A stretch of DNA of 64,000 bases, from contig JAIEMJ010000033.1 of assembly GCA_019752335.1 (NCBI GenBank), positions 62,001-126,000 of the forward strand. Reading direction: 5' to 3'. The DNA is from Bryobacteraceae bacterium. GTDB taxonomy: Bacteria > Acidobacteriota > Terriglobia > Bryobacterales > Bryobacteraceae. Within the stretch, counting starts at the first letter, position 1. Every line of letters begins with the position of its first letter. The notes below the pieces were generated by a model. That model saw only the letters and a list, made by a program, of their open reading frames with translations. It made no database searches and was not told the DNA's origin. Shown in pieces: positions 1 through 64,000 of the stretch. Both the position numbers and the translations under genes were made by a program.

Positions 1-2
1 GG

Positions 3-2087
3 ATCGCGCGCATGATCCGGAACAACCGGGTGAACTTCGCGAAGTCCTTCAACGACGCTTCGGTAAACTCCAGTTGGTTGGCGAATACCGGCGCCGACAT
101 CAACGCGCCGATCACGGATTTGGCGACGACCTTCCGCACGGCTTTCCGGGACGCGGCGCTGGCCACGCTGGGCGTCATCTCGCAGGTGAACGCCTACTAC
201 AACTACGACAAGTCCGGGCGGCCGCTGGCCCCGGGCGCGGCCGTCGCGCGCCAGTTCAACAACGACGAGTACGAGCTCTATGCGGCGGACACGTGGAAGG
301 TGACCCGCAATCTGACGGCGTCGTTCGGCCTGCGCTGGTCCTTAATGCCGCCGATTCACGAGGGTACGGGTTTGCAAACCAGCACCCGGCAGCCGTTGAG
401 CGAGTTTTTCGCGCAACGCGCGTCGCTGGCGGGCGCGGGCTTGCCGCAATCGCAGACTCCGCCCGTCGAGTACCTGTTGAAGGAGAATGGCGGCCGCGAC
501 CTGTATAGCTTCAACAAGAAGAACTTCGGCCCCCGCGCGTCACTGGCGTACTCGCCGCAAATACGCGGCGGCTTGGGCAAGCTGCTCTTCGGCGCGCCGG
601 GGCGCTCCGTGGTCCGCGCCGGTTGGGGGCTCTACTATGACCTTTTCGGGAGCGGCCTGATCACCACCTTCGATGCCGTGGCCCTCGGTTTGGCGACGAA
701 CCTGACGAACCCCTCAGGCAGCCAGACGCTCTCCAGCGCTCCCCGGTACACCGGCTTCAACAACATCCCGGCGCAGTTGACGCAGCCCGCGCCCACCGCC
801 GGCTTCCCGCAGACCGCCCCGGCGATTCAGGACATCACCACCGCCGTCGATGACCGGATTCGCGCGCCCTATTCCATGAACTTCAATCTCTCCGTAGGCC
901 GCGACTTGGACCACGGCTGGTTCGTCGAAACCTCCTACGTCGGCCGCGAGAGCCGCCGCTCGCTGATCTACGAAGATATGGCGCAGCCCACTAACCTCCG
1001 GGACCCCGCCTCCGGCGCCACCTACTTCGAGGCTGCCACGCAGTTGATGCAGCTTTCGCGGGCCCGCACGCCCGTCGCGAATGTGGGCCGCATTCCCTAC
1101 TGGGAGAATCTGTTCCCGGGGGCCGCCAGTGCCACGCAATCCGCCACCCAGCGCATTTATCAGGTCTTTGACGCCAATGGCCCGGACACGACGAACGCGC
1201 TCTACAGCGTGGACGTCAATTGCCGGCCGTCGTGCTCGAAGTTCGGCCGCTTCGCCTACTTCAACGAGCAGTACAGCTTCCTGCGCGCCCTGCGTAGCGT
1301 GGGCTCCGGGAGTTACCACGGCTTCCAGATGACGGTGCGCAAGCGCTTCACGAACGGCGACCAGATCCACTTCAATTACACGCTGTCGAAGTCGATCGAC
1401 TTGGGCTCGCGGCCAGAGTCCTCCACGGCTTCGAATGGCACCATCATCAACTCCTGGAATCGCTCGCAGTTCCGCGCGGTTTCTGATTTCGATGCCCGCC
1501 ACCAGTTGAACGCCAACCTCGTTTACGGTCTGCCCTTCGGGAAGGGCAAGCCCTTCTTGCACGAAGGCCGCCTGATGAATCGCGTCTTCGGCGGCTGGCA
1601 GTTGGGGGCTTTGTACCGGCAGCAATCCGGCCTGCCGATCTCGGTAAGCCCGGGCCGCAACTATCCGACGAACTGGAATGCGGTTGGCTACGCTACCCCG
1701 ACGGGCATTCCCTTCGCCGATGGCACGAACAAGAATGCGCAGGGTCCGGTGGCCGGTGGCGCGTCCGGCCCGAACATCTTCCAGGATCCCCGCGCGGCGC
1801 TCAACTCGTGGGACTTCACCTTTCCCGGCCAATCCGGCAGCCGCAACTCCATCCGGGGCGACGGCAATTTCAATATCGATATGAATCTATCGAAGTCCGT
1901 GGCCATGCCGTGGAGCGAGAACCACACGGTGCAACTGCGCTGGGACGTCTTCAACGTGACCAACTCTACCCGGTTTGACCCGTTCTTCACCAGCCTCTCG
2001 CTGGGCAGCACGGGCACCTTCGGCAAATACACCGATACGTTCACGCTGCCTCGCGTGATGCAGTTCTCATTGCGATACAACTTTTGA
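3..2087 (+). CDS. TonB-dependent receptor, Oar-like, 3' part
   Basis: The reading frame is open from base 3, so the gene begins outside the window and the internal ATG at 12 is not its start. About 695 residues of the C-terminal outer-membrane beta-barrel are visible. They show the features of acidobacterial Oar-like receptors: a YELYAADTWKV-type strand followed by a FGLRW strand, long aromatic-rich extracellular loops, a LNFNYTLSKSID-like segment (seen as HFNYTLSKSID), and a terminal strand ending in aromatic F (VMQFSLRYNF), the usual signal for outer-membrane assembly. The N-terminal carboxypeptidase-like and plug domains are not in the window. Such receptors take up large substrates with TonB energy; the substrate cannot be read here. 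A convergent peptidase gene follows after 1 bp. Confidence 0.88.
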   Translation: MARMIRNNRVNFAKSFNDASVNSSWLANTGADINAPITDLATTFRTAFRDAALATLGVISQVNAYYNYDKSGRPLAPGAAVARQFNNDEYELYAADTWKVTRNLTASFGLRWSLMPPIHEGTGLQTSTRQPLSEFFAQRASLAGAGLPQSQTPPVEYLLKENGGRDLYSFNKKNFGPRASLAYSPQIRGGLGKLLFGAPGRSVVRAGWGLYYDLFGSGLITTFDAVALGLATNLTNPSGSQTLSSAPRYTGFNNIPAQLTQPAPTAGFPQTAPAIQDITTAVDDRIRAPYSMNFNLSVGRDLDHGWFVETSYVGRESRRSLIYEDMAQPTNLRDPASGATYFEAATQLMQLSRARTPVANVGRIPYWENLFPGAASATQSATQRIYQVFDANGPDTTNALYSVDVNCRPSCSKFGRFAYFNEQYSFLRALRSVGSGSYHGFQMTVRKRFTNGDQIHFNYTLSKSIDLGSRPESSTASNGTIINSWNRSQFRAVSDFDARHQLNANLVYGLPFGKGKPFLHEGRLMNRVFGGWQLGALYRQQSGLPISVSPGRNYPTNWNAVGYATPTGIPFADGTNKNAQGPVAGGASGPNIFQDPRAALNSWDFTFPGQSGSRNSIRGDGNFNIDMNLSKSVAMPWSENHTVQLRWDVFNVTNSTRFDPFFTSLSLGSTGTFGKYTDTFTLPRVMQFSLRYNF

Positions 2088-2088
2088 G

Positions 2089-2892
2089 TTAGAGCTTCAG
2101 ATCCAGATAAGCCAGGTAGGTGGCAATCAGCCGGTAGCTCTTCCAGTACTCTTCGAAGACGAGCGCCTGGGCGTTGTCCTTGGGCGTGTGGAGCAGCGGC
2201 CAAGTGGCATTGGTGATTGAGTGAAAATCGATCGTGCGAATCTTTTCATCGTGGAACGGAAAAGAGTCGCCCAGGCCGACCTGATCCAGATTCACCTGCC
2301 CGACATCGATTTGGAGACTGTTGGCGACGTGAGAGACGAGCTTCGTCAACTCAGGATCGTTTCTTCCACCGGCCCAAATGCTCACCGGACCCGCGCCAAC
2401 GCTGTCGATGTTCACCATCGCGGTGTAGGCCTTGCGGGCCTCCTTCTTCAGTTTGGCCACATAATGCTTGGAGCCATAGAGGCCCTTTTCTTCGTCCGCG
2501 AAAGCGACGAAGAGGATCTTGTGCCGGCGCGTCTCGCCCTTCAGCGCCTGATAAAGGGCGGGCAGCATCGCCGCGCCGCTCCAGTTGTCGATCACGCCGT
2601 CACTCTTGTCTACTTTGTCAAAATGGGCGCCCACCAGAATGATGGAGTCCTCGGGGCCGGGCAGTTCGCAGATGAGATTGGTGAGCTTGCTGCCGCTCAC
2701 CTTTTGCGCTTGGGGTTCGCAGCCGGCGGTTTGGAAAAGCTGCCGGACTTGCTCCATGCGGTCAGCGTTCTTCGCTTTCGCCAGGGCCACCCATTTCTGG
2801 AGCACCTCCTGGTCCACGTAGCGCACCAGTAGGGTCTCGGCGTGGCACGGGGAAACGCCGAGGGAGACAATGAGGAGAGTGGCGAGCTTCAT
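2089..2892 (-). CDS. Secreted M28-family zinc aminopeptidase
   Basis: 267 residues. An N-terminal signal peptide (first about 18 residues, hydrophobic core ending CHA) implies export. The M28 di-zinc site is complete: H90 in VGAHFDKVD, D102 in GVIDNWSGAA, the E134-E135 pair in FADEEKGLYGS, D163 in NIDSVG and H235 in LLHTPKDN. Family members remove N-terminal residues from peptides outside the cytoplasm, which fits the nearby oligopeptide uptake operon, although the two are separate transcription units. The start codon overlaps the end of the upstream small gene by 4 nt, suggesting co-translation. The exact peptide preference is unknown. Confidence 0.9.
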   Translation of the reverse strand: MKLATLLIVSLGVSPCHAETLLVRYVDQEVLQKWVALAKAKNADRMEQVRQLFQTAGCEPQAQKVSGSKLTNLICELPGPEDSIILVGAHFDKVDKSDGVIDNWSGAAMLPALYQALKGETRRHKILFVAFADEEKGLYGSKHYVAKLKKEARKAYTAMVNIDSVGAGPVSIWAGGRNDPELTKLVSHVANSLQIDVGQVNLDQVGLGDSFPFHDEKIRTIDFHSITNATWPLLHTPKDNAQALVFEEYWKSYRLIATYLAYLDLKL

Positions 2893-3191
2893 GCGATCAG
2901 GCGGCGCAGAATGCCGGCGTGCGTGCCGGGGCCGAAGCCCCCCAATAGGCGGCCTTCGACGCGGAATTCGATGACGACGTTGAGGCGGAGCAGCATTTGT
3001 TCAAAGCGCTGGAGAAATTCGGCGCGCTTGGCCGCCGAGCCCCAGGGCTTCCACAATTCTAGCGCCGCCGACAGGTCAGCGAAGTTGAGCACGATGCGAT
3101 TGTCTTCCGCCGTGATTTTGACGGCAGCCATCAGGGAAGGAGCCACCACCTGGGTTAATGTAGCCAAGTGGGCGGGGGATAGGTCAGTCAT
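2889..3191 (-). CDS. Hypothetical 100-residue protein
   Basis: I do not recognise a family. The protein is small, soluble and has no signal peptide. It looks mixed alpha/beta, with a helical N-terminus (about residues 1-25), a strand-like AEDNRIVLNFADLS stretch and a helical KRAEFLQRFEQMLLRL stretch. Its stop overlaps the start of the M28 peptidase gene in an ATGA junction, so the two are probably co-transcribed and coupled. Codon use and GC match the surroundings, which supports a real gene rather than a shadow frame. Function unknown. Confidence 0.6.
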   Translation of the reverse strand: MTDLSPAHLATLTQVVAPSLMAAVKITAEDNRIVLNFADLSAALELWKPWGSAAKRAEFLQRFEQMLLRLNVVIEFRVEGRLLGGFGPGTHAGILRRLIA

Positions 3192-3247
3192 GGGTCTCGC
3201 AGTCGCTCCGATCTACCCGTATGGACGCAAAGCGCTGCCCGGGCGTT

Positions 3248-5731
3248 CTAAAAGTTATCGGTTTTTTCTGGCCCAGCAATAGAGGGCGCCGGCACGACTC
3301 TGGCGATTGCATTTTCCAGAGCCGGCAGACCCTGAGTAGCCGCGCCACGCGTGCATTTGGCCTGGTAAAGCCGCTGATCGGCGACAGCCAGCAGGTCTTC
3401 GGCGTCCTGCCCGTCCTGCGGGAACGAGGCGTGGCCGGTGCAACAATTCAGCAGACCCGCGACGTTTTCGGCTTCGGCGGCCGTGGCGATGGCGTGTTCG
3501 ATCTCAGCGATTTTGCCTGCCACCAACCCCGGTTCGAGGCCAGGCATCACTACGACAAACTCGTCTCCGCCCAGGCGCCCGACGCCGTCGTAGCCGCGCA
3601 CCATCTCCTTCAGGTGGGTCGCCACGCGGCGCAGCAGGCGGTCACCGTGGTTGTGGCCGTACTGGTCATTCAGCGCCTTAAAGCCGTTCATATCGCAGAC
3701 GAAAAGCGTCAAAGCGGACTCGGCGCGTTTGGCGCGGCTCAATTCGGCGTCGAGGTAGAAGAATAAGGCGCGCGCATTCAACGCGCCCGTCAGCGGATCC
3801 AGGCTGGAACCGGCCTGCGCTTCGCGGAATTTGAGCGCGTTGGCCAGCGCCAGCGAGAGTTTGCCCTGAATGCCTTGCAGAATGCGCAAATGGTCGCGAT
3901 GGAAGGCGTCGCGGTCGGCGTGGTAGAGCGTCAACACGGCCGGCAGATGGTCGCCCTTGGTGAGGGGGATCGCCAAGGCTGAACGCAGCGTGCTGAACTT
4001 GGTCGGATCATTCAGGTAGCCCGGTTCCACCGACGGATTGCCGTTGATCACGGGCCGGTGATTTTCGAGCACCCAACCCGACAGGCCCTGCCCCAGGGGA
4101 ATCTCCAGTGACGAGAACAGCGAGGCGTTCTCGCCGCTGACGAAGGCTGGGTAGAGCGTGTCGTCGCGGCGCAGATAAATAGCAATGCAGTCGTGCGGAA
4201 TCACGGCCTTGAGGCGCATGCCGAGCACGGAGAGGGTTTCCTCCAGGCTCAGCGACGAGCCCAGCTCGTGCGTCAATTCGTAGACCGCCGACACTTCGTG
4301 GCGCGCCCGGGCGATGCTCGCGACGAAGGAGGGCTGGTCGGGGACGTGCACTGCCAGCTTAGGGTCACTCTGTTCGAAGCCCGCGGCTGGCGCCTCGCCG
4401 CGCTCAATCTTCATATCAAAGTTGAGGCGCACGGACTTGGCCGCAGCGGCCTTCGCCTTTACTTCGAGCTCCGAGGCGCGGCGTACCAGAATCTCCACCA
4501 CGCGGGCGTCAAAGGCCTTGCCCGCCTCTTCCTGGACGATCTTGAGCGACTGCTCCAGCGACATCGCGCGCCGGTACTGCCGGTCCGACGCGAGGGCATC
4601 GAGGCAGTCCACCGTGGAGAGAATGCGCGCGCCAATCGGAATCTGTTCCCCGCGCAGCCCGGAAGGATAGCCGCTGCCATCCCACTTCTCGTGGTGTGAG
4701 CGCACGATCGGCGCGACGGGGTAAGGGAATTGCACGCGCTCCAGGATTTCGGCGCCCACCACGGGATGGATCTTCATCTTTTCGAACTCGTCCGCCGTCA
4801 GCTTGCCGGGCTTCGAAATGATGTAGTCCGGCACGGCCAGCTTGCCGATGTCATGCAGGATCGCCGCCGCTTGCAGGGCCTTCAATTGTCCGGCGTCCAG
4901 CCCCAGTTCGCGTCCAATTTCGAGCGCGTACACCTGCACGCGGCTCAGGTGCTCACTGGTGCAATCGTCCTTGGCTTCAATGGCCAAGGCCAGCGCCTCA
5001 ATCGTGCGCAGATGCAGCGCGGACATCTCTTCGGCGTGGAGCTTCTCATTCTCAATCCGGTCCAGGTAGATGCGGAACGAATGGTAGATGGCATAGATCA
5101 CCGGCAGCACCAGCACGGCCACGGTCCAACCGTGTTGATGGCTCAAGTAAGCCGACAGGCCAGCGACGCTCGCGCCCAGAATGTAGTTGGGGAAGGCCCA
5201 GGTGTAGTGTGCACGCCAAACGGACACCGCACTTTTGCCTTCGCTCAAGCCCACGACAATGGAGACGGAGAATGTGTTCAGCACGTAGTAGGCGATCGCC
5301 GCGCAGGCCAGCTTCGCCGCCGGGTGGATCATTCCGATCTCCGCGACGCCGCGGAAGGCCCACCAGGAGCCAGCCGACGACACCATCAGCGACGCCACGT
5401 TAAAGCAGATCTGAATCGGGCGCGCCTTCACCTGCGTCTTCCACAGGCTGCCCACCAACGCGCCGGCCATCCCCAACGCCAACGTCTCGCCCAGGCTCAT
5501 CTCCAGCACGCCGATCAGCACGAAGATGTAGCTCACCGAGAGGCTACCGACAATGCCGGGCAGGCGAATCTTCAGCGTGGAACCCACCAGGCAGAAGGCG
5601 AGCAGCAGAAGAAAGTGCATCGGGACGCGGCATTCCCAACCGGCCGGGCCAGTGCCAAAAGCGCTGCCCACGCCGGTGGCCAAGGCCAACAGCGTGATCA
5701 GCGCAACGTAGATCTGCGCCTTCAACGGCAC
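3248..5731 (-). CDS. Membrane HD-GYP/GAF/GGDEF cyclic-di-GMP protein
   Basis: 827 residues. Residues 1-220 contain about six to seven hydrophobic segments forming a membrane sensor. Next come an HD-GYP phosphodiesterase domain (about 235-425; HDIGK at 292-296, HHEKWDGSGYP at 346-356), a GAF domain (about 490-635) and a C-terminal GGDEF diguanylate cyclase (about 640-800). The cyclase GGDEF motif is intact at 721-725, and an RGYD sequence at 712-715 sits five residues before it, where the product-inhibition I-site (RxxD) is found. Both catalytic halves therefore look competent to break and make c-di-GMP. The order HD-GYP first and GGDEF last is the reverse of many bifunctional proteins. It is read alone, 60 bp downstream of the peptide transporter operon on the same strand. 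Confidence 0.93.
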   Translation of the reverse strand: MPLKAQIYVALITLLALATGVGSAFGTGPAGWECRVPMHFLLLLAFCLVGSTLKIRLPGIVGSLSVSYIFVLIGVLEMSLGETLALGMAGALVGSLWKTQVKARPIQICFNVASLMVSSAGSWWAFRGVAEIGMIHPAAKLACAAIAYYVLNTFSVSIVVGLSEGKSAVSVWRAHYTWAFPNYILGASVAGLSAYLSHQHGWTVAVLVLPVIYAIYHSFRIYLDRIENEKLHAEEMSALHLRTIEALALAIEAKDDCTSEHLSRVQVYALEIGRELGLDAGQLKALQAAAILHDIGKLAVPDYIISKPGKLTADEFEKMKIHPVVGAEILERVQFPYPVAPIVRSHHEKWDGSGYPSGLRGEQIPIGARILSTVDCLDALASDRQYRRAMSLEQSLKIVQEEAGKAFDARVVEILVRRASELEVKAKAAAAKSVRLNFDMKIERGEAPAAGFEQSDPKLAVHVPDQPSFVASIARARHEVSAVYELTHELGSSLSLEETLSVLGMRLKAVIPHDCIAIYLRRDDTLYPAFVSGENASLFSSLEIPLGQGLSGWVLENHRPVINGNPSVEPGYLNDPTKFSTLRSALAIPLTKGDHLPAVLTLYHADRDAFHRDHLRILQGIQGKLSLALANALKFREAQAGSSLDPLTGALNARALFFYLDAELSRAKRAESALTLFVCDMNGFKALNDQYGHNHGDRLLRRVATHLKEMVRGYDGVGRLGGDEFVVVMPGLEPGLVAGKIAEIEHAIATAAEAENVAGLLNCCTGHASFPQDGQDAEDLLAVADQRLYQAKCTRGAATQGLPALENAIARVVPAPSIAGPEKTDNF

Positions 5732-5791
5732 TCCGTCAGGAGGCCGGTGAACGGGATGGGGCGAAACGGGGCGGGCATGTACCTACGGTAG

Positions 5792-6604
5792 TTATCGGCC
5801 AACCGGGTGAATTACCTTAGCGTCCGGTTTCGAGGAGGGGATACGGTAGTGCTCAATGGCGCGCAGCAAACGCTGGGTAGCTGAGTGCTGCGGCGCCGCG
5901 AACAGGCTCCCGGTTTCGCCCTGCTCTACCAGGCAGCCCGCTTCCAGAATCGCGACGCGCTGGCAGAGGGACGCCACTGTGAGAAGGTCGTGTGAAATGA
6001 ACAAGATCGCCGTGCCGTGCTCCCGATTCACCTGGCGAAAAAGGTCGAGGACCTCGGCCACCGTCACCGAGTCCAGCGCGCTGGTGGGCTCATCGGCGAT
6101 CAGCAACGCCGGCCGGTGCAAAAGCGCCAGCGCCACCAACAGCCGCTGCGCCTGCCCGACGCTCAGTTGCGCCGGATAGCGATCCAGAAAAGCATCGTCC
6201 GCCGGCAGGCTGACGGCCGCCAACGCTTCGAGCGCCCGGCCACGCCACTGGCCCGTAGCATGCGCCCGCCAAGCGTCGGCGAAGTGGCTGCCCAGCCGCA
6301 AAGCCGGATTCAGCGACGCCAGCGGACTCTGCGGCACCAGCGCCATCTCGCGTCCCCGCACCCGCCGCCATTCGCGCTCCGGCAGCTCCAGCAAGTTGCG
6401 CCCGCGCCATTCCACTTGGCCCTCCGCGCGGCCGCCCTTCAAGCCAATCAGGCCCAGCAATGCCAGCCCCAACGTGCTCTTGCCCGAGCCCGACGGCCCG
6501 ATCAGCGAGAGCGTCTCCGATTCGTCCATCGCAAATTCCACGGCGTCGAGCGCCCGCGGCTTGTTCGCGTAGTGGACCGTCAGCTTCGTGCGCAGCAGGC
6601 TCAA
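5792..6604 (-). CDS. Oligopeptide ABC transporter ATP-binding protein
   Basis: 270 residues. A single nucleotide-binding domain of the Dpp/Opp class: Walker A GPSGSGKST at about 36-44, signature LSVGQAQRLL near 165, and Walker B LLIADEPTSALD followed by an FISHDL switch histidine. It is the last gene of a four-gene leftward operon and its start overlaps the stop of the binding-protein gene (ATGA). Only one ATPase is present, whereas Opp/Dpp systems usually have two (D and F), so it may act as a homodimer or pair with a subunit encoded elsewhere. The C-terminal zinc/oligopeptide extension typical of DppD is short. Confidence 0.9.
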   Translation of the reverse strand: MSLLRTKLTVHYANKPRALDAVEFAMDESETLSLIGPSGSGKSTLGLALLGLIGLKGGRAEGQVEWRGRNLLELPEREWRRVRGREMALVPQSPLASLNPALRLGSHFADAWRAHATGQWRGRALEALAAVSLPADDAFLDRYPAQLSVGQAQRLLVALALLHRPALLIADEPTSALDSVTVAEVLDLFRQVNREHGTAILFISHDLLTVASLCQRVAILEAGCLVEQGETGSLFAAPQHSATQRLLRAIEHYRIPSSKPDAKVIHPVGR

Positions 6605-8205
6605 CGCGCGCTCCGATAGACGCCCGCGCCCTGTAGCTCGACTTCTTCGGCATTCGAAAACACGTGCGGAAACAGCACCGTCACCAGCGAGTGCCGCACC
6701 GTGGGATGAATCGCCGTGAGTACGTTCTTGTGGACCAGATAGATGAACGGCGCCTGCTCATGCACAATCGCCTGCACGCGGTCGAAAAGCTCCTTGCGCT
6801 TGGCCTGCGACACCGTGCGGGCCTGCGCCCGCATCAGCTTGTCGATTTCGGCTTCCCAGGGCGTCTCCGGCGCGGCCTGATTGGGATTCCATTGGTGATT
6901 CGCGGTATTCGAGAGCCAGACGTTCATCTGGCCGTTGGGATCCTGATCGACGTTGGTGAGCCCCAACAGACAGGCCTCGTAGTTGAAGCCGCGCGTGATG
7001 CGTTCGAGCAGCGAGGGGAAGTCGAGCGTCACGACGCTAACCCGGATCCCGATCTCGCCCAGGTCCGCCTGGATCATCGCCGCCAAGCGCTCGCGCGTCT
7101 TGTTGCCGGCGTTGGTCACGATGGAGAACTCGACGCGATGGCCACCCGCGTCGTAGAGACCGTCGGCCTGTTTGCGAAAGCCTGCCTTCTGCAACTTCGC
7201 CAGCGCCACGCTGGGCGCATACGGATGCGCCGCCAGCTTTGTGTTGAACCAGACCGTGTTGCCGGGCGACACCGGGCCCACGCCGGGCACGGCCAAGCCC
7301 TTCATTGCGATCTTCGCCAGGTCCGCGCGCCGGATGCTTTCGGACACCGCGCGGCGGAAGACCGTCGAGCGGAACCATTCGAGCTTATAGGCCGGCAGCG
7401 GCGACTTCGCGTACTGGTTAAACCACAACTGTTCGCTCTCAAACGAGACGCCCGCGTTGCGCACCGCCTCGGGCATTTGCGTGGCCAGCGTCTGGTAGGC
7501 GTCCGGGTCCACCTTGTTGATCATGTGGACCTCGCCGCGCTTGAAGCGCATCAACTCCAGGTCACGGTTGGCGGTGATGTCCATCCGGATCTGGTCCACC
7601 CGCGGCAGCGGCTTGCCCTGCGCATCGCGCACCCAGTAGTGCGGATTGCGCCCGAGTACGACATATTGGCCGGCCTTGTACTCGGCCACCATAAACGCGC
7701 CCAGCACGGCTTTTTCCTGCAGCGGCGACTTCGCCGACATGATACCCAGGCCATCGATCAGCCGCTCCCAGCCCGGCGTTACCCCGGCGAAGCGTACGGT
7801 CACTTCGTTCTTCCCGGTCACCGTGGCCGTGGGCGCGTTGTCGCCCTGCCGCAACGAGTCCGTAAAGCCGGAACGAATCGCGCCCACTTGCTGAAACGTA
7901 TAAGCGACGTCCTCCGCGGTGAACGGCGTCCCATCGGAGAAGCGCAGGCCTTCGCGCAACTGGAAGCGCACCGTCTGGCCGCCGTCGAGCGTCTTCCACT
8001 TCGTGGCCAACGACGCTTCCGGCAACTGCGTCCGGCGGTTGATCTTCACCAGCGTTCCCGCCGTCAGGTAACGCACCGTCTCCGAAGCGTCGTCGCCCAC
8101 CTTCAGCGGATGAAAAGTCTTGGGCTCGGAGCGTAAGCAGAACTTGAGCACGGCGGGATCAGCCGCGAGCAGGCACGTGGCCCAGAGGAGTACGAAAAGT
8201 CGCAT
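6601..8205 (-). CDS. Extracellular solute-binding protein, family 5 (peptide)
   Basis: 534 residues from the ATG at 8205. This start is preferred over an in-frame ATG at 8250 because it directly precedes a signal peptide (MRLFVLLWATCLLAADP), lies just after the permease stop, and has a GGATC-type ribosome site upstream. The body matches SBP_bac_5: LREGLRFSDGTPFTAEDVAYTF-like motifs (seen around residues 95-115), the KGEVHMINKVDPD region, and the C-terminal QAIVHEQAPFIYLVHKN block. It captures peptides or related solutes and delivers them to the two permeases encoded upstream. No lipobox cysteine is apparent, so it is probably periplasmic and soluble. Confidence 0.9.
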   Translation of the reverse strand: MRLFVLLWATCLLAADPAVLKFCLRSEPKTFHPLKVGDDASETVRYLTAGTLVKINRRTQLPEASLATKWKTLDGGQTVRFQLREGLRFSDGTPFTAEDVAYTFQQVGAIRSGFTDSLRQGDNAPTATVTGKNEVTVRFAGVTPGWERLIDGLGIMSAKSPLQEKAVLGAFMVAEYKAGQYVVLGRNPHYWVRDAQGKPLPRVDQIRMDITANRDLELMRFKRGEVHMINKVDPDAYQTLATQMPEAVRNAGVSFESEQLWFNQYAKSPLPAYKLEWFRSTVFRRAVSESIRRADLAKIAMKGLAVPGVGPVSPGNTVWFNTKLAAHPYAPSVALAKLQKAGFRKQADGLYDAGGHRVEFSIVTNAGNKTRERLAAMIQADLGEIGIRVSVVTLDFPSLLERITRGFNYEACLLGLTNVDQDPNGQMNVWLSNTANHQWNPNQAAPETPWEAEIDKLMRAQARTVSQAKRKELFDRVQAIVHEQAPFIYLVHKNVLTAIHPTVRHSLVTVLFPHVFSNAEEVELQGAGVYRSAR

Positions 8206-8206
8206 G

Positions 8207-9004
8207 TCAGGAAGATCCTTCTTTCGGAGGGAGGAGAAATTCAAAGGCACAAACGGTGATGGCGAGCAGAATCGCCGGCGCCGCCAGCCCCAGCCAGTTG
8301 GGCGACGACGGCAGATGGGTGAGTTCTTTGAGCAGGCTGCCCAGCGATGGCAAGGGCTCCGCGACGCCGAGCCCCAGCAGGCTCAAGTTCGCTTCATCCA
8401 GGATGAAAGCGGGCACCGCCACGATGAACTGCGTTCGCAACACGGGCCATAGATTCGGCAGCAGATGGACGAAAAGCAGTCGCGGGCGGGAGCAGCCCGT
8501 GGCCAGCGCGCGCAGGATGTAGTCCGAGTTGAGCTGCGTCCGGCAAGCGCCGCGAATCACCCGCGCGGATCCCGCCCAGCCCAGCAAACCGAGCAGCAGA
8601 AACGTAATCATCACACTGGTAACCGGCGACACGTTCAACGGCAGCACCGCGCGCGCCGTAATCAGCACCAGGAAGATCGGCACGGAGATCATCAGGTCAA
8701 TCAAAGTGGAAACGCCGCGATCCCACCAGCCGCCAAACCAGCCGGCCGACAGGCCCAGGACGGCGGCGAGCACCAGGGCGAGCACGCTGGCGGCTGGAGC
8801 GAGCAGCAGACTCACCCGCGCGCCCGCGAGCAGGCGGGCCGCGCGATCACGCCCCAATTCGTCGGTGCCCAGCAGATGCTGGCCGCCCGGCAGAGCGTCC
8901 GTCTGGTCGCGGAACTGCTGGTCATACCGGGCGGGCAACAGGAATTGCCCCGCGACGCCGGCCAGCAACAAAGCCAGCAACAAAGCGATGGCGAGCCGCT
9001 TCAT
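8207..9004 (-). CDS. Peptide ABC transporter permease, DppC-like
   Basis: 265 residues with about six hydrophobic segments, including an N-terminal one (MKRLAIALLLALLLAGVAG). The short GTDELGRD motif that marks the DppC/OppC class is present near residue 50. The cytoplasmic ATPase-coupling (EAA-like) loop appears around ALATGCSRPRLLFVHLLPN. It forms the membrane channel with the adjacent DppB-like protein. Its start overlaps the stop of that gene by 4 nt, and its stop lies 1 nt before the binding-protein start, so the operon is tightly coupled. Confidence 0.9.
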   Translation of the reverse strand: MKRLAIALLLALLLAGVAGQFLLPARYDQQFRDQTDALPGGQHLLGTDELGRDRAARLLAGARVSLLLAPAASVLALVLAAVLGLSAGWFGGWWDRGVSTLIDLMISVPIFLVLITARAVLPLNVSPVTSVMITFLLLGLLGWAGSARVIRGACRTQLNSDYILRALATGCSRPRLLFVHLLPNLWPVLRTQFIVAVPAFILDEANLSLLGLGVAEPLPSLGSLLKELTHLPSSPNWLGLAAPAILLAITVCAFEFLLPPKEGSS

Positions 9005-9864
9005 GCTCGTCCTCGCCCGCGCGTCAGGTAAAGCGACGCCAGATCCGTCACGGCGTTGGCCGAGACGGTGAGCGCGCCGACGAAGAGCGTCATCCCGACG
9101 AGCAAAGGCAGGTCGCGCGCTAAAGCGGCTTGTAGGGCCAGTTGGCCCACGCCCGGCAGGTCACAAATCGTCTCCAGCAGGATCGCGCCCCCGAAGGCGG
9201 CATTCACCGAAAGGCCAAGAATGGCCAGCAAGGCCGGGCTCGCCGGCCAGACGACATAGCGGCTGAGGAAACTGGCGGCGGAGAGCCCGCGGGCGCGGGC
9301 GGCCAGCGCGTAGCCGGTGGCGGCGTTTTGTTTGAAGAGTCCACGCGAGTAGGAGAAGAGCTTCGGAAAGAGGGCAATCGCGAGCCCCAACGCCACGGGC
9401 CGCTGGCCCATCAGAATCAGCAGCGCGACCAGTCCGGCGGGGACGGAGAGCATCACCGCGGTGAGAAGATTGAAGCCCAGTTCAACTTTGGGAAAGGCGA
9501 TGTTCGCGAGCGCCAGCAACAGCGCGCAGGCCCAGGCTCCGGCGAGGCCCCAGGCGATCAGCTTTAGGGTGACTGGCAGGCGTTCGGCGATCAGGCCGGT
9601 GACCGGCACTTCGTAGGAGCGCGACCGGCCCAGATCTCCCTGCAGGGCGTCACGCAGGTAGCGGCCGTAGAACGAGACGATGTCCTGCTCGCCGGCCCGC
9701 GCTTCGCGCATCTGGCGCAGGGTTTCCGCGCTGGTACGGCCGTCGAGTTCGCTCACCTCGACGTCGAAGCCGGGGGCGAGGCGCAGCAGCGTCGCGGCAG
9801 CCAGGCCGGTGAGCGCCAAGGTCGCCAGGCTCGAGAGGATCCGTCGTAAGATCGCATTTCGCAT
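9001..9864 (-). CDS. Peptide ABC transporter permease, DppB-like
   Basis: 287 residues. There is an N-terminal transmembrane helix, a periplasmic stretch ending in a YLRDALQGDLGRS block typical of DppB/OppB proteins, and about five further helices. The ATPase-coupling loop is seen as ARARGLSAASFLSRY. It is the first gene of the operon DppB-DppC-binding protein-ATPase. The region just upstream (9865-10068) holds no other gene on this strand, so the operon promoter is expected there, though no strong consensus could be identified. Confidence 0.88.
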   Translation of the reverse strand: MRNAILRRILSSLATLALTGLAAATLLRLAPGFDVEVSELDGRTSAETLRQMREARAGEQDIVSFYGRYLRDALQGDLGRSRSYEVPVTGLIAERLPVTLKLIAWGLAGAWACALLLALANIAFPKVELGFNLLTAVMLSVPAGLVALLILMGQRPVALGLAIALFPKLFSYSRGLFKQNAATGYALAARARGLSAASFLSRYVVWPASPALLAILGLSVNAAFGGAILLETICDLPGVGQLALQAALARDLPLLVGMTLFVGALTVSANAVTDLASLYLTRGRGRA

Positions 9865-10068
9865 CTCCTAAGGCAGATCGGCGGAAAGCGCCGAGCTATT
9901 TAGCTAACGGGCTGCTTTTTCTTATTCGTGGTCCGGCCGGCAACGCCGAGCCGCGCACGATCCGTAAGCGGCTCGTTCTCAGCGGCGGTGGCTCAAGAAC
10001 GAAGCAAAGTGCCTGGCCGTGGGCTGGCCTTTTGGCGGGCTGTTGTGCAGCAGCGCTAAAATAGAGGC

Positions 10069-10407
10069 ATGAGCAAGCAAACGGCGGACCTGCTCGGTGC
10101 CTACGAGGCCTTGCCGAGTTATGAGCGGGAAGAATTCTTTTTTGATGTCTTGCTGCGACGGACATCAACAGAAGTTGCGACGGACAACGCCCTTGCTTCG
10201 GCGCCTGCGTTGCTCGTTCCGGTCGTAGCTCACGCGATCGCCGTTTTTGGCGATGAAGACAAAGCCTCCCACTGGCTCGCCACTCCGTTGCCAGCCTTCG
10301 GCAATCGCTCGCCCAGCGAATTCCTAGGGGAGCCCGGTGGAATTGACTTCGTTGAGAAAATTCTCACACGGATTGAACACAACATTCCCTCCCGGCTTGA
10401 TAGCTGA
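10069..10407 (+). CDS. MbcA/ParS/Xre-type antitoxin (DUF2384)
   Basis: 112 residues. The C-terminal half matches the toxin-binding domain of the MbcA/ParS/Xre family: AVFGDEDKASHWLATPLPAF, then GNRSPSEFL and a GGIDFVEKILTRIEHNI helix. The N-terminal half (LLGAYEALPSYEREEFFFDVLLRR) does not look like the usual Xre helix-turn-helix and resembles the short helical N-terminus of addiction-module antitoxins. It would neutralise the RES toxin encoded immediately downstream, whose start overlaps this stop by 1 nt (TGATG). A GAGG sequence sits just before the ATG. In this family the antitoxin or the complex normally represses its own promoter. Confidence 0.82.
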   Translation: MSKQTADLLGAYEALPSYEREEFFFDVLLRRTSTEVATDNALASAPALLVPVVAHAIAVFGDEDKASHWLATPLPAFGNRSPSEFLGEPGGIDFVEKILTRIEHNIPSRLDS

Positions 10408-10832
10408 TGCCGCTCCGCATCTACCGGGTCTGTCGGGCGCGATACGCGGTCCTCAATGGTGAGGGCGCAAAGCGGGTAGGCGGGCGGTGGAACTCCCCCG
10501 GCAGAGCTGTCGTTGACATGGCCGGCAGTGTCGCGCTCGCCGTGCTGGAGAATCTTGTCCATCTTTCGAGACAGGACTTTCCTACCGGCTACGTCGTGAT
10601 TGGAGCGCTGGTCCCGGAAGACATTAGAATCCTCAGCCTGGACGAAGCTGCCGATCCGCAGCAAGCAGGGGACAAATGGTTCGATTCTCAGGAATCCGCG
10701 GTTCTACGAGTTAATTCCGTTGTGGTTCGCGGAGACTCAAACTTCCTACTGAATCCCACCCACCCCGATTTTTCGCGGATCACCGTAGAGGCGGCTAAAC
10801 CCTTTGAGTTCGACCCTCGCCTGTTCAGCTAA
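10407..10832 (+). CDS. RES-domain toxin
   Basis: 141 residues covering a complete RES domain. The N-terminal IYRVCRARYA carries the conserved arginine of the NAD-binding pocket. GGRWNSPGRAVVDM carries the R-x-N-S region, AVLENLVH the glutamate, and a later NPTHPDF stretch completes the fold. Characterised RES toxins such as MbcT destroy cellular NAD+ when not held by their antitoxin. The gene is translationally coupled to the antitoxin upstream, the usual order for these modules. Key residues appear intact, so the module may be active. Confidence 0.87.
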   Translation: MPLRIYRVCRARYAVLNGEGAKRVGGRWNSPGRAVVDMAGSVALAVLENLVHLSRQDFPTGYVVIGALVPEDIRILSLDEAADPQQAGDKWFDSQESAVLRVNSVVVRGDSNFLLNPTHPDFSRITVEAAKPFEFDPRLFS

Positions 10833-11027
10833 AGGCGAACACGCAAGATCAAAGCGCCTGGCATCCCAATCCTGTCGATTTCGAATACGCCGAACCTTGA
10901 CATTCGCCGCAAGAATCGCCCAAATCACAAGGCTCATGACGAGAAACAACCACTCGACAACCAAGGCGGGCCGCCTCCATCTCCGCTCTGAAAAAACAGT
11001 AAATTGGAAACTATCAAAGTAATCTTC

Positions 11028-12305
11028 TTAGCGGGTGATTTCGCCGAGAAATTGGTAGAACTCGGGGAACGAGACGCTGGCGGCTTCGGCGCGGTCGATT
11101 TGGCAGTCGCCGTCGGCGGCCAGGGCGGCGATGGCGAAGGCCATGGCGATCCGGTGGTCGTGGAAGGAATCCAGGGTAGCTGGGCGGAAGCGCTGGCCGC
11201 CCTCCACGCGGAAGCCATCGGGGCGGACTTCGATTTCGACGCCCATGCGAGCAAAGTTCTCGGCCAGAGTCGCGATCCGGTCTGTCTCTTTTACTCGCAG
11301 TTCGCTCGCGTCGCGCACCTCCAGGCCGCCGCGGGCAGCGCCGAGCACGGCGAGGACGGGGATCTCGTCAATAAGAGCCGCGGTCATCGCGCCTTCGAGC
11401 AAACCGCCCTGCATGCGGCCTTTGGTGACGCGCAGGTCGCCGATGGGCTCGCCGCCGTTGTGGTTGAGGTCGAGCACTTTGATGGGGGCGCCCAGCGACA
11501 CTAGGAAGTCCAGGAGGGCGGCGCGGGTGGGATTGAGTCCGACGCCTTGCAGGACGAGGTCAGCGTCGTCGGCTAGGAGGGCGGCGACCAGGAAGAAGGC
11601 GGCCGAGGAGAGGTCGCCCGGGATGGTTAGCTTCTGCGCGGCCAGGGTGGGGCGCCCGGTTAAGGCGACGACGCCGGGCTTGATGCTGATCTCCGCGCCG
11701 AATTGGCGCAGGGCGATCTCGGAATGGTCGCGCGTACGGATTCCTTCGCGGACGGTGGTGACGCCGGAGGCATAGAGGCCTCCGAAGAGCACGCAGCTCT
11801 TCACCTGGGCGCTGGCGACGGGCAGCGTAAAGTCAATGGGCTGGAGCGGGCCGCCGGTGATTTCGAGCGGTGGATACTGAGCGTCGCGCGCGGTGACGCG
11901 GGCGCCCATTTTGGCCAGCGGCTTCATGATCCGGCCCATGGGGCGCTTCGACAAGGACTCGTCGCCGCCGATGCGCGAGGTGAAGGGCTGCGCGGCGAGG
12001 ATGCCGGAGATCATGCGGATGGTGCTGCCGGAGTTGCCGGCGTCGAGGTCCTGCGTGGGAGCGCGGAGCCCGTCGAGGCCTTGGCCGGAGACGCGGATGG
12101 TGGTGCCGTCTTTGTGTACGGGGATGCCCATGGCGGAGAAGCAGCCCAGGGTAGAATGGCAGTCCTGCCCGGTGGAGTAATTCTCCAGGGTGGATTCGCC
12201 TTCCGCGAGCGAAGCCAGCATGCCGTAGCGGTGCGAAATGGACTTGTCGCCGGGGAGGCGGATGCTGCCGCTAACGTGGCGGGCGGGAGAAACGGTTTTT
12301 TGCAT
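11028..12305 (-). CDS. aroA: 3-phosphoshikimate 1-carboxyvinyltransferase (EPSP synthase)
   Basis: 425 residues, full length. The enzyme condenses phosphoenolpyruvate with shikimate-3-phosphate in the aromatic amino acid pathway. Signatures: LPGDKSISHR near the N-terminus, LDAGNSGSTIRMISG for substrate binding, KSCVLFGGLYASG in the middle, LRVKETDRI and the C-terminal DHRIAMAFAI. PGDKSISHR together with GNSG is closer to class II enzymes than to the E. coli type (PGSKS, GNAGTAMRP). The glycine corresponding to the E. coli glyphosate-site residue is retained. The gene diverges from the acyl-CoA ligase gene across about 40 bp. Confidence 0.95.
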   Translation of the reverse strand: MQKTVSPARHVSGSIRLPGDKSISHRYGMLASLAEGESTLENYSTGQDCHSTLGCFSAMGIPVHKDGTTIRVSGQGLDGLRAPTQDLDAGNSGSTIRMISGILAAQPFTSRIGGDESLSKRPMGRIMKPLAKMGARVTARDAQYPPLEITGGPLQPIDFTLPVASAQVKSCVLFGGLYASGVTTVREGIRTRDHSEIALRQFGAEISIKPGVVALTGRPTLAAQKLTIPGDLSSAAFFLVAALLADDADLVLQGVGLNPTRAALLDFLVSLGAPIKVLDLNHNGGEPIGDLRVTKGRMQGGLLEGAMTAALIDEIPVLAVLGAARGGLEVRDASELRVKETDRIATLAENFARMGVEIEVRPDGFRVEGGQRFRPATLDSFHDHRIAMAFAIAALAADGDCQIDRAEAASVSFPEFYQFLGEITR

Positions 12306-12346
12306 ACGAATCTCTAGTGTAATCGCTACGCTACAATTCCCTGGAG

Positions 12347-13987
12347 ATGACTGAAAGTCCCTACGATGCCCTGGAAGCCAATGCGGCGAATTATGCCGCT
12401 TTGACCCCGCTCACGTTTCTGCCTTGGGTGGCCCGCGCCTTCCCGCACCGGATCTCCGGCATCCACGGGCGGAAGCGTTACACGTGGCAGGAGACCTACA
12501 CGCGCGTCCGGCGCCTGGCTTCGGCGCTGCGGCAACACGGCATCGGCCATAACGACACCGTGGCCGTGATGCTCGCCAACACGCCCGAGATGTACGAAGC
12601 GCACTTTGGCATTCCGATGGCGGGGGCCGTCATCAACACGCTGAATACGCGCCTGGATGCCGGGGCGCTCTCCTTCATGCTGCGGCACGGCGAAGCTAAG
12701 GCCCTGATTACGGATCGCAGTTACTCCGCGCTGATGCGCGAAACACTGGATCGCTTCGGCGGCGACTTACTCATTATCGACGTCGACGACAGCGAGTATT
12801 CCGGCGAAGGTGACTTACTCGGCCGCTATACTTACGAATCATTTCTGCTCACCGGCGACCCGGAGTTTTCCTGGCAACGGCCCGTGAACGAATGGGACGC
12901 TATTTCGCTGAACTACACGTCTGGCACCACCGGCGATCCGAAGGGCGTCGTTGCGCATCATCGCGGCGCTTACTTGGCTGCTCTCGGAAATACGCTCGCG
13001 TGGGATATGCCGTCGTTTCCCGTCTATCTGTGGACCGTGCCCATGTTTCACTGCAATGGCTGGTGCCATCCGTGGACCATCGCGGCTAAGGCCGGCACGA
13101 ATATCTTCCTGCGCAAGGTAGAAGTGGGCGCCATGCTGACGGCGATCCGGGAACATCGCGTCACTCATTTTGGCGGTGCGCCGATTGTGCATACGATGTT
13201 ACTCAACGCACCGGACGAGTTATACGCGGGAATTACCCATACCGTGAACGGGTATATCGCGGGTGCGGCGCCACCCGTCGCGGTGCTGGAGGCGATGGAG
13301 CGGCGCGGCTTCCGCATCTCGCACATCTACGGACTTACCGAGACTTACGGCCCCGCCACTTACTGCGCCAAGCACCCTGAGTGGGACTTACTCGATACCG
13401 GTGAGCGCGCCCGGCTGAATGGCCGGCAGGGGATTCCGTTTGTGACGGAAGAAGGGCTCACCGTGATGGATCCGGACACCATGCAGCCCGTGGCCGCCGA
13501 TGGCGAAACCATGGGCGAAGTGATGTTCCGCGGCAACCTCACCATGAAGGGGTATCTGAAGAACCCCGCTTCCACGGCCACGGCGTTCGCCGGCGGCTGG
13601 TTCCACTCGGGCGACTTGGCCGTGCTCGAGCCCGATGGCTACATCAAAATCAAGGACCGTTCGAAGGACATCATCATTTCGGGCGGCGAGAACATTTCGT
13701 CGCTGGAAGTGGAAGACACCTTTTACCGGCACCCCGCCGTGCTGGCCTGCGCGGTGGTCGCGCAGCCGGACGCGCAGTGGGGCGAAACGCCGGTGGCCTT
13801 TGTCGAGTTGCGCGACGGCGTGGACGTCACCGAAGAAGCGCTCATCGCCCACTGCCGCGCGAATTTGGCCCGGTACAAGTGCCCGCGGCGCGTCGTTTTC
13901 GGCCCGGTGCCGCGCACCTCGACGGGCAAGATTCAGAAGTATGCGCTGCGCGAGCGGGTGAAGTCGGCGGCGGCGATCGACGTGTAG
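12347..13987 (+). CDS. Acyl-CoA ligase (AMP-forming)
   Basis: 546 residues of the ANL adenylate-forming superfamily. The phosphate-binding loop YTSGTTGDPKG begins near residue 190; IYGLTETYGPA, GWFHSGDLA and DRSKDIIISGGENIS follow, and the C-terminal lysine motif STGKIQKYALR ends the protein. The N-terminus (TPLTFLPWVARAFPHRISGIHG) and the PMFHCNGWCHPW substrate region match the medium-chain or DmdB-like fatty acyl-CoA ligases rather than acetyl-CoA synthetase. It activates a carboxylic acid to its CoA thioester; chain length cannot be told from sequence. It diverges from aroA. Confidence 0.9.
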   Translation: MTESPYDALEANAANYAALTPLTFLPWVARAFPHRISGIHGRKRYTWQETYTRVRRLASALRQHGIGHNDTVAVMLANTPEMYEAHFGIPMAGAVINTLNTRLDAGALSFMLRHGEAKALITDRSYSALMRETLDRFGGDLLIIDVDDSEYSGEGDLLGRYTYESFLLTGDPEFSWQRPVNEWDAISLNYTSGTTGDPKGVVAHHRGAYLAALGNTLAWDMPSFPVYLWTVPMFHCNGWCHPWTIAAKAGTNIFLRKVEVGAMLTAIREHRVTHFGGAPIVHTMLLNAPDELYAGITHTVNGYIAGAAPPVAVLEAMERRGFRISHIYGLTETYGPATYCAKHPEWDLLDTGERARLNGRQGIPFVTEEGLTVMDPDTMQPVAADGETMGEVMFRGNLTMKGYLKNPASTATAFAGGWFHSGDLAVLEPDGYIKIKDRSKDIIISGGENISSLEVEDTFYRHPAVLACAVVAQPDAQWGETPVAFVELRDGVDVTEEALIAHCRANLARYKCPRRVVFGPVPRTSTGKIQKYALRERVKSAAAIDV

Positions 13988-14016
13988 GTGAATTTGGTGT
14001 TAGGATACTCAGCCAT

Positions 14017-14600
14017 ATGCCTGCCGCATATGCCCTAAAGCCAGCGCGCGTTTCAACCGACGAATGCTTTGAGATGAGCGTCCCTGTGCTCGAGACTCCC
14101 CGGCTGCGTTTGCGGCCGCCGCACTCCGGCGACACGCCGTGGCTGGAGGAGCTATTGCGCGACGCTGAAGTGCGCCGCCATACCTTGCAGCCCGTCCGCG
14201 GCTGGCTGCGTGCCTGGCTGGAGGCTCCGGCGCAGGTGTTTGCCCCAGCGCGCTGGGCTATCGATGATCGCGAGGCCGGTCCTTGCGGCTGGATCTCGTT
14301 GGGGGCGATGGACGAGATGGAATGGCTGACGGTGGGATTCGAGCTACGCCAACGCTTCTGGAATCGCGGCATTATGACGGAAGCGCTGGAACGCATCGTG
14401 GATTATCACTTCGAGCAGACTCCAGGGGACCCGCTAGGCGCCATTGTCTTTGAGCCCAATTACGCCTCGCGGCGTGTTTTTGAAAAGGCCGGGTTTGCTG
14501 AAACCGGTCTGGGCGATTGCCAGGGTCACCCGTCGGTGTTTCTGGAGTTACTCCCGGCGCGTTACGGGATGCTGCGCCAGGCGACGCAGAGAGTCCGCGT

Positions 14601-14604
<4 letters not shown>
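14017..14604 (+). CDS. GNAT-family N-acetyltransferase
   Basis: 195 residues from ATG 14017, which has an AGGA 11 nt upstream. An alternative ATG at 14074 gives a more typical family N-terminus (MSVPVLETPRLRLRP) and may be the true start. The fold is of the RimJ/RimL-like group: LETPRLRLRPP strand, WLTVGFELRQRFWNRGIMTEAL (the acetyl-CoA loop, here Q/R-x-x-x-R/G-like), and the NYASRRVFEKAGF motif. It would acetylate an amino group on an unknown protein or small molecule. Its stop overlaps the stop of the convergent DedA-like gene. Confidence 0.8.
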
Positions 14605-18136
<3,532 letters not shown>

Positions 18137-18144
<8 letters not shown>

Positions 18145-19108
18145 CCTGACGCATTCGCTAGTGGCCGTGGCCATGGCGCGGGCCGGCCTGAATCGCTTTT
18201 CGGCGCACGGCACGGCGATCCTGGTGATCGCCGCGAACCTGCCGGATATCGACGTGGTGAGCCTGGCGGCGGGCGATCTGGCGTATCTGGACCTGCATCG
18301 CAACCTGACGCACGGCGTGCAGAGCGCGCCCATCCTGGCGCTGCTGCCTATGCTGCTCTTTCGCTATGGCCTGCGGCGCCCCGTGCCGGTGCTGGGGGCG
18401 TGGCTGATCTCCGTGATCGGCGTGCTGTCGCACCTGGGGCTGGACTTCGTCACGCACTACGGCACGCGCCTGGCGTCGCCGTTCAGCCAGGCCTGGTATC
18501 AGTGGCCGGTGCTCTTTATCTTCGATAGCGTGCTCGCCGCGGTGCTGTTGCTGTCTGTGGCTGCGCCGGCGTTGTCGAAGCTGGTGTCGGGCGAGATCGG
18601 CGCGAAGCCCGGCAGCGGGCGCGGTTGGGCCATTTTCGCCCTGCTCTTTACGGGCTTATGGATCGGTGGGCGCGGCATGGTGAAGACCCGCGTGGAGGAG
18701 CTACTTACGTCGCGGGTGCAGCAAGGCGTCGCGCCGCGCCGCGTGCTCGCCCTGCCCACCACCTTCAGTCCGGTACGCTGGCGGGGACTGGTGGAAACCG
18801 ACGGCTTCTACTCCGTACACGATGTGAATCTGCTCTTTTCCTTTGATCCGGAAGCCGGGCAAATTCTCTCCAAACCCCAGCAAATCGACGTCCTGCGCGC
18901 GGCTCGCCGCGCCCCGGCGCTGGCCCGATTTCTCGCGTTCTCGCAGTGGCCGGTGTACCGCATCGTACCGCTGGACGAGCCACCGGGCGGGCAACGCGTG
19001 CAGGTGTTTGACCTGCGTTTCAGCAGCGATGGCTCGGCCTTCCGGGCCGTGGTGGACCTGGATGCGGGGGGGCGCGTCTTGCGCGATTCCTTTCAGATGC
19101 GGCCTTAG
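18137..19108 (+). CDS. Membrane-bound metal-dependent hydrolase-like protein (DUF457/YdjM)
   Basis: 323 residues. The N-terminus MDNLTHSLV, the NLPDIDVVSL acidic motif and HRNLTHGVQS, with conserved histidines and aspartates, are the signature of the YdjM/YbcI family of membrane proteins predicted to be metal-dependent hydrolases. About five transmembrane segments occupy residues 20-185, and a C-terminal extracytoplasmic domain of about 130 residues follows. Substrate is not known for the family. It overlaps the upstream lipid kinase gene and is probably translated from the same mRNA. Confidence 0.82.
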
Positions 19109-19134
19109 GGGCTCCGTCTCAAGGCGGCCCGCCA

Positions 19135-19153
19135 TAGCCATCTATTCTGGCTA
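19135..19153. promoter_or_regulatory. Inverted repeat upstream of Phd-type antitoxin
   Basis: A perfect 6-bp inverted repeat, TAGCCA-N7-TGGCTA, lies 10 bp before the antitoxin ATG at 19164. Phd/YefM antitoxins commonly autoregulate by binding such palindromes, so this is a plausible operator. Inference from position and symmetry only. Confidence 0.45.
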
Positions 19154-19163
19154 CACTCAGAGC

Positions 19164-19394
19164 ATGGATGTTTCCGTCGCCGATGCCAAGAATCACTTCT
19201 CGGAGCTGTTGCGGTCCGTGGAGGATGGTGAGCCAGTGGTGATCACGCGCAACGGCAAGCCCGTGGCGCAACTGGTTCCGCCGCCGCCCCAGACACGCGT
19301 CGTACGTTTTGGCACCATGCGAAACCGCATCCACCTTCGGCCCGGTTGGGACGACGCCATCGACGTCGACCACTTCATCACCGGTGGGCTTTGA
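19164..19394 (+). CDS. Phd/YefM-type antitoxin
   Basis: 76 residues. MDVSVADAKNHFSELLRSVE followed by GEPVVITRNGKPVAQLVP is the canonical Phd/YefM fold: a helix for DNA binding and dimerisation, then a beta hairpin. The C-terminal tail (FGTMRNRIHLRPGWDDAIDV) is the toxin-binding part typical of VapB partners of PIN toxins. The expected toxin frame follows immediately but is truncated, so this may be an orphan antitoxin that still represses its promoter or neutralises a related toxin elsewhere. Confidence 0.88.
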   Translation: MDVSVADAKNHFSELLRSVEDGEPVVITRNGKPVAQLVPPPPQTRVVRFGTMRNRIHLRPGWDDAIDVDHFITGGL

Positions 19395-19501
19395 AAGGGT
19401 ATCTGCTAGACACCGGCGTGGCCCTCATCGCAACCAGCACGCCGGAAAAACTCTCCGGGCGGATCAAGCGCGCGATCGAGCAGGTTCGCGTCGTCCGCTG
19501 A
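19391..19501 (+). pseudogene. Truncated PIN-domain (VapC) toxin remnant
   Basis: A frame starting at TTG 19391, overlapping the antitoxin stop in the normal TA manner, encodes 36 residues: KGYLLDTGVALIATSTPEKL and a short helix. This is the first strand and helix of a VapC PIN domain, including the first catalytic aspartate in LLDT. The frame then stops, and none of the remaining acidic residues (E, D, D) of the roughly 130-residue fold is encoded. The usual histidine after LLDT is replaced by G. It is therefore a dead toxin fragment beside an intact antitoxin. Confidence 0.7.
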
Positions 19502-19615
19502 TCCGGTGCGGTCGGGGTTAGCGCCGAAGTGCGGAAGTCGTGATGATGACTGGTCAATTAGCCTGACAGAGTGTCATGAGATCCCGAACTCCGATGGTGT
19601 CTGACCCCGAACTTC

Positions 19616-20422
19616 CTAATGATCTCGAAGTCGCCTCGGCGGTGTAGGAAATATGAAGGAACTGCTCTCCGTGTAAACCAACACTTGAATGGTTCCAAAG
19701 TAAGTATCTAGAAGTATTTCTAGTTGCTGCTCGTTCTGTCGCATTACCTCCAACTTTGCCTCGACTACTTGCTGGTAAAGGCTCCGATACTCCTTTTTGA
19801 TCGGGAATTTTTTAGATCTGGACAATAGGTCCACCATTGACAACGCGCGGAGATCGGCATCCGAGAACCTCATCTCATGAACGTGGGATCCTCGGGTCAT
19901 AGAAATGCCTGCCATAGTCTTTTCGACCATGTTCCTCAGCTCTCTGCAACGTTCTTTGAATTCTTGTGCTGCAGGATCTTTGCGATAGGACCGCTCAAGC
20001 TTGGTAACGATTGACATCAATCGTTCCTTTAGGATGTAAGTTTCGTGCAGATAGTTTTCGAAGTGATATCGGACATAAGCGTTTGGTGTGACTCCACGAG
20101 GAGCTGGCTTTGGGAACGTCGATAGGTAAGTGTCTATATGCTTCAAGGTCTCAAATGAGATCGTCACCTCCATGAATCCACGAAAGATGTCCATGAAATG
20201 GATCTCGTCCCTGCGTAACGATGCTATTTTCGGCACTGCAAGCGACGTTCCGTAGAGATCATTCAACATCAATGCGCTCGCCGAGGCCAGTCGGTCAGGA
20301 TATTTGTGAAAATCCAGATACTCTTTGAAGGTCTCCAAAAGTAGTGCTGCGAATGTCGTCCGATTTTTCATAGCAACTGAATTCATAATGGTAAAATATG
20401 GTGTCAAACGCTCGCACACCAT
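19616..20422 (-). CDS. Hypothetical mostly helical protein, AT-richer than surroundings
   Basis: 268 residues as drawn; internal ATGs at codons 13 and 19 (MNSVAM, MKNRTTF) may be the true start. I do not recognise it with certainty. It is almost all helical, without signal peptide or membrane segments. A block FENYLHETYILKERLMSIV followed later by TRGSHVHEM recalls the R-x4-H arrangement of HEPN-fold proteins, but this is a weak resemblance. Base composition is clearly less GC-rich than neighbouring genes and codon use differs, suggesting acquisition by transfer. It sits between a decayed TA locus and an intact vapBC locus, a setting where defence or stress genes are common. Confidence 0.6.
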   Translation of the reverse strand: MVCERLTPYFTIMNSVAMKNRTTFAALLLETFKEYLDFHKYPDRLASASALMLNDLYGTSLAVPKIASLRRDEIHFMDIFRGFMEVTISFETLKHIDTYLSTFPKPAPRGVTPNAYVRYHFENYLHETYILKERLMSIVTKLERSYRKDPAAQEFKERCRELRNMVEKTMAGISMTRGSHVHEMRFSDADLRALSMVDLLSRSKKFPIKKEYRSLYQQVVEAKLEVMRQNEQQLEILLDTYFGTIQVLVYTESSSFIFPTPPRRLRDH

Positions 20423-20475
20423 TTCCCTTTAGGCTTGTAGGTCGGGCCTCTTGGCGACACATTTTCGTCGCCAGA

Positions 20476-20502
20476 CATACGCGAAAGTTAAAGTCGTGGC
20501 AT
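20476..20502 (+). repeat. 27-bp imperfect direct repeat, copy A
   Basis: The 27 bases beginning CATACGCGAAAGT recur at 21388-21414 with 25 of 27 matching and in the same orientation. The two copies bracket the vapBC locus. The downstream copy lies just before the DUF6526 gene, so this copy looks like a duplicated piece of that upstream region. Confidence 0.6.
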
Positions 20503-20539
20503 TTCTACAACCACAGGGGCAGCGGATCGTCTTTGGCGT

Positions 20540-20938
20540 CTACAGCGTAATGATCCCTTCCCATTTCCGGATTCGCTCATCGCTCGTGATCAGCGGGAGC
20601 CCAAGGCATAAAGCGGTGGCGACGATCAACTGGTCGGCGGGGTCACGATGAAAGTTCTCGAGCGCCACGCTGGCGGCGATGATTCGATGGGAAAGCGGCT
20701 CCACTCGGAGACCGGGGATTTGGGTCAGCCCGTCCATCCACACATCCATCGGTAACGCGAGTGCGATGCGTTTCCCGGCGGCGAGTTTCGCCACTTCCCA
20801 GAGGGAGATGACGGAAACCACGAACTCACCTTCTTTTTCGAGATGCTCGAGCAATCGCCGCTGACGGCCCGAAAGCCGCTTCGTCTCGCCCTGCCTCCAC
20901 CACAACAAAATGTGCGTATCGAGAACCGCACGCTTCAC
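20540..20938 (-). CDS. vapC: VapC-type PIN-domain toxin
   Basis: 132 residues from GTG 20938. This start overlaps the antitoxin stop (GTGA), and the PIN domain begins directly with KRAVLDTHILLWW; longer in-frame starts upstream would read through the antitoxin gene and are rejected. Catalytic acids of the PIN nuclease are all present: D7 in LDTH, the glutamate of SLWEVAKLA, the aspartate of PADQLIVATAL and the late ITSDE. VapC toxins cleave specific RNAs, often tRNAs. Paired with the antitoxin immediately upstream. Confidence 0.88.
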   Translation of the reverse strand: MKRAVLDTHILLWWRQGETKRLSGRQRRLLEHLEKEGEFVVSVISLWEVAKLAAGKRIALALPMDVWMDGLTQIPGLRVEPLSHRIIAASVALENFHRDPADQLIVATALCLGLPLITSDERIRKWEGIITL

Positions 20939-21180
20939 AATTGATTCACTTCCCAATCGGTAGCGGTATCGAAATCGAGTAAGTCTCCCAAAATCGTCTC
21001 TCGCCCGACGCCGCTGCCGCGCAATGGCTTCCGTGGCATCTGTTCCAGCGGCACTACCCGCGCCACGGGTTTGCCGCGTTTGGTAACAACTACACACGTC
21101 TGAAGGTTGGCCACTTGGTCCAGGAGTTGGAGGCATTTGGCCTTGAACTCCGTAGCCGAGATTTCCGTGATCACATCCAT
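20935..21180 (-). CDS. vapB: VapB-type (Phd/YefM) antitoxin
   Basis: 81 residues. The N-terminus VITEISATEFKAKCLQLLDQV and TKRGKPVARVVPL are the Phd/YefM DNA-binding and dimerisation fold. The C-terminal tail GDLLDFDTATDWEV is the acidic toxin-binding strand. The toxin start overlaps its stop by 4 nt. An inverted repeat lies 18 bp upstream of the ATG and probably serves as an autoregulatory operator. Confidence 0.88.
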   Translation of the reverse strand: MDVITEISATEFKAKCLQLLDQVANLQTCVVVTKRGKPVARVVPLEQMPRKPLRGSGVGRETILGDLLDFDTATDWEVNQL

Positions 21181-21197
21181 GACGCTATCTTACCAAA

Positions 21198-21218
21198 ATG
21201 ACCGGTTGTTCTGGTCAT
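21198..21218. promoter_or_regulatory. Inverted repeat upstream of vapB
   Basis: ATGACC-N9-GGTCAT, a perfect 6-bp inverted repeat just upstream of the vapB start at 21180. A TAAGAT sequence between repeat and ATG could be a -10 element. Position and symmetry suggest the VapBC operator; not proven. Confidence 0.45.
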
Positions 21219-21387
21219 CTAATCCGCCGGAATGCCGCTGATGGCCAGCTACCATTCGAGCTCGCACTCTGAATCGGCCCCTGGGGTGGTACGACCCAGG
21301 TCCGGTGCCAGTAAACCAGCCGAAATCCTCACCCGCCTTCCGTGCCTCCCGGCGCACCCGCCCTCGCTCGCTTTTCCTGCGCAACGT

Positions 21388-21414
21388 CATACGCGAAAGT
21401 GAAGGTCGTGGCAT
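21388..21414 (+). repeat. 27-bp imperfect direct repeat, copy B
   Basis: Partner of the repeat at 20476-20502 (two mismatches). It lies in the leader of the DUF6526 gene, ending about 10 bp before its start codon. Confidence 0.6.
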
Positions 21415-21424
21415 CATGGAGGGC

Positions 21425-21853
21425 ATGTCGCAAAACTATGCCAACCACGCGCAACGTGTACCCGTCTTCCTGGCGGCCGGAATTGTTCTTCTGCTCACCG
21501 TCATCGGCGCCTGCGTCAACATGTACCAAAGCTTCGGCGATCATGAGCGAATGTATAACGCCTCCCTGGTGCTGGTGCTGAGCCTCTGTGCGCTGGTGAT
21601 CTGGTTTTATGCCCGTACTTTTGCCCTGAAGGCGCAGGACCGCGCGATTCGTGCCGAAGAGAACTTGCGTCACTTCGCGATGACTGGCAAACTACTGGAT
21701 TCGCGCCTGGAAACGCTGCAAATCGTCGCATTGCGCTTCGCTTCGGATGGTGAGTTTGTCGAGTTGGCCAAGAAGGCCGCGGAGCAGGGCACGGCGCCCA
21801 AGGACATCAAGCAAGCCATCAAGAACTGGCGTCCGGACCTCTATCGCGCATAG
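21425..21853 (+). CDS. DUF6526-like two-helix membrane protein
   Basis: 142 residues from ATG 21425, chosen because GGAGG precedes it by 4 nt and because the conserved MSQNYANHAQRVP begins here. Two transmembrane helices (about residues 15-35 and 45-65) are followed by a charged helical tail (ALKAQDRAIRAEENLRHFAMTG and beyond), probably cytoplasmic. I match this to the DUF6526 group by its pattern; the function of that group is unknown. The 27-bp repeat lies in its upstream region, so regulation may have been touched by the event that placed vapBC here. Confidence 0.75.
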   Translation: MSQNYANHAQRVPVFLAAGIVLLLTVIGACVNMYQSFGDHERMYNASLVLVLSLCALVIWFYARTFALKAQDRAIRAEENLRHFAMTGKLLDSRLETLQIVALRFASDGEFVELAKKAAEQGTAPKDIKQAIKNWRPDLYRA

Positions 21854-21899
21854 GCCCCTCGCTCATGGGCAGGCAAAGCGCGGTAGAATTGCGGGCGGT

Positions 21900-22904
21900 A
21901 TGATGCGCAACACTCTCCTCGCTCTCCTGCTCGCCACCGGGACATTGTCCGGGCAAACTAAGAAGATCATGGTGATGGAAGGCCAGATCCTCAACGAACT
22001 GGGATCCATCCCGGGAGCCAATCTGGTGCTCGCAACGGACCGCGCCACCGCGATGCGCGAAATTGTCGACGCGGACGCCGTCATCGGCGCGCCGAGCGCC
22101 GAACTACTCCAGTTAGGCAAGAACGTCAAATGGCTACAAGTGATGAGCGCCGGCGTGGAGCCCGTGCTGCATCTCTCCGGCAGTAACTACCTGCGCGACT
22201 CCGACATCGTGCTCACGAATAACCAGATCGTGCAGGGCCCCGAAATCGCGGACCATGCGCTGGCGCTGCTGCTGACGCTCTCGCGCGGACTGCTGAAGTT
22301 TGAGCGTATGCGCACCGAAGAAAACTGGCAGCCGCGCCCGTATCCGGGCATCGAGTTGCGCGGCAAGACGGCCGTGGTGGTCGGCGTGGGCGGCATCGGC
22401 AGCCAGATTGCCTTGCGCGCGTGGGCCTTCGGCATGAACGTCATCGGCGTGGATCCCGAAGACATTCCGTTTTCGCCCTTCATCACGCGCGTCGTGAAGC
22501 CGGACCAGATCGATAGCGTGATGCCGCTCGCCGATGTGCTCTTCATCTCGGCGCCGCACACGCCGCAAAGCCACAAGATGATCGGGCCGAAGCAGTTTGA
22601 GCTGATGAAGCAGAACTCGTACTTCATCGCCGTCAGCCGGGGCGGCACTTATGACCTGAACTCGCTGATCAAGGCGCTGGATAGCCGCCGCCTGGCAGGC
22701 GCCGGAGTCGACGTGATGGATCCGGAGCCGCTGCCCAAGGGCAACGCGCTGTGGAAGTTCGACAACGTGGTGATCACGCCCCACATCGCTGGCCGCTCCG
22801 ACATGGACCGGGGCCGGATGGTGGGCACCATCGGCGCCAACATCCGCCGCTTCATCGCGGGCCAGCCGCTGCTTAACGTGGTGGACAAGAAGAAGGGCTA
22901 CTAA
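21900..22904 (+). CDS. D-isomer specific 2-hydroxyacid dehydrogenase with signal peptide
   Basis: 334 residues from ATG 21900. The first 19 residues (MMRNTLLALLLATGTLSGQ) form a typical signal peptide, which is unexpected for this NAD-dependent family. The catalytic core is standard: Rossmann GVGGIGSQIALRAWAFGMNVIG, the arginine in SRGGTYD, the glutamate in DVMDPEPLP and the histidine in VVITPHIAG. The family interconverts 2-oxo and D-2-hydroxy acids. If exported through Sec it would lack NAD supply, so either the cofactor is bound before Tat-like export, the N-terminus is a membrane anchor, or the activity is different. It converges with the next gene, with 4 nt overlap. Confidence 0.85.
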   Translation: MMRNTLLALLLATGTLSGQTKKIMVMEGQILNELGSIPGANLVLATDRATAMREIVDADAVIGAPSAELLQLGKNVKWLQVMSAGVEPVLHLSGSNYLRDSDIVLTNNQIVQGPEIADHALALLLTLSRGLLKFERMRTEENWQPRPYPGIELRGKTAVVVGVGGIGSQIALRAWAFGMNVIGVDPEDIPFSPFITRVVKPDQIDSVMPLADVLFISAPHTPQSHKMIGPKQFELMKQNSYFIAVSRGGTYDLNSLIKALDSRRLAGAGVDVMDPEPLPKGNALWKFDNVVITPHIAGRSDMDRGRMVGTIGANIRRFIAGQPLLNVVDKKKGY

Positions 22905-23383
22905 AGCTTGGGCAGTATGACGGCCTTGCCGTCTTCCTGCAGCGGCCGGTCTGGGAAGAATTTTTCGTGGCGAATCCGGCGCCAGCCTGGCGCGGTGCGG
23001 ACCCAAGTGTCGCGAGCCAGCGAGCCCACGACTTTGTTCTGCTCGCGACGGTAAACCCAGTAGACGGCCTGGGCGTTCCAGGCGTTCTCCCGGAAGTAGA
23101 TGATGTCTATGGTGGGCGAGGGTCTTTTTTCGGAGGGTACCTCAAGTAGGCCTTCCATCAGCCGTAAGGCGTCGGCACGGGTGAGGGTTTCGCCAGAGGG
23201 CAGGGTGCTTACCCAGTCTGGTACGTCAATGGCGTCCATCAGACGCCGCAAGTCGCTCACGCTTTTGGCTTCTCGCATGCTGGCGAACGTCGCGGTATAG
23301 ATTGCCGTGATCGTCTGTTTCAGGTCTTCCTGGGCAGCGGCGGTAGCGGCGCCAAGTATCAGGGTGAACATCAAGCGCTTCAT
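22901..23383 (-). CDS. Secreted NTF2-like/SnoaL-like protein
   Basis: 160 residues with a signal peptide (MKRLMFTLILGAATAAAQ). The mature part, with DLKQTITAIYTATFASMREA and a strand-rich AVYWVYRREQNKVVGSLARDTWVRTAPGWRRIRHE region (in pieces), has the helix-then-curved-sheet pattern of DUF4440/SnoaL-like NTF2 folds, a small-molecule-binding or catalytic scaffold. No specific activity can be assigned. It is the last gene of a leftward PadR-small membrane protein-NTF2 unit. Confidence 0.65.
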   Translation of the reverse strand: MKRLMFTLILGAATAAAQEDLKQTITAIYTATFASMREAKSVSDLRRLMDAIDVPDWVSTLPSGETLTRADALRLMEGLLEVPSEKRPSPTIDIIYFRENAWNAQAVYWVYRREQNKVVGSLARDTWVRTAPGWRRIRHEKFFPDRPLQEDGKAVILPKL

Positions 23384-23393
23384 TGATTCTCCT

Positions 23394-23645
23394 TCAAATT
23401 CCTAGCAGGTAAGCGTAGAGAGCCGTGTGGATCGCGAAGGTGAGAGCGACGCTGCCCAGGCTCACCTGCCACCCGGTACGTCGGCCCCACTCGCTCATCG
23501 CGCCCGCCAACAGGCCGCAGATTTCCGGCGGGACGTCGGGCCAGCGTTGGCAGGTATCCCTGATGACCACGACCATCTCGGCACTAAATGCGCGACGGAA
23601 GTCCGGAGGATAGAGCCAGAGCAGGATCGCCAGAAAGCGGACCAT
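23394..23645 (-). CDS. Small membrane protein next to PadR regulator
   Basis: 83 residues. MVRFLAILLWLYPPDFRRAFSAEM followed by a helical stretch and a C-terminal membrane segment (SVALTFAIHTALYAYLLGI). The LYPPDFRRAFSAEM motif resembles the prefix found at the start of acidobacterial FtsX-type permeases that are usually encoded next to PadR regulators; here the large permease part is absent. It starts 3 nt after the PadR stop and is co-transcribed with it. Function unknown. Confidence 0.65.
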   Translation of the reverse strand: MVRFLAILLWLYPPDFRRAFSAEMVVVIRDTCQRWPDVPPEICGLLAGAMSEWGRRTGWQVSLGSVALTFAIHTALYAYLLGI

Positions 23646-23648
23646 GGG

Positions 23649-23996
23649 CTACGCCTCCCCCAGGCGCGTGGTCGCGATGCGAGCCAGCGACTGGATCCGT
23701 TCGATGTCAGCGGCGAGACGCTGGCGTCCGAAGGGAGTGAGTTGGTAGGCCTGTTTGTCGCGGGAGGTGTCGTCCTGCGCGAAGCGCTCAATCCAGCCAT
23801 TCTCCAGCAGCCGTTTGAGCGCCCCGTAAAGGGTGCCGGTGCTGAGTCGGACGCGCCCCTCGGTGAGGGCGGCGACGTCCTGAATCAGGGCATAGCCGTG
23901 GCGGGGCTGAGGAGACAGGCTGAGGAGGATCAGGAAGACGGGCTCGCTCAGAGGCTCGTCGTTTCGCGCGTCATGTTGTAATATGACCTGTTGCAT
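23649..23996 (-). CDS. PadR-family transcriptional regulator
   Basis: 115 residues. The winged-helix signature LILLSLSPQPRHGYALIQDV, LSTGTLYGALKRLLENGWIER and QAYQLTPFGRQRLAADI is complete, with a short dimerisation helix at the end. PadR proteins repress small neighbouring operons and release DNA on binding a ligand. It heads an operon with the small membrane protein and the secreted NTF2-like protein. A TAATAT box ends about 6 nt before the start codon, so the message could be leaderless, and an inverted repeat spans the start. Confidence 0.88.
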   Translation of the reverse strand: MQQVILQHDARNDEPLSEPVFLILLSLSPQPRHGYALIQDVAALTEGRVRLSTGTLYGALKRLLENGWIERFAQDDTSRDKQAYQLTPFGRQRLAADIERIQSLARIATTRLGEA

Positions 23997-24008
23997 AACG
24001 ATATATTA
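23979..24008. promoter_or_regulatory. PadR promoter/operator candidate
   Basis: TAATAT-N18-ATATTA forms a symmetric pair of AT-rich arms around the PadR start codon. On the minus strand the upstream arm reads TAATAT and would serve as a -10 element, with CGGACA 16 bp further upstream. Symmetry plus position suggests autorepression by PadR. Confidence 0.4.
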
Positions 24009-24146
24009 GCACACCGGATTTGTTTGTCCGACGAGATTTTAAATGGCGTTTTTTGTATGTCATAGCAGGATCTGGGCTCTAAACCGGTCAATGGGCGAGC
24101 GCGTGTCAGGTTTCGATATTGTTACAAAAATGTTACACTTCCATGA

Positions 24147-24791
24147 ATGCGCCGACGTCTTATCGTCTTCGCTCTGACGGCGCTGGCCGCCGGTGCGCAA
24201 GTCCCCCAGTTTGAATCCTGGACCGACACCACCTTCACCGCCTGGCGCAATCAGCGGACTGAAGTGAACGTCAACGCCCAACTCCGCGCCTACCCCACGC
24301 GCTTCGACGCCTATCGTACCCGCACCGGACCCATCATCGAGCACCGCCTCCGCGACGGCCTCTCTTTTTGGGGCGGCGCTTACTTTCAGCATCTGCAATC
24401 GGGCGTGGGAGAGAAGCAGACCTTTGACAACTTCGCTCGCTTCTTCGGGGGGCTCACCTACCGGCTATACCGCAATCGCCTCATCCAACTCGACGGCCGG
24501 ACCGTCGCCGAGCGCTTTTGGGGCATTAAGTCCGGCGACTACTCCCGCTTCCGTCACCGGTTTCTGTTGACGACGAACAAGACTATTGGCCCCTACGTGA
24601 GCAACGAACTCTTCGCGACGCGCACGGGTCTGCTGAGTGACCGCGTGGCGGCCGGCCTGCGGACTCGCATCACTCCGGAATGGAGCATGCTGACCGGGTA
24701 CTTGTACGAGAACCGGTCCTTCGCCAATCAGCCGAACCGGCATGTGCTGGTGATCAGCGTCACGTACCGGAAGGCGATCATTGCGCGGTAG
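24147..24791 (+). CDS. Outer-membrane beta-barrel protein, DUF2490-like
   Basis: 214 residues with a short signal peptide (MRRRLIVFALTALAAGAQ). The mature protein alternates hydrophobic and polar residues in about ten beta strands (QLRAYPTRF, SFWGGAYFQHL, YRNRLIQLDGRTVAERFWG, RFRHRFLLTTNK and so on). This matches the small DUF2490 barrels, which contain a conserved R-x-R-x-R strand. It likely sits in the outer membrane; role unknown. Its 3' end overlaps the convergent hydrolase gene by 14 nt. Confidence 0.75.
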   Translation: MRRRLIVFALTALAAGAQVPQFESWTDTTFTAWRNQRTEVNVNAQLRAYPTRFDAYRTRTGPIIEHRLRDGLSFWGGAYFQHLQSGVGEKQTFDNFARFFGGLTYRLYRNRLIQLDGRTVAERFWGIKSGDYSRFRHRFLLTTNKTIGPYVSNELFATRTGLLSDRVAAGLRTRITPEWSMLTGYLYENRSFANQPNRHVLVISVTYRKAIIAR

Positions 24792-26076
24792 CAGCAGTGC
24801 CGGCTTCGTAGCAGTGCATTTCGAGCCCCAGGGCCCAGCGGCGCTGGAAGCCCTTCCAATAACCGCCTTCGCCGGTGCTGTACTTGGCCCCGGCGGGGCC
24901 TGTCTGGCTCGCGGGCCAGACGGCGTCGGCGGCGCGCTTTTGGCCGGGGTGGAGGTAGGCGTCGCGGGTCTGGTCGCCCTTCAGATAACGGTCGAGGAAG
25001 GCGGTGGCGAAGTGCTGGTTGATGGCCAGGATCCTATCCTTGCGCCAGACGGGCTCTTCAAAGCTCTCGCGCCCCGCGAAGTCCAGGGCGACCCCCGCGG
25101 GCGCGGGATTGCCGCCCACGTTGTGACGCGCGTTCTGGTAGACCAGCATGCAGCGGTTCGAATTCCTGGCGCCTTCGAAGGCGCGTTTCACGCCCTTCTC
25201 ATAGCCGGAAATGTCGTCCTGGTCGCCGACGATGAAGAGCGAAGGCAGCGTGAGGCCTTCCAAACCCTGGTTGTCCCAGCTATTCATCTGCGCGCCCCAC
25301 GGCGCGATGGCGATGATCGCCTTCAGGTTGGCGGGACGGCGCGCCGTGAACTTCTCGTTGCCCGCCGTCCACGGCTCCAGATAACCGCCCGGAATCATGC
25401 CGGCCACGGGCGACTTCGGGTTATACCCGGCGCCGCCGCTGGCGAGCGCGCCGTAGCCGCCCATGGAGTAGCCGATGATCGCGGCTTGGGTGGCGTCGAT
25501 GGGTAAGCCCTGGGTCTGCTTGCTCAGCGAGTCGAGGACAAAAAGCTGGTCGGCCGAGCGGTTCAGCAGGGTGCTCGAAAAGGCGCGGATTTCGCCAAAG
25601 ACCGAGTCGGTATGGTCGATCGCGGCGACGACGTAGCCCTTCGACGCCAGGTTCTCCGTGAGGTACGAGAGGAACGTCCGCGAGCCGGGGTAACCGTGCG
25701 AGACGATCACCAGCGGGAACTTGGCACCCGTGCGGGGCGTGGCGTCGCGCTTGGCTTTGCCCGGGAACTGAAACGTACCCTTGGTCCCGCGGCCCGCCAT
25801 CGGACTCTCGTAAACCGTCTCGTCTTTTTCCCCCGGCGCCAAAGTGGCCGGATACCAGATTTCGACTTTCAAGCGCCGGTCCGTCGAGGGAGCCGTCTTC
25901 GTCTTGGCATCGAATTGGAGAATATCCACTTGCGCCGGATTCACTAACTCCACGGTCCGCACGCCGACAGTGTAAGTGCCAAAAGCGGCTAACTCCGGCG
26001 CGTCAACGCCCGGGACGCTGTAGTAAGTCTGAGCCAATAAAGGCGCGACGAGGAGAGCGAATAGAGTAAGTTGCAT
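24778..26076 (-). CDS. Secreted alpha/beta hydrolase (PAF-acetylhydrolase/dienelactone hydrolase-like)
   Basis: 432 residues with a signal peptide (MQLTLFALLVAPLLAQ). The alpha/beta hydrolase core has an oxyanion strand FPLVIVSHGYPGSR, the nucleophile elbow IGYSMGGYGAL and a C-terminal catalytic histidine candidate in YQNARHNVGG. The N-terminal LKVEIWYPATLAPG segment is typical of the PAF-acetylhydrolase-like group. It probably hydrolyses an ester or short acyl group outside the cytoplasm. The gene begins 3 nt after the MFS transporter stop, implying one operon and perhaps hydrolysis coupled with uptake of the product. Confidence 0.85.
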   Translation of the reverse strand: MQLTLFALLVAPLLAQTYYSVPGVDAPELAAFGTYTVGVRTVELVNPAQVDILQFDAKTKTAPSTDRRLKVEIWYPATLAPGEKDETVYESPMAGRGTKGTFQFPGKAKRDATPRTGAKFPLVIVSHGYPGSRTFLSYLTENLASKGYVVAAIDHTDSVFGEIRAFSSTLLNRSADQLFVLDSLSKQTQGLPIDATQAAIIGYSMGGYGALASGGAGYNPKSPVAGMIPGGYLEPWTAGNEKFTARRPANLKAIIAIAPWGAQMNSWDNQGLEGLTLPSLFIVGDQDDISGYEKGVKRAFEGARNSNRCMLVYQNARHNVGGNPAPAGVALDFAGRESFEEPVWRKDRILAINQHFATAFLDRYLKGDQTRDAYLHPGQKRAADAVWPASQTGPAGAKYSTGEGGYWKGFQRRWALGLEMHCYEAGTAATAQ

Positions 26077-26079
26077 GGC

Positions 26080-27384
26080 CTAGAGGATCTCCGGTTTGTA
26101 GCCGCCCCGGGAACGGTCATAGAGCCAGATGGCACCGAAGACGACGAGTAAAATCGCTGGCAAAATCGCCACGGCTTGGAATGACGTACTTGCGGCGGAG
26201 CTGAGCACCTGGTCTAGTTCCGGTCCGGCGAGTTTATTGAAAGCGGCATTGCCGCCCGCCTTCTCAATTTTCGCATTGTCGAAGATCTGGCCGAGTTTGG
26301 GCAGAACGAGGAAAATTGACAGGTTACCCGCGGTGCCCATCAGGCCCATCAGCAAAGCGCCGCCGCGCGGGAAGCGTTCGGCGGCGGCGGCCAGCATGGT
26401 GGGCCACATGTAGCAGACGCCGGTGCCCCAAAGAGTCGCCGCCAGAAAGCCGGTGACGGGCGAGTTGGCGAAGCTCAGTGCTACCAGTCCGAGCGAGGCC
26501 AGTAACGCAGAGATCCAGAGTAAGCCGACGGGCGAGAGCCGGTGCGCCAACGGACCCGCGAAATGGCGCATGGCGAACATCAAGGCACTTACATAAATGA
26601 GTAAGATGATGCCTTGCATGCCGACGGTACGGGAGAGCGCTAAGTCCACCCATTGGCCGGGTGCGAGTTCGGACGCGGCGGTGAGAAACATCGACAAGAA
26701 CCATACCAGGAAAAACGGCTTGAGTAACTCCTTGAACATTTGCCCGGCGGGAATTCCGGCGGCGGCACGTTCCGTCGGCGGGAATTTCAGGGTGAGGCTC
26801 ATCACGCCGAAAATCGCCGCGGGAATTAAAGTACAAGCGAGTTTCACTTTCCACGAAACGCCAAACTGCGCGAGCGCCAAGCCGAGGAGTCCACCAATGA
26901 TAATCCCGCCGGGCCACCAGGCATGCAGCGTGTTGAGTTTGGCAGTCTTGTCCGAAGGATAGATGGCGGTGGTGAGCGGGTTGATGACGGTTTCGACGAG
27001 TCCCCAGCCGATGCCGATCACCACCATGCCGCCCCAGACGGCCCAGTAGACCGCGGGCCCGGAAGCGACCTCCCCGGCGAACATCACCCCCAGCGTGCCG
27101 AAGATGAAGCAGAGCGAAGATACCGCTAGCAGCCGGCCCATCCCGAGATAGTCGAGCAGCGGGCTGCCGATGGCGATGGTTATCGCGAAGCCGAGCGACG
27201 CCACGCCGAGCACGGCGCCGGTCATGGCGGCGGAGGTGAGCCGGTCGAGCGGGTCAAAAAAAGTCGACTGTAGGTCTGAGGCGACACTGGAGCGTAGAGC
27301 AAAGTTAATGCCGGCGGTCATCAGGGCGAGGAGACTGACGAGGAAGAGCTTGGCGTGGTCGTACGAAGACGAGGGCTTGGTCAT
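26080..27384 (-). CDS. Major facilitator superfamily transporter (sugar permease-like)
   Basis: 434 residues with about twelve hydrophobic segments in two halves of six, separated by a cytoplasmic loop around LKFPPTERAAAG. The overall pattern, including an N-terminal LVSLLALMTAGINFALRSSV helix and WWPGGIIIGGLLG, is closest to the FucP/sugar-permease type of MFS carriers. Substrate unknown. It is first in a two-gene operon with the secreted hydrolase. Confidence 0.82.
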   Translation of the reverse strand: MTKPSSSYDHAKLFLVSLLALMTAGINFALRSSVASDLQSTFFDPLDRLTSAAMTGAVLGVASLGFAITIAIGSPLLDYLGMGRLLAVSSLCFIFGTLGVMFAGEVASGPAVYWAVWGGMVVIGIGWGLVETVINPLTTAIYPSDKTAKLNTLHAWWPGGIIIGGLLGLALAQFGVSWKVKLACTLIPAAIFGVMSLTLKFPPTERAAAGIPAGQMFKELLKPFFLVWFLSMFLTAASELAPGQWVDLALSRTVGMQGIILLIYVSALMFAMRHFAGPLAHRLSPVGLLWISALLASLGLVALSFANSPVTGFLAATLWGTGVCYMWPTMLAAAAERFPRGGALLMGLMGTAGNLSIFLVLPKLGQIFDNAKIEKAGGNAAFNKLAGPELDQVLSSAASTSFQAVAILPAILLVVFGAIWLYDRSRGGYKPEIL

Positions 27385-27420
27385 GAATGACCGTTTATAC
27401 CACGCCGAAACCCTCGCCTA

Positions 27421-27672
27421 CTATTGGTCCGCCAAGGCCGACCGGCTTTGCCGCTTCAGCCGGTTCAGGCAGGGCATCGCGAGCTCCTTGTAGTTGCTCC
27501 GAGCGGGATCCACCGAGACGACGGCTTGCCCGTCCCGCACCTCTTGCGCGGCCCAATACAAGATGGTTAAAGCGTTGCTAAAGAGCTCTTTGTAGGTGTC
27601 AATCCCCAATTTTTCCATCAACGCCTTCAACTCTCGCACATCCTCTTCCGGGATTTCCATTTGAATTCGCAT
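27421..27672 (-). CDS. Small ribbon-helix-helix-like protein
   Basis: 83 residues. MRIQMEIPEEDVRELKALME followed by GIDTYKELFSNALTILYWAAQEVRDGQAV has the strand-helix-helix pattern of ribbon-helix-helix proteins, which bind DNA as dimers. No toxin gene lies beside it. A near-consensus promoter precedes it (27701-27729), and its base composition is slightly lower in GC than its neighbours. It is monocistronic and could be an orphan regulator or antitoxin-like protein. Confidence 0.7.
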   Translation of the reverse strand: MRIQMEIPEEDVRELKALMEKLGIDTYKELFSNALTILYWAAQEVRDGQAVVSVDPARSNYKELAMPCLNRLKRQSRSALADQ

Positions 27673-27700
27673 TACATCCTCTTTCGATCAAGTTAAGCTC

Positions 27701-27729
27701 ATTTTATGATGACTTTATGAGTATGTCAA
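27701..27729 (-). promoter_or_regulatory. Near-consensus sigma70 promoter for the ribbon-helix-helix gene
   Basis: On the minus strand, TTGACA (27729-27724), a 17-bp spacer and TAAAAT (27706-27701) precede the ATG at 27672 by about 28 bp. The -35 box is perfect and the -10 box matches 5 of 6. It is the clearest vegetative promoter in the window. Confidence 0.65.
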
Positions 27730-27829
27730 TACCATTCCGGGAGCCTCGACCCAAAATTTGGCTTTGTTTTGTCCTCCCCCGGTGGCCTACACTAGGAGTC
27801 AGATCAACCTCATAGGAGCATCCATTTCC

Positions 27830-29101
27830 ATGTCTGAAGACTTCTCCCGGCGCAACCTCGTCAAAGCCGCCGCCCTCGCTGCCGGACCGGCCGCCCTTAC
27901 GGCCCTCGGCCAGAACAGCAAACTGAAGGTCGGCTTTATTGGCGTCGGCGGACGCGGCTATTACCTCATGGAGCGCATGTATGTGGGGAGTAAGGAGTCA
28001 GTAGAAGTCGTCGGCGTCTGCGACACCTACGAAGGCAACAAGAATCGCGGGAAGGACCGGGTGCAGACCATGGGCGGCAATACGCCCAAGACCTACGTGG
28101 ACTACCAGGAACTCCTCGCCGACCCCTCGGTCGACGTCGTCTTCATCGCTACGCCCGAGCACCTGCACCACTCCATGGCCCTCGCCGCATTGAAGGCGAA
28201 GAAGCACATCTACTTGGAGAAGCCCATCGCCCACACCATCGAAGAGGGTGCCGAGATTGTCGCCGCCGCCGAGAAGAGCGGCAAGATGGTGCAGGTGGGT
28301 ACGCAGAACCGCTCGAACTCGCTCTACATCAAGGCCAAGGAGATGGTGGATAAGGGCATGATTGGCGAAGTCCACTACGTGCGCGCCTTCTGGTACCGCA
28401 ATTCCACCGAAGATAACCCCTCCTGGCGCTACGCCATCCCTGCCGACACCAACGAGAAAAATACCGACTGGAAGAAGTTCGTCGGTCCCGCGAAGGCCCG
28501 CCCCTTCGACAAACAGCGCTACTTCCAATGGCGCCTCTACTCGGACTATTCGAGTGGGATCTCCACCGACTTGCTGGTCCACCAGACCGACATCACCAAT
28601 TTCGTCTGCGGCAAGACCGAGCCGCTCTCCTGCGTCGCCTCCGGCGGCATCTATCGTTGGACCGCCGCCAATGACGACCGCGAGGTGAACGACTGTCTCT
28701 CGGCCATCTACGAGTATCCCGGCAAGTTCCACATCAACTACTCGTGCTACTTCGGCAACGAGAATTTCGGCTACGGCGAGCAGTTCATGGGCAATGAAGG
28801 CACCATCGAAGTGCTGAACCGGCAGAGCATCATCTTCACGCCGGAGACCTTCCGTGGCAAGGCGCCCGCGCACGTGGCGGCGCGCAAGGCCGAACGGATC
28901 GACATGCCCGGCAACGACAACAAGGCCGTCGAGGCGCATGTCCGCAATCTGATGGAAGCGATCCAAGGCAAGGCTAAGCTGACGACGCCTCCGAAGATGG
29001 GTCAGCAGGCGGCGATCGGCGGCCACTTGGCGACCATGTCGCTCAAGACCAACAAGAAGATCCTCTGGGACGAGCGCACGCAGAAGTATCGCAACGCCTA
29101 A
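27830..29101 (+). CDS. Gfo/Idh/MocA-family oxidoreductase with Tat signal
   Basis: 423 residues from ATG 27830, which follows AGGAG by 11 nt. SRRNLVKAAALAAGPAAL at the N-terminus is a twin-arginine signal, so the folded, cofactor-loaded enzyme is likely exported. The NAD(P) fold has GVGGRGYYLMERM and the catalytic-type EKPIAHT motif; the C-terminal domain holds the usual substrate-binding sheet. These enzymes oxidise or reduce sugars, inositols and related polyols. The start of the RraA-like gene overlaps its stop (TAATG), so the two are translationally coupled. Confidence 0.9.
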   Translation: MSEDFSRRNLVKAAALAAGPAALTALGQNSKLKVGFIGVGGRGYYLMERMYVGSKESVEVVGVCDTYEGNKNRGKDRVQTMGGNTPKTYVDYQELLADPSVDVVFIATPEHLHHSMALAALKAKKHIYLEKPIAHTIEEGAEIVAAAEKSGKMVQVGTQNRSNSLYIKAKEMVDKGMIGEVHYVRAFWYRNSTEDNPSWRYAIPADTNEKNTDWKKFVGPAKARPFDKQRYFQWRLYSDYSSGISTDLLVHQTDITNFVCGKTEPLSCVASGGIYRWTAANDDREVNDCLSAIYEYPGKFHINYSCYFGNENFGYGEQFMGNEGTIEVLNRQSIIFTPETFRGKAPAHVAARKAERIDMPGNDNKAVEAHVRNLMEAIQGKAKLTTPPKMGQQAAIGGHLATMSLKTNKKILWDERTQKYRNA

Positions 29102-29778
29102 TGTCCCTCTGGCAAAACGACCAGGAGCTTTTCGCGCTCGCCCGGCGCGAGCTCTTTTCGGCGGTGCTGGGCGACGTGATGGACAAGCTCGGCTTGCTGC
29201 GTCAGTTCCTACCGCCAGACGTCCGGCCTGTGCGGCCCGAAATGGTGCTGGTGGGCCGCGCGATGACGGTGCTCGAGTCCGACTGTGTCGACCTCCAGCG
29301 CGGCCCGGCCGCCCAGCCCTTTGGCCTGATGCTGGAGGCGCTCGATAGCCTGCAGCCCGGCGAGATCTACGTCACCGGCGGACCCGCCGGCCACTACGCG
29401 CACTGGGGCGAACTGATGAGCACGCGGGCGCTTCGCCTGGGTGCCGTCGGCGCCGTGCTGCATGGCTACCACCGCGACACGAACGGCATTCTCGCCCTGG
29501 ATTTCCCCACGTTCTCCCTCGGCGCATGGGCGCAGGATCAAGCGCCGCGCGGCCGCGTGGTGGACTACCGCGTGCCGGTCGACGTGGGCCAAGCCCGTAT
29601 AGCGCCGGGCGACATTCTTTTCGGGGACCGCGACGGAGTTTGCGTCATCCCGCGCGCCGCCGAAGCCGACGTCTTTCGCCTGGCGCTCGAGAAGGCGCGC
29701 GGCGAGCAAACCGTGCGCCAAGCGATTGAAGGCGGCATGAGCGCCGTCGACGCCTTCGCCAAATACGGCATCCTCTAA
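29101..29778 (+). CDS. RraA-like / HMG aldolase-fold protein
   Basis: 225 residues. The fold shared by RraA and 4-hydroxy-4-methyl-2-oxoglutarate aldolase is recognised by WGELMSTRALRLGAVGAVLHGYHRD (in its parts GELMSTRA and HGYHRD, the latter with the conserved R and D), then GDILFGDRDGVCVIP. Metal-dependent aldolase or oxaloacetate decarboxylase activity is known for related proteins, whereas true RraA inhibits RNase E. The neighbouring Gfo/Idh enzyme makes a catabolic role more likely. The following xerC-like gene starts 3 nt after its stop. Confidence 0.85.
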   Translation: MSLWQNDQELFALARRELFSAVLGDVMDKLGLLRQFLPPDVRPVRPEMVLVGRAMTVLESDCVDLQRGPAAQPFGLMLEALDSLQPGEIYVTGGPAGHYAHWGELMSTRALRLGAVGAVLHGYHRDTNGILALDFPTFSLGAWAQDQAPRGRVVDYRVPVDVGQARIAPGDILFGDRDGVCVIPRAAEADVFRLALEKARGEQTVRQAIEGGMSAVDAFAKYGIL

Positions 29779-29781
29779 GCG

Positions 29782-30660
29782 ATGGCGACGCTTACCGGGC
29801 AGATCCGCGAGTTCCTCGAAGAGAGGCGGCGAGAGAACGTCTCGCCGCACACGCTGCGCAACTACGGGATTGACCTGAACCAGTTCGCCGCGCATTTTCC
29901 TACACCGCCAGAGCGTTGGACGGTCCTCATCCTGCGCGGCTGGCTGGCCGCGCTGCATACGCAAGGCCTCAGTCCGGTGAGCATCCGGCGCAAGATCGCC
30001 GCGCTGCGAAGTTTCTTTCAGTTCCTGCTGAAGCGGGGCGCCGTTGACTTCAATCCCGCCAAGCTCCTGCGCACCCCGAAGGCGCCCAAGACGCTGCCGC
30101 GCGTGATGAGCGAAGAAGCGGCCAATCACCTCGTCGACGCCGTGGGCGGCGATGAGATGGAGCGTCCCTTCCCCGAACGCGACCGCGCCCTCTTCGAGAT
30201 CCTCTACGGCTGCGGACTCCGTATCAGCGAACTCTGCGGGCTCGACCTGCTCGACCTTGACCTTACGGAAAACTGGCTGCGCGTCCGCGGCAAGGGACGC
30301 AAGGAGCGCCAAGTGCCCATCGGCGACTCTGCCGTGGCGGCCCTGCGGCGTTACCTCGAAAAGCGGCACGCGGAAAGTGGCGAGCGCGGCGTCTTCGTGA
30401 ACTACTTGGGCACGCGCCTCACCGATCGCGGCGCGCGGGGTATTGTGAGCTTCTACGCGCGCATGGTCGCGCACGATCCCAGCATTCACCCGCACAGCTT
30501 CCGCCACGCCTACGCGACGCACTTACTCACCGACGGCGCCGACCTGCGCGCCATTCAGGAGCTACTCGGGCACGCGCAGCTCTCCACCACGCAGAAGTAC
30601 ACGCAGATGGCGCTGAATGATTTGCTGGCCGTTTACGATAAGGCGCACCCGAAGGCTTAG
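29782..30660 (+). CDS. Tyrosine recombinase XerC/XerD-like
   Basis: 292 residues, the usual Xer length. The N-terminal SAM-like core-binding domain (about 1-95) is followed by the catalytic domain with R147 (GCGLRISEL), K171 (GKGRKER), H238 and R241 (HSFRHAYATHLL), H264 (LLGHAQLSTTQKYT) and the nucleophile Y273. All are present. Xer recombinases resolve chromosome dimers at dif. No phage or integron partner is nearby, so this is probably the housekeeping enzyme. It is the third gene of a Gfo/Idh-RraA-Xer string and converges with the sulfatase gene, overlapping by 4 nt. Confidence 0.92.
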   Translation: MATLTGQIREFLEERRRENVSPHTLRNYGIDLNQFAAHFPTPPERWTVLILRGWLAALHTQGLSPVSIRRKIAALRSFFQFLLKRGAVDFNPAKLLRTPKAPKTLPRVMSEEAANHLVDAVGGDEMERPFPERDRALFEILYGCGLRISELCGLDLLDLDLTENWLRVRGKGRKERQVPIGDSAVAALRRYLEKRHAESGERGVFVNYLGTRLTDRGARGIVSFYARMVAHDPSIHPHSFRHAYATHLLTDGADLRAIQELLGHAQLSTTQKYTQMALNDLLAVYDKAHPKA

Positions 30661-32378
30661 CCGATCCACCGCACCAGCGCGTAGTAGACGCCGCACAAGT
30701 CGGCGCCGGCCGAGTCCTGAAACCAGCCATGCAACACCGTGCGCGTCTTCCCCTGCAGCTTGACTCTGAAAGACGCAGCGGTATCCGTCGCCGCGGTTTT
30801 CACGGTGAGATCCTGGCCCGCAATCTGCAGCTTCGCTCCGGCAATCGGCATGGCCTTCCCGGCTGGCAACGTGCCGGCGGTCATCTTCTTTTCCTCGCGC
30901 CCGGCGGTGAGCGCCAGCTTTTGCGCGAAGGGCCAACGCGATAGCTGAACTTCGTACTCCCCGGAACGCTCTACATAGACGTGCCATTTGCCGCCCTGCG
31001 GACCACCAACTGCATTCGACACGTGGCCGAAGTTATCGGCGTAGATCTCCCACCAGTCAGAAGAAGTGAGCGTGACGGGATTCTCCTGCGGCGCGCCGAT
31101 GCTGAGCGGGCAAGGGTCATCGAGGCCCGGCGCGACGCTGGCCCACCATTGCTCGTAGTGCGCGCGCATCTTGGCCACTACGGCGGGCTCCTTGGCGGCT
31201 AAGTCCGTGGTTTCGCCGACGTCAGCGCGGAAGTCGTAGAGCTCGGCGCCTTGGATCAAACGCCAACGTCCCCAAATGACGTTCGCATCCCACTTCTTGG
31301 GCACTTGTCCGTACTGCACTATGAGCATGCGGTCGGCGAGGTCGCCGCCGCTGAGGGCCGGTTTCAGGCTAACGCCGTCGAACTTCGCGTTGGCCGGTTT
31401 CTTCAAGCCGCATAAATCGATCAGGGTGGGCAGCCAATCTTGCATCTGCGCGGGCGTGGCGACATCGCCCGCGGCGCGTAGTTTCCCGGCGGGCCAGCGG
31501 ACGAAACACGGAACGCGGTGGCCGCCGTCGTAGAGCTGGGTCTTGGCGGCGCGCATTCCAGCGTTATAGAACTTCGCGCCGCCGGTGCCCCCGTTGTCGG
31601 TCATCAATACGACGATGGTATTTTCGCGCAGTCCACTTACGCGGAGAAATTCTTCCAGCCGGCCCAGGTTTTCGTCGAGGTTGGCGATCATGCCAAAGAA
31701 CGCGGCGGGCAGGCCGGGCTTCTGATATGGCGCCGAGTATTTCCTGTCGACCCAGGCCGGCGCATGCGGCGTATTTGTCGGTAAGTAGCAGAAGAAGGGC
31801 TGCGTTTGCGCTTTCATCCAGCTCATCGCTTCGTTGAACCAGAAATCCGTGCAGTAGCCCGTGAAATTCTTCACGACGCCTTTATCGCGGTAGCGGCCGT
31901 TGAAGTAGTCGTTATCGAACTCCGGCGCGGCGGAAAAGCCCCAGCCCAGATGGTATTTGGCTTCTTCGAAGCCCCGGTCCGTGGGGCGGTAAGGGTAGGC
32001 ATCGCCCAGGTGCCATTTGCCGAAGAGGCCGGTGCGGTAGCCGCTGGCTTTGAAGATATCGGCCATCGTCGGCAGGTCGCGGCGCAGCACGGCGCGGCCC
32101 GCCGTCACCGAGGTGGCCTTGTTGCGCAGGGCATCGAGTCCGCTCATCAACTGGCCGCGCGTGGGCGTACACATGGGGGCGGAATGAAAGTCGGTGAAGC
32201 GGATGCTTTCGCCGTGCAGGCGATCCATGTTGGGCGTCTTCAGTACGGGGTTTCCGTGGCAGCCGAAGTCGCCGTAGCCCTGGTCATCGGTGAGGACGAT
32301 GATCACGTTTGGACGGCTCGCAGCCAGGGCGGGCGCGGCCATGCTAGCGGCGAGAAACTCACGGCGGCGAAATTGCAT
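30657..32378 (-). CDS. Tat-exported sulfatase (arylsulfatase A-like)
   Basis: 573 residues. FRRREFLAASMAAPALAA is a twin-arginine-type signal. The sulfatase core begins RPNVIIVLTDDQGYGDFG with metal ligands D31 and D32. The modification motif C70-T-P-T-R fits CxPxR, so C70 is expected to become formylglycine, which needs a maturase not encoded in the window. LMTDNGGTGG carries further metal ligands. A C-terminal extension of about 130 residues (from GAPQENPVTL) looks like an extra beta-rich domain. It would remove sulfate from a sulfated sugar or polymer. Confidence 0.92.
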   Translation of the reverse strand: MQFRRREFLAASMAAPALAASRPNVIIVLTDDQGYGDFGCHGNPVLKTPNMDRLHGESIRFTDFHSAPMCTPTRGQLMSGLDALRNKATSVTAGRAVLRRDLPTMADIFKASGYRTGLFGKWHLGDAYPYRPTDRGFEEAKYHLGWGFSAAPEFDNDYFNGRYRDKGVVKNFTGYCTDFWFNEAMSWMKAQTQPFFCYLPTNTPHAPAWVDRKYSAPYQKPGLPAAFFGMIANLDENLGRLEEFLRVSGLRENTIVVLMTDNGGTGGAKFYNAGMRAAKTQLYDGGHRVPCFVRWPAGKLRAAGDVATPAQMQDWLPTLIDLCGLKKPANAKFDGVSLKPALSGGDLADRMLIVQYGQVPKKWDANVIWGRWRLIQGAELYDFRADVGETTDLAAKEPAVVAKMRAHYEQWWASVAPGLDDPCPLSIGAPQENPVTLTSSDWWEIYADNFGHVSNAVGGPQGGKWHVYVERSGEYEVQLSRWPFAQKLALTAGREEKKMTAGTLPAGKAMPIAGAKLQIAGQDLTVKTAATDTAASFRVKLQGKTRTVLHGWFQDSAGADLCGVYYALVRWIG

Positions 32379-32434
32379 GACTCATTCTACTTCTGCCGCC
32401 GGCTTTGCGAGCATTGGTGTATGCTCGAAAAACG

Positions 32435-34615
32435 ATGCGCCGTTTGCTTGCCACCCTGACCCTCACCGCTCTGCTGAACGCTTTCGAGGAACCGCCATTT
32501 CGCGCCACCAAAGCCGCCCCGCTCAGCGGACCCATCATCGTTGACACCGACGCCGGCAGCGACGACTATATGGCCATCGCCTTCCTCCTCGCGCGCCCCG
32601 ATGTGCGCCTGGAAGCGATCGTCGTCGTGAACGGACTCGCGCACGTCGACGCTGGCGCGCGCAATCTCTTGCGCCTCGTCCAGCTCAGCGGTAAACGGGT
32701 GCCCGTGTATCTGGGCCGTCCCATGCCGCTCTCCGGCCAGAACGAATTCCCCGCGGCATGGCGCCAGAGCGCCGATGATCTGCCGGGGGTGACTTTGCCC
32801 GCGCTGGCGGCGAAGCCGGAGGCCAAGCCGGCGCTTGCCTACTACCAGGAGCGTTTGCGGCAACCGGCGCGAATTCTGGCGCTGGGTCCGCTGACGAATT
32901 TGGCGGAGGTGCTGGCCAAGCAACCGGCGGCCGCAGTGAACATTCGCGAGTTGACGATTATGGGTGGGGCGGTTCATGTGCCGGGCAACTTGCGCGATGG
33001 GAATGTCTTTACGGGCGGCAACGCGTTGGCGGAATGGAATATCTACATTGACCCGCGCGCCGCGGCGGAAGTGTTTCAGAAAGTCCGCACCATTCGCCTG
33101 GTTTCACTCGATGCGACGAATCGCGTGCCGCTGCGCATGAACTACGTGCAGCAGTTTCGCGAAGGCGCTAGTGGTACGCCACTCGGGCGTTTTCTGAATG
33201 AGTTACTCACGCAGGAGGAGCCGCTGATCCGCGAACGCATTTTCTATGCGTGGGATCCGCTCGCGGCGGTCGCGATGGTGGAGGGCGCGGTGTCGTTTGT
33301 GCCCGCGCAACTCGAGGTGATCGCGCAGGGGCCGGAAGCGGGCCGCACGCGTGACACCTTCAAGGGGGTGCCCAACGCGACTTACTCCAACAATGCCGAC
33401 GCCGGCGCCTTCTACACGGCTTTCTACAATGCCTTCGCGACGGAGAAAAAGATCTATGACTTACTGGTGAAGTCGGCCACTTTGATTGACCCGAAGAATG
33501 GCATCAACCGCGTGATGGACGTGGCCATCAAGGATGGGCGCATCGCCGCCGTCGCGGAGAATATCCCGGCTTTGCGCGCCACTCAAACCATCCACGCGCC
33601 GGGTTACTACGTCACGCCCGGCTTGATCGACCTCCATGTCCACGTCTTTGCGAGCACCGGAAAAGCCGGCGTGTACAACGGCGACAACAGCGTCTGGCCG
33701 GATGGTCATACGTTGCGCTCCGGGGTGACCACGGTGGTCGACTGCGGCAGTTCGGGCGCCGATGAGTTCGCCAGCTTCAAGCAGCACATCATTGATCGTT
33801 CCAAGACGCGGGTGCTGGCCTGGCTCAGCATTGTCAAGGCCGGCATGACCCATGCGTTCGAGCAGGATACTACGCTGATGGACGTCAGCGCCGCCGTCGC
33901 CACGGCGAAGAAATACCCCGCGCAAATCGTCGGATTTAAGACGGCCCACTTTGAAGGACCGGCCTGGACGCCGGTAGAGCGCGCACTGGCGGCTGGCAAC
34001 CAAGCTGGCCTGCCGGTGATTGTCGACTTTGGGCTTTTTCGTCCGGAGCGCCCCTTCAGCGAACTGGTAACGAAGCGTCTGCGCAAGGGCGACATTTACA
34101 CGCACATGTATTTAGACCGTGTACCCATGTTGGACGCAGCGGGCAAGGTGCAACCGTTTTTTGCCGAGGCTAAGAAGCGCGGCGTCCTGTTCGACGTCGG
34201 CCACGGCGGCGGCAGCTTCGTTTGGAAACAGGCGATCCCGGCCACGAAGCAAGGGCTGTGGCCGGACTCGATTTCTACGGACTTACACATCAACTCCATG
34301 GTGGGCGGCATGCGCGACATGTTGAACGTGATGTCGAAGTTTCTGTACTTGGGCATGCCGCTGGAGGAGGTGATCGCGAAATCGACGTGGAATCCGGCCA
34401 AACAGATTCGGCGCGAGGAACTGGGGCACCTCTCGGTGGGCGCCCCGGCGGACCTGGCGATTCTCAGCGTGCAGACGGGGAGATATGGTTTCGTCGATGT
34501 CGATAGCACCCGCGTGGAAGGCGATCGCAAGTTACAGGGCGAGGTGACGATTCGGGCCGGGCGCATCGTATGGGATTTGAACGGCTTATCGATGCCAACC
34601 TGGGACGCGCCGTAA
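32435..34615 (+). CDS. Nucleoside hydrolase-amidohydrolase fusion protein
   Basis: 726 residues from ATG 32435, chosen because a signal peptide (MRRLLATLTLTALLNAF) follows. Residues about 30-340 form a complete inosine/uridine-type nucleoside hydrolase: IIVDTDAGSDD (D37, D39, D43, D44), MGGAVHVPGN, EWNIYIDPRAA and WDPLAAVAMV. Residues about 345-726 form a complete metal-dependent amidohydrolase of the dihydroorotase/deacetylase-like type: GLIDLHVHVF (H401, H403), a bridging-lysine candidate K502 in GFKTAHFE, histidines in YTHMYLD and DVGHGGG, and the aspartate in STDLHINS. Both active sites appear intact. Cleaving a nucleoside and then hydrolysing a ring or amide of the base is a reasonable idea, but it is inference. 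Both domains would act outside the cytoplasm. Confidence 0.88.
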   Translation: MRRLLATLTLTALLNAFEEPPFRATKAAPLSGPIIVDTDAGSDDYMAIAFLLARPDVRLEAIVVVNGLAHVDAGARNLLRLVQLSGKRVPVYLGRPMPLSGQNEFPAAWRQSADDLPGVTLPALAAKPEAKPALAYYQERLRQPARILALGPLTNLAEVLAKQPAAAVNIRELTIMGGAVHVPGNLRDGNVFTGGNALAEWNIYIDPRAAAEVFQKVRTIRLVSLDATNRVPLRMNYVQQFREGASGTPLGRFLNELLTQEEPLIRERIFYAWDPLAAVAMVEGAVSFVPAQLEVIAQGPEAGRTRDTFKGVPNATYSNNADAGAFYTAFYNAFATEKKIYDLLVKSATLIDPKNGINRVMDVAIKDGRIAAVAENIPALRATQTIHAPGYYVTPGLIDLHVHVFASTGKAGVYNGDNSVWPDGHTLRSGVTTVVDCGSSGADEFASFKQHIIDRSKTRVLAWLSIVKAGMTHAFEQDTTLMDVSAAVATAKKYPAQIVGFKTAHFEGPAWTPVERALAAGNQAGLPVIVDFGLFRPERPFSELVTKRLRKGDIYTHMYLDRVPMLDAAGKVQPFFAEAKKRGVLFDVGHGGGSFVWKQAIPATKQGLWPDSISTDLHINSMVGGMRDMLNVMSKFLYLGMPLEEVIAKSTWNPAKQIRREELGHLSVGAPADLAILSVQTGRYGFVDVDSTRVEGDRKLQGEVTIRAGRIVWDLNGLSMPTWDAP

Positions 34616-34655
34616 GCTCATACTCTCGTCCGGTTCGCCGATAAGCCCCTTAGCG

Positions 34656-37600
34656 ATGGGCAGCTATTGGCTACTGGTTTCGGCGATTCTGGTACTTTCC
34701 GCCAACGGACTACTGGCGGAGCAATATCCATTTCGCGTCTATGACCAGAGCACGGGTTTGGCGAATCCTACGGCGCAGGCGATGGCCAGCGACGGGGAAG
34801 GTTTCCTTTGGGTCGGTACCGCGAACGGCCTGTTTCGTTTCGACGGCATGCGCTTTCGTTTGTACGATACGACGGCCGGATTGCCAGGAAACCGCATCAC
34901 CTCCTTACTCAGCGCGCCGGACGGCACGCTGTGGGTGGCGACGGAGACCGGGCTGGCGCGGCGGCGAGGCGATCATTTCGAGACGGTAGATTTTCAGCGA
35001 AAAATCCTCACCGTGCCGGGGAGTTTGCTGGCCTGGCACTCGTCGGCGGGTCTGCTCTTCACCTCGAGCGAAGGCCTGGTGGCGATCCGCGGCCAGAAGC
35101 ACACGTGGTTGCGTCCGCGGGGCGCTTTCGGCGCCACCGTGGATTCTGGAGGCCGCATCTGGTTCGGGTGCGGGAAACTCGTCTGCCGGATGGACGACTG
35201 GCGTCAGCCGGGAAAGGTGCGGGAATACGGCGAGGCCGAAGGTCTGCCGCCCAATCGCTCGTGGCACGCCCTGATCGAGGACCGGCGCGGGCGGGTTTGG
35301 GCCCGCAGCACTGACGGCCTGGCGATGTACAGCGGGGACCGCTTCCAAGCCGTGAATCTCGAAGCCCACACGTCGGCCTTAGCGGGACTCTACCAGGACC
35401 GGCACGGACGCCTGTTGCTGCCCTCGGAGCAGGGAGTCTGGATCCTGGAGGGCGAACGCTGGCGGCTGATTGACTCGACGTCCGGTCTGCCCATGGACGC
35501 GACGCTGTCGGTAACCGAGGATCGCGAAGGCGGGCTGTGGATCGGCACGGGCGCCGCGGGCGTCGCGCGCTGGCTGGGTGATGGAAACTGGACAACCTAC
35601 TCCAAGGCCGATGGTTTGCCGAATGCCTCGGTGTGGCATATGCTGCGTGACCGGCGCGGGCGCTGGTGGGCGGGCACACAGAATGGCTTGGTGCGTTATC
35701 CCCAATCGCCCAAGGCGGGCGACGCGAAGGTGTGGCGCCGCAAGGAGGGCTTGCCCAACATTCGTGTGCTGCGTCTGGCCGAAGATCCGGGTGGCCATGT
35801 TTGGGTGGCCAGTGGCCGTGAGATCGCGCGGGTGGATGCCATTACCGACATGGTAAGTTCCTATGGCTTCGGTTCGGGCGGCGCGTTTGCCGTTCACGTC
35901 GACCGCGCCGGCTGGGTGTGGGCGGCGGGCTTCCGCGCCTTGGCGCGCAGCCGCTGGGACGAGCCAGGCTTCGAACCCGTGGAACTGCCAGGGGCCGGCG
36001 CCGGCACCTGGTACTTTGACCTCTTCGAAGCGCCCGACGGACGCCTCTGGGTTGCCACCTCGGTGGGCCTCTACGTGCGCGACCTGGAGGGCAAGTGGCG
36101 CCGTTACACCGAGAAGGAAGGCCTACGCAGCAACGCCGTCGCCAGCGTAACCCAGGATGCACAGGGGCAAATGGTGGTGAGTTACCGCGAGGCGCATGGC
36201 ATCTCCATGCTCACGGCCAACCAATGGCGGCATTGGGACGCGGGCAGCCAGTTGAATTCGCTCAAGGTCCATTTCGTGCGTCGCGCGGGAGAGGCGATCT
36301 GGGTGGGGACGGACCGGGGCGTCGACATCCTGGAGGCGGGCCGCGTTCGGCATATGGACAGTGAAGCGGGGCTCGCTTGGAACGACACCAACTCCGGCGC
36401 ATTGCTGCCGGACCCGGATGGCACCGTGTGGGTGGGTACGACGCGCGGCGTCAGCCGCTATCGTCCCGCGCGGCGTCCGTTGCCGCCCGCGGCGCCGCCC
36501 GTCCGCATCGTCGCGGTTCGCTTCGGGGGCCGGGTGGCGCAAGCGGGCGCCCCACTCTCTGACCGGCAGCTATCCTATCGGCAGCGCCCCGCCGAGTTCG
36601 AGCTCGCCGCCCTGAGCTTCGACCAGCCTGGCCTGGTCCGCCTCGAATATCGCCTAACCAACTCCAGTGGGCAACTGGACGAACCGTGGCGCGAAGCCAA
36701 GCAAGGGCTGGTGGTCTTTTCTTCGCTGCCGGCCGGCAAGTATCACTTCGAAGCGCGAGCTCGCGGTGCGAATGGTATTTGGAGCCGGACGCCCGCTACC
36801 TACGACTTTGAACTCTTGCCGCCCTGGTGGCAAACGGGTTGGGCGACCGCGCTCTTTCTCTCCGCCGCGTTGGGGTTGGTGCGGTTCTTCCTCTACTGGC
36901 GGATGCGCGTCGTACTCTCGCGGCAGCGCAAGCTGGAGCAAGCCGTCGTCGAACGCACCGCGCGCATTCAGGAACAGAAGGGCGAGATCGAGGCTCTACT
37001 GGTGCAGACCCAGGCAATGAGCCGGCACAAGACCGAGTTCCTCGCCAATATGAGCCACGAGATCCGCACGCCGCTGAACGGCGTGCTGGGGATGAGCCGT
37101 CTGATCGGACGCACAAATCTGGACGCCGAACAGCGGGAGTACGTCGATGAACTCGAAACCTCCACGCGTTGGCTGACCACCATGCTGAACGACATTCTCG
37201 ACTATGCCAAGGCCGAAGCGGGTACGCTCGAGTTCGAGTCGGTCGCGTTCCGTCCCCGGCTGGTGGTGGAGGAGTGCCAGGGGATCTTCGCGCCGGTGGC
37301 CGCGGCGCAGAAACTGGACTTGCGCACGGTGGTGGAAGGCGACACGCTGGTGCTCGGCGACCCCGGACGGCTGCGGCAGATTTTGTCGAATCTGCTCAAT
37401 AACGCCGTGAAGTTCACGCCCTCCGGCTCCATCGAGCTCAGAGCGCGTTTTCTGCCGGAGACCAATGCGCACCGGGCCGCCTGGGAGTTCAGCGTCACCG
37501 ATACCGGCATCGGCATTCCGTTGGAAAAGCAAAGGCAGGTCTTTGAAGCGTTCCGCCAGGCCGACGGATCGCTCACTCGCCGCTTCGGCGGCAGCGGACT

Positions 37601-38135
37601 CGGTCTGGCCCTCTGCACCAAGCTGGCCCGCGTCATGGGAACGGAACTGGAATTGGAAAGCGAGGAAGGCAAGGGCAGCCGCTTCTTCTTCCGCGTGCCA
37701 CTTCCCCTGGCGCCGGCGCCACCGAAACCAGACGGGCCCTTGAGTTTGCCGCCCTTGTGTATCCTGCTGGCCGAGGACAATCGCGTCAACCAAAAGGTCG
37801 CCTCGCGCCTGTTGGAGAAGCTGGGCCACCGGGTGATCATCGCTAACAACGGCGTCGAAGCCGTGGATCGTTTTCAGGAGCAGCGCTTCGACGCTGTGCT
37901 GATGGATATCCATATGCCCGAAATGGATGGCTTCGAAGCCACGCGCCGCATCTCCGCCTGGCAGCGCCAGCAAGGTTCAGAAGTGCCCGTCATCGCGCTC
38001 ACCGCGCGCAACATGCAAGGCGATCGCGACGAGGCCGCCGAGGCGGGAATGGTGGGTTACCTCTCGAAGCCGCTTGAACTGCAAGACCTCCTGGTCATGC
38101 TCGCGCGCCATACGCAGGCACCGGTGAATGCCTAA
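34656..38135 (+). CDS. Hybrid sensor histidine kinase with beta-propeller sensor
   Basis: 1159 residues. Signal peptide (about 1-21), a periplasmic double beta-propeller built of repeated DGxLWVGT-like blades (about 22-605), a Y_Y_Y-type domain (about 620-720), a transmembrane helix near 730-750, a coiled linker, HisKA with H801 in MSHEIRTPLN, HATPase with NLLNNAVKFTPSG, DTGIGIP and GSGLGLAL, and a C-terminal receiver with D1084 in LMDIHMPEMDGFEA and K in YLSKPL. Unlike the polysaccharide-sensing Bacteroidetes homologues it has no DNA-binding output domain, so a separate response regulator is needed. It may sense the substrate or product of neighbouring secreted enzymes; this is inference. 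Confidence 0.93.
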   Translation: MGSYWLLVSAILVLSANGLLAEQYPFRVYDQSTGLANPTAQAMASDGEGFLWVGTANGLFRFDGMRFRLYDTTAGLPGNRITSLLSAPDGTLWVATETGLARRRGDHFETVDFQRKILTVPGSLLAWHSSAGLLFTSSEGLVAIRGQKHTWLRPRGAFGATVDSGGRIWFGCGKLVCRMDDWRQPGKVREYGEAEGLPPNRSWHALIEDRRGRVWARSTDGLAMYSGDRFQAVNLEAHTSALAGLYQDRHGRLLLPSEQGVWILEGERWRLIDSTSGLPMDATLSVTEDREGGLWIGTGAAGVARWLGDGNWTTYSKADGLPNASVWHMLRDRRGRWWAGTQNGLVRYPQSPKAGDAKVWRRKEGLPNIRVLRLAEDPGGHVWVASGREIARVDAITDMVSSYGFGSGGAFAVHVDRAGWVWAAGFRALARSRWDEPGFEPVELPGAGAGTWYFDLFEAPDGRLWVATSVGLYVRDLEGKWRRYTEKEGLRSNAVASVTQDAQGQMVVSYREAHGISMLTANQWRHWDAGSQLNSLKVHFVRRAGEAIWVGTDRGVDILEAGRVRHMDSEAGLAWNDTNSGALLPDPDGTVWVGTTRGVSRYRPARRPLPPAAPPVRIVAVRFGGRVAQAGAPLSDRQLSYRQRPAEFELAALSFDQPGLVRLEYRLTNSSGQLDEPWREAKQGLVVFSSLPAGKYHFEARARGANGIWSRTPATYDFELLPPWWQTGWATALFLSAALGLVRFFLYWRMRVVLSRQRKLEQAVVERTARIQEQKGEIEALLVQTQAMSRHKTEFLANMSHEIRTPLNGVLGMSRLIGRTNLDAEQREYVDELETSTRWLTTMLNDILDYAKAEAGTLEFESVAFRPRLVVEECQGIFAPVAAAQKLDLRTVVEGDTLVLGDPGRLRQILSNLLNNAVKFTPSGSIELRARFLPETNAHRAAWEFSVTDTGIGIPLEKQRQVFEAFRQADGSLTRRFGGSGLGLALCTKLARVMGTELELESEEGKGSRFFFRVPLPLAPAPPKPDGPLSLPPLCILLAEDNRVNQKVASRLLEKLGHRVIIANNGVEAVDRFQEQRFDAVLMDIHMPEMDGFEATRRISAWQRQQGSEVPVIALTARNMQGDRDEAAEAGMVGYLSKPLELQDLLVMLARHTQAPVNA

Positions 38136-38142
38136 CTAACTC

Positions 38143-38607
38143 TTAGCCGGTCCGCCGGTATGAATACTCACGGTCCTGCCGGGCTACTTCGTCGTAACCC
38201 TTGGCGACGCGGAAAATCACTAAGTCAAAGTACGTGGCCATCGCGCGCAGTAATTCGAGTTCGTCGTAGATCTCCATCGGCGTCAAGCTATAGTTCTGAT
38301 CGCTCGCGTAGGTGTGGATGGCGCGCTTCAACACGGTGAGCTTCAGGAGTACTTCGTGCAACGGCATCCCTTCCAGGTAACGGCGGCGGCCGAGTTGTTC
38401 GAAGTGCTCGATGGAGCGCGCCTCGTCCGGACTGGCCATCCAGCGGGCCAGGTTCGCCGTGAGGTCGCGCACCCGGTAACGAATCTCGTCGTCGGAGAGA
38501 TGCTTGTAGTGGGGCAGTTCAGGATCCTGATTGCGTGCGATCATCACCGCGAGCGCAATCTGCTCCCAATTCGTTTCGATCCTTTGCAAGAGCCGGGCGG
38601 CGATCAT
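38143..38607 (-). CDS. RsbRD-N-like helical sensor protein
   Basis: 154 residues, nearly all helical, without signal peptide. LLQRIETNWEQIALAVMIA at the start and the GRRRYLEGMPLHEVLLKLTVLKRAIHTY block match the N-terminal domain of RsbRD-type stressosome proteins, which resembles a globin fold and senses signals for stress or kinase pathways. Here it stands alone without the STAS domain or a kinase. Its start overlaps the stop of the DUF2934 gene upstream, so they are co-translated. Partner unknown. Confidence 0.65.
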   Translation of the reverse strand: MIAARLLQRIETNWEQIALAVMIARNQDPELPHYKHLSDDEIRYRVRDLTANLARWMASPDEARSIEHFEQLGRRRYLEGMPLHEVLLKLTVLKRAIHTYASDQNYSLTPMEIYDELELLRAMATYFDLVIFRVAKGYDEVARQDREYSYRRTG

Positions 38608-38789
38608 AGTTCCGGCTCCTCGGCTAATCTCCGTTGGCGATCAGCTCCCGCTTCGTGCAGCATCTGTTCGGCGCGATGCCAGTGGCGGAGTTGCCGGTCA
38701 TCCGGACGGCCTTCGGCCTCCCAGATTTCATGCGCCAGCTTGCGGATACTGGCTTCGGAGATCGCGGGCTTGGGGTGTGAATGGGTCAT
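38604..38789 (-). CDS. DUF2934 small protein
   Basis: 61 residues. IRKLAHEIWEAEGRP followed by DRQLRHWHRAEQML is the DUF2934 signature (A-x-x-IWE-x-x-G-x-P ... HW-x-x-AE). The function of this small charged domain is unknown. It is upstream of and overlapping the RsbRD-like gene. Confidence 0.82.
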   Translation of the reverse strand: MTHSHPKPAISEASIRKLAHEIWEAEGRPDDRQLRHWHRAEQMLHEAGADRQRRLAEEPEL

Positions 38790-38874
38790 GTCGTAATTCC
38801 TTTCAAAAAGCGCGGGGACAGACGGTTCATGCGAGCCGGCTACCCCCGCGGCGCAAATTGCGCGCCGGAAAACC

Positions 38875-39333
38875 TTAGGTGACGGGGGCCCTTTGCAGCT
38901 TCAACGCCGATTCGCGCAGTAACTTCGCCCGGAGCGCCACGCCGTCGGCGAAGGCACGCACCATGCCGCGGTGCTTACCAAGATCCTCGGCGGCCAGACG
39001 TTGTTTGTTGTCGTGAAAGATGCCGAGCACCGCCACGCGGTCCTTCATCAGGGTCCAGTCCTGCTGGTCACGGCCGCTGAGTTGCGGCTGGGTGGCTTCG
39101 AACTGCTTCACCAGTTGGTGGAGCGCCGCCACGTCGGCCGACATCGCGGCGATCTTGGCCTTTACCTCCGTGGCGTCGTGCTTCTTGTTCTTCAGCGCCT
39201 GCTGCACCGCGGTGGCGTCGCTTTCGAGCTTCTGGGCCGTGGTCTGCATTTGAGAAACGAAGCCGGCGTCTAGCGCGACGGCGGAAGTGGCGGTCAGCGC
39301 GAGGCAGGCGGCGATGGGAAAGAGGTTTTTCAT
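38875..39333 (-). CDS. Secreted helical protein of unknown function
   Basis: 152 residues from ATG 39333, which has GGAG about 10 nt upstream; a longer frame from 39384 reads through this leader and is rejected. Signal peptide MKNLFPIAACLALTATSAVA. The mature part is helical and rich in A, K and Q (MQTTAQKLESDATAVQQAL, EVKAKIAAMSADVAALHQL), suggesting a coiled-coil or helical bundle in the periplasm. No family recognised. A promoter candidate lies at 39391-39419. Confidence 0.68.
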   Translation of the reverse strand: MKNLFPIAACLALTATSAVALDAGFVSQMQTTAQKLESDATAVQQALKNKKHDATEVKAKIAAMSADVAALHQLVKQFEATQPQLSGRDQQDWTLMKDRVAVLGIFHDNKQRLAAEDLGKHRGMVRAFADGVALRAKLLRESALKLQRAPVT

Positions 39334-39390
39334 GGGTGAGATCTCCTTGGATCTTGGAAAATGATGGGAGGGAGTCGCCCTCACAACTCC

Positions 39391-39419
39391 AAGCTAGACC
39401 CCAGCAAAGAATTTGTCTA
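39391..39419 (-). promoter_or_regulatory. Promoter candidate for the secreted helical protein
   Basis: On the minus strand TAGACA, a 17-bp spacer and TAGCTT stand about 60 bp before the start at 39333. Five of six bases match the -35 consensus and four of six the -10. Moderate match only. Confidence 0.35.
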
Positions 39420-39462
39420 ATAGATGTTTTCGCCGAATCAGATCGGAATAGACGATGTATAG

Positions 39463-40365
39463 TTAGGTGGGAAATAGCTGGTCGCGGGCGGCCTCCCGCA
39501 GAGCCAGGACGGCGGGGTGCTTCAGCCGCCGCTCGACGGAGATGGCGTAGTAGCTCTCGCGGACGGCCTCAATCCGGCCGATCACCCGCGCTCCGTACAG
39601 CGACCGGACCTCGCTTTCGATCGCGCTCGCCGCGACGAACAGGCCCGCCCCGCCGCCGCCGAAGGTCTTGAGCAAGGCGCTGTCCTTAAACTCGCCCACC
39701 ACGCGCGGCTGAATCCCGTGGGCATCAAACCACTGATCCAAGGATTGACGCAAGCTGGAACCCGTAACGGGCAGTAGGAACGGCGCGCCGTCCAGGCCGG
39801 TGGGAAAGCGGCCTCGGTACTTCGCCGCCAAGGCGGGCGCGCCAAACAACGTTACGCCGCAACTGCCCAGCAGGTGGTTGTAAGCCCGGCCGCGGGCCAG
39901 CGGGGCAATCGGCAACTCGGCGAGCACTACGTCCAGCCGGTGTTGCGCCAAGTCCCCGAGCAGGTGTTGCGGCGAGCCCTCCTCGCAGATCAATTGCACC
40001 GGCTCCGGCAAGGTGAGCAGCGGACGCAGCACGCGGTAGGCAATCAGCTTGGGCACCATGTCGGAGATACCCACCAGCAAACGTTGCGCCCGGCCGCGCG
40101 GACGCCCCTTCAACACGTCCTGCAATTCGCGGCCTAAGCCGAAAATGTCTTCGGCGTAGGTGAACACTACCTGACCCACTTCCGTCAGCGCGAGGCCGCG
40201 TCCCGCTTTGACAAACAGCTTCTCTCCCAACGTCTCTTCCAACAGGCGAAGCTGGCCGCTGATGGTGGGTTGGGCCAGATTTAAGGCCGCACAAGCCTTG
40301 ACGATGCTACCCTCTTTCGCAACCGTCCAAAAGTAGAGCAAGTGATGATAGTTGAGCCATTCCAT
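39463..40365 (-). CDS. LysR-type regulator, NhaR-like
   Basis: 300 residues from ATG 40365, where the conserved MEWLNYHHLLYFWTVAKEGS begins. The winged helix-turn-helix (KACAALNLAQPTISGQLRLLE, LFVKAGRGLALTEVG) and the substrate-binding co-inducer domain are complete. The start motif and the VGISDMVPKLIAYRVLRPLL segment are characteristic of NhaR-like activators, which respond to sodium or pH and control antiporters or biofilm genes. No nhaA gene is in the window, so its target is unknown. It diverges from the VanZ-like gene across about 40 bp. Confidence 0.88.
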   Translation of the reverse strand: MEWLNYHHLLYFWTVAKEGSIVKACAALNLAQPTISGQLRLLEETLGEKLFVKAGRGLALTEVGQVVFTYAEDIFGLGRELQDVLKGRPRGRAQRLLVGISDMVPKLIAYRVLRPLLTLPEPVQLICEEGSPQHLLGDLAQHRLDVVLAELPIAPLARGRAYNHLLGSCGVTLFGAPALAAKYRGRFPTGLDGAPFLLPVTGSSLRQSLDQWFDAHGIQPRVVGEFKDSALLKTFGGGGAGLFVAASAIESEVRSLYGARVIGRIEAVRESYYAISVERRLKHPAVLALREAARDQLFPT

Positions 40366-40406
40366 GGGTTGTGCCTGCCTCACTATGCCATAATCAAAGG
40401 CCGGTG

Positions 40407-41246
40407 ATGCCGTTTCTTGCTGCCGTGCGCGCCCGGCCTTCCATAACGATCCTCCTCCTGGCTCTCTACACGTTGGCCGTCACCTTGCCGCATCAGCAGG
40501 TGCAGGACTGGCTCTATGTCCGCGTGATGCGTCCCCTCGGTCTCTCCAATTACTATTTCCTGATGGCCACGCTGGCCTGCGGCAGTTTAGCGGCGGCGGC
40601 TTGGCTGGTGATACGGCGACTGGCTCGCCACTCCGAGCGGAGGACGTTGATGGGTTATAGCGCATTTACCGTTTTTCTTCTCTTCGTAGCCTGGCGGTTT
40701 CTGTCCGTGAATAATTCCGAGCTCGTCCATTTCCCGCAATATGCTGTCTTCGGCTTCGCCATCATGGCATTGTCTTTGTCAGTGACGGAAACGCTCAGTT
40801 GGGTGCTCCTGATCGGCGGCCTGGATGAGGCCAATCAGTATGCCGTTATCCATGGGGGCTGGGGCATTCCTTACGACTTCAACGACGTCATGCTGGACCT
40901 GATTGGCGGCATGATTGGCGTCATGCTTTGTGTCCTATGGCTAAAGGTAAGTCCGCGGATGCGGCACTGGCGGCCGGGCGCTGGTTTCGTCTTACTCACT
41001 TGTACCGTAGCTCTGGGCGCGCTGATGCTCCTGACGGACCATGCGCTGCTTTACGAAAACAAGCAACGTTCTGACTATTGGTTTGCGTTGAGCCGGTTGG
41101 CGCCAAAGGGGTTTTGGTTCTACGATCCGACGTGGGGGCCACGGTCGATTCACGCGCTGGGTCCGGTGGAGGGCCCGCTCTTCCTGGCCGGATTGCTCTT
41201 CATCTACGCCTGGCTGGACCGGCGCTTTGAGTTCCGCGCTGCATGA
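40407..41246 (+). CDS. VanZ-like membrane protein
   Basis: 279 residues from ATG 40407. Six or seven transmembrane helices. The VanZ pattern is visible: NNSELVHFPQYAVFGF, GLDEANQYA, then YDFNDVMLDLIGGMIGV. A further C-terminal helix ends in LYENKQRSDYWF and WLDRRFEF segments. VanZ was named for teicoplanin resistance, but most homologues lack a known role and sit in envelope gene clusters. The STT3-like gene starts inside its last codons (4-nt overlap), so the two are made together. Confidence 0.82.
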   Translation: MPFLAAVRARPSITILLLALYTLAVTLPHQQVQDWLYVRVMRPLGLSNYYFLMATLACGSLAAAAWLVIRRLARHSERRTLMGYSAFTVFLLFVAWRFLSVNNSELVHFPQYAVFGFAIMALSLSVTETLSWVLLIGGLDEANQYAVIHGGWGIPYDFNDVMLDLIGGMIGVMLCVLWLKVSPRMRHWRPGAGFVLLTCTVALGALMLLTDHALLYENKQRSDYWFALSRLAPKGFWFYDPTWGPRSIHALGPVEGPLFLAGLLFIYAWLDRRFEFRAA

Positions 41247-43210
41247 TAGGTCCCTGGGTCGCGGTTGCCGCTTTGAGCTTGCTGGCTTTGGCTCTGCGCG
41301 TCTTGCCTCGGCTCTATCAGGTCTTCGGCATCCCGGGCTTCGTCAATTTCAGCGAGACGGACGCCTGGTGGCATGTCCGCATGATGCAGCAATGGGCCAG
41401 CACGTTTCCCGCGCGGTTGACGGTGGATCCCCTCGCGCGCATTAACGCTGGCCAGACGGTGGACACCGGTCCGTTTTTCGACTTACTTCCGGCCCTCCTC
41501 GGCTGGGCTTTCCAACTCTCGCCCGAGACGCTGCAAGTCCTCGCCGCCTGGTATCCGGCGCTGCTGGGGACACTGCTCGTGCCAGTTACTTTTCTGGCGG
41601 GCCGCGCGATCTTTGGTCCCGCTGCCGGACTCTGGTCCGCCGCTGTCGTCGCGACGTTACCCGGCCATTTTCTGGCGACGAGTAGCTTAGGCTTTACTGA
41701 CCATCATGTGATGGAAGCCCTACTTACGGCTCTCCTGCTCTACTTACTCGTGAAGCCTGCGCCAGCCCTCTGGCTGGGACTTACCCTGGCCGCTTACTTA
41801 CTCACTTTTCCGGGTGGCGCGTTCGTCGTGGCGTTAATTACGCTGTGGTATTGGCTCGAAGGCTTGCGAGGCGACACCAGTGACAGCCGCCGTTTCGCTA
41901 ACGCTTGTCTGATCGCCCTGCCGTTCGTCTGGTGGAACCTGCGGCTGTACTTAATGCCTTACACGTTGGCCGCCGTGACTTTAGCGGCGGCTTTGCTCTG
42001 GCTACTGCCGCTCTTTCCGAAACGCCGCGTAGTCTATCTGGCCGTCTCCGCGCTGGGAGCCGCCGCAGGATTGGCATTGGTCTCGCTAATCCCCGGCGAT
42101 GAGCGTCTTCTTGACGTCGTACGCCGGCTGACAGCGTCGAATTCGCTGGCCCCCACAGTGGCCGAATTGCAGTCGCTGACGGGGGTGAAGGGTTACTTCT
42201 CGCTGGAGTACCCGTGGCGCGAGTTCGGCGTCGCCCTGATCTGTACCCTTACCGGCTTGCCGCTGCTGGCCGAAGACGTTTGGCGGCGTCCGCAACGCGC
42301 GCGGACGCTGTTTCTGCTCTGGGCCACGCTCTTCTTTGTGATGGCGATGTCGCAAGCGCGAATGACTTACTACTTCGGCGTCAGCGCGGCTTTGCTCTCT
42401 GGCTATTTGATGAGCCAACTACGCCCCCGCTCCTTCGCGGCCGTCGCTTTAGCGGCCATTCTCGTGCTGCCGAATCTGCGAAATGCGCTGGCCTCCACCG
42501 CTCCCTCCCTGGGCCAGGTGACGCCCGATTGGTTGACGGCTCTGCACTACCTGCGTGACCAGACGCCGCGGCCCGCGGCCTCCTATAGCGTGATGGCCTG
42601 GTGGGATTTCGGCTACTGGATTACCGCCATCGCGGAACGTGTTCCGGTAAGCAACCCCACGCAGAGCGGCGCGGAGGAGGCGGCTGATTTCCTCCTCGCC
42701 ACCAACGACGGGGCTGCCAGGGAAATCCTACAGAAGACGCGCGCCAAGTACATCGCGCTCGACTCGCGCTTACTGCTGCTCGGCGACGGCGAACGCATGC
42801 AGGGCGCGTTCCTGAGCCTGTTTCCCTACACCAAACGCTATCGCCAAAGTGATTATGTCTTTGTGGATGGCCGGCAGGTGTATCTACGCGCCCGTTACTT
42901 CGAGTCGATGCTGGTGCGCCTTTTTCTCGCGGATGGCCGCGCGTCAAAGGCCCCGGCGCGGGCCAACTTCGCGGTGGTCGCCATGGAAGGCGGCGCGCTC
43001 GTTCGCAAAGGCCGCTTCGAGCAATTGGACGCCGCGCGGCAAGCCGCCGCGTCCTGCCCGGGCTGCGAGGTGGTGAGCGAAGATCCGCTGATGCCGTGCA
43101 TTGACTTGCCGCCGTCGGAACTAGCGGATCCCGTTTTTGCGTCAGCCACCGAGGTGCTCCGTTACGATGGCCGCTCGCGCGCGGCGGTGCAGATCTTCGC
43201 CGTCCGTTAG
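41243..43210 (+). CDS. STT3/PglB/AglB-like oligosaccharyltransferase
   Basis: 655 residues. About 12 membrane helices fill residues 1-420, followed by a soluble C-terminal domain. All hallmark motifs of the single-subunit STT3 family are seen: acidic first loop SETDAWWHVR (37-46), DHHVME (153-158), a TVAE sequence at 305-308 matching the TIxE loop motif, R375 in QARMTYYFG, and WWDFGYW (453-459), a conservative version of WWDYG, followed by RVPVSNPTQSG. STT3 enzymes transfer lipid-linked glycans to asparagine of N-x-S/T sequons at the outer face of the membrane. Bacterial examples outside epsilonproteobacteria are uncommon. Coupled to the VanZ-like gene. Confidence 0.9.
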   Translation: MIGPWVAVAALSLLALALRVLPRLYQVFGIPGFVNFSETDAWWHVRMMQQWASTFPARLTVDPLARINAGQTVDTGPFFDLLPALLGWAFQLSPETLQVLAAWYPALLGTLLVPVTFLAGRAIFGPAAGLWSAAVVATLPGHFLATSSLGFTDHHVMEALLTALLLYLLVKPAPALWLGLTLAAYLLTFPGGAFVVALITLWYWLEGLRGDTSDSRRFANACLIALPFVWWNLRLYLMPYTLAAVTLAAALLWLLPLFPKRRVVYLAVSALGAAAGLALVSLIPGDERLLDVVRRLTASNSLAPTVAELQSLTGVKGYFSLEYPWREFGVALICTLTGLPLLAEDVWRRPQRARTLFLLWATLFFVMAMSQARMTYYFGVSAALLSGYLMSQLRPRSFAAVALAAILVLPNLRNALASTAPSLGQVTPDWLTALHYLRDQTPRPAASYSVMAWWDFGYWITAIAERVPVSNPTQSGAEEAADFLLATNDGAAREILQKTRAKYIALDSRLLLLGDGERMQGAFLSLFPYTKRYRQSDYVFVDGRQVYLRARYFESMLVRLFLADGRASKAPARANFAVVAMEGGALVRKGRFEQLDAARQAAASCPGCEVVSEDPLMPCIDLPPSELADPVFASATEVLRYDGRSRAAVQIFAVR

Positions 43211-43214
43211 CGTT

Positions 43215-43694
43215 TTACATGTCCATATAGGGCATCGGGGGCACGGTATGGTTCAGCCGCGCATAGACGGTGAGCGCGCCGCGGTGGTGCGCTGTATGAT
43301 CGGTAATCGCTCCGATGATCGCCATGCGCGGTAGTCCGCCCATGATCGGACCGGGGGGCAGCGGCGTCATCAGTTCGGCGTCGCTCTTGGCGGCCAGCGC
43401 CGTCTTCGCCGCCGCCACCGCTTTCTCAAACCAGGCCCGAGCCGCCGCCAGTGAAGTGACAGCGTTGGCTACGCGGATATGTTCGTCGAAGTTCATATCG
43501 AAGCCTTCCGGGCGGAAAGCGCCTTCGATGAACCAATCAATCGTCTGCGCGGCATGCGCCACTTGTTGCGCCGCCGTCATCATTTCCGGCACGGGCGCAA
43601 AGGTACTATGCGCTTCGGTAAGGTTGCGCGTGGAGCGAACGAAGTATTCATGAGCCGCGGCGACTTCGGCGACGGCTTGTTGGGCAAGAGACAT
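43215..43694 (-). CDS. DinB-family protein
   Basis: 159 residues, a four-helix bundle with three conserved metal-binding histidines: one in AAQQVAHAAQTIDW and two in ITDHTAHHRG. DinB-like proteins include bacillithiol transferases and many metal-binding proteins of unknown substrate. The gene is monocistronic. An 11-bp inverted repeat containing a perfect TTGACA lies about 50 bp upstream (43737-43766), suggesting tight repression of its promoter. An AAGGAG ribosome site precedes the start. Confidence 0.87.
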   Translation of the reverse strand: MSLAQQAVAEVAAAHEYFVRSTRNLTEAHSTFAPVPEMMTAAQQVAHAAQTIDWFIEGAFRPEGFDMNFDEHIRVANAVTSLAAARAWFEKAVAAAKTALAAKSDAELMTPLPPGPIMGGLPRMAIIGAITDHTAHHRGALTVYARLNHTVPPMPYMDM

Positions 43695-43736
43695 GGATGG
43701 GAACTCCTTAGACTTGTCATCTTCGCCTTTTCTTTA

Positions 43737-43766
43737 CCATCTGTCAAGAGGCTGATTGACAGATGG
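43737..43766 (-). promoter_or_regulatory. Palindromic operator containing -35 box of the dinB-like gene
   Basis: CCATCTGTCAA, an 8-bp spacer, then TTGACAGATGG: a perfect 11-bp inverted repeat. On the minus strand the proximal arm supplies TTGACA for a promoter with a weak GAAGAT -10 element 17 bp downstream. A dimeric repressor binding here would block RNA polymerase directly. The same element could also affect the divergent GH113-like gene. Confidence 0.6.
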
Positions 43767-43880
43767 GAGCACGGCTCATCCTTTGAAAACGTCTGCGTTC
43801 GGGGCTGGTTGGCACGCAGCAATTCGGGGTGGTTCTTGTGTCCCCATGACGAGTGATCCCACTCCGATAGACTAACTACC

Positions 43881-45491
43881 GTGGACTGGTTTGCACGCAT
43901 CCTCGCTTTTCTGCCGCTGCTTTGGCTGGCGAGTTTTAACCTGTTCGTTGTGCCGGCCCTGTGGCGCGGCGAGGCTGGTCGCGGAGGGGTCTTCTTTCCT
44001 TTAGCCGTGATCGGCGGGAGGCGCGGCTGGGATCCGCTCACGGTGGCAATTCCACTCTTTGTCGCGGCCATCGCGTGGTTCTTCTTGCGACGCCGCACGC
44101 CCTGGCTCGCCGCGACGTTGATCCTCACGCATGCATTCCTTGGAACGGTCCTCGCGCTGGGGCGTCGCGAATGGCATGTGGGCACCGCTTTGCTGATGCT
44201 GTCGCTGGCCGCGGTTGGCTTCCATTTACTCAGCGCCGAAGCGCGTTACGCGCGCCGTGTCGGCCAGTCGTTCTTGTTATTTGCCGCGCCGCTGGCGGTG
44301 CTTGCCGGAGGTAGCGCTCTTTTCCTTACGCGGTCACCCCGCATCTTCGGGCTCACTTCCGCCTTCGTCCTGGGCCCTCTGTTGCTGCCGCTTTTGGTGG
44401 GAAACTTCCGTCCGTCCGCCCAAGCATTACGGCCGTGGCCACGGTACGCGATTTGGCTGAGTCTACTGGCCTTGTTACTGACGGCGGGGGGAGCACAATT
44501 CCTTGACCGCGCACGGCAGCGCCAACGCAGGGACAACCTGGCGGCGGAGTTACAAAAAGTCCCGCCGGCCTCCCGGCTGAAGAGCTTACATTTTCAACGG
44601 GGAGTGAATTTTACTTCCGAGGGCTGGGAGGGCTACCATCCCGCGGCGGCGGCGAAGTTACTCGACTTACTGAAAGAGCATGGCGTCGACGCCGTCGCGT
44701 TGGTGCCTTACGGATCGATGACCCGCAATTCTCCGAGTATTCGTTTTGACCGCGAGTTGGAGAATTCCGGCACTTATGTCGCACTCGCCAATCTCGCCCA
44801 TGCCCGGGGGATGGCCGTGATGCTGAAGCCGCAAATCTGGGGGACGGACGGCAGCTATCCGGGCGACTTCGCCATGCTCACCGAGGCGGATCGCCAGGCT
44901 TGGTTTGCCAACTACGCCCAGTTTGTCGATGAGTACGCCAAGCTGGCCGAACGCATGGGGGCCGACTTATTCTGTGTGGGCACCGAATTCAAGTTACTCT
45001 CGCGCTACGAGGAGGAATGGCGCAGCCTGCTGGCGCGCGCGCGGCTCGCTTACCATGGTCCGCTCACTTATGCCGCCACGCAGGGCGAGGAGTTTGAGGG
45101 GATTCGTTTTTGGGATGCGGTGGATTATATTGGCTTAAATAACTACTATCCGCTGCCCGACACGCTGGACGCGACGGCGATTGCCGTTAGGGTCGGCGAA
45201 GTCGCTAAGCGTTATGGAAAGCCGGTGATTCTTCCGGAGGTCGGCTTCGCGAGCGTGCGCCAGGCTCACCGCGCGCCGTGGGCCGAGGATGGCCCCGTCG
45301 ACACGGCGCAGCAGGCGCGGTGTTACGAGGCGATCTTTCGCGCCTTTTACGGCCAGCCTTGGCTGCGCGGCATGTATTGGTGGAAGATCGGCACGGACTA
45401 TCGCGGCGGGCCTAGTGACGGCTCCTTTACGCCGTGGGGCAAGCCCGCGATGGAAGTGATGAAGCGATGGTATCGACAGCCAAGAGAGTAG
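43881..45491 (+). CDS. Membrane-anchored GH113-like glycoside hydrolase
   Basis: 536 residues. Residues 1-215 form about seven transmembrane helices and end in a basic linker (RARQRQRRDN). Residues about 230-536 form a TIM barrel of the GH113/phage-GTA barrel type, beginning FQRGVNFTSEGWEGY. The acid/base candidate is E369 (FCVGTEFKLLSR) and the nucleophile candidate E453 (ILPEVGFAS), at strand ends 4 and 7 as expected. GH113 contains beta-mannanases, so a mannan- or mannoside-cleaving activity at the membrane surface is possible. The DUF2809 gene overlaps its last 25 nt. Confidence 0.83.
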   Translation: MDWFARILAFLPLLWLASFNLFVVPALWRGEAGRGGVFFPLAVIGGRRGWDPLTVAIPLFVAAIAWFFLRRRTPWLAATLILTHAFLGTVLALGRREWHVGTALLMLSLAAVGFHLLSAEARYARRVGQSFLLFAAPLAVLAGGSALFLTRSPRIFGLTSAFVLGPLLLPLLVGNFRPSAQALRPWPRYAIWLSLLALLLTAGGAQFLDRARQRQRRDNLAAELQKVPPASRLKSLHFQRGVNFTSEGWEGYHPAAAAKLLDLLKEHGVDAVALVPYGSMTRNSPSIRFDRELENSGTYVALANLAHARGMAVMLKPQIWGTDGSYPGDFAMLTEADRQAWFANYAQFVDEYAKLAERMGADLFCVGTEFKLLSRYEEEWRSLLARARLAYHGPLTYAATQGEEFEGIRFWDAVDYIGLNNYYPLPDTLDATAIAVRVGEVAKRYGKPVILPEVGFASVRQAHRAPWAEDGPVDTAQQARCYEAIFRAFYGQPWLRGMYWWKIGTDYRGGPSDGSFTPWGKPAMEVMKRWYRQPRE

Positions 45492-45826
45492 TCGGCGCAA
45501 TCCTGCTGGGAATCGCCTCGCGCGTGTGGCCGCTCGGCTGGATCGTTTGGGACAAATACCTGGGCGACGCGCTCTACGCCGCGATGGTCTATCTGCTCTT
45601 GCGCCCTTGGTCGTCACGGCCCGCCACGCAAGCGATGCTCCTGATGACTGGGCTCGAAGTGTTCCAATTGACCTTAATTCCGGCACGCTTGGCGGGCAAC
45701 GAGCACTTGGCCGTCCGTCTGGTGGCGAGGTTACTCGGCACGCAGTTTGGCTGGCTCGACCTGCTGGCCTATGGCGTGGGCCTTCTCGCCGTCAGTTGGT
45801 GGGTGAGAGCAAGTCCTCAAGCGTAG
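45467..45826 (+). CDS. DUF2809 membrane protein
   Basis: 119 residues from ATG 45467, inside the end of the glycosidase gene. Three to four helices with the DUF2809 pattern GIASRVWPLGWIVWDKYLGD, then LYAAMVYLLLRPW, a TGLEVFQL segment and LLGTQFGWLDLLAYGVG. Members resemble VanZ in layout and their role is unknown. Overlapping translation with the GH113-like gene suggests a linked function at the membrane. The 3' end overlaps the convergent broken Rpn gene by 35 nt. Confidence 0.82.
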   Translation: MVSTAKRVVGAILLGIASRVWPLGWIVWDKYLGDALYAAMVYLLLRPWSSRPATQAMLLMTGLEVFQLTLIPARLAGNEHLAVRLVARLLGTQFGWLDLLAYGVGLLAVSWWVRASPQA

Positions 45827-46625
45827 TGGCTTCGAAGATGCGCTCACCGAGCCGCTCGAGTTCGGCGCTCGCCAACGTGGCCAACTTCGTCTGCGCCCAA
45901 GCGGGAAGGGGTCCGAAGCGCTTCTCCATTTGGATGCGCAGGATGCGCAGTTCGCCCTCTTGACGGCCCTCTTGCAGGCCTTCTTGGCGGCCGCTCCGGA
46001 ACGCGGGGCCAATGATTTGGTTCTCCATGATATCGATCACGAGCGGCATTTTTTGCTACTTCCTCCCTGACCATCGGTTCCAATTTCCGCAAACCCGCCA
46101 ACACCACTAACAGCCGCACCGCCGTATTGCGTTTGCTCTCCGGCAAGTGAGCGATCTTGTCAACAATCCGCTGGACCACAGTTTTCTTATCCTGAAGCCT
46201 AGTCAGGACCGCAACTAGATTATCGCCCACATCGGTGCTGCCCAGCAGCGCTCCCCATCCAGGTCGCGGACATCTACGATGCGATACCTCGTCAGGAAGT
46301 CTTTACCGCGTAGTTCGGACGGCATCGTCATCGGCGCGCTACCAACGTAGAACAACACTTGGTTGGGAAATTTCAGACGGTAGGTGCCCAGCGAATACTC
46401 AGCCATGCGCAGATCGATTTCGGGGTCGTTGGTGCTTTGCAGTTCGAAGTGGTGCAGTTCGCCCTCGGGGTCCTCGCCAAGCAGGTCCATGCGCAAGGTT
46501 TGCGCCTTCGGCAGTTCGATCTCCACCCAACGTGTGATCGAAGTGCCCGCCAACAGCCGAATCAACAAACTGGCAGCGTCGTGCAGGAGCAGCTTCAGCG
46601 CTCCGTCGTAATCCATTTGGGACAT
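45792..46625 (-). pseudogene. Rpn-family (PD-(D/E)XK) nuclease gene with two frameshifts
   Basis: Three frames together make one protein. The first (46625-46215) begins MSQMDYDGALKLLLHDAA and holds the nuclease core with TLRMDLLG and HHFELQS (D and ExQ). About 46250 a one-base loss moves the reading to a second frame (VGDNLVAVLTRLQDKK, helical). In the A6 run at 46049-46054 a one-base gain returns to the first frame (MPLVIDIMENQIIGPAFRSG, then QEGLQEGRQEGE and FGPLPAWAQTKL). The order matches Rpn/YhgA-like transposase-related nucleases from end to end. As written the first frame stops at TAG 46215, so the gene is broken unless the changes are sequencing errors. Confidence 0.8.
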
Positions 46626-46634
46626 GTGACCTCC

Positions 46635-47642
46635 CTACAGCTTCGCGTCGGCCAACTCCTGCTCAATGCGCTCGTTGATGCGCCCACCGGCGTACTCCGC
46701 GGCGACGCGGATGGCGTTCTTCATCGCGTTCGCGTTGGAGCGGCCGTGGCAGATGATGCAGACGCCCTTCACGCCCAACAGCGGCGCACCACCGTACTCC
46801 GAATAGTCGAAGCCTTTGCGAAACTCGTTGAAGCCGTTGCGCGCCAGCACGGAGCCGATCTGGCGCGTGATGGTGCTCGAAAGCGAGTCCTTCAGCTTGT
46901 GGCGAATCACTTCGACGAGGCCCTCGCTCACTTTCAGCGCGACATTGCCAATGAAGCCGTCGCAGACGATGACGTCGGCGTGGCCGTTGTATAGGTCGCG
47001 GCCTTCGACGTTACCGATGTAGTTGATCGGCAGCTTTTTCATCAGGGGCTGGGTCCTGTGGACGAGTTCGTTGCCCTTGTGGTCCTCTTCGCCGATGGAA
47101 AGCAGGCCTACGCGCGGATGTTTCACGTGGAAGATGACGCGTGAATAGAGTTCGCCCATCACGGCGAACTGCGCGAGCATTTCGGGGCTGGAGTCGACGT
47201 TGGCGCCGACGTCCACCATGACGCAAGGCTTGTTTTTGAGGGTGGGAAAGACGGCCGCCAGCGCGGGACGTTCGACGCCGGAAACCATGCCTTGCACGGT
47301 CTTCGCGGTGACCATGACGGCCCCGGTGTTGCCGGCCGAGACCAGCCCTTGGGCGACGCCCTCGCGGACCAAGCGTGAGGCGACGCGGATCGAAGAGTCC
47401 TTCTTCGAGCGCATGGCTTTCGAGGCGCTATCCTCCATGGTGATCACTTCACTGGCATGGTGGATGGTGAGGGGAAGCGTCTCCCAATCGGACTGATGGG
47501 AGGCCAACTCGCGCCGCAGAATTTCTTCCTGGCCAACGAGGATTACGCGGACATCGTGCTCGATGACCGCTTGTATGGCGCCCTCTACCTCGGGTTTCGG
47601 GGCATGGTCGCCGCCCATGGCGTCGACGGCTATGGTCAGCAT
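46635..47642 (-). CDS. plsX: Phosphate acyltransferase PlsX
   Basis: 335 residues. Begins [20 protein letters not shown], the PlsX signature, with [37 protein letters not shown] and [13 protein letters not shown] following. The enzyme makes acyl-phosphate from acyl-ACP for phospholipid synthesis. It is third in the conserved yceD-rpmF-plsX order, 12 nt after rpmF. The fab genes that often follow are absent here; a broken nuclease gene comes instead. Confidence 0.97.
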
Positions 47643-47654
47643 GAACCCAGGAGG

Positions 47655-47843
47655 TTAGGCTTCGGCGACTTCAATCACTTCGCGGCCAGCCTTCCCGTAC
47701 TTGCCGCACTTCGGGCAAACCCGATGGGGCAGCTTCGGCTCAAAGCAATGGGGGCAATCGTTACGGCCAGGGACGCGCAGGGCGTCGTGAGCGCGGCGGG
47801 TGGAGGTGCGGCGCTGGGAGTGACGTCTTTTTGGATTAGGCAT
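47655..47843 (-). CDS. rpmF: Ribosomal protein L32
   Basis: 62 residues. MPNPKRRHSQRRTSTRRAHD is the typical basic start. DCPHCFEPKLPHRVCPKCG holds the four-cysteine zinc-binding form (C+ type). A component of the large ribosomal subunit. Second gene in yceD-rpmF-plsX. Confidence 0.96.
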   Translation of the reverse strand: MPNPKRRHSQRRTSTRRAHDALRVPGRNDCPHCFEPKLPHRVCPKCGKYGKAGREVIEVAEA

Positions 47844-47871
47844 GGATTTCGATCCGTACTTCTATAATTTA

Positions 47872-48396
47872 CTAACTCAGCTTAAAACTCTTCAGCGCTT
47901 CCCAGCGGCTTTCCACCACTGGAGAAACACAGGAACAACTCTGCTCATTCAAGCTCACGCCGCAAATCGGGCATAAGCCTTTGCAATCTTTCCGGCACAA
48001 GCGCTGCACCGGCAGGGCGAGCAGTACCTGCTCCCGCAAAATATCCCGCAGCGAGATGCCTTCACCTTCGTAAAAGCCAACATCGCTATCCGCCGCCTTT
48101 AGCCCCACCTCTACACCGCCTTCCAGCTCTTCGAGCGGACGGTAGTACAGGTCAAACTTCTGGCGAATCTCCTCCCCGGCCGGCTCCAGGCAGCGGTCGC
48201 ATGGCGTCTTCACCAGAATGTGAAAATCGCCCTGCACGTGAATTTCGCTCACCGAGTCCAAAAACTCGGCGACTCCCTGTGCGGAGAGCGGCCCCACCTG
48301 TTGCAGTTCGGGATCCAGGAGATCGACCTCCCCGGGCGCGTAGGCGACCTCGAACCGTTTCGGCTTTAACTCAAGTTCTCTGATCTTAAAAAACAT
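47872..48396 (-). CDS. yceD: YceD/DUF177-family protein
   Basis: 174 residues. The family core TPCDRCLEPAGEEI and the C-terminal cysteine-rich CRKDCKGLCPICGVSLN match the YceD/DUF177 proteins, which are encoded just before rpmF in most bacteria and are linked to 23S rRNA accumulation. It heads the yceD-rpmF-plsX operon. It diverges from the LPS export gene across about 180 bp that hold no other gene. Confidence 0.92.
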   Translation of the reverse strand: MFFKIRELELKPKRFEVAYAPGEVDLLDPELQQVGPLSAQGVAEFLDSVSEIHVQGDFHILVKTPCDRCLEPAGEEIRQKFDLYYRPLEELEGGVEVGLKAADSDVGFYEGEGISLRDILREQVLLALPVQRLCRKDCKGLCPICGVSLNEQSCSCVSPVVESRWEALKSFKLS

Positions 48397-48575
48397 GGAT
48401 TTTCAAAAGACCTGGAACCTAAGCACCCAAACGTGACCATCCCGAAGGACGGTAGAGAGAAACGAACCCTCTGAGTATAGCGCAAATCCTCTCCGGTGTG
48501 CGCGTCGGCCAACTAAAGCGCCTGTTTTCATCGCTTTCGCCATTTCCGGCTGATTCTGGTAAGGTGGAAGCAGGA

Positions 48576-50834
48576 ATGCGGCGATTCGCTTGGTTGCTAG
48601 TAATTGCGATTTTGGGCATCGTTTTCGCCGTCGGCAACTCTTACCTGCGGCAGAAGCGTCTCACCGCCTCGAACGCCCCGCCCAAGCCCGCTGCCCTCTC
48701 CCGCGGACTCTCCGCTAAGGCCTCCAAATGGGAGTGGGCCAACAACCAGGGCGACAAGCCCAAGGCCCTCATCCGCGCCACCAGCTTTCGCGAAATCAAG
48801 GACCCGCCCAGCACCGAGCTCGAAGGCCTCGAACTCCTCCTCTACGACAAGTCCGGCGTGAAGTATGACCTCGTCGAGAGCGCCCAAGCCCGCTTCACCA
48901 AAGGCGACCGCGTGCTCTTCTCCGAAAGCGACGTCCGCATCACCATGGGCATCCCCGAAGGCGGCCCCAAGCCGAATCGCGTGCTCGAAATCAAGAGCTC
49001 CGGCGTCCGCTTCGAGCTCGACTCCAACCGCGCCTCCACCGAAAAGCCCGTCTGGTTCAAGTTCGGCCTGGGCGAAGGCAAAGCCATCGGCGCGGACTAT
49101 GACCCGAACCTGCATGAGCTCATCCTCCGTAGCGCCGTTGAACTCACCTGGCATGGCGCCAAGACCATGCACGTCGAATCCGGCGAGGCCCTCTATAAGG
49201 AGCTCGAAAGCAAGGTCTACCTGAAGCCCTGGGCCAAGCTCACGCGCGACAACCTCGTGCTCAACGCGCAGGACTCCGTCGTCGAGCTCGAAAAGGGCAT
49301 TGTCCGCCGCGTCGACGCCAACAAGGCCGTCGGCAGCGACCGGCAGAAGGGCCGCACTCTCGAATACGGCGCCGACACCCTCCACATCGAGTTCAACGCC
49401 AAGGGGCAAGCCGAAAAAGTAGAGGGCATCGGCGCCGCGCGCCTCTCCACCACCAACGAGCGCGAGCGCACGCAGATGAATGCCGCCCGCGTGGACCTCG
49501 AATTCCTCGCCACCGACAAGGATTCTGCCTTGCAGCGCGCCTTCGCGCAAGGCAAGGCCCGCGTGGAGGCCAAGCCCTTGCCGCGCGACAAGGTGCCGCC
49601 CGCCGAGACGAAGGTGCTCTCGAGCGAATCTATCGAGCTCAAAATGCGCCCCGGTGGCGAAGAGATTGACCGGATGGAGACGCACGATCCTGGCGTGATT
49701 GAACTCCTGCCGAATCAACCCACCCAGCGCCAACGCCGCCTGGAGGGCGAGCGCATTCAGATGGCTTATGGCAAGAACAATGTGCTCGAGAAGCTCACCA
49801 GCGTGAAGTCCTCCACGCGGACCGAGCCCGCTGCCTTCCCGGTCCCCAAGACGCCCGGCGTGCCTGTCCTCACCTGGAGCCAGCATCTCGAAGCCAACTT
49901 CACCCCCACCGGCGAACTGGCGCGGATGGAACAGTGGACCAACTTCCGGTATCAGGAAGGCGCCCGCCAAGCCACCTCGGACCGGGCCCGGCTCGAACAG
50001 GCCAAAAGCGAAATCCACCTCACCGGGAAAGCCCGCGTCTGGGATCCGGGCGGCTCCACCGACGCCGACACCATCCTGCTGGACCAAAAGACCGGCGACT
50101 TCTCCGCCGCGGGCCAAGTCCGCAGCGTGCGCGAGGGCGAGCGCAAGCAGACCGCCGGCGGCCTCATGAGCAGCAGTGAGCCCGTCCGCGCGACGGCGAA
50201 CCAGATGTTTTCCACGGCCAAGAATACGCAGGTTCGCTACGAAGGCCGCGCGGTGATGTGGCAAGGCGCCAACCGCCTCAGCGCCGATCACATCGACATT
50301 GACCGGCCCGCCCAAATCCTGAAGGCCAAGGGCCAAGTCGTGAGCCAGATACTCGATACCCAGGCGCCCAAAAGCGCCGGCCAAGTCTTCACCATCGTCC
50401 GCGCGCCGGACTTACTCTATTCCGACAAAGACCAGTTCGCCCACTACACCGGTGGTGGCGTATTTCTCACCCGGCCCGGCTTGCAGGTAAAGGGCCAGGA
50501 AATCCGCGCCTATATGTCCTCGAACGAGAATAGCCAATCGAATTGGGAAGGCCCCGACGGCGGCCTGGAAAAAGCCTTCGCCGACGGTAAGGTGGAGATT
50601 CTCGAGACCAAGGATACGAAGTCCCGCCAAGGCTGGGGGGACCACGGCGAATACTACGTCGGCGAGTCGCGCCTGGTGCTCGAAGGCACGCGCCCCAAGA
50701 TGATCGACTTGCTGGCCGGTGTTCCGCAGCGCACCACGGAAGGCAAAAGCCTGGTCTGGTTCGCCAACAACGACCGCCTCATCGTCGACGGCGAAGAGAG
50801 CAAACGCGCGATTTCGAACCTGAAGAAAAAGTAA
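48576..50834 (+). CDS. LPS export protein: LptC-like N-terminus with OstA/LptA-like repeats
   Basis: 752 residues from ATG 48576. A single N-terminal membrane anchor (MRRFAWLLVIAILGIVFAV) is followed by an LptC-like beta-jellyroll (about 60-200) and then repeated LptA/OstA-like beta segments to the end, for example AVELTWHGAKTMHVESGEA, GAARLSTTNERERTQMNAAR and AVMWQGANRLSADHIDID. Such proteins bridge the periplasm and carry LPS to the outer membrane; a protein of this length could combine LptC and LptA roles. The last 566 bp of the gene, including the stop, recur at 57635-58200. Confidence 0.85.
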   Translation: MRRFAWLLVIAILGIVFAVGNSYLRQKRLTASNAPPKPAALSRGLSAKASKWEWANNQGDKPKALIRATSFREIKDPPSTELEGLELLLYDKSGVKYDLVESAQARFTKGDRVLFSESDVRITMGIPEGGPKPNRVLEIKSSGVRFELDSNRASTEKPVWFKFGLGEGKAIGADYDPNLHELILRSAVELTWHGAKTMHVESGEALYKELESKVYLKPWAKLTRDNLVLNAQDSVVELEKGIVRRVDANKAVGSDRQKGRTLEYGADTLHIEFNAKGQAEKVEGIGAARLSTTNERERTQMNAARVDLEFLATDKDSALQRAFAQGKARVEAKPLPRDKVPPAETKVLSSESIELKMRPGGEEIDRMETHDPGVIELLPNQPTQRQRRLEGERIQMAYGKNNVLEKLTSVKSSTRTEPAAFPVPKTPGVPVLTWSQHLEANFTPTGELARMEQWTNFRYQEGARQATSDRARLEQAKSEIHLTGKARVWDPGGSTDADTILLDQKTGDFSAAGQVRSVREGERKQTAGGLMSSSEPVRATANQMFSTAKNTQVRYEGRAVMWQGANRLSADHIDIDRPAQILKAKGQVVSQILDTQAPKSAGQVFTIVRAPDLLYSDKDQFAHYTGGGVFLTRPGLQVKGQEIRAYMSSNENSQSNWEGPDGGLEKAFADGKVEILETKDTKSRQGWGDHGEYYVGESRLVLEGTRPKMIDLLAGVPQRTTEGKSLVWFANNDRLIVDGEESKRAISNLKKK

Positions 50835-50836
50835 GC
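50271..50836 (+). repeat. 566-bp direct repeat, left copy (3' end of LPS export gene)
   Basis: Bases from AACCGCCTCAGCG to TAAGC are repeated at 57635-58200. I compared the two copies block by block and found no difference, and the encoded 188 residues are the same. Identity ends sharply at both sides. This copy is in frame within the intact gene. Confidence 0.93.
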
Positions 50837-50877
50837 CGCCGCCTTTCGTAGGGGTTCAAGTCCCCTCCCCCGCACCA
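50837..50877 (+). tRNA. 3' fragment of a tRNA-Leu-like gene
   Basis: AGGGGTTCAAGTCCCCT is a complete T-arm, followed by CCCCCGC, a discriminator A and an encoded CCA (50875-50877). Upstream, where the anticodon arm, D-arm and a GCGGGGG acceptor strand should be, lies the end of the LPS export gene instead. The fragment begins exactly at the end of the 566-bp repeat. GGTTCAAGTCC and the remnant of a long variable arm favour Leu. It cannot make a functional tRNA. A terminator follows, as would be normal for the original gene. Confidence 0.72.
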
Positions 50878-50897
50878 TTTTTCTTTCGTTCCCATAG

Positions 50898-50927
50898 AAA
50901 AGGCCATCGGAAATCCGATGGCCTTTT
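50898..50927 (+). terminator. Stem-loop terminator after tRNA fragment
   Basis: AAAAGGCCATCGGA pairs perfectly with TCCGATGGCCTTTT around a short AA centre. A-rich and U-rich ends make it potentially bidirectional. On the minus strand it lies downstream of the TonB receptor gene and may also end that transcript. Confidence 0.75.
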
Positions 50928-50980
50928 CCTTTGGTAGATGAAACGGGTGACGGACCAGGGGGTCCGTCTTACATGGCAGA

Positions 50981-53896
50981 TCAGAAGTTGAGCCGGAGCA
51001 TGAGTTGAACCGCTCGCGCCGGAGCCGCGCTGATCGCTTGGCCAAAACGGGGGTCAGCCAAGTTGTTGGCGTAGGTATCGTAGTTCACCAGATTGATCGC
51101 GTTGAAGGCTTCGGCGCGGAGTTGCAGGCGCCAGCGCTCAGTCACCGCGAACTCCTTCTGCATGCCGAGCGTGAGGTCGTAGAACACCTCAGCCCGTTCC
51201 GTATTCCGGCCGAGCGTTCCGAAGGTGCCCGGCGCGGGCAGAACCTGGGCCCGCAGTTGCGGCAAAGTGAGGCCGGGGGCCGGTTGGAAGCCGAACACGC
51301 CTGTTTGGCCTCTCACCAGCGTTCCCGGGACATCGTTGATCCGGTTCACCACCAGGCCCTCTGGCGTCGCGGTGCCCGAGAGCAAGCTGAACGGAAAGCC
51401 ACTGCGCCAGGCGTTGGTGGCGGTGAGTTGCCATCCGCCGAAGGCCGTCCGCGCCAGGCCACGCAACTGGGCCGCGCCCGGCAGGTCATAGATCACCGCG
51501 GAGCTGAAGTTAAACGGCACATTGAACTCGCTGTCGCCCCAATCCAGACGCCGGTTATTCTGAGCATAGATATTCACCGAATCGCGGCTGACTTCGTCGA
51601 GCGACTTCGACCAGGTGAACGAATTGCGCACCGTCAACGACTTGCCGATGCGCCCGTTCAAGGTAGCCTGCAGCGAGTGATAGACCGAGTTCGCCGCGGT
51701 CTCCTGTAGCGTGATGACGCCGCTCGCCGGATTCGGACGCAAGCCCTGCGCCAACAAGGGACCACCGTTCGGCAGCCGCGTCATCGGCAGGGCCAGGCCA
51801 CGCGTGCCGACGTAGCCCACGGAGGCCACCAGTGCCGTGGAGGGCAGCCGGTACTCGGTGGTTAAGTTCCACTGCTGTACGTAGGGCTGGCGCAGATCCT
51901 CGCTGGTCACCGTCAAATTCTGGGACTGGGTGAGCGAACCGCCCAGCAGATTGTTCATCGCCGGATTGCGCGAAATCACCGTGGTGACGCGCGGCGGCGT
52001 CAAGCGAGTGTTGCCCAAATACCGGGCGGCCAACGGCGCAAAAAACAGTCCGTAGCCGCCGCGGACGACGAAGCTTTGCTGACGGCCTGGCGTGTAGGCA
52101 AAGCCAAAACGCGGCGCAAAGTTATTCCGGTCCGTGCGATAGTTCACGGCTACGCGGTCATACTTGTCGCTCGCGGGGGTGTACAGCTCATAGCGCAGCC
52201 CAAAGTTCAAGGTCAGCGACGGCCGCACCCGGAAGTCGTCCTGCACGTAGAGCGCGATTTCCCGTTGCCGTTGATCGAGGCGCGTGTCCCCGATCACCCG
52301 GGTGTAAGAGGCTGGCCGCCCGGCCAGAAAATCGGCCCGGCTCAAAAACGCCAGATTGCCGTCGCCGTCCGCGCGTTGCGTCGTGGCGATCTGGATGGCC
52401 CGCGCCACAATGCCGAACTTAATTCCGTGCCGGCCCAGGTTGATGGAGGTGTCATTGGAGGCCTGGTAATTGTGTACGCGCGAGTCGTCGCGGAAGAAGG
52501 TCCCGAGCGCCGCGGCGCCCGTGACGGTGAGGCGGCCTACCTCGCCGTTCAGCGCCGGATCGCCCAGAAACCGGGTGAGGGGCCAGAGCGGGATGTTGTA
52601 GGTCGTGTAGTAGGCGCGCGCTTCGTTCACCACGCGCGAACTCAGCGTGGAGGTGAGATGGAGCACCGCTGAGCGGTTCTGGTTCCAACCGGCTGACCCG
52701 GTGGCAAAGAGGTTCGCCGCGCGCCGGAGCGAGTCAGTATTCGTGACACGCGCCGTCAGGAGATGCTTCTGGTTGATCGACCAGTCCACGCGTCCGAACC
52801 AGGTGCGCCCCAACAGCCGCTCCGAAATGCGGCCCGGATCGAATTGCGGTACGCCGGTGGCGCTGAACGAATTCGGAAGGGGATAGAGCTGCAGCAGGCT
52901 TTGCATCGCCGGCGCCGCGGATGCCCGCTCCGCCTGCGTAAAGGTGGCCTGGGGTACGGCGCTGTTCGCCGCCCGTTGCATGAACCACTCGGCGTTCATC
53001 GACACGAAGAGCCGGTTGCGGATGATGGGCCCATTGAGCAGCATCCCGAACTGATTCTGACGCAGCGAAGGCCGCTCGGTGTTGAGCGTATTCCGGGCGT
53101 CCAGCGCGTCGTTGCGGAAGAACTCATAGAAGCGCCCGTGCCAATCGTTCGTGCCCGACGGCGTCACCAGATTGATCGCGCCACTCGCGGACCGGCCGTA
53201 CTCGGCCTTGTAACTCGACGTCTGGACCTCGACGGACCGAAGGGCCTCCTGGCTGACTGGCTGCTCGGTAAAGTTCGCCCCCAGCAGCGAACCGGTGTTC
53301 GGATTGTTGAAGTCCGCACCATCCACCATCACATTCACTGACGATTGTCCGCGCAGCCCATTGATCGAAAACGGGGCATGCGCGGTGCGCGAATTGTTGG
53401 TTCCCGGCAGCAGGAAAACCTGGCTCGAATAGTTCCGGCTGGTGCGGCCGGAAAGGGCCGGGATCCGGTCCAGGTCGCCTTCGGTAAACACGGTGCCGCG
53501 GCTGCCGGTGCTCATGGCGCGCGAGAGTTCGTCCACGCGCTCGCTGACGGTGAGCGTCTCCGCCACGCCCGCTACTTGCAAGGTAAAGTCCAACTGCACG
53601 GTGGCCCCTACTTGGACTTCCAAGCGCTCCCGCCGAAGTTCGCCGAAGCCCACCTTCCGGACGCGGAGTTCGTAAAGGCCCGGGGGTAAGGCCGCCAGCC
53701 GGTACTGGCCATCTGGGTTGGTCTCTACCGTACGCACCAAGCCGCGCTCTTCGAGGATGGTCTCGACGCGGGCCGCCGATACTGGGGCGCCCGATGCATC
53801 GACCACCCGACCGGTGAGCGTTCCACTCACGGTTTGCGAGAGGGCGGCAGAGCCGCTGAAAAACAGGACAAGAAAAACTGGCAAAATTTGCTTCAT
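50981..53896 (-). CDS. TonB-dependent receptor, Oar-like, with carboxypeptidase-like N-terminal domain
   Basis: 971 residues, complete. Signal peptide (MKQILPVFLVLFFSGSAALSQ), then a CarboxypepD-regulatory beta domain (about 22-105; GTLTGRVVDASGAPVSAARV, DGQYRLAALPPGLYELRV), a plug domain (about 115-230; NNSRTAHAPFSINGLRGQSS, DGADFNNPNTGSLLG) and a 22-strand-type barrel ending in VQLMLRLNF. It would import a large ligand. Upstream, a Fur-like palindrome is shared with the divergent ABC exporter operon, suggesting iron- or metal-linked control. The gene lies within the segment bracketed by the 566-bp repeats. Confidence 0.92.
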   Translation of the reverse strand: MKQILPVFLVLFFSGSAALSQTVSGTLTGRVVDASGAPVSAARVETILEERGLVRTVETNPDGQYRLAALPPGLYELRVRKVGFGELRRERLEVQVGATVQLDFTLQVAGVAETLTVSERVDELSRAMSTGSRGTVFTEGDLDRIPALSGRTSRNYSSQVFLLPGTNNSRTAHAPFSINGLRGQSSVNVMVDGADFNNPNTGSLLGANFTEQPVSQEALRSVEVQTSSYKAEYGRSASGAINLVTPSGTNDWHGRFYEFFRNDALDARNTLNTERPSLRQNQFGMLLNGPIIRNRLFVSMNAEWFMQRAANSAVPQATFTQAERASAAPAMQSLLQLYPLPNSFSATGVPQFDPGRISERLLGRTWFGRVDWSINQKHLLTARVTNTDSLRRAANLFATGSAGWNQNRSAVLHLTSTLSSRVVNEARAYYTTYNIPLWPLTRFLGDPALNGEVGRLTVTGAAALGTFFRDDSRVHNYQASNDTSINLGRHGIKFGIVARAIQIATTQRADGDGNLAFLSRADFLAGRPASYTRVIGDTRLDQRQREIALYVQDDFRVRPSLTLNFGLRYELYTPASDKYDRVAVNYRTDRNNFAPRFGFAYTPGRQQSFVVRGGYGLFFAPLAARYLGNTRLTPPRVTTVISRNPAMNNLLGGSLTQSQNLTVTSEDLRQPYVQQWNLTTEYRLPSTALVASVGYVGTRGLALPMTRLPNGGPLLAQGLRPNPASGVITLQETAANSVYHSLQATLNGRIGKSLTVRNSFTWSKSLDEVSRDSVNIYAQNNRRLDWGDSEFNVPFNFSSAVIYDLPGAAQLRGLARTAFGGWQLTATNAWRSGFPFSLLSGTATPEGLVVNRINDVPGTLVRGQTGVFGFQPAPGLTLPQLRAQVLPAPGTFGTLGRNTERAEVFYDLTLGMQKEFAVTERWRLQLRAEAFNAINLVNYDTYANNLADPRFGQAISAAPARAVQLMLRLNF

Positions 53897-53928
53897 AAAA
53901 GGTTTGGCCGCTCCTTTGCGGTGTGTTA

Positions 53929-53950
53929 TGATAACGATAATCTTTTATCA
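53929..53950. promoter_or_regulatory. Fur-box-like palindrome in divergent TonB receptor/ABC promoter region
   Basis: TGATAA-N10-TTATCA, with GATAACGATAATC matching 12 of the first 13 bases of the Fur box GATAATGATAATC. The right half has one extra base relative to the 19-bp consensus. It lies 33 bp upstream of the TonB receptor start and 21 bp upstream of the ABC ATPase start, where a repressor would control both. Confidence 0.6.
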
Positions 53951-53970
53951 GTAAGGAACGCAAGTTTTTT

Positions 53971-54675
53971 ATGCTCCAGGCCCTAAATCTTTCGAAAGCC
54001 TACGGCAATCAAGTCGCGCTAGACTCTCTGAATCTCTCCATCGCCGCCGGCGAGATCTTTTGCCTGTTGGGGGCCAACGGAGCCGGCAAGACCACCACCA
54101 TCAACCTCTTTCTGAACTTCACCGCGCCGACTAGTGGCCAAGCGCTGGTTGATGGGCTGGACGTGATCCAGCACCCGCTCGAAAGCAAGCGGCGCCTGGC
54201 TTACATTCCAGAGACAGTGATGCTGTACCGTAACCTCTCGGGCCTCGAAAACCTCGACTATTTCGCCTCGCTCGGCACGCAGCAGAAGTACACGCGCAGC
54301 CAACTGGAGACTTTCTTGCAGCGCGCGGGACTGGCTCCCGACGCGGCTACCAAGAGAATCGGCGCCTACTCGAAAGGCATGCGGCAGAAGGTGGGCATCG
54401 CGATCGCGATCGCGAAGCAGGCCAAGGTGCTGCTGCTGGACGAACCCACCTCCGGGCTGGATCCGGCGGCCTCGAACGAGTTCAGCGAACTGCTCACGCA
54501 ACTATCGCGCGAAGGCGTCGCGGTGCTGATGGCCACCCACGATCTGTTCCGCGCGAAGGAGTGCGGCACGCGCGTCGGCATCATGAAGCGCGGCCGGCTG
54601 GTGCAAACCATGGCGACCTCGGAGATCGGCCACACCGAGCTCGAGGGCATCTATCTCGAACACATGAGGAACTAA
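53971..54675 (+). CDS. ABC-2 type transporter ATP-binding protein
   Basis: 234 residues. Walker A LGANGAGKTTT (about 34-44), signature YSKGMRQKVG (about 133), Walker B VLLLDEPTSGLDPAA and switch histidine MATHDLF. Length and sequence fit the CcmA/NosF-like ATPases that energise ABC-2 exporters. It is the first gene of a three-gene operon with the two following permeases, whose starts are 5 and 4 nt after the preceding stops. Confidence 0.93.
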   Translation: MLQALNLSKAYGNQVALDSLNLSIAAGEIFCLLGANGAGKTTTINLFLNFTAPTSGQALVDGLDVIQHPLESKRRLAYIPETVMLYRNLSGLENLDYFASLGTQQKYTRSQLETFLQRAGLAPDAATKRIGAYSKGMRQKVGIAIAIAKQAKVLLLDEPTSGLDPAASNEFSELLTQLSREGVAVLMATHDLFRAKECGTRVGIMKRGRLVQTMATSEIGHTELEGIYLEHMRN

Positions 54676-54680
54676 CGACG

Positions 54681-56096
54681 ATGATCCGTACCATTGCAAA
54701 AAAAGAAGTGGTGGAAGCCCTGCGCGACGGCCGCTTCCGTTGGGCCGCTGGGCTGGTGGGCGTATTGCTGCTGATCGCCTTGGCCGCGGGCACCCGGCAA
54801 TTCCTCGACTTGCGCGCGCAACACGAAGCCGCCAAGACGGAAACGCGCGCGCACTGGCTGCAGCAAGGCAAGAAGAATCCCCATTCGGCCGCGCACTATG
54901 GCGTTTATGCCTTTAAGCCGAAGACGGCCTTAAGCCTGCTGGACCAGGGCGTCGACCCCTACACTGGCGTCGCCGCCTGGCTCGAAGCGCACAAGCAGAA
55001 CGACTTCCGTTACAAGCCCGCGCAGGACGCCAACACGCTCGCGCGCTTCGGCAACCTCAGCGGCGCCATCATTCTGCAGGCGCTGATTCCACTGGTGATT
55101 ATTCTGCTGGGCTTCAGCGCGTTCGCCGGCGAGCGCGAGCAAGGCACGCTGCGCCAGTTGCTCAGCCTCGGCGTCCCTCCGACGCAATTGGCCTGGGGGA
55201 AGGCGTTGGGCGTGGGTGTCAGTTTGGCCATGATCGCCGTGCCCGCTGCGTTGCTGGGCTCGGCCGCGCTGGTGTTCGCCGGCTCGAACGGCGACTACGG
55301 CGCCGCCTGGCCGCGCTTCGCCGGCATGGCGGCGAGCTACGTGCTGTACTTCGTCACCTTCATTGCGCTATCGCTCGCCGTGAGCGCTTGGATGAAGACG
55401 GCGCGCGGGGCGCTGGTCCTGCTGCTGGGATTCTGGGTGGTGAACGCACTGCTGAGTCCGCGGGTGGCGGCCAGCCTGAGCCAGCGGGCGATTCCGGCGC
55501 CCGGCGCGTTTCAGTTCGCGCGCAACATTGAACTCGACCTTGCCCGCCACTCCGACGGTCATGACGCCGGCAAGCATACCGCCAAGTTGCTGGCTGGGAC
55601 GCTGCAAAAATATCAGGTGACCAAGGTGGAAGATCTGCCGGTGAGTTTCGTCGGCATTCGCCTTCAGGATGGCGAGGCACAAGGCAACCAGGCCTACGAC
55701 GCGCGTTATGGCGAACTCTGGAACCAGTATGAGCGCCAGGGCCGGCTGCAGGAGGCTTTGGGCGTGGTGGCGCCGTTTCTCGCGATCCGTTCCGCCTCGA
55801 TGGGCTTCGCCGGCACTGACTTTTCGCAGCACCGCCACTTCGCCGCCGCCGCCGAACAGTATCGCCGCTACTTCATCGACGTCATCAACCAGGACATCAT
55901 CCAGCGCGCTGGGAACCAGGGCGTCTATCTGCGTGGCCAGGACCTTTGGAGCCAGATTCGTGACTTCGAATACGAGCTTCCCGGCGCTGGTTGGGTGGCC
56001 CAACAGCGCGCGCTCAGCCTCGCGGTGCTCGCCGGCTGGACCCTCGCCAGCCTTGGTCTGCTGCTCCTTGCCACGCGGCGGTTACGGCTCGAATAA
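54681..56096 (+). CDS. ABC-2 permease subunit, DUF3526-like (first)
   Basis: 471 residues from ATG 54681. MIRTIAKKEVVEALRDGRFRW is the usual cytoplasmic start. One helix follows, then a long extracytoplasmic domain (about 45-155), several helices (FAGEREQGTLRQLLSLG is the ABC-2 coupling segment), another large outer domain (about 300-445) and a final helix. The two big outer loops are characteristic of DUF3526 permeases. It probably forms a heterodimer with the next protein. Substrate unknown. Confidence 0.85.
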   Translation: MIRTIAKKEVVEALRDGRFRWAAGLVGVLLLIALAAGTRQFLDLRAQHEAAKTETRAHWLQQGKKNPHSAAHYGVYAFKPKTALSLLDQGVDPYTGVAAWLEAHKQNDFRYKPAQDANTLARFGNLSGAIILQALIPLVIILLGFSAFAGEREQGTLRQLLSLGVPPTQLAWGKALGVGVSLAMIAVPAALLGSAALVFAGSNGDYGAAWPRFAGMAASYVLYFVTFIALSLAVSAWMKTARGALVLLLGFWVVNALLSPRVAASLSQRAIPAPGAFQFARNIELDLARHSDGHDAGKHTAKLLAGTLQKYQVTKVEDLPVSFVGIRLQDGEAQGNQAYDARYGELWNQYERQGRLQEALGVVAPFLAIRSASMGFAGTDFSQHRHFAAAAEQYRRYFIDVINQDIIQRAGNQGVYLRGQDLWSQIRDFEYELPGAGWVAQQRALSLAVLAGWTLASLGLLLLATRRLRLE

Positions 56097-56100
56097 GCCC

Positions 56101-57540
56101 ATGAAAACAATTCTTCTCCACGAATGGCGCCAACTGCGCGCAGACCGGATGGCCCTGGCTTGCCTGGGCCTCTTTCTTGCCCTGCTGCTCTACGCGTTGG
56201 CGAGCGGGACTTTCCAGCAGCAGCGTCAGCAACAAACCCTGGCCGCCACCGCCCAAGAAGAGACCGAACGGCTCGCGAAACTGAAAGCCCAGTTACTGCG
56301 GATCGAGAGCGGCAAGGCTTCGGCGGCCGGCTTTCTTGACCCCCGCAGCGGCACGGCGATTGGCAACACATCGGGCGTGCGGTACATCACCATGCCTCCT
56401 GCCCCGCTCGGCACGCTTTCGGTGGGCCTCGGCGATCTGCACCCGTACTTCTACAAGCTCAGCCTGCGCAGCAAGTCTTTCACGCTGAATAATGAAGAAC
56501 TGGAGAATCCGCTGAACCTGTTGAGCGGCCCGTTTGACTTGGCCTTCGGGATCGTCATCCTGTTCCCGCTGTTCCTGATCGCGCTCAACTACAACCTGCT
56601 GTCGGCCGAACGCGAGCAAGGGACGCTGGCGCTCATTCTCTCGCAGCCGATTTCGCTGAAAGCGCTGGTAACGGGCAAGGTGCTGGTGCGGGGCGGGGCG
56701 CTCGTCGTGGCCGCTGTGGCCGTCACGCTCGCCGGCGGATTGCTCTTTGGCGCAGGCGCGGCCGTATTCCCCCGGCTGCTGGCCTGGACCGCCATCATCC
56801 TGCTCTACGGGCTTTTCTGGATGGGCCTTTGCGTCTGGGTGAATGCCTGGGGACGCTCCTCGGCCACCAATGCGATCGCTCTTTCCGCCTTCTGGCTGGG
56901 CTTCTGCCTCATCATTCCCTCGGCTTTGAATATCGCCGCCAGCGCACTGTACCCGATTCCCTCCCGAGTCGAGATGATCCAATCGCTGCGGACCGCGGGC
57001 AAAGAGGCGCAAGAGCAAGGCAGCCGGCTGCTATCGCGCTATCTGGAGGATCATCCCGAGTTTGCCCCGGCCCCCGCCCCCGGTGCACCCCCGGCCCCCG
57101 CGCCCGATTTTGGCAGCATCACCTATGCCGTCCAAATGGAAGTGGACAAGCGTACCGAGCCCGTCCTGGCGCGCTTCGAACAGGCCATCGCCCAACAGCA
57201 GGCCTTCGTCGATCGCCTCCGTTACCTCTCGCCCGCCGTGCTCGCGCAAGGCGCGTTGAACGAGTTCAGCGGCACCGGGCTTGCGCGTTATCGGGGCTTT
57301 CAGCTCCAGGCGGAGCGCTTCCATCGGACGTGGCAGCAGTACTTCTTTCCGAAGATCTTCCAAAAGGCCAAGCTCACGTCGGGCGAAATCGATACGCTGC
57401 CCCGTTTCCGTTACCAGGAGGAGTCGCTCGAGGCCGTGGTTGCCCGCTCGGCGCCCTTACTGGCGGTGCTCACCCTGCTGAGTCTGTTGGCTGGCGGACT
57501 CTCTCTGGCGAGCTTGCGTAAATTCAAGCGCTCGCTGTAG
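56101..57540 (+). CDS. ABC-2 permease subunit, DUF3526-like (second)
   Basis: 479 residues from ATG 56101. Same layout as its neighbour: KTILLHEWRQLRADRMAL start, one helix, an extracytoplasmic domain with a coiled segment, a membrane core with SAEREQGTLALILSQP, a second outer domain containing a proline/alanine linker near 320-335, and a final helix. It pairs with the preceding permease. Only about 94 bp separate its stop from the repeat boundary, and these encode the end of an unrelated broken gene. Confidence 0.85.
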   Translation: MKTILLHEWRQLRADRMALACLGLFLALLLYALASGTFQQQRQQQTLAATAQEETERLAKLKAQLLRIESGKASAAGFLDPRSGTAIGNTSGVRYITMPPAPLGTLSVGLGDLHPYFYKLSLRSKSFTLNNEELENPLNLLSGPFDLAFGIVILFPLFLIALNYNLLSAEREQGTLALILSQPISLKALVTGKVLVRGGALVVAAVAVTLAGGLLFGAGAAVFPRLLAWTAIILLYGLFWMGLCVWVNAWGRSSATNAIALSAFWLGFCLIIPSALNIAASALYPIPSRVEMIQSLRTAGKEAQEQGSRLLSRYLEDHPEFAPAPAPGAPPAPAPDFGSITYAVQMEVDKRTEPVLARFEQAIAQQQAFVDRLRYLSPAVLAQGALNEFSGTGLARYRGFQLQAERFHRTWQQYFFPKIFQKAKLTSGEIDTLPRFRYQEESLEAVVARSAPLLAVLTLLSLLAGGLSLASLRKFKRSL

Positions 57541-57634
57541 CTACTCGAGCTCTTTCGTCTTCCAAGTCCCCGTAGCGAAGCCGATGATGAGCGTGTCTCC
57601 GCGCGCGCCTTCGAAATGCGGCACATTGGCGGGG
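57541..57634 (-). pseudogene. C-terminal fragment of an unidentified gene, cut at the repeat boundary
   Basis: On the minus strand an open frame enters from the 566-bp repeat boundary, encodes about 30 residues (NVPHFEGARGDTLIIGFATG followed by a short charged tail) and stops at TAG 57543-57541, right against the permease stop. Its composition is protein-like and its position, convergent with no spare bases, is typical of a real gene end in this genome. The rest of the gene is missing, replaced by the repeat. The family is not recognisable. Confidence 0.5.
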
Positions 57635-58200
57635 AACCGCCTCAGCGCCGATCACATCGACATTGACCGGCCCGCCCAAATCCTGAAGGCCAAGGGCCAA
57701 GTCGTGAGCCAGATACTCGATACCCAGGCGCCCAAAAGCGCCGGCCAAGTCTTCACCATCGTCCGCGCGCCGGACTTACTCTATTCCGACAAAGACCAGT
57801 TCGCCCACTACACCGGTGGTGGCGTATTTCTCACCCGGCCCGGCTTGCAGGTAAAGGGCCAGGAAATCCGCGCCTATATGTCCTCGAACGAGAATAGCCA
57901 ATCGAATTGGGAAGGCCCCGACGGCGGCCTGGAAAAAGCCTTCGCCGACGGTAAGGTGGAGATTCTCGAGACCAAGGATACGAAGTCCCGCCAAGGCTGG
58001 GGGGACCACGGCGAATACTACGTCGGCGAGTCGCGCCTGGTGCTCGAAGGCACGCGCCCCAAGATGATCGACTTGCTGGCCGGTGTTCCGCAGCGCACCA
58101 CGGAAGGCAAAAGCCTGGTCTGGTTCGCCAACAACGACCGCCTCATCGTCGACGGCGAAGAGAGCAAACGCGCGATTTCGAACCTGAAGAAAAAGTAAGC
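57635..58200 (+). pseudogene. 566-bp direct repeat, right copy (truncated LPS export gene)
   Basis: Second copy of the last 566 bp of the LPS export gene, reading as identical to 50271-50836. It carries 188 codons and the stop but no start, no membrane anchor and no LptC domain, so it is a non-functional fragment. Being identical it is either very recent or an assembly effect. Confidence 0.92.
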
Positions 58201-58368
58201 GGTTCCTCGCGCACTGAATGAGTTCTTTCTTGGTCGCAACCCCCCTCTCGCATCGAGAGAGTCACCCGGCGTAAAGAATAGCTGATTCGTTCAATACCCG
58301 GCAGGGCCTTCGATGAGAAACTCAACTTCGTTGGCCGCAAGTCAACCAGATCGAAAGGAAAACAAACC

Positions 58369-58521
58369 ATGTCCAAATCAACTCAATGTACCTGCAAATC
58401 CTGCCCGGGCGCAGTTTGCCCATGCGGATGCCAAAGCCCCAAAACCGAACCTACGCAGTCCGGCTGCGCGTGCGGCGATGTCTGCAAGTGCGGCCCCGCC
58501 TGCACCTGCAAACGCCCCTGA
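58369..58521 (+). CDS. Metallothionein-like cysteine-rich peptide
   Basis: 50 residues with 12 cysteines, easily missed because of its size. The N-terminal cluster is C-x-C-x2-C-x4-C-x-C-x-C (residues 7-21), followed by a Pro/Thr/Gln linker (22-31) and the C-terminal cluster C-x-C-x3-C-x-C-x3-C-x-C (33-47). There are no histidines or aromatic residues. The start is supported by AAAGGA 9 nt upstream. The design, two cysteine clusters joined by a linker, is that of metallothioneins, which bind Zn, Cu or Cd in the cytoplasm; it lacks the histidines of the SmtA/BmtA type. It is followed by a small membrane protein gene after 59 bp. Confidence 0.8.
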   Translation: MSKSTQCTCKSCPGAVCPCGCQSPKTEPTQSGCACGDVCKCGPACTCKRP

Positions 58522-58580
58522 GCGGCGCACTCAGTCCGGCGTCGGGCAATCGAAGTGATCATGAAGACGAAAGGAAGTTT

Positions 58581-59006
58581 ATGGGGTACGGAATCGGAAG
58601 CCTACTCTCGGTAGTGGTGGCTGTGTTTGCGAGGGCCGCGGGATTGGATCGCGATCGCGCTTTCTACCCGACGGTCGTGATCGTAGTGGCCCACTATTAC
58701 GTCCTGTTTGCTGTGATGGGCGGAACCACGCACGCTCTGCTGGTCGAATTGGGCTTAATGAGCGCGTTCGTGGTCGTTGCGGTGGCTGGATTTCAGCGTA
58801 ACCTCTGGTGGGCCGCGGCCGCGCTGGTTGGCCATGGGGTGATGGATATCTTCCACGCCGGCCTGGTGACCAATGCCGGCGTGCCAGCATATTGGCCCGC
58901 TTTCTGCATGACGTATGACGTGGGCGCCGGGGGGATTCTAGCGTGGCTGCTGATGCGCGCCAAGATACCGGCCCTGCCCCGTAGTGGCACCAGGGAGCCA
59001 AGTTGA
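58581..59006 (+). CDS. Small four-helix membrane protein
   Basis: 141 residues from ATG 58581, preceded by AAGGAAG. About four to five membrane segments. GHGVMDIFHAG in the third segment and the AYWPAFCMTYDVGAG stretch are probably conserved polar residues; the pattern recalls the DUF6010 group, but I am not certain. Its stop overlaps the TTG start of the following oxidoreductase (TTGA), so the two are coupled. Function unknown. Confidence 0.68.
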   Translation: MGYGIGSLLSVVVAVFARAAGLDRDRAFYPTVVIVVAHYYVLFAVMGGTTHALLVELGLMSAFVVVAVAGFQRNLWWAAAALVGHGVMDIFHAGLVTNAGVPAYWPAFCMTYDVGAGGILAWLLMRAKIPALPRSGTREPS

Positions 59007-59989
59007 AAGCCATTCTGCACGCCCGCTACGGATCCCCGCACCTCCTCCGCTTCGAAGAGGTGGCGAGGCCAGTACCAAGGGACAAAGAGGTACTGATCAA
59101 AGTACACGCGACGACCGTGTCAACCGGGGACTGCAACATGCGCAATTTCACGTTCGTTACCCCATCCATGCGGCCGATGGCCAAACTTATGTTTGGCATC
59201 GGGAAACCCTGGAAAGAACGCATTCTCGGGACAGAACTGGCGGGAGAGATCGTGGGAGTGGGCAAAGGGGTTACGCGGTTCAAAGCCGGGGACCGGGTTT
59301 TTGGCTCGACCGGTATGGAGGGTGGCGGCCACGCCCAATTCGCCTGCCTCCCTGAAAATGGGGCGTTGGCGATCAAACCCGATTCTCTGAACTGGGAGGA
59401 GGCCGCGGCCATTCCTTTCGGCGCGAATACCGCGTTGCACTACCTCCGGGGGCTGGGAAAGATCCAGGCTGGTCACCACCTTCTGATCATCGGAGCTTCC
59501 GGGAGCATCGGCTCCGCCGGAGTACAACTGGCCAAGCATTTTGGGGCGACGGTAACCGCCGTCTGCAGCGGCGCGAATGTGGAACTGGTGAAGTCGATGG
59601 GCGCCGGCAAGGTGATCGACTATACCAAGGAAGATTTCACCAGGCATGCAGAGACCTACGACCTGATATTTGACGTTGTCGGCGCCACCACCTTTCACCG
59701 CTGCCAGCACCTGCTTGAACCCCGAGGTATTTTTCTCCCGTGCATCATGGGTTTGCCTGACGTGGCACAGAGCCTCTGGACCTCTATCGCGGGCGGAAAG
59801 AAAATACGGGGCGGTGTCGCAATCAACAACCTGGAGCGGATGGCCTTCATTGCGGAGTTGGCGGACGCGGGAAAGCTCAAGCCGGTGATCGACCGGAGGT
59901 ATTCTTTGCAGCAGATCCCGCAAGCTTTTGAATACGTTGAACGAGGGCACAAGAAGGGAAATGTCGTAATCACGGTGGAGCACCCGTAA
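59003..59989 (+). CDS. Medium-chain dehydrogenase/reductase, quinone oxidoreductase-like
   Basis: 328 residues from TTG 59003, which overlaps the preceding stop. MKAILHARYGSPHLLRFEEV start, GTELAGEIVGVGKGVTRFKAGDRV (in parts) and the NADPH fold IIGASGSIGSAGVQLAKHFGA are those of zinc-independent members; the catalytic and structural zinc cysteines of alcohol dehydrogenases are absent. It reduces quinones, enones or similar compounds with NADPH. Last of the metallothionein-membrane protein-MDR group. Confidence 0.9.
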   Translation: MKAILHARYGSPHLLRFEEVARPVPRDKEVLIKVHATTVSTGDCNMRNFTFVTPSMRPMAKLMFGIGKPWKERILGTELAGEIVGVGKGVTRFKAGDRVFGSTGMEGGGHAQFACLPENGALAIKPDSLNWEEAAAIPFGANTALHYLRGLGKIQAGHHLLIIGASGSIGSAGVQLAKHFGATVTAVCSGANVELVKSMGAGKVIDYTKEDFTRHAETYDLIFDVVGATTFHRCQHLLEPRGIFLPCIMGLPDVAQSLWTSIAGGKKIRGGVAINNLERMAFIAELADAGKLKPVIDRRYSLQQIPQAFEYVERGHKKGNVVITVEHP

Positions 59990-60004
59990 TGATGGCGTTT
60001 CCCG

Positions 60005-60697
60005 TTAGTCGTACTTCTCGCTGATGATTTGCTTGCGGTCGAAGCCGCGGGCTTTGAGAATGGCTCGGACGTCGTCCACCATGGCTTTCAAACCGCAGAC
60101 GTAGACGTCGAGGTCGCGGCGTTCGCCGACGGCTTCGAGGACTAGTGGCTGGACGCGCGACGTGGCGCCGCTCCAGGAGGGGTCCGGGCGGGTGAGCGTC
60201 GGGACAAAACGGAAGTTGGGGTGATCGCACTCAGCGGCGCGGAACTCTTCGGCGAAGATGAGGCCGTGGGGGTGCCGGGCGCCGAAGACCAGGGTGAAGT
60301 GTTGGCGAGGGTGACGGCTGAGGGCCCTGGCCAGGATGGCTCGGAAAGGGGTGATCCCGGTGCCGGTGGCGACCAGGATCGTATCCCGCACCGGTGGCCG
60401 CAGCACGAAGGTGCCCAGGGGGCCCTGCATGGGCACGGTGGCGCCGGGCGCGAGGGCGAAGAGGTAGGGCGAAAAGTAGCCGCCTTCGACGCGATTCAGG
60501 CAGAGCTCGAAGCGGTTGCCGTTGGGCGCGGAGGCGATGGAATAGGCCCGCGTCACCGGTTTGCCACGGATCTCCTCGGTGAAGGAGACGAATTGGCCGG
60601 CGGTAAACTCTAGCTGGTCCACTCCGGGGACGTCGAAAAAGAAGTGCTTGATTTCGGGGCTCAGCGAGCGGACTTCGAGCAATCGGGCAAGGGGCAT
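60005..60697 (-). CDS. Ferredoxin--NADP reductase-like flavoprotein
   Basis: 230 residues. FAD-binding beta barrel with GQFVSFTEE and RAYSIASAP, pyrophosphate loop GPLGTFVLR, then NAD(P) domain with LVATGTGITPFRAIL and the C-terminal YVCGLKAMVDDVRAIL. No iron-sulfur domain is attached, so it needs a separate ferredoxin or oxygenase partner, not seen here. Convergent with the MDR gene, divergent from the MacB-like permease. Confidence 0.88.
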   Translation of the reverse strand: MPLARLLEVRSLSPEIKHFFFDVPGVDQLEFTAGQFVSFTEEIRGKPVTRAYSIASAPNGNRFELCLNRVEGGYFSPYLFALAPGATVPMQGPLGTFVLRPPVRDTILVATGTGITPFRAILARALSRHPRQHFTLVFGARHPHGLIFAEEFRAAECDHPNFRFVPTLTRPDPSWSGATSRVQPLVLEAVGERRDLDVYVCGLKAMVDDVRAILKARGFDRKQIISEKYD

Positions 60698-60737
60698 CTG
60701 CCTTTAGTTTCCGACAATTCGGCTACGCTTAAGAAGA

Positions 60738-61943
60738 ATGCAAGTGCAGGAAGTTTTGGCGGTGAGCCTGCGGGCGCTGTCGGCGAATAAATTACGGTCG
60801 TTCCTCACGGCCCTCGGACTGGTCATCGGCAACGCCAGCGTAATTCTCGTGGTGACGATCTCGCTCACTAGCACCGAGTTGATTCTGGAGAAGATCCGCG
60901 GCATCGGCTCCAACGTCGTCTGGGCCTATTACGAAGCCGGTTCGCGCGATTCTGACCAAGTGCAGAACGACTTCGTCAATCTGGCGGACGTCGAAGCCAT
61001 TCGTACGCAACTCGCCGAGCGCATCGTGGCCGCCACGGCCGTGATGTCCTCGAACGACTTCCTCACCGTCAACGGCAAACCCCAGGAACTGGCCGTCCAG
61101 GGCTCGGACGAATTCTACCCACGCGTCCGCAATGTGGCCGTGCTGGCCGGCCGCTTTATGGATGCGAGCGAGGTTGCCAGCCGGGCCAAGGTCGCCATGC
61201 TGACGGAGAAGCTCGCCAAGGATCTCTACGGTAGCCAGTCCGCCGCGATCGGCCAGGTGATGAAGCTGAAGGGCTTTCAGTTTACGGTGATCGGCACCTT
61301 CAAGGAACGCACCTCTACCTTTGGCTTGAGCGAACTCGGCGAGCGCACGGTGCTGATTCCGATTACGGTGCTCAAGTACTTTGTGCGCGTCGAACGGATT
61401 GATCCGGTGTACGTGCAGGCGCGCCGTGCCAACGACGTGGTTGCGCTGACGGGCGAAGTACGGCGGATTCTGGAGAGCCGGCACCGGCCAGGGGCGCGTT
61501 ATTTCGTCGACAACCTGGGCTCGATTCTGGAGACGGCGCAACAGATTGGCACGCTGCTGACGTTGGTGCTGATCCTGGTGTCGTTCATCGCGCTGTTGAT
61601 TTCCGGTATCGGGATTATGAACATTATGCTGGTGACGGTGACGGAGCGGACACGAGAAGTCGGCTTGCGGATGGCGATCGGGGCCAGCCGTCGCGAGGTG
61701 ATGCTCCAGTTCCTGGCGGAAGCGACGATTTTGAGCGTTAGCGGCGGGTTGCTGGGTATGCTGATTGGGTTGGCGATTCCGGTGATTGGGCAGCAGTTCG
61801 CCGAGGGTTTGGATATCCAGATTTCGTGGATTTCGGTGGCTGTTTCCTTTCTGGTGTCGTTCGTCGTCGGGCTGACGTTCGGCTATCTACCGGCGCAGCG
61901 CGCGGCCGGTTTGAGTCCCACTGAAGCTTTGCGCTACGAGTAG
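60738..61943 (+). CDS. MacB/FtsX-type ABC transporter permease
   Basis: 401 residues. One N-terminal helix (LRSFLTALGLVIGNASVILV), a MacB-type periplasmic core domain (about 50-270) and three C-terminal helices (from TLLTLVLILVSFIALLISGI), with the conserved GIMNIMLVTVTERTREVGLRMAIGA segment (in parts). Such permeases work with an ATPase and a membrane fusion protein in export or mechanotransmission; neither gene is adjacent in this window. Ends with PTEALRYE, a common family ending. Confidence 0.9.
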   Translation: MQVQEVLAVSLRALSANKLRSFLTALGLVIGNASVILVVTISLTSTELILEKIRGIGSNVVWAYYEAGSRDSDQVQNDFVNLADVEAIRTQLAERIVAATAVMSSNDFLTVNGKPQELAVQGSDEFYPRVRNVAVLAGRFMDASEVASRAKVAMLTEKLAKDLYGSQSAAIGQVMKLKGFQFTVIGTFKERTSTFGLSELGERTVLIPITVLKYFVRVERIDPVYVQARRANDVVALTGEVRRILESRHRPGARYFVDNLGSILETAQQIGTLLTLVLILVSFIALLISGIGIMNIMLVTVTERTREVGLRMAIGASRREVMLQFLAEATILSVSGGLLGMLIGLAIPVIGQQFAEGLDIQISWISVAVSFLVSFVVGLTFGYLPAQRAAGLSPTEALRYE

Positions 61944-62174
61944 CCGGAGGATTTTCCCGGCGTTCGGCGAGGCGAAAAAGCATTGAAGTCAAGATTCGAT
62001 GTGGTTTGTTTTCGTGCGTGCGAGCGTGGGCGGGATGGCTGCGCTATGGGGGTTATCTAATTATTCAATTGGATTGAAATATGCTGTCCGGGTTAATCTC
62101 ACGGAATCAAGCCCGTTAGTCGATCTGACTAGTAGAGGTCGTTAGGCTTGAGGGTCAACAGGGAGATTACAGCA

Positions 62175-63320
62175 TTGAAGTTATCCAAATTCGCCTTCGT
62201 ACTACTTTTGGGAGCGGCCCTGTGGGCGCAAACTCCAGCTCCGGCCCCCGCTGCGGCGTCGACCGAGCCAGCAAAGCCGGCCGAAAAGGATCCCTGGGCG
62301 GTGGGTAAAGTGAAGTTCGGCTTCGTCTTCGACGGGTATCTGTCGGGCAACACGAATCGTCCGCTCTACAAACGCAATTTCGGCCGCGCCTTCGACGTCC
62401 GCTCCGGCCGTCCGGACTTGAATCTCGCCCTGTTCTCGGTGGAAATGGCGCCGGAGCCGATCGGCTTCCGCGTCGACTTGGGCGTCGGTACGACGATCAA
62501 GTCGTTCTACGTGTCGTCCCCGATTGAGAAGCGCACGGGTGATGGCTTAGCCAATCTGCTGCAAGCCTACGCGAGCATCAAGCCGAAGAAGGATCATGGT
62601 TTTCAGATTGACGTTGGCAAGTTCTACACGGCGGCGGGCGCTGAAGTTACCGAGACGCATTTGAACTGGAATTATTCCCGTGCCTATCTCTACAACAACG
62701 GCCCGTTCTACCACGTCGGCGTTCGCGCCACCACCCCGATCGGCAAGCACTTTACGGCTGGCGCGCAGTTGGTGAATGGCTGGAACAATGAGAAAGACAA
62801 CAACAGCGCGAAGACCGTCGGCCTCACCGGCGCGTTGACTTTCGACAAGATCACTTGGGCCAATGCTTACTACACCGGCGCGGAGAATTTCGATACGTCG
62901 CGCGGCAAGCGCAATTTCTGGGATACAGTGCTCCTGATCAATCCGAACCCGAAGGCGAACTTCTACATCAACGTAGACATCGGCGCCAACGGACGGCCGA
63001 CGGGCCAGGGCTCCGACAAGTTCGGTGGCGTCGGCATCGCGGGCCGCTTCATGCTGCACGAGAAGTTCTACCTCAGCCCTCGCTGGGAGTATTACAAGGA
63101 CGGCGACGGCTTCATCACCGGCACCGCCCAGAACCTGCAGGAATTCACGCTGACGGGCGACTACCGGGTCGCGCCGGGCTGGTACATTCGTCCGGAGTTC
63201 CGCCGCGATTGGTCGAACAAGGGCTTCTTCGACGGTGGCCAGGGCTTCGGCACGGCGCGGGCGCAAAACACGTTCTCCATCGGCGTGATTGCAGCCTTCG
63301 GTGCGCGCCGCCCGATTTAG
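62175..63320 (+). CDS. Outer-membrane beta-barrel porin, BBP2-like
   Basis: 381 residues from TTG 62175, preferred over TTG 62148 because GGGAG lies upstream and a clean signal peptide begins here (KLSKFAFVLLLGAALWAQ). A short Pro/Ala linker is followed by alternating beta strands typical of the BBP2/OmpL-like porins: VKFGFVFDGYLSGNTN, YASIKPKK, IDVGKFYTAAGAEV, YSRAYLYNNGPFYHVGVRAT, TAGAQLVNGWNN, and a terminal strand ending in FGARRPI. It probably forms an outer-membrane pore. The 230 bp upstream hold no gene; TTGGAT and TTAATC there are only a weak promoter match. Confidence 0.85.
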   Translation: MKLSKFAFVLLLGAALWAQTPAPAPAAASTEPAKPAEKDPWAVGKVKFGFVFDGYLSGNTNRPLYKRNFGRAFDVRSGRPDLNLALFSVEMAPEPIGFRVDLGVGTTIKSFYVSSPIEKRTGDGLANLLQAYASIKPKKDHGFQIDVGKFYTAAGAEVTETHLNWNYSRAYLYNNGPFYHVGVRATTPIGKHFTAGAQLVNGWNNEKDNNSAKTVGLTGALTFDKITWANAYYTGAENFDTSRGKRNFWDTVLLINPNPKANFYINVDIGANGRPTGQGSDKFGGVGIAGRFMLHEKFYLSPRWEYYKDGDGFITGTAQNLQEFTLTGDYRVAPGWYIRPEFRRDWSNKGFFDGGQGFGTARAQNTFSIGVIAAFGARRPI

Positions 63321-63354
63321 TGCGGCTTAGGGCCGGATCGCGCATAATGAAGGC

Positions 63355-64000
63355 ATGAAGAAGATTCTGGCGCCAGCGGTATGCGCAATGCTGCTGGCCG
63401 CGCAATCGCCCAATGATCCAGGCCGCATCACGGTGGAGGTTTTTCGGGCGAACTTCCTGATGACGGTCACCGACAAGAAGGGCCGCTTCGTCACCGACCT
63501 CACGCAGCCCGACTTCGAAGTGGTCGAGAGCAAGAAGAAGCAAACCATCCTGGAGTTTGTGGCGGAAAACAATCTGCCGCTGCGCCTGGCGATCGTCGTC
63601 GATACCAGTAACTCCATTCGCGACCGCTTCAAGTTCCAGCAGGAAGCGGCCAGCGAATTCGTGAAGAGCGTGATCCGCCCCAAGACCGATCGCGCGATCG
63701 TGGTCGGTTTCGACAACTCGGCGCAGCTACTCTCGGACCTCACCGACGATGTCGGCAAACTCGAAAGCGCCATCCGCGGCATGCGCCCCGGTGGCGGCAC
63801 CGCGCTCTACGACGCCATTTACTTCGCCTGCCGCGACAAGCTGATGCAGGATCAGCCGATGTACAAATTCCGCCGGGCCCTGGTACTGCTGAGTGACGGC
63901 GACGACAACGCCAGCCGCTACACGCGCGACCAGGCTCTCGAAATGGCGCAGAAGGCCGACGTGGTGCTTTACACGATCTCCACCAACATCACGCGCATTC
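63355..64000 (+). CDS. VWFA-related acidobacterial secreted protein, 5' part
   Basis: The frame from ATG 63355 stays open to the window edge, so 215 residues of a longer protein are visible. Signal peptide MKKILAPAVCAMLLAAQ, then an immunoglobulin-like strand region (VTDKKGRFVTDLTQPDFEVV) and a VWA domain with MIDAS residues D-T-S-N-S (83-87), the threonine in GGGTALYDA and the aspartate in LLSDGDDN. This architecture is very common in Acidobacteria. It binds ligands through a metal ion on the outside of the cytoplasmic membrane; partner unknown. Confidence 0.9.
   Translation, partial: MKKILAPAVCAMLLAAQSPNDPGRITVEVFRANFLMTVTDKKGRFVTDLTQPDFEVVESKKKQTILEFVAENNLPLRLAIVVDTSNSIRDRFKFQQEAASEFVKSVIRPKTDRAIVVGFDNSAQLLSDLTDDVGKLESAIRGMRPGGGTALYDAIYFACRDKLMQDQPMYKFRRALVLLSDGDDNASRYTRDQALEMAQKADVVLYTISTNITRI

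Follow-up and report, generated by a model that had tools for sequence, protein, structure and literature searches.

A probable AraC-activated metallothionein module, uncoupled from its own regulator in a Bryobacteraceae genome

The stretch of DNA analysed in this study, hereafter the window, is 64,000 nucleotides long and carries a gene of only 50 codons whose product contains twelve cysteines. Comparison with about forty related loci leads us to favour, with reasonable confidence, the view that this gene is part of an AraC-activated metallothionein module which has become uncoupled from its own regulator in the source genome. The features of the window that bear on this reading are the following, with the kind of evidence or a distinguishing property given for each.

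48498-50834, LptA/OstA-like gene, whose end (50271-50836, forward strand) is the source copy of a duplicated fragment
57635-58200, forward strand, exact 566-bp duplicate of 50271-50836, occupying the place of the AraC gene of relatives
58280-58294, forward strand, proximal AraC-type half-site AGCTGATTCGTTCAA, retained (motif comparison with relatives)
58317-58322, forward strand, -10-like box GAAACT, 22 nt after the half-site
58354-58359, forward strand, ribosome-binding site AAAGGA (sequence), 9 nt from its end to the ATG
58369-58521, forward strand, twelve-cysteine metallothionein-like gene (open reading frame, family alignment, dN/dS, cysteine density control)
58581-59006, forward strand, membrane protein of 141 amino acids, recurring beside the metallothionein or divergent from AraC in relatives, no Pfam family
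59003-59989, forward strand, MDR-superfamily oxidoreductase with a TTG start (ADH_N, ADH_zinc_N, ADH_zinc_N_2)

The twelve-cysteine peptide and its family

The open reading frame starts with ATG and encodes 50 amino acids followed by a stop codon, the product being MSKSTQCTCKSCPGAVCPCGCQSPKTEPTQSGCACGDVCKCGPACTCKRP. A preliminary description of this DNA had given the same coordinates and had reported twelve cysteines in two groups of six with no histidine or aromatic residue, preceded by a good ribosome-binding site, and re-reading of the sequence bears this out: the cysteines occupy positions 7, 9, 12, 17, 19, 21 and 33, 35, 39, 41, 45, 47, histidine, phenylalanine, tyrosine and tryptophan are absent, and AAAGGA lies at the expected place. 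The highest cysteine density of the window is 12 cysteines in a stop-free stretch of 42 residues, as against maxima of 6-8 in all 40 order-2 Markov windows. Together with the dN/dS values given below, this rules out an open reading frame arising by chance.

Homologues were accepted at E≤0.001, and the source genome is included in the order and phylum counts where applicable. Within the order they were found in 15 of 257 genomes, source genome included, and across the phylum in 9 of 396 sampled genomes, one of the nine (G973) being a weak fragment with an internal stop. In one family of Pseudomonadota homologues were found in 15 of 294 genomes, but in a wider order sample in only 1 of 399, namely the centre genome itself; the family is therefore patchy across Acidobacteriota and Pseudomonadota. 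A search of named records confirmed 9 loci out of 67 pattern matches, and named relatives are found in records titled Bryobacter, Sulfopaludibacter, Ramlibacter and Pseudoduganella. One Cupriavidus plasmid carries two copies of the metallothionein-like gene. On a Gemmatirosa plasmid (L063), a peptide encoded 3' of an AraC gene is likely a relative of the family in Gemmatimonadota. A record titled Bordetella parapertussis (L016) carries a Bryobacteraceae-type locus, the same as contig C5 of genome G025, which is of the family to which the window belongs, and is probably mislabelled.

A viral origin is without support, since tblastn confirmed none of the 113 pattern matches found in viral contigs. 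A tblastn search of a Cupriavidus metallothionein against plasmids gave no match and missed even its own record, so that low-complexity filtering probably makes such tblastn negatives meaningless; in the same way, some of the 58 pattern matches in named records (of 67) that were left unconfirmed may in fact be true members. After the tblastn search with the peptide found nothing, AraC was used as a proxy for the metallothionein in the plasmid search.

Before the counts, L042 and L020 (both the same locus as L011) and L070/G973 (the weak fragment) were dropped, and shorter stretches of loci also taken in longer form were regarded as duplicates. The peptide alignment comprises 30 of about 40 peptides and the AraC alignment 9 proteins. 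The neighbourhood count covers 36 loci and excludes L071, L075, L082 and L063, the last of which is included in the set of 40 loci used for the peptides.

The peptides of the 40 loci are 46-64 amino acids long with 11-14 cysteines, and aromatic residues are absent from 36 of them. L081 (= L137) is an outlier with six aromatics and may lie outside the family. In the alignment of 30 members ten columns are invariant, comprising nine cysteines and one glycine; the peptides of L013 and L016, outside the strict core, have lost one cysteine and contain 11. The closest peptides to that of the window are those of L011 (80% identity) and L013 (74%). Over seven pairs, three of them including the window gene, dN/dS is 0.07-0.30, and it is about 0.2 between the window gene and its nearest relatives; the gene is thus conserved and under purifying selection. 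The preliminary description had made its reading depend on conservation of the reading frame and cysteine spacing in relatives, and both are conserved in the aligned members. Small size, cysteine richness, repeated Cys-x-Cys and few or no aromatics are all hallmarks of metallothioneins. The cysteine pattern kept throughout the alignment supports the predicted metallothionein-like character of the window peptide, which probably traps metal ions.

The AraC-type partner and its operator

An AraC-type gene directly adjoins the metallothionein gene in 19 of 20 Acidobacteriota loci, the sole exception being the window, and in 14 of 16 loci of Pseudomonadota. Its position in L017 and L123 is downstream of the metallothionein on the opposite strand. 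The partner is missing beside the metallothionein in L134, L137 and L082 (the last outside the 36-locus count), and these three also lack the operator described below, while L071 and L075, likewise outside that count, have both. A close AraC (E below 1e-130) is present in each of the 15 metallothionein-bearing genomes among the 257 of the order. Such a gene is found in 16 genomes, and in the sixteenth (G162) it stands at a contig edge and is followed by a distal half-site; G231 and G238 have weaker AraC matches only and no metallothionein. Fisher's exact p for this co-occurrence is 2e-23, a value to be read with the reservation that related genomes are not independent. The partner gene and its operator escaped the preliminary description because AraC is absent from the window.

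The AraC genes of G025 (L016, C5) and G013 (L014, C283) contain an in-frame stop beside intact metallothioneins; the stop may be due to gene decay, to an error of sequencing or to a different arrangement. Shortened AraC genes are found in L061 and L138. On the Sinorhizobium plasmid pSF25509b (L062) a related AraC gene is followed at 3783-3812 by the half-site on both strands before a membrane protein, and no metallothionein was seen there; regulators of this type may control other targets too.

Allowing no more than 2 mismatches over its 15 positions, a half-site, TAGCCGNTTCGTTCAA, is found in 37 of the 40 loci in the 200 bp preceding the start; by the same search it is missing in L079 (= L134), L081 (= L137) and L082. 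A single-site operator in Acidobacteriota was considered and gave way to a tandem one: in 19 of 19 non-window loci of this phylum the half-site is repeated directly with a period of exactly 22 bp, with 0-4 mismatches in all. In the 16 Pseudomonadota loci the half-site is single. Downstream of it, at a distance of 21-22 nt, a -10-like NANACT box occurs in 31 of 34 loci with the site, compared with 8 of 720 random positions. This layout is the one expected of an AraC activator that contacts the -35 region, the class II arrangement. Half-sites also face the divergent partner genes of L036, L038, L039, L126 and L127, which suggests that these genes share the AraC regulator.

When the 257 genomes were searched for the tandem pattern, it was found at the metallothionein promoter of every genome that has the gene except the source genome (14 of 15). 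The other matches were two upstream of AraC facing away and three stray ones, and the reversed-pattern control gave two. In the window the proximal half-site is retained and the distal one, expected 22 bp upstream of it, is missing. Across the source genome, ATAGCYGNTTYRTTCAA has a zero-mismatch match only at the window half-site; when up to 2 mismatches are allowed, it has 6 matches and the reversed control 9. A consensus scan for promoters and terminators returned one promoter-like site (0.5 in shuffles) and three terminator-like sites (2.5 in shuffles), none of them at the metallothionein promoter.

The AraC proteins have a C-terminal double helix-turn-helix, matched by HTH_18 with E-values of 1.8e-15 (L011) and 5.5e-17 (L033). 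An AlphaFold model of the L011 protein, made from a 9-row alignment, has a pLDDT of 83 and matches full-length AraC proteins in the PDB with Z up to 11.9. With Foldseek, its N-terminal part matches cupins, including the metal-containing TM1459, which was absent among the 50 PDB fold matches listed for the whole model. The cupin carries a conserved set of ligand-like residues, H50, H52, Q56 and H88 (His-x-His-x3-Gln...His), and in an AraC alignment of 39 rows the first two histidines and the glutamine are kept in 35 and the last histidine in 37, the departures being truncated or partial rows. The spacing resembles that of the histidine ligands of TM1459, two of which are named in structure titles; HxH motifs are common in AraC cupins. 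This set could bind the inducing metal.

Neighbouring genes and the rearrangement in the source genome

The preliminary description had placed the metallothionein-like gene in a metal or oxidative stress cassette, together with a membrane protein and an MDR oxidoreductase that overlap each other. The two genes are indeed found downstream and overlap by 4 bases, and the membrane protein is a recurrent companion, with homologues in 15 of the 20 loci from Acidobacteriota, counting the window, and in 1 of the 16 from Pseudomonadota. The oxidoreductase proved a weaker associate: among a separate set of 20 loci its homologue lies 3' of the module only in L011/L042, which is one locus taken twice, and in L037 it is 3 kb upstream on the other strand. 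A second membrane protein accompanies 7 of 20 Acidobacteriota loci and none of the 16 from Pseudomonadota. All such counts are minima, some locus stretches being short. Identity of the membrane protein as MerC-like was rejected, because one Pseudomonadota member matched with E 0.016, below the cut-off, and the window protein had no match. Its six aligned members gave only two weak one-member matches, to other families, and its AlphaFold model (pLDDT 67.6) is too low in confidence for fold comparison.

In 11 of the 36 loci (4 of 20 in Acidobacteriota and 7 of 16 in Pseudomonadota) the neighbours include a YtkA-like lipoprotein and a di-haem peroxidase of the CCP/MauG type (CCP_MauG, E 7e-37). 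In locus L134 the metallothionein is followed in order by the YtkA-like lipoprotein, the di-haem peroxidase and the membrane protein, from +252 to +2546 relative to the metallothionein start, with no AraC or operator. On the Polaromonas plasmid pPNAP03 (L064), a gene annotated as cytochrome c peroxidase and a related AraC gene are convergent, which recalls the association of the metallothionein module with a peroxidase. The heavy-metal links seen are only two: one copy on the Cupriavidus plasmid is followed by a CzcI-like gene (below cut-off) and genes for an OEP and a CusA/CzcA-type RND protein, and in L040 an RND homologue is situated 3.5-6 kb upstream of the metallothionein.

The peroxidase raises the question of whether the peptide serves chiefly to buffer oxidants through its thiols, with AraC sensing an oxidant or electrophile, the di-haem enzyme cooperating and metal binding incidental. 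Its occurrence with the YtkA-like protein would suit such a role, as would the MDR oxidoreductase downstream in the window. However, the conserved Cys-x-Cys spacing resembles a metal-thiolate cluster, an RND operon lies 3' of the metallothionein in Cupriavidus, and neither the window module nor the stretches of 25 of the 36 loci, some of which are short, showed the peroxidase pair; we consider this explanation unlikely. Far more improbable is that the peptide is a ribosomally made precursor modified by a MauG/MbnH-like di-haem enzyme, as in copper-chelator systems. The substrate would be suitably small and cysteine-rich, and the neighbouring enzyme also matches the MauG and MbnH models, although below their cut-offs; but aromatics are lacking in most of the peptides, no division into leader and core is seen in them, and the enzyme accompanies only a minority of the loci. 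Metal trapping by the peptide, under control of the AraC-type protein, remains our preferred reading.

At the position of the relatives' AraC gene, the window contains, at 57635-58200, an exact copy of 50271-50836; the two copies of this direct repeat of 566 bp are 7.4 kb apart and correspond to the 3' end of the LptA/OstA-like gene. The recombination junction that had been proposed beside the gene is therefore present in the sequence; it could be a recent duplication or an assembly error. The sole close AraC of the source genome is on contig C3 (L054, C3:36000-54000, with the gene at 8300-9130 of that stretch), where no metallothionein or operator adjoins it and the next gene, which is on the other strand, starts some 30 bp further downstream. 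In the AraC tree the C3 protein belongs to a clade with those of L018, L034 and L036 (98/99 support), and the L011 and L013 proteins are in another clade. Because the window peptide is nearest to those of L011 and L013, the window metallothionein and the C3 AraC descend from different lineages of the module.

The window copy might accordingly be a decaying, silent remnant of a real family, its regulator lost. The disappearance of AraC and the distal half-site is consistent with this, as is the other lineage of the orphan regulator. Yet the proximal half-site, -10 box, ribosome-binding site and all 12 cysteines are intact, the dN/dS of about 0.2 against the nearest relatives indicates constraint, though mostly reflecting the past, and a close AraC is still kept in the source genome, so that such decay seems rather unlikely. 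A module that is uncoupled from its own regulator and retains a sound metallothionein gene is the reading adopted below.

Proposed function and comparison with known metallothioneins

The two six-cysteine clusters would bind thiophilic metal ions, each perhaps taking up two divalent or about four Cu(I) ions, giving a capacity of about four or eight ions per peptide. In relatives, the conserved architecture suggests that the adjacent AraC-type activator binds the half-sites by the -35 region and switches the metallothionein gene on, and its cupin His-x-His-x3-Gln...His set could bind the inducing metal. The membrane protein would belong to the same regulon, as would the periplasmic YtkA-like protein and the di-haem peroxidase in some lineages. 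In the assembly of the source genome a duplicated gene fragment stands in place of AraC and the distal half-site. With one half-site and the -10 box left, the window gene may have basal expression, or the orphan C3 AraC may act on it in trans.

A broader proposal, offered tentatively and with appreciable doubt, is that of a positively controlled metallothionein system in at least two phyla, in which a metal-sensing AraC cupin drives a module spanning compartments (a thiolate store and a membrane protein, joined in some lineages by a YtkA-like protein and a MauG-like peroxidase), and in which regulator and target of different lineages work in trans in the source genome. An AraC-activated metallothionein family in at least two phyla would, if true, change the picture of negatively regulated prokaryotic metallothioneins, as given in PMC8790569, where negative regulation of their expression is proposed. 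It would also provide a likely function for some forty loci that match no curated family model, together with a sensor/operator pair. The AraC linkage, the shared architecture of half-site and -10 box and the existence of a family beyond Pfam and NCBIfam appear to be new. Few families of bacterial metallothioneins are known. No AraC-linked metallothionein was among the matches listed in AraC-directed searches of freely accessible literature.

None of the 30 members matched a Pfam or NCBIfam model at E≤0.1; the family is outside the coverage of both, and membership of the SmtA/BmtA group found no support, since no metallothionein model of either collection was matched. The preliminary description had judged the peptide closer to eukaryotic metallothioneins than to the SmtA/BmtA type. 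This holds as a resemblance: the window peptide lacks the histidine and hydrophobic residues of bacterial metallothioneins, and the family profile matched only two chains in the PDB, snail Cd-metallothionein and wheat Ec, both eukaryotic. As for kinship, these matches are non-significant (E 6.1 and 8.4) and no Pfam model was matched. The family shares Cys-x-Cys-Gly repeats with the snail and wheat proteins and differs from them in being bacterial, AraC-linked and without a match to the Pfam metallothionein models.

Like cyanobacterial SmtA and Pseudomonas PflQ2, members of the BmtA/SmtA group, the family consists of small cysteine-rich peptides that probably store metal. Bacterial metallothioneins have a GATA-type zinc-finger fold with histidine and hydrophobic residues, according to PMC10612145, whereas the window peptide has none of histidine, phenylalanine, tryptophan and tyrosine. 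As to control, PMC7387436 describes the SmtB repressor for cyanobacterial SmtA and no metal-responsive regulator for the Pseudomonas metallothionein operon; an AraC-type neighbour is found in 33 of the 36 loci here. In its HTH_18 domain, full-length AraC fold and half-sites repeated directly at a distance of about two helical turns ahead of a -10 box, the system resembles AraC/XylS regulators with tandem half-sites, from which it is distinguished by the linkage of the regulator to a metallothionein.
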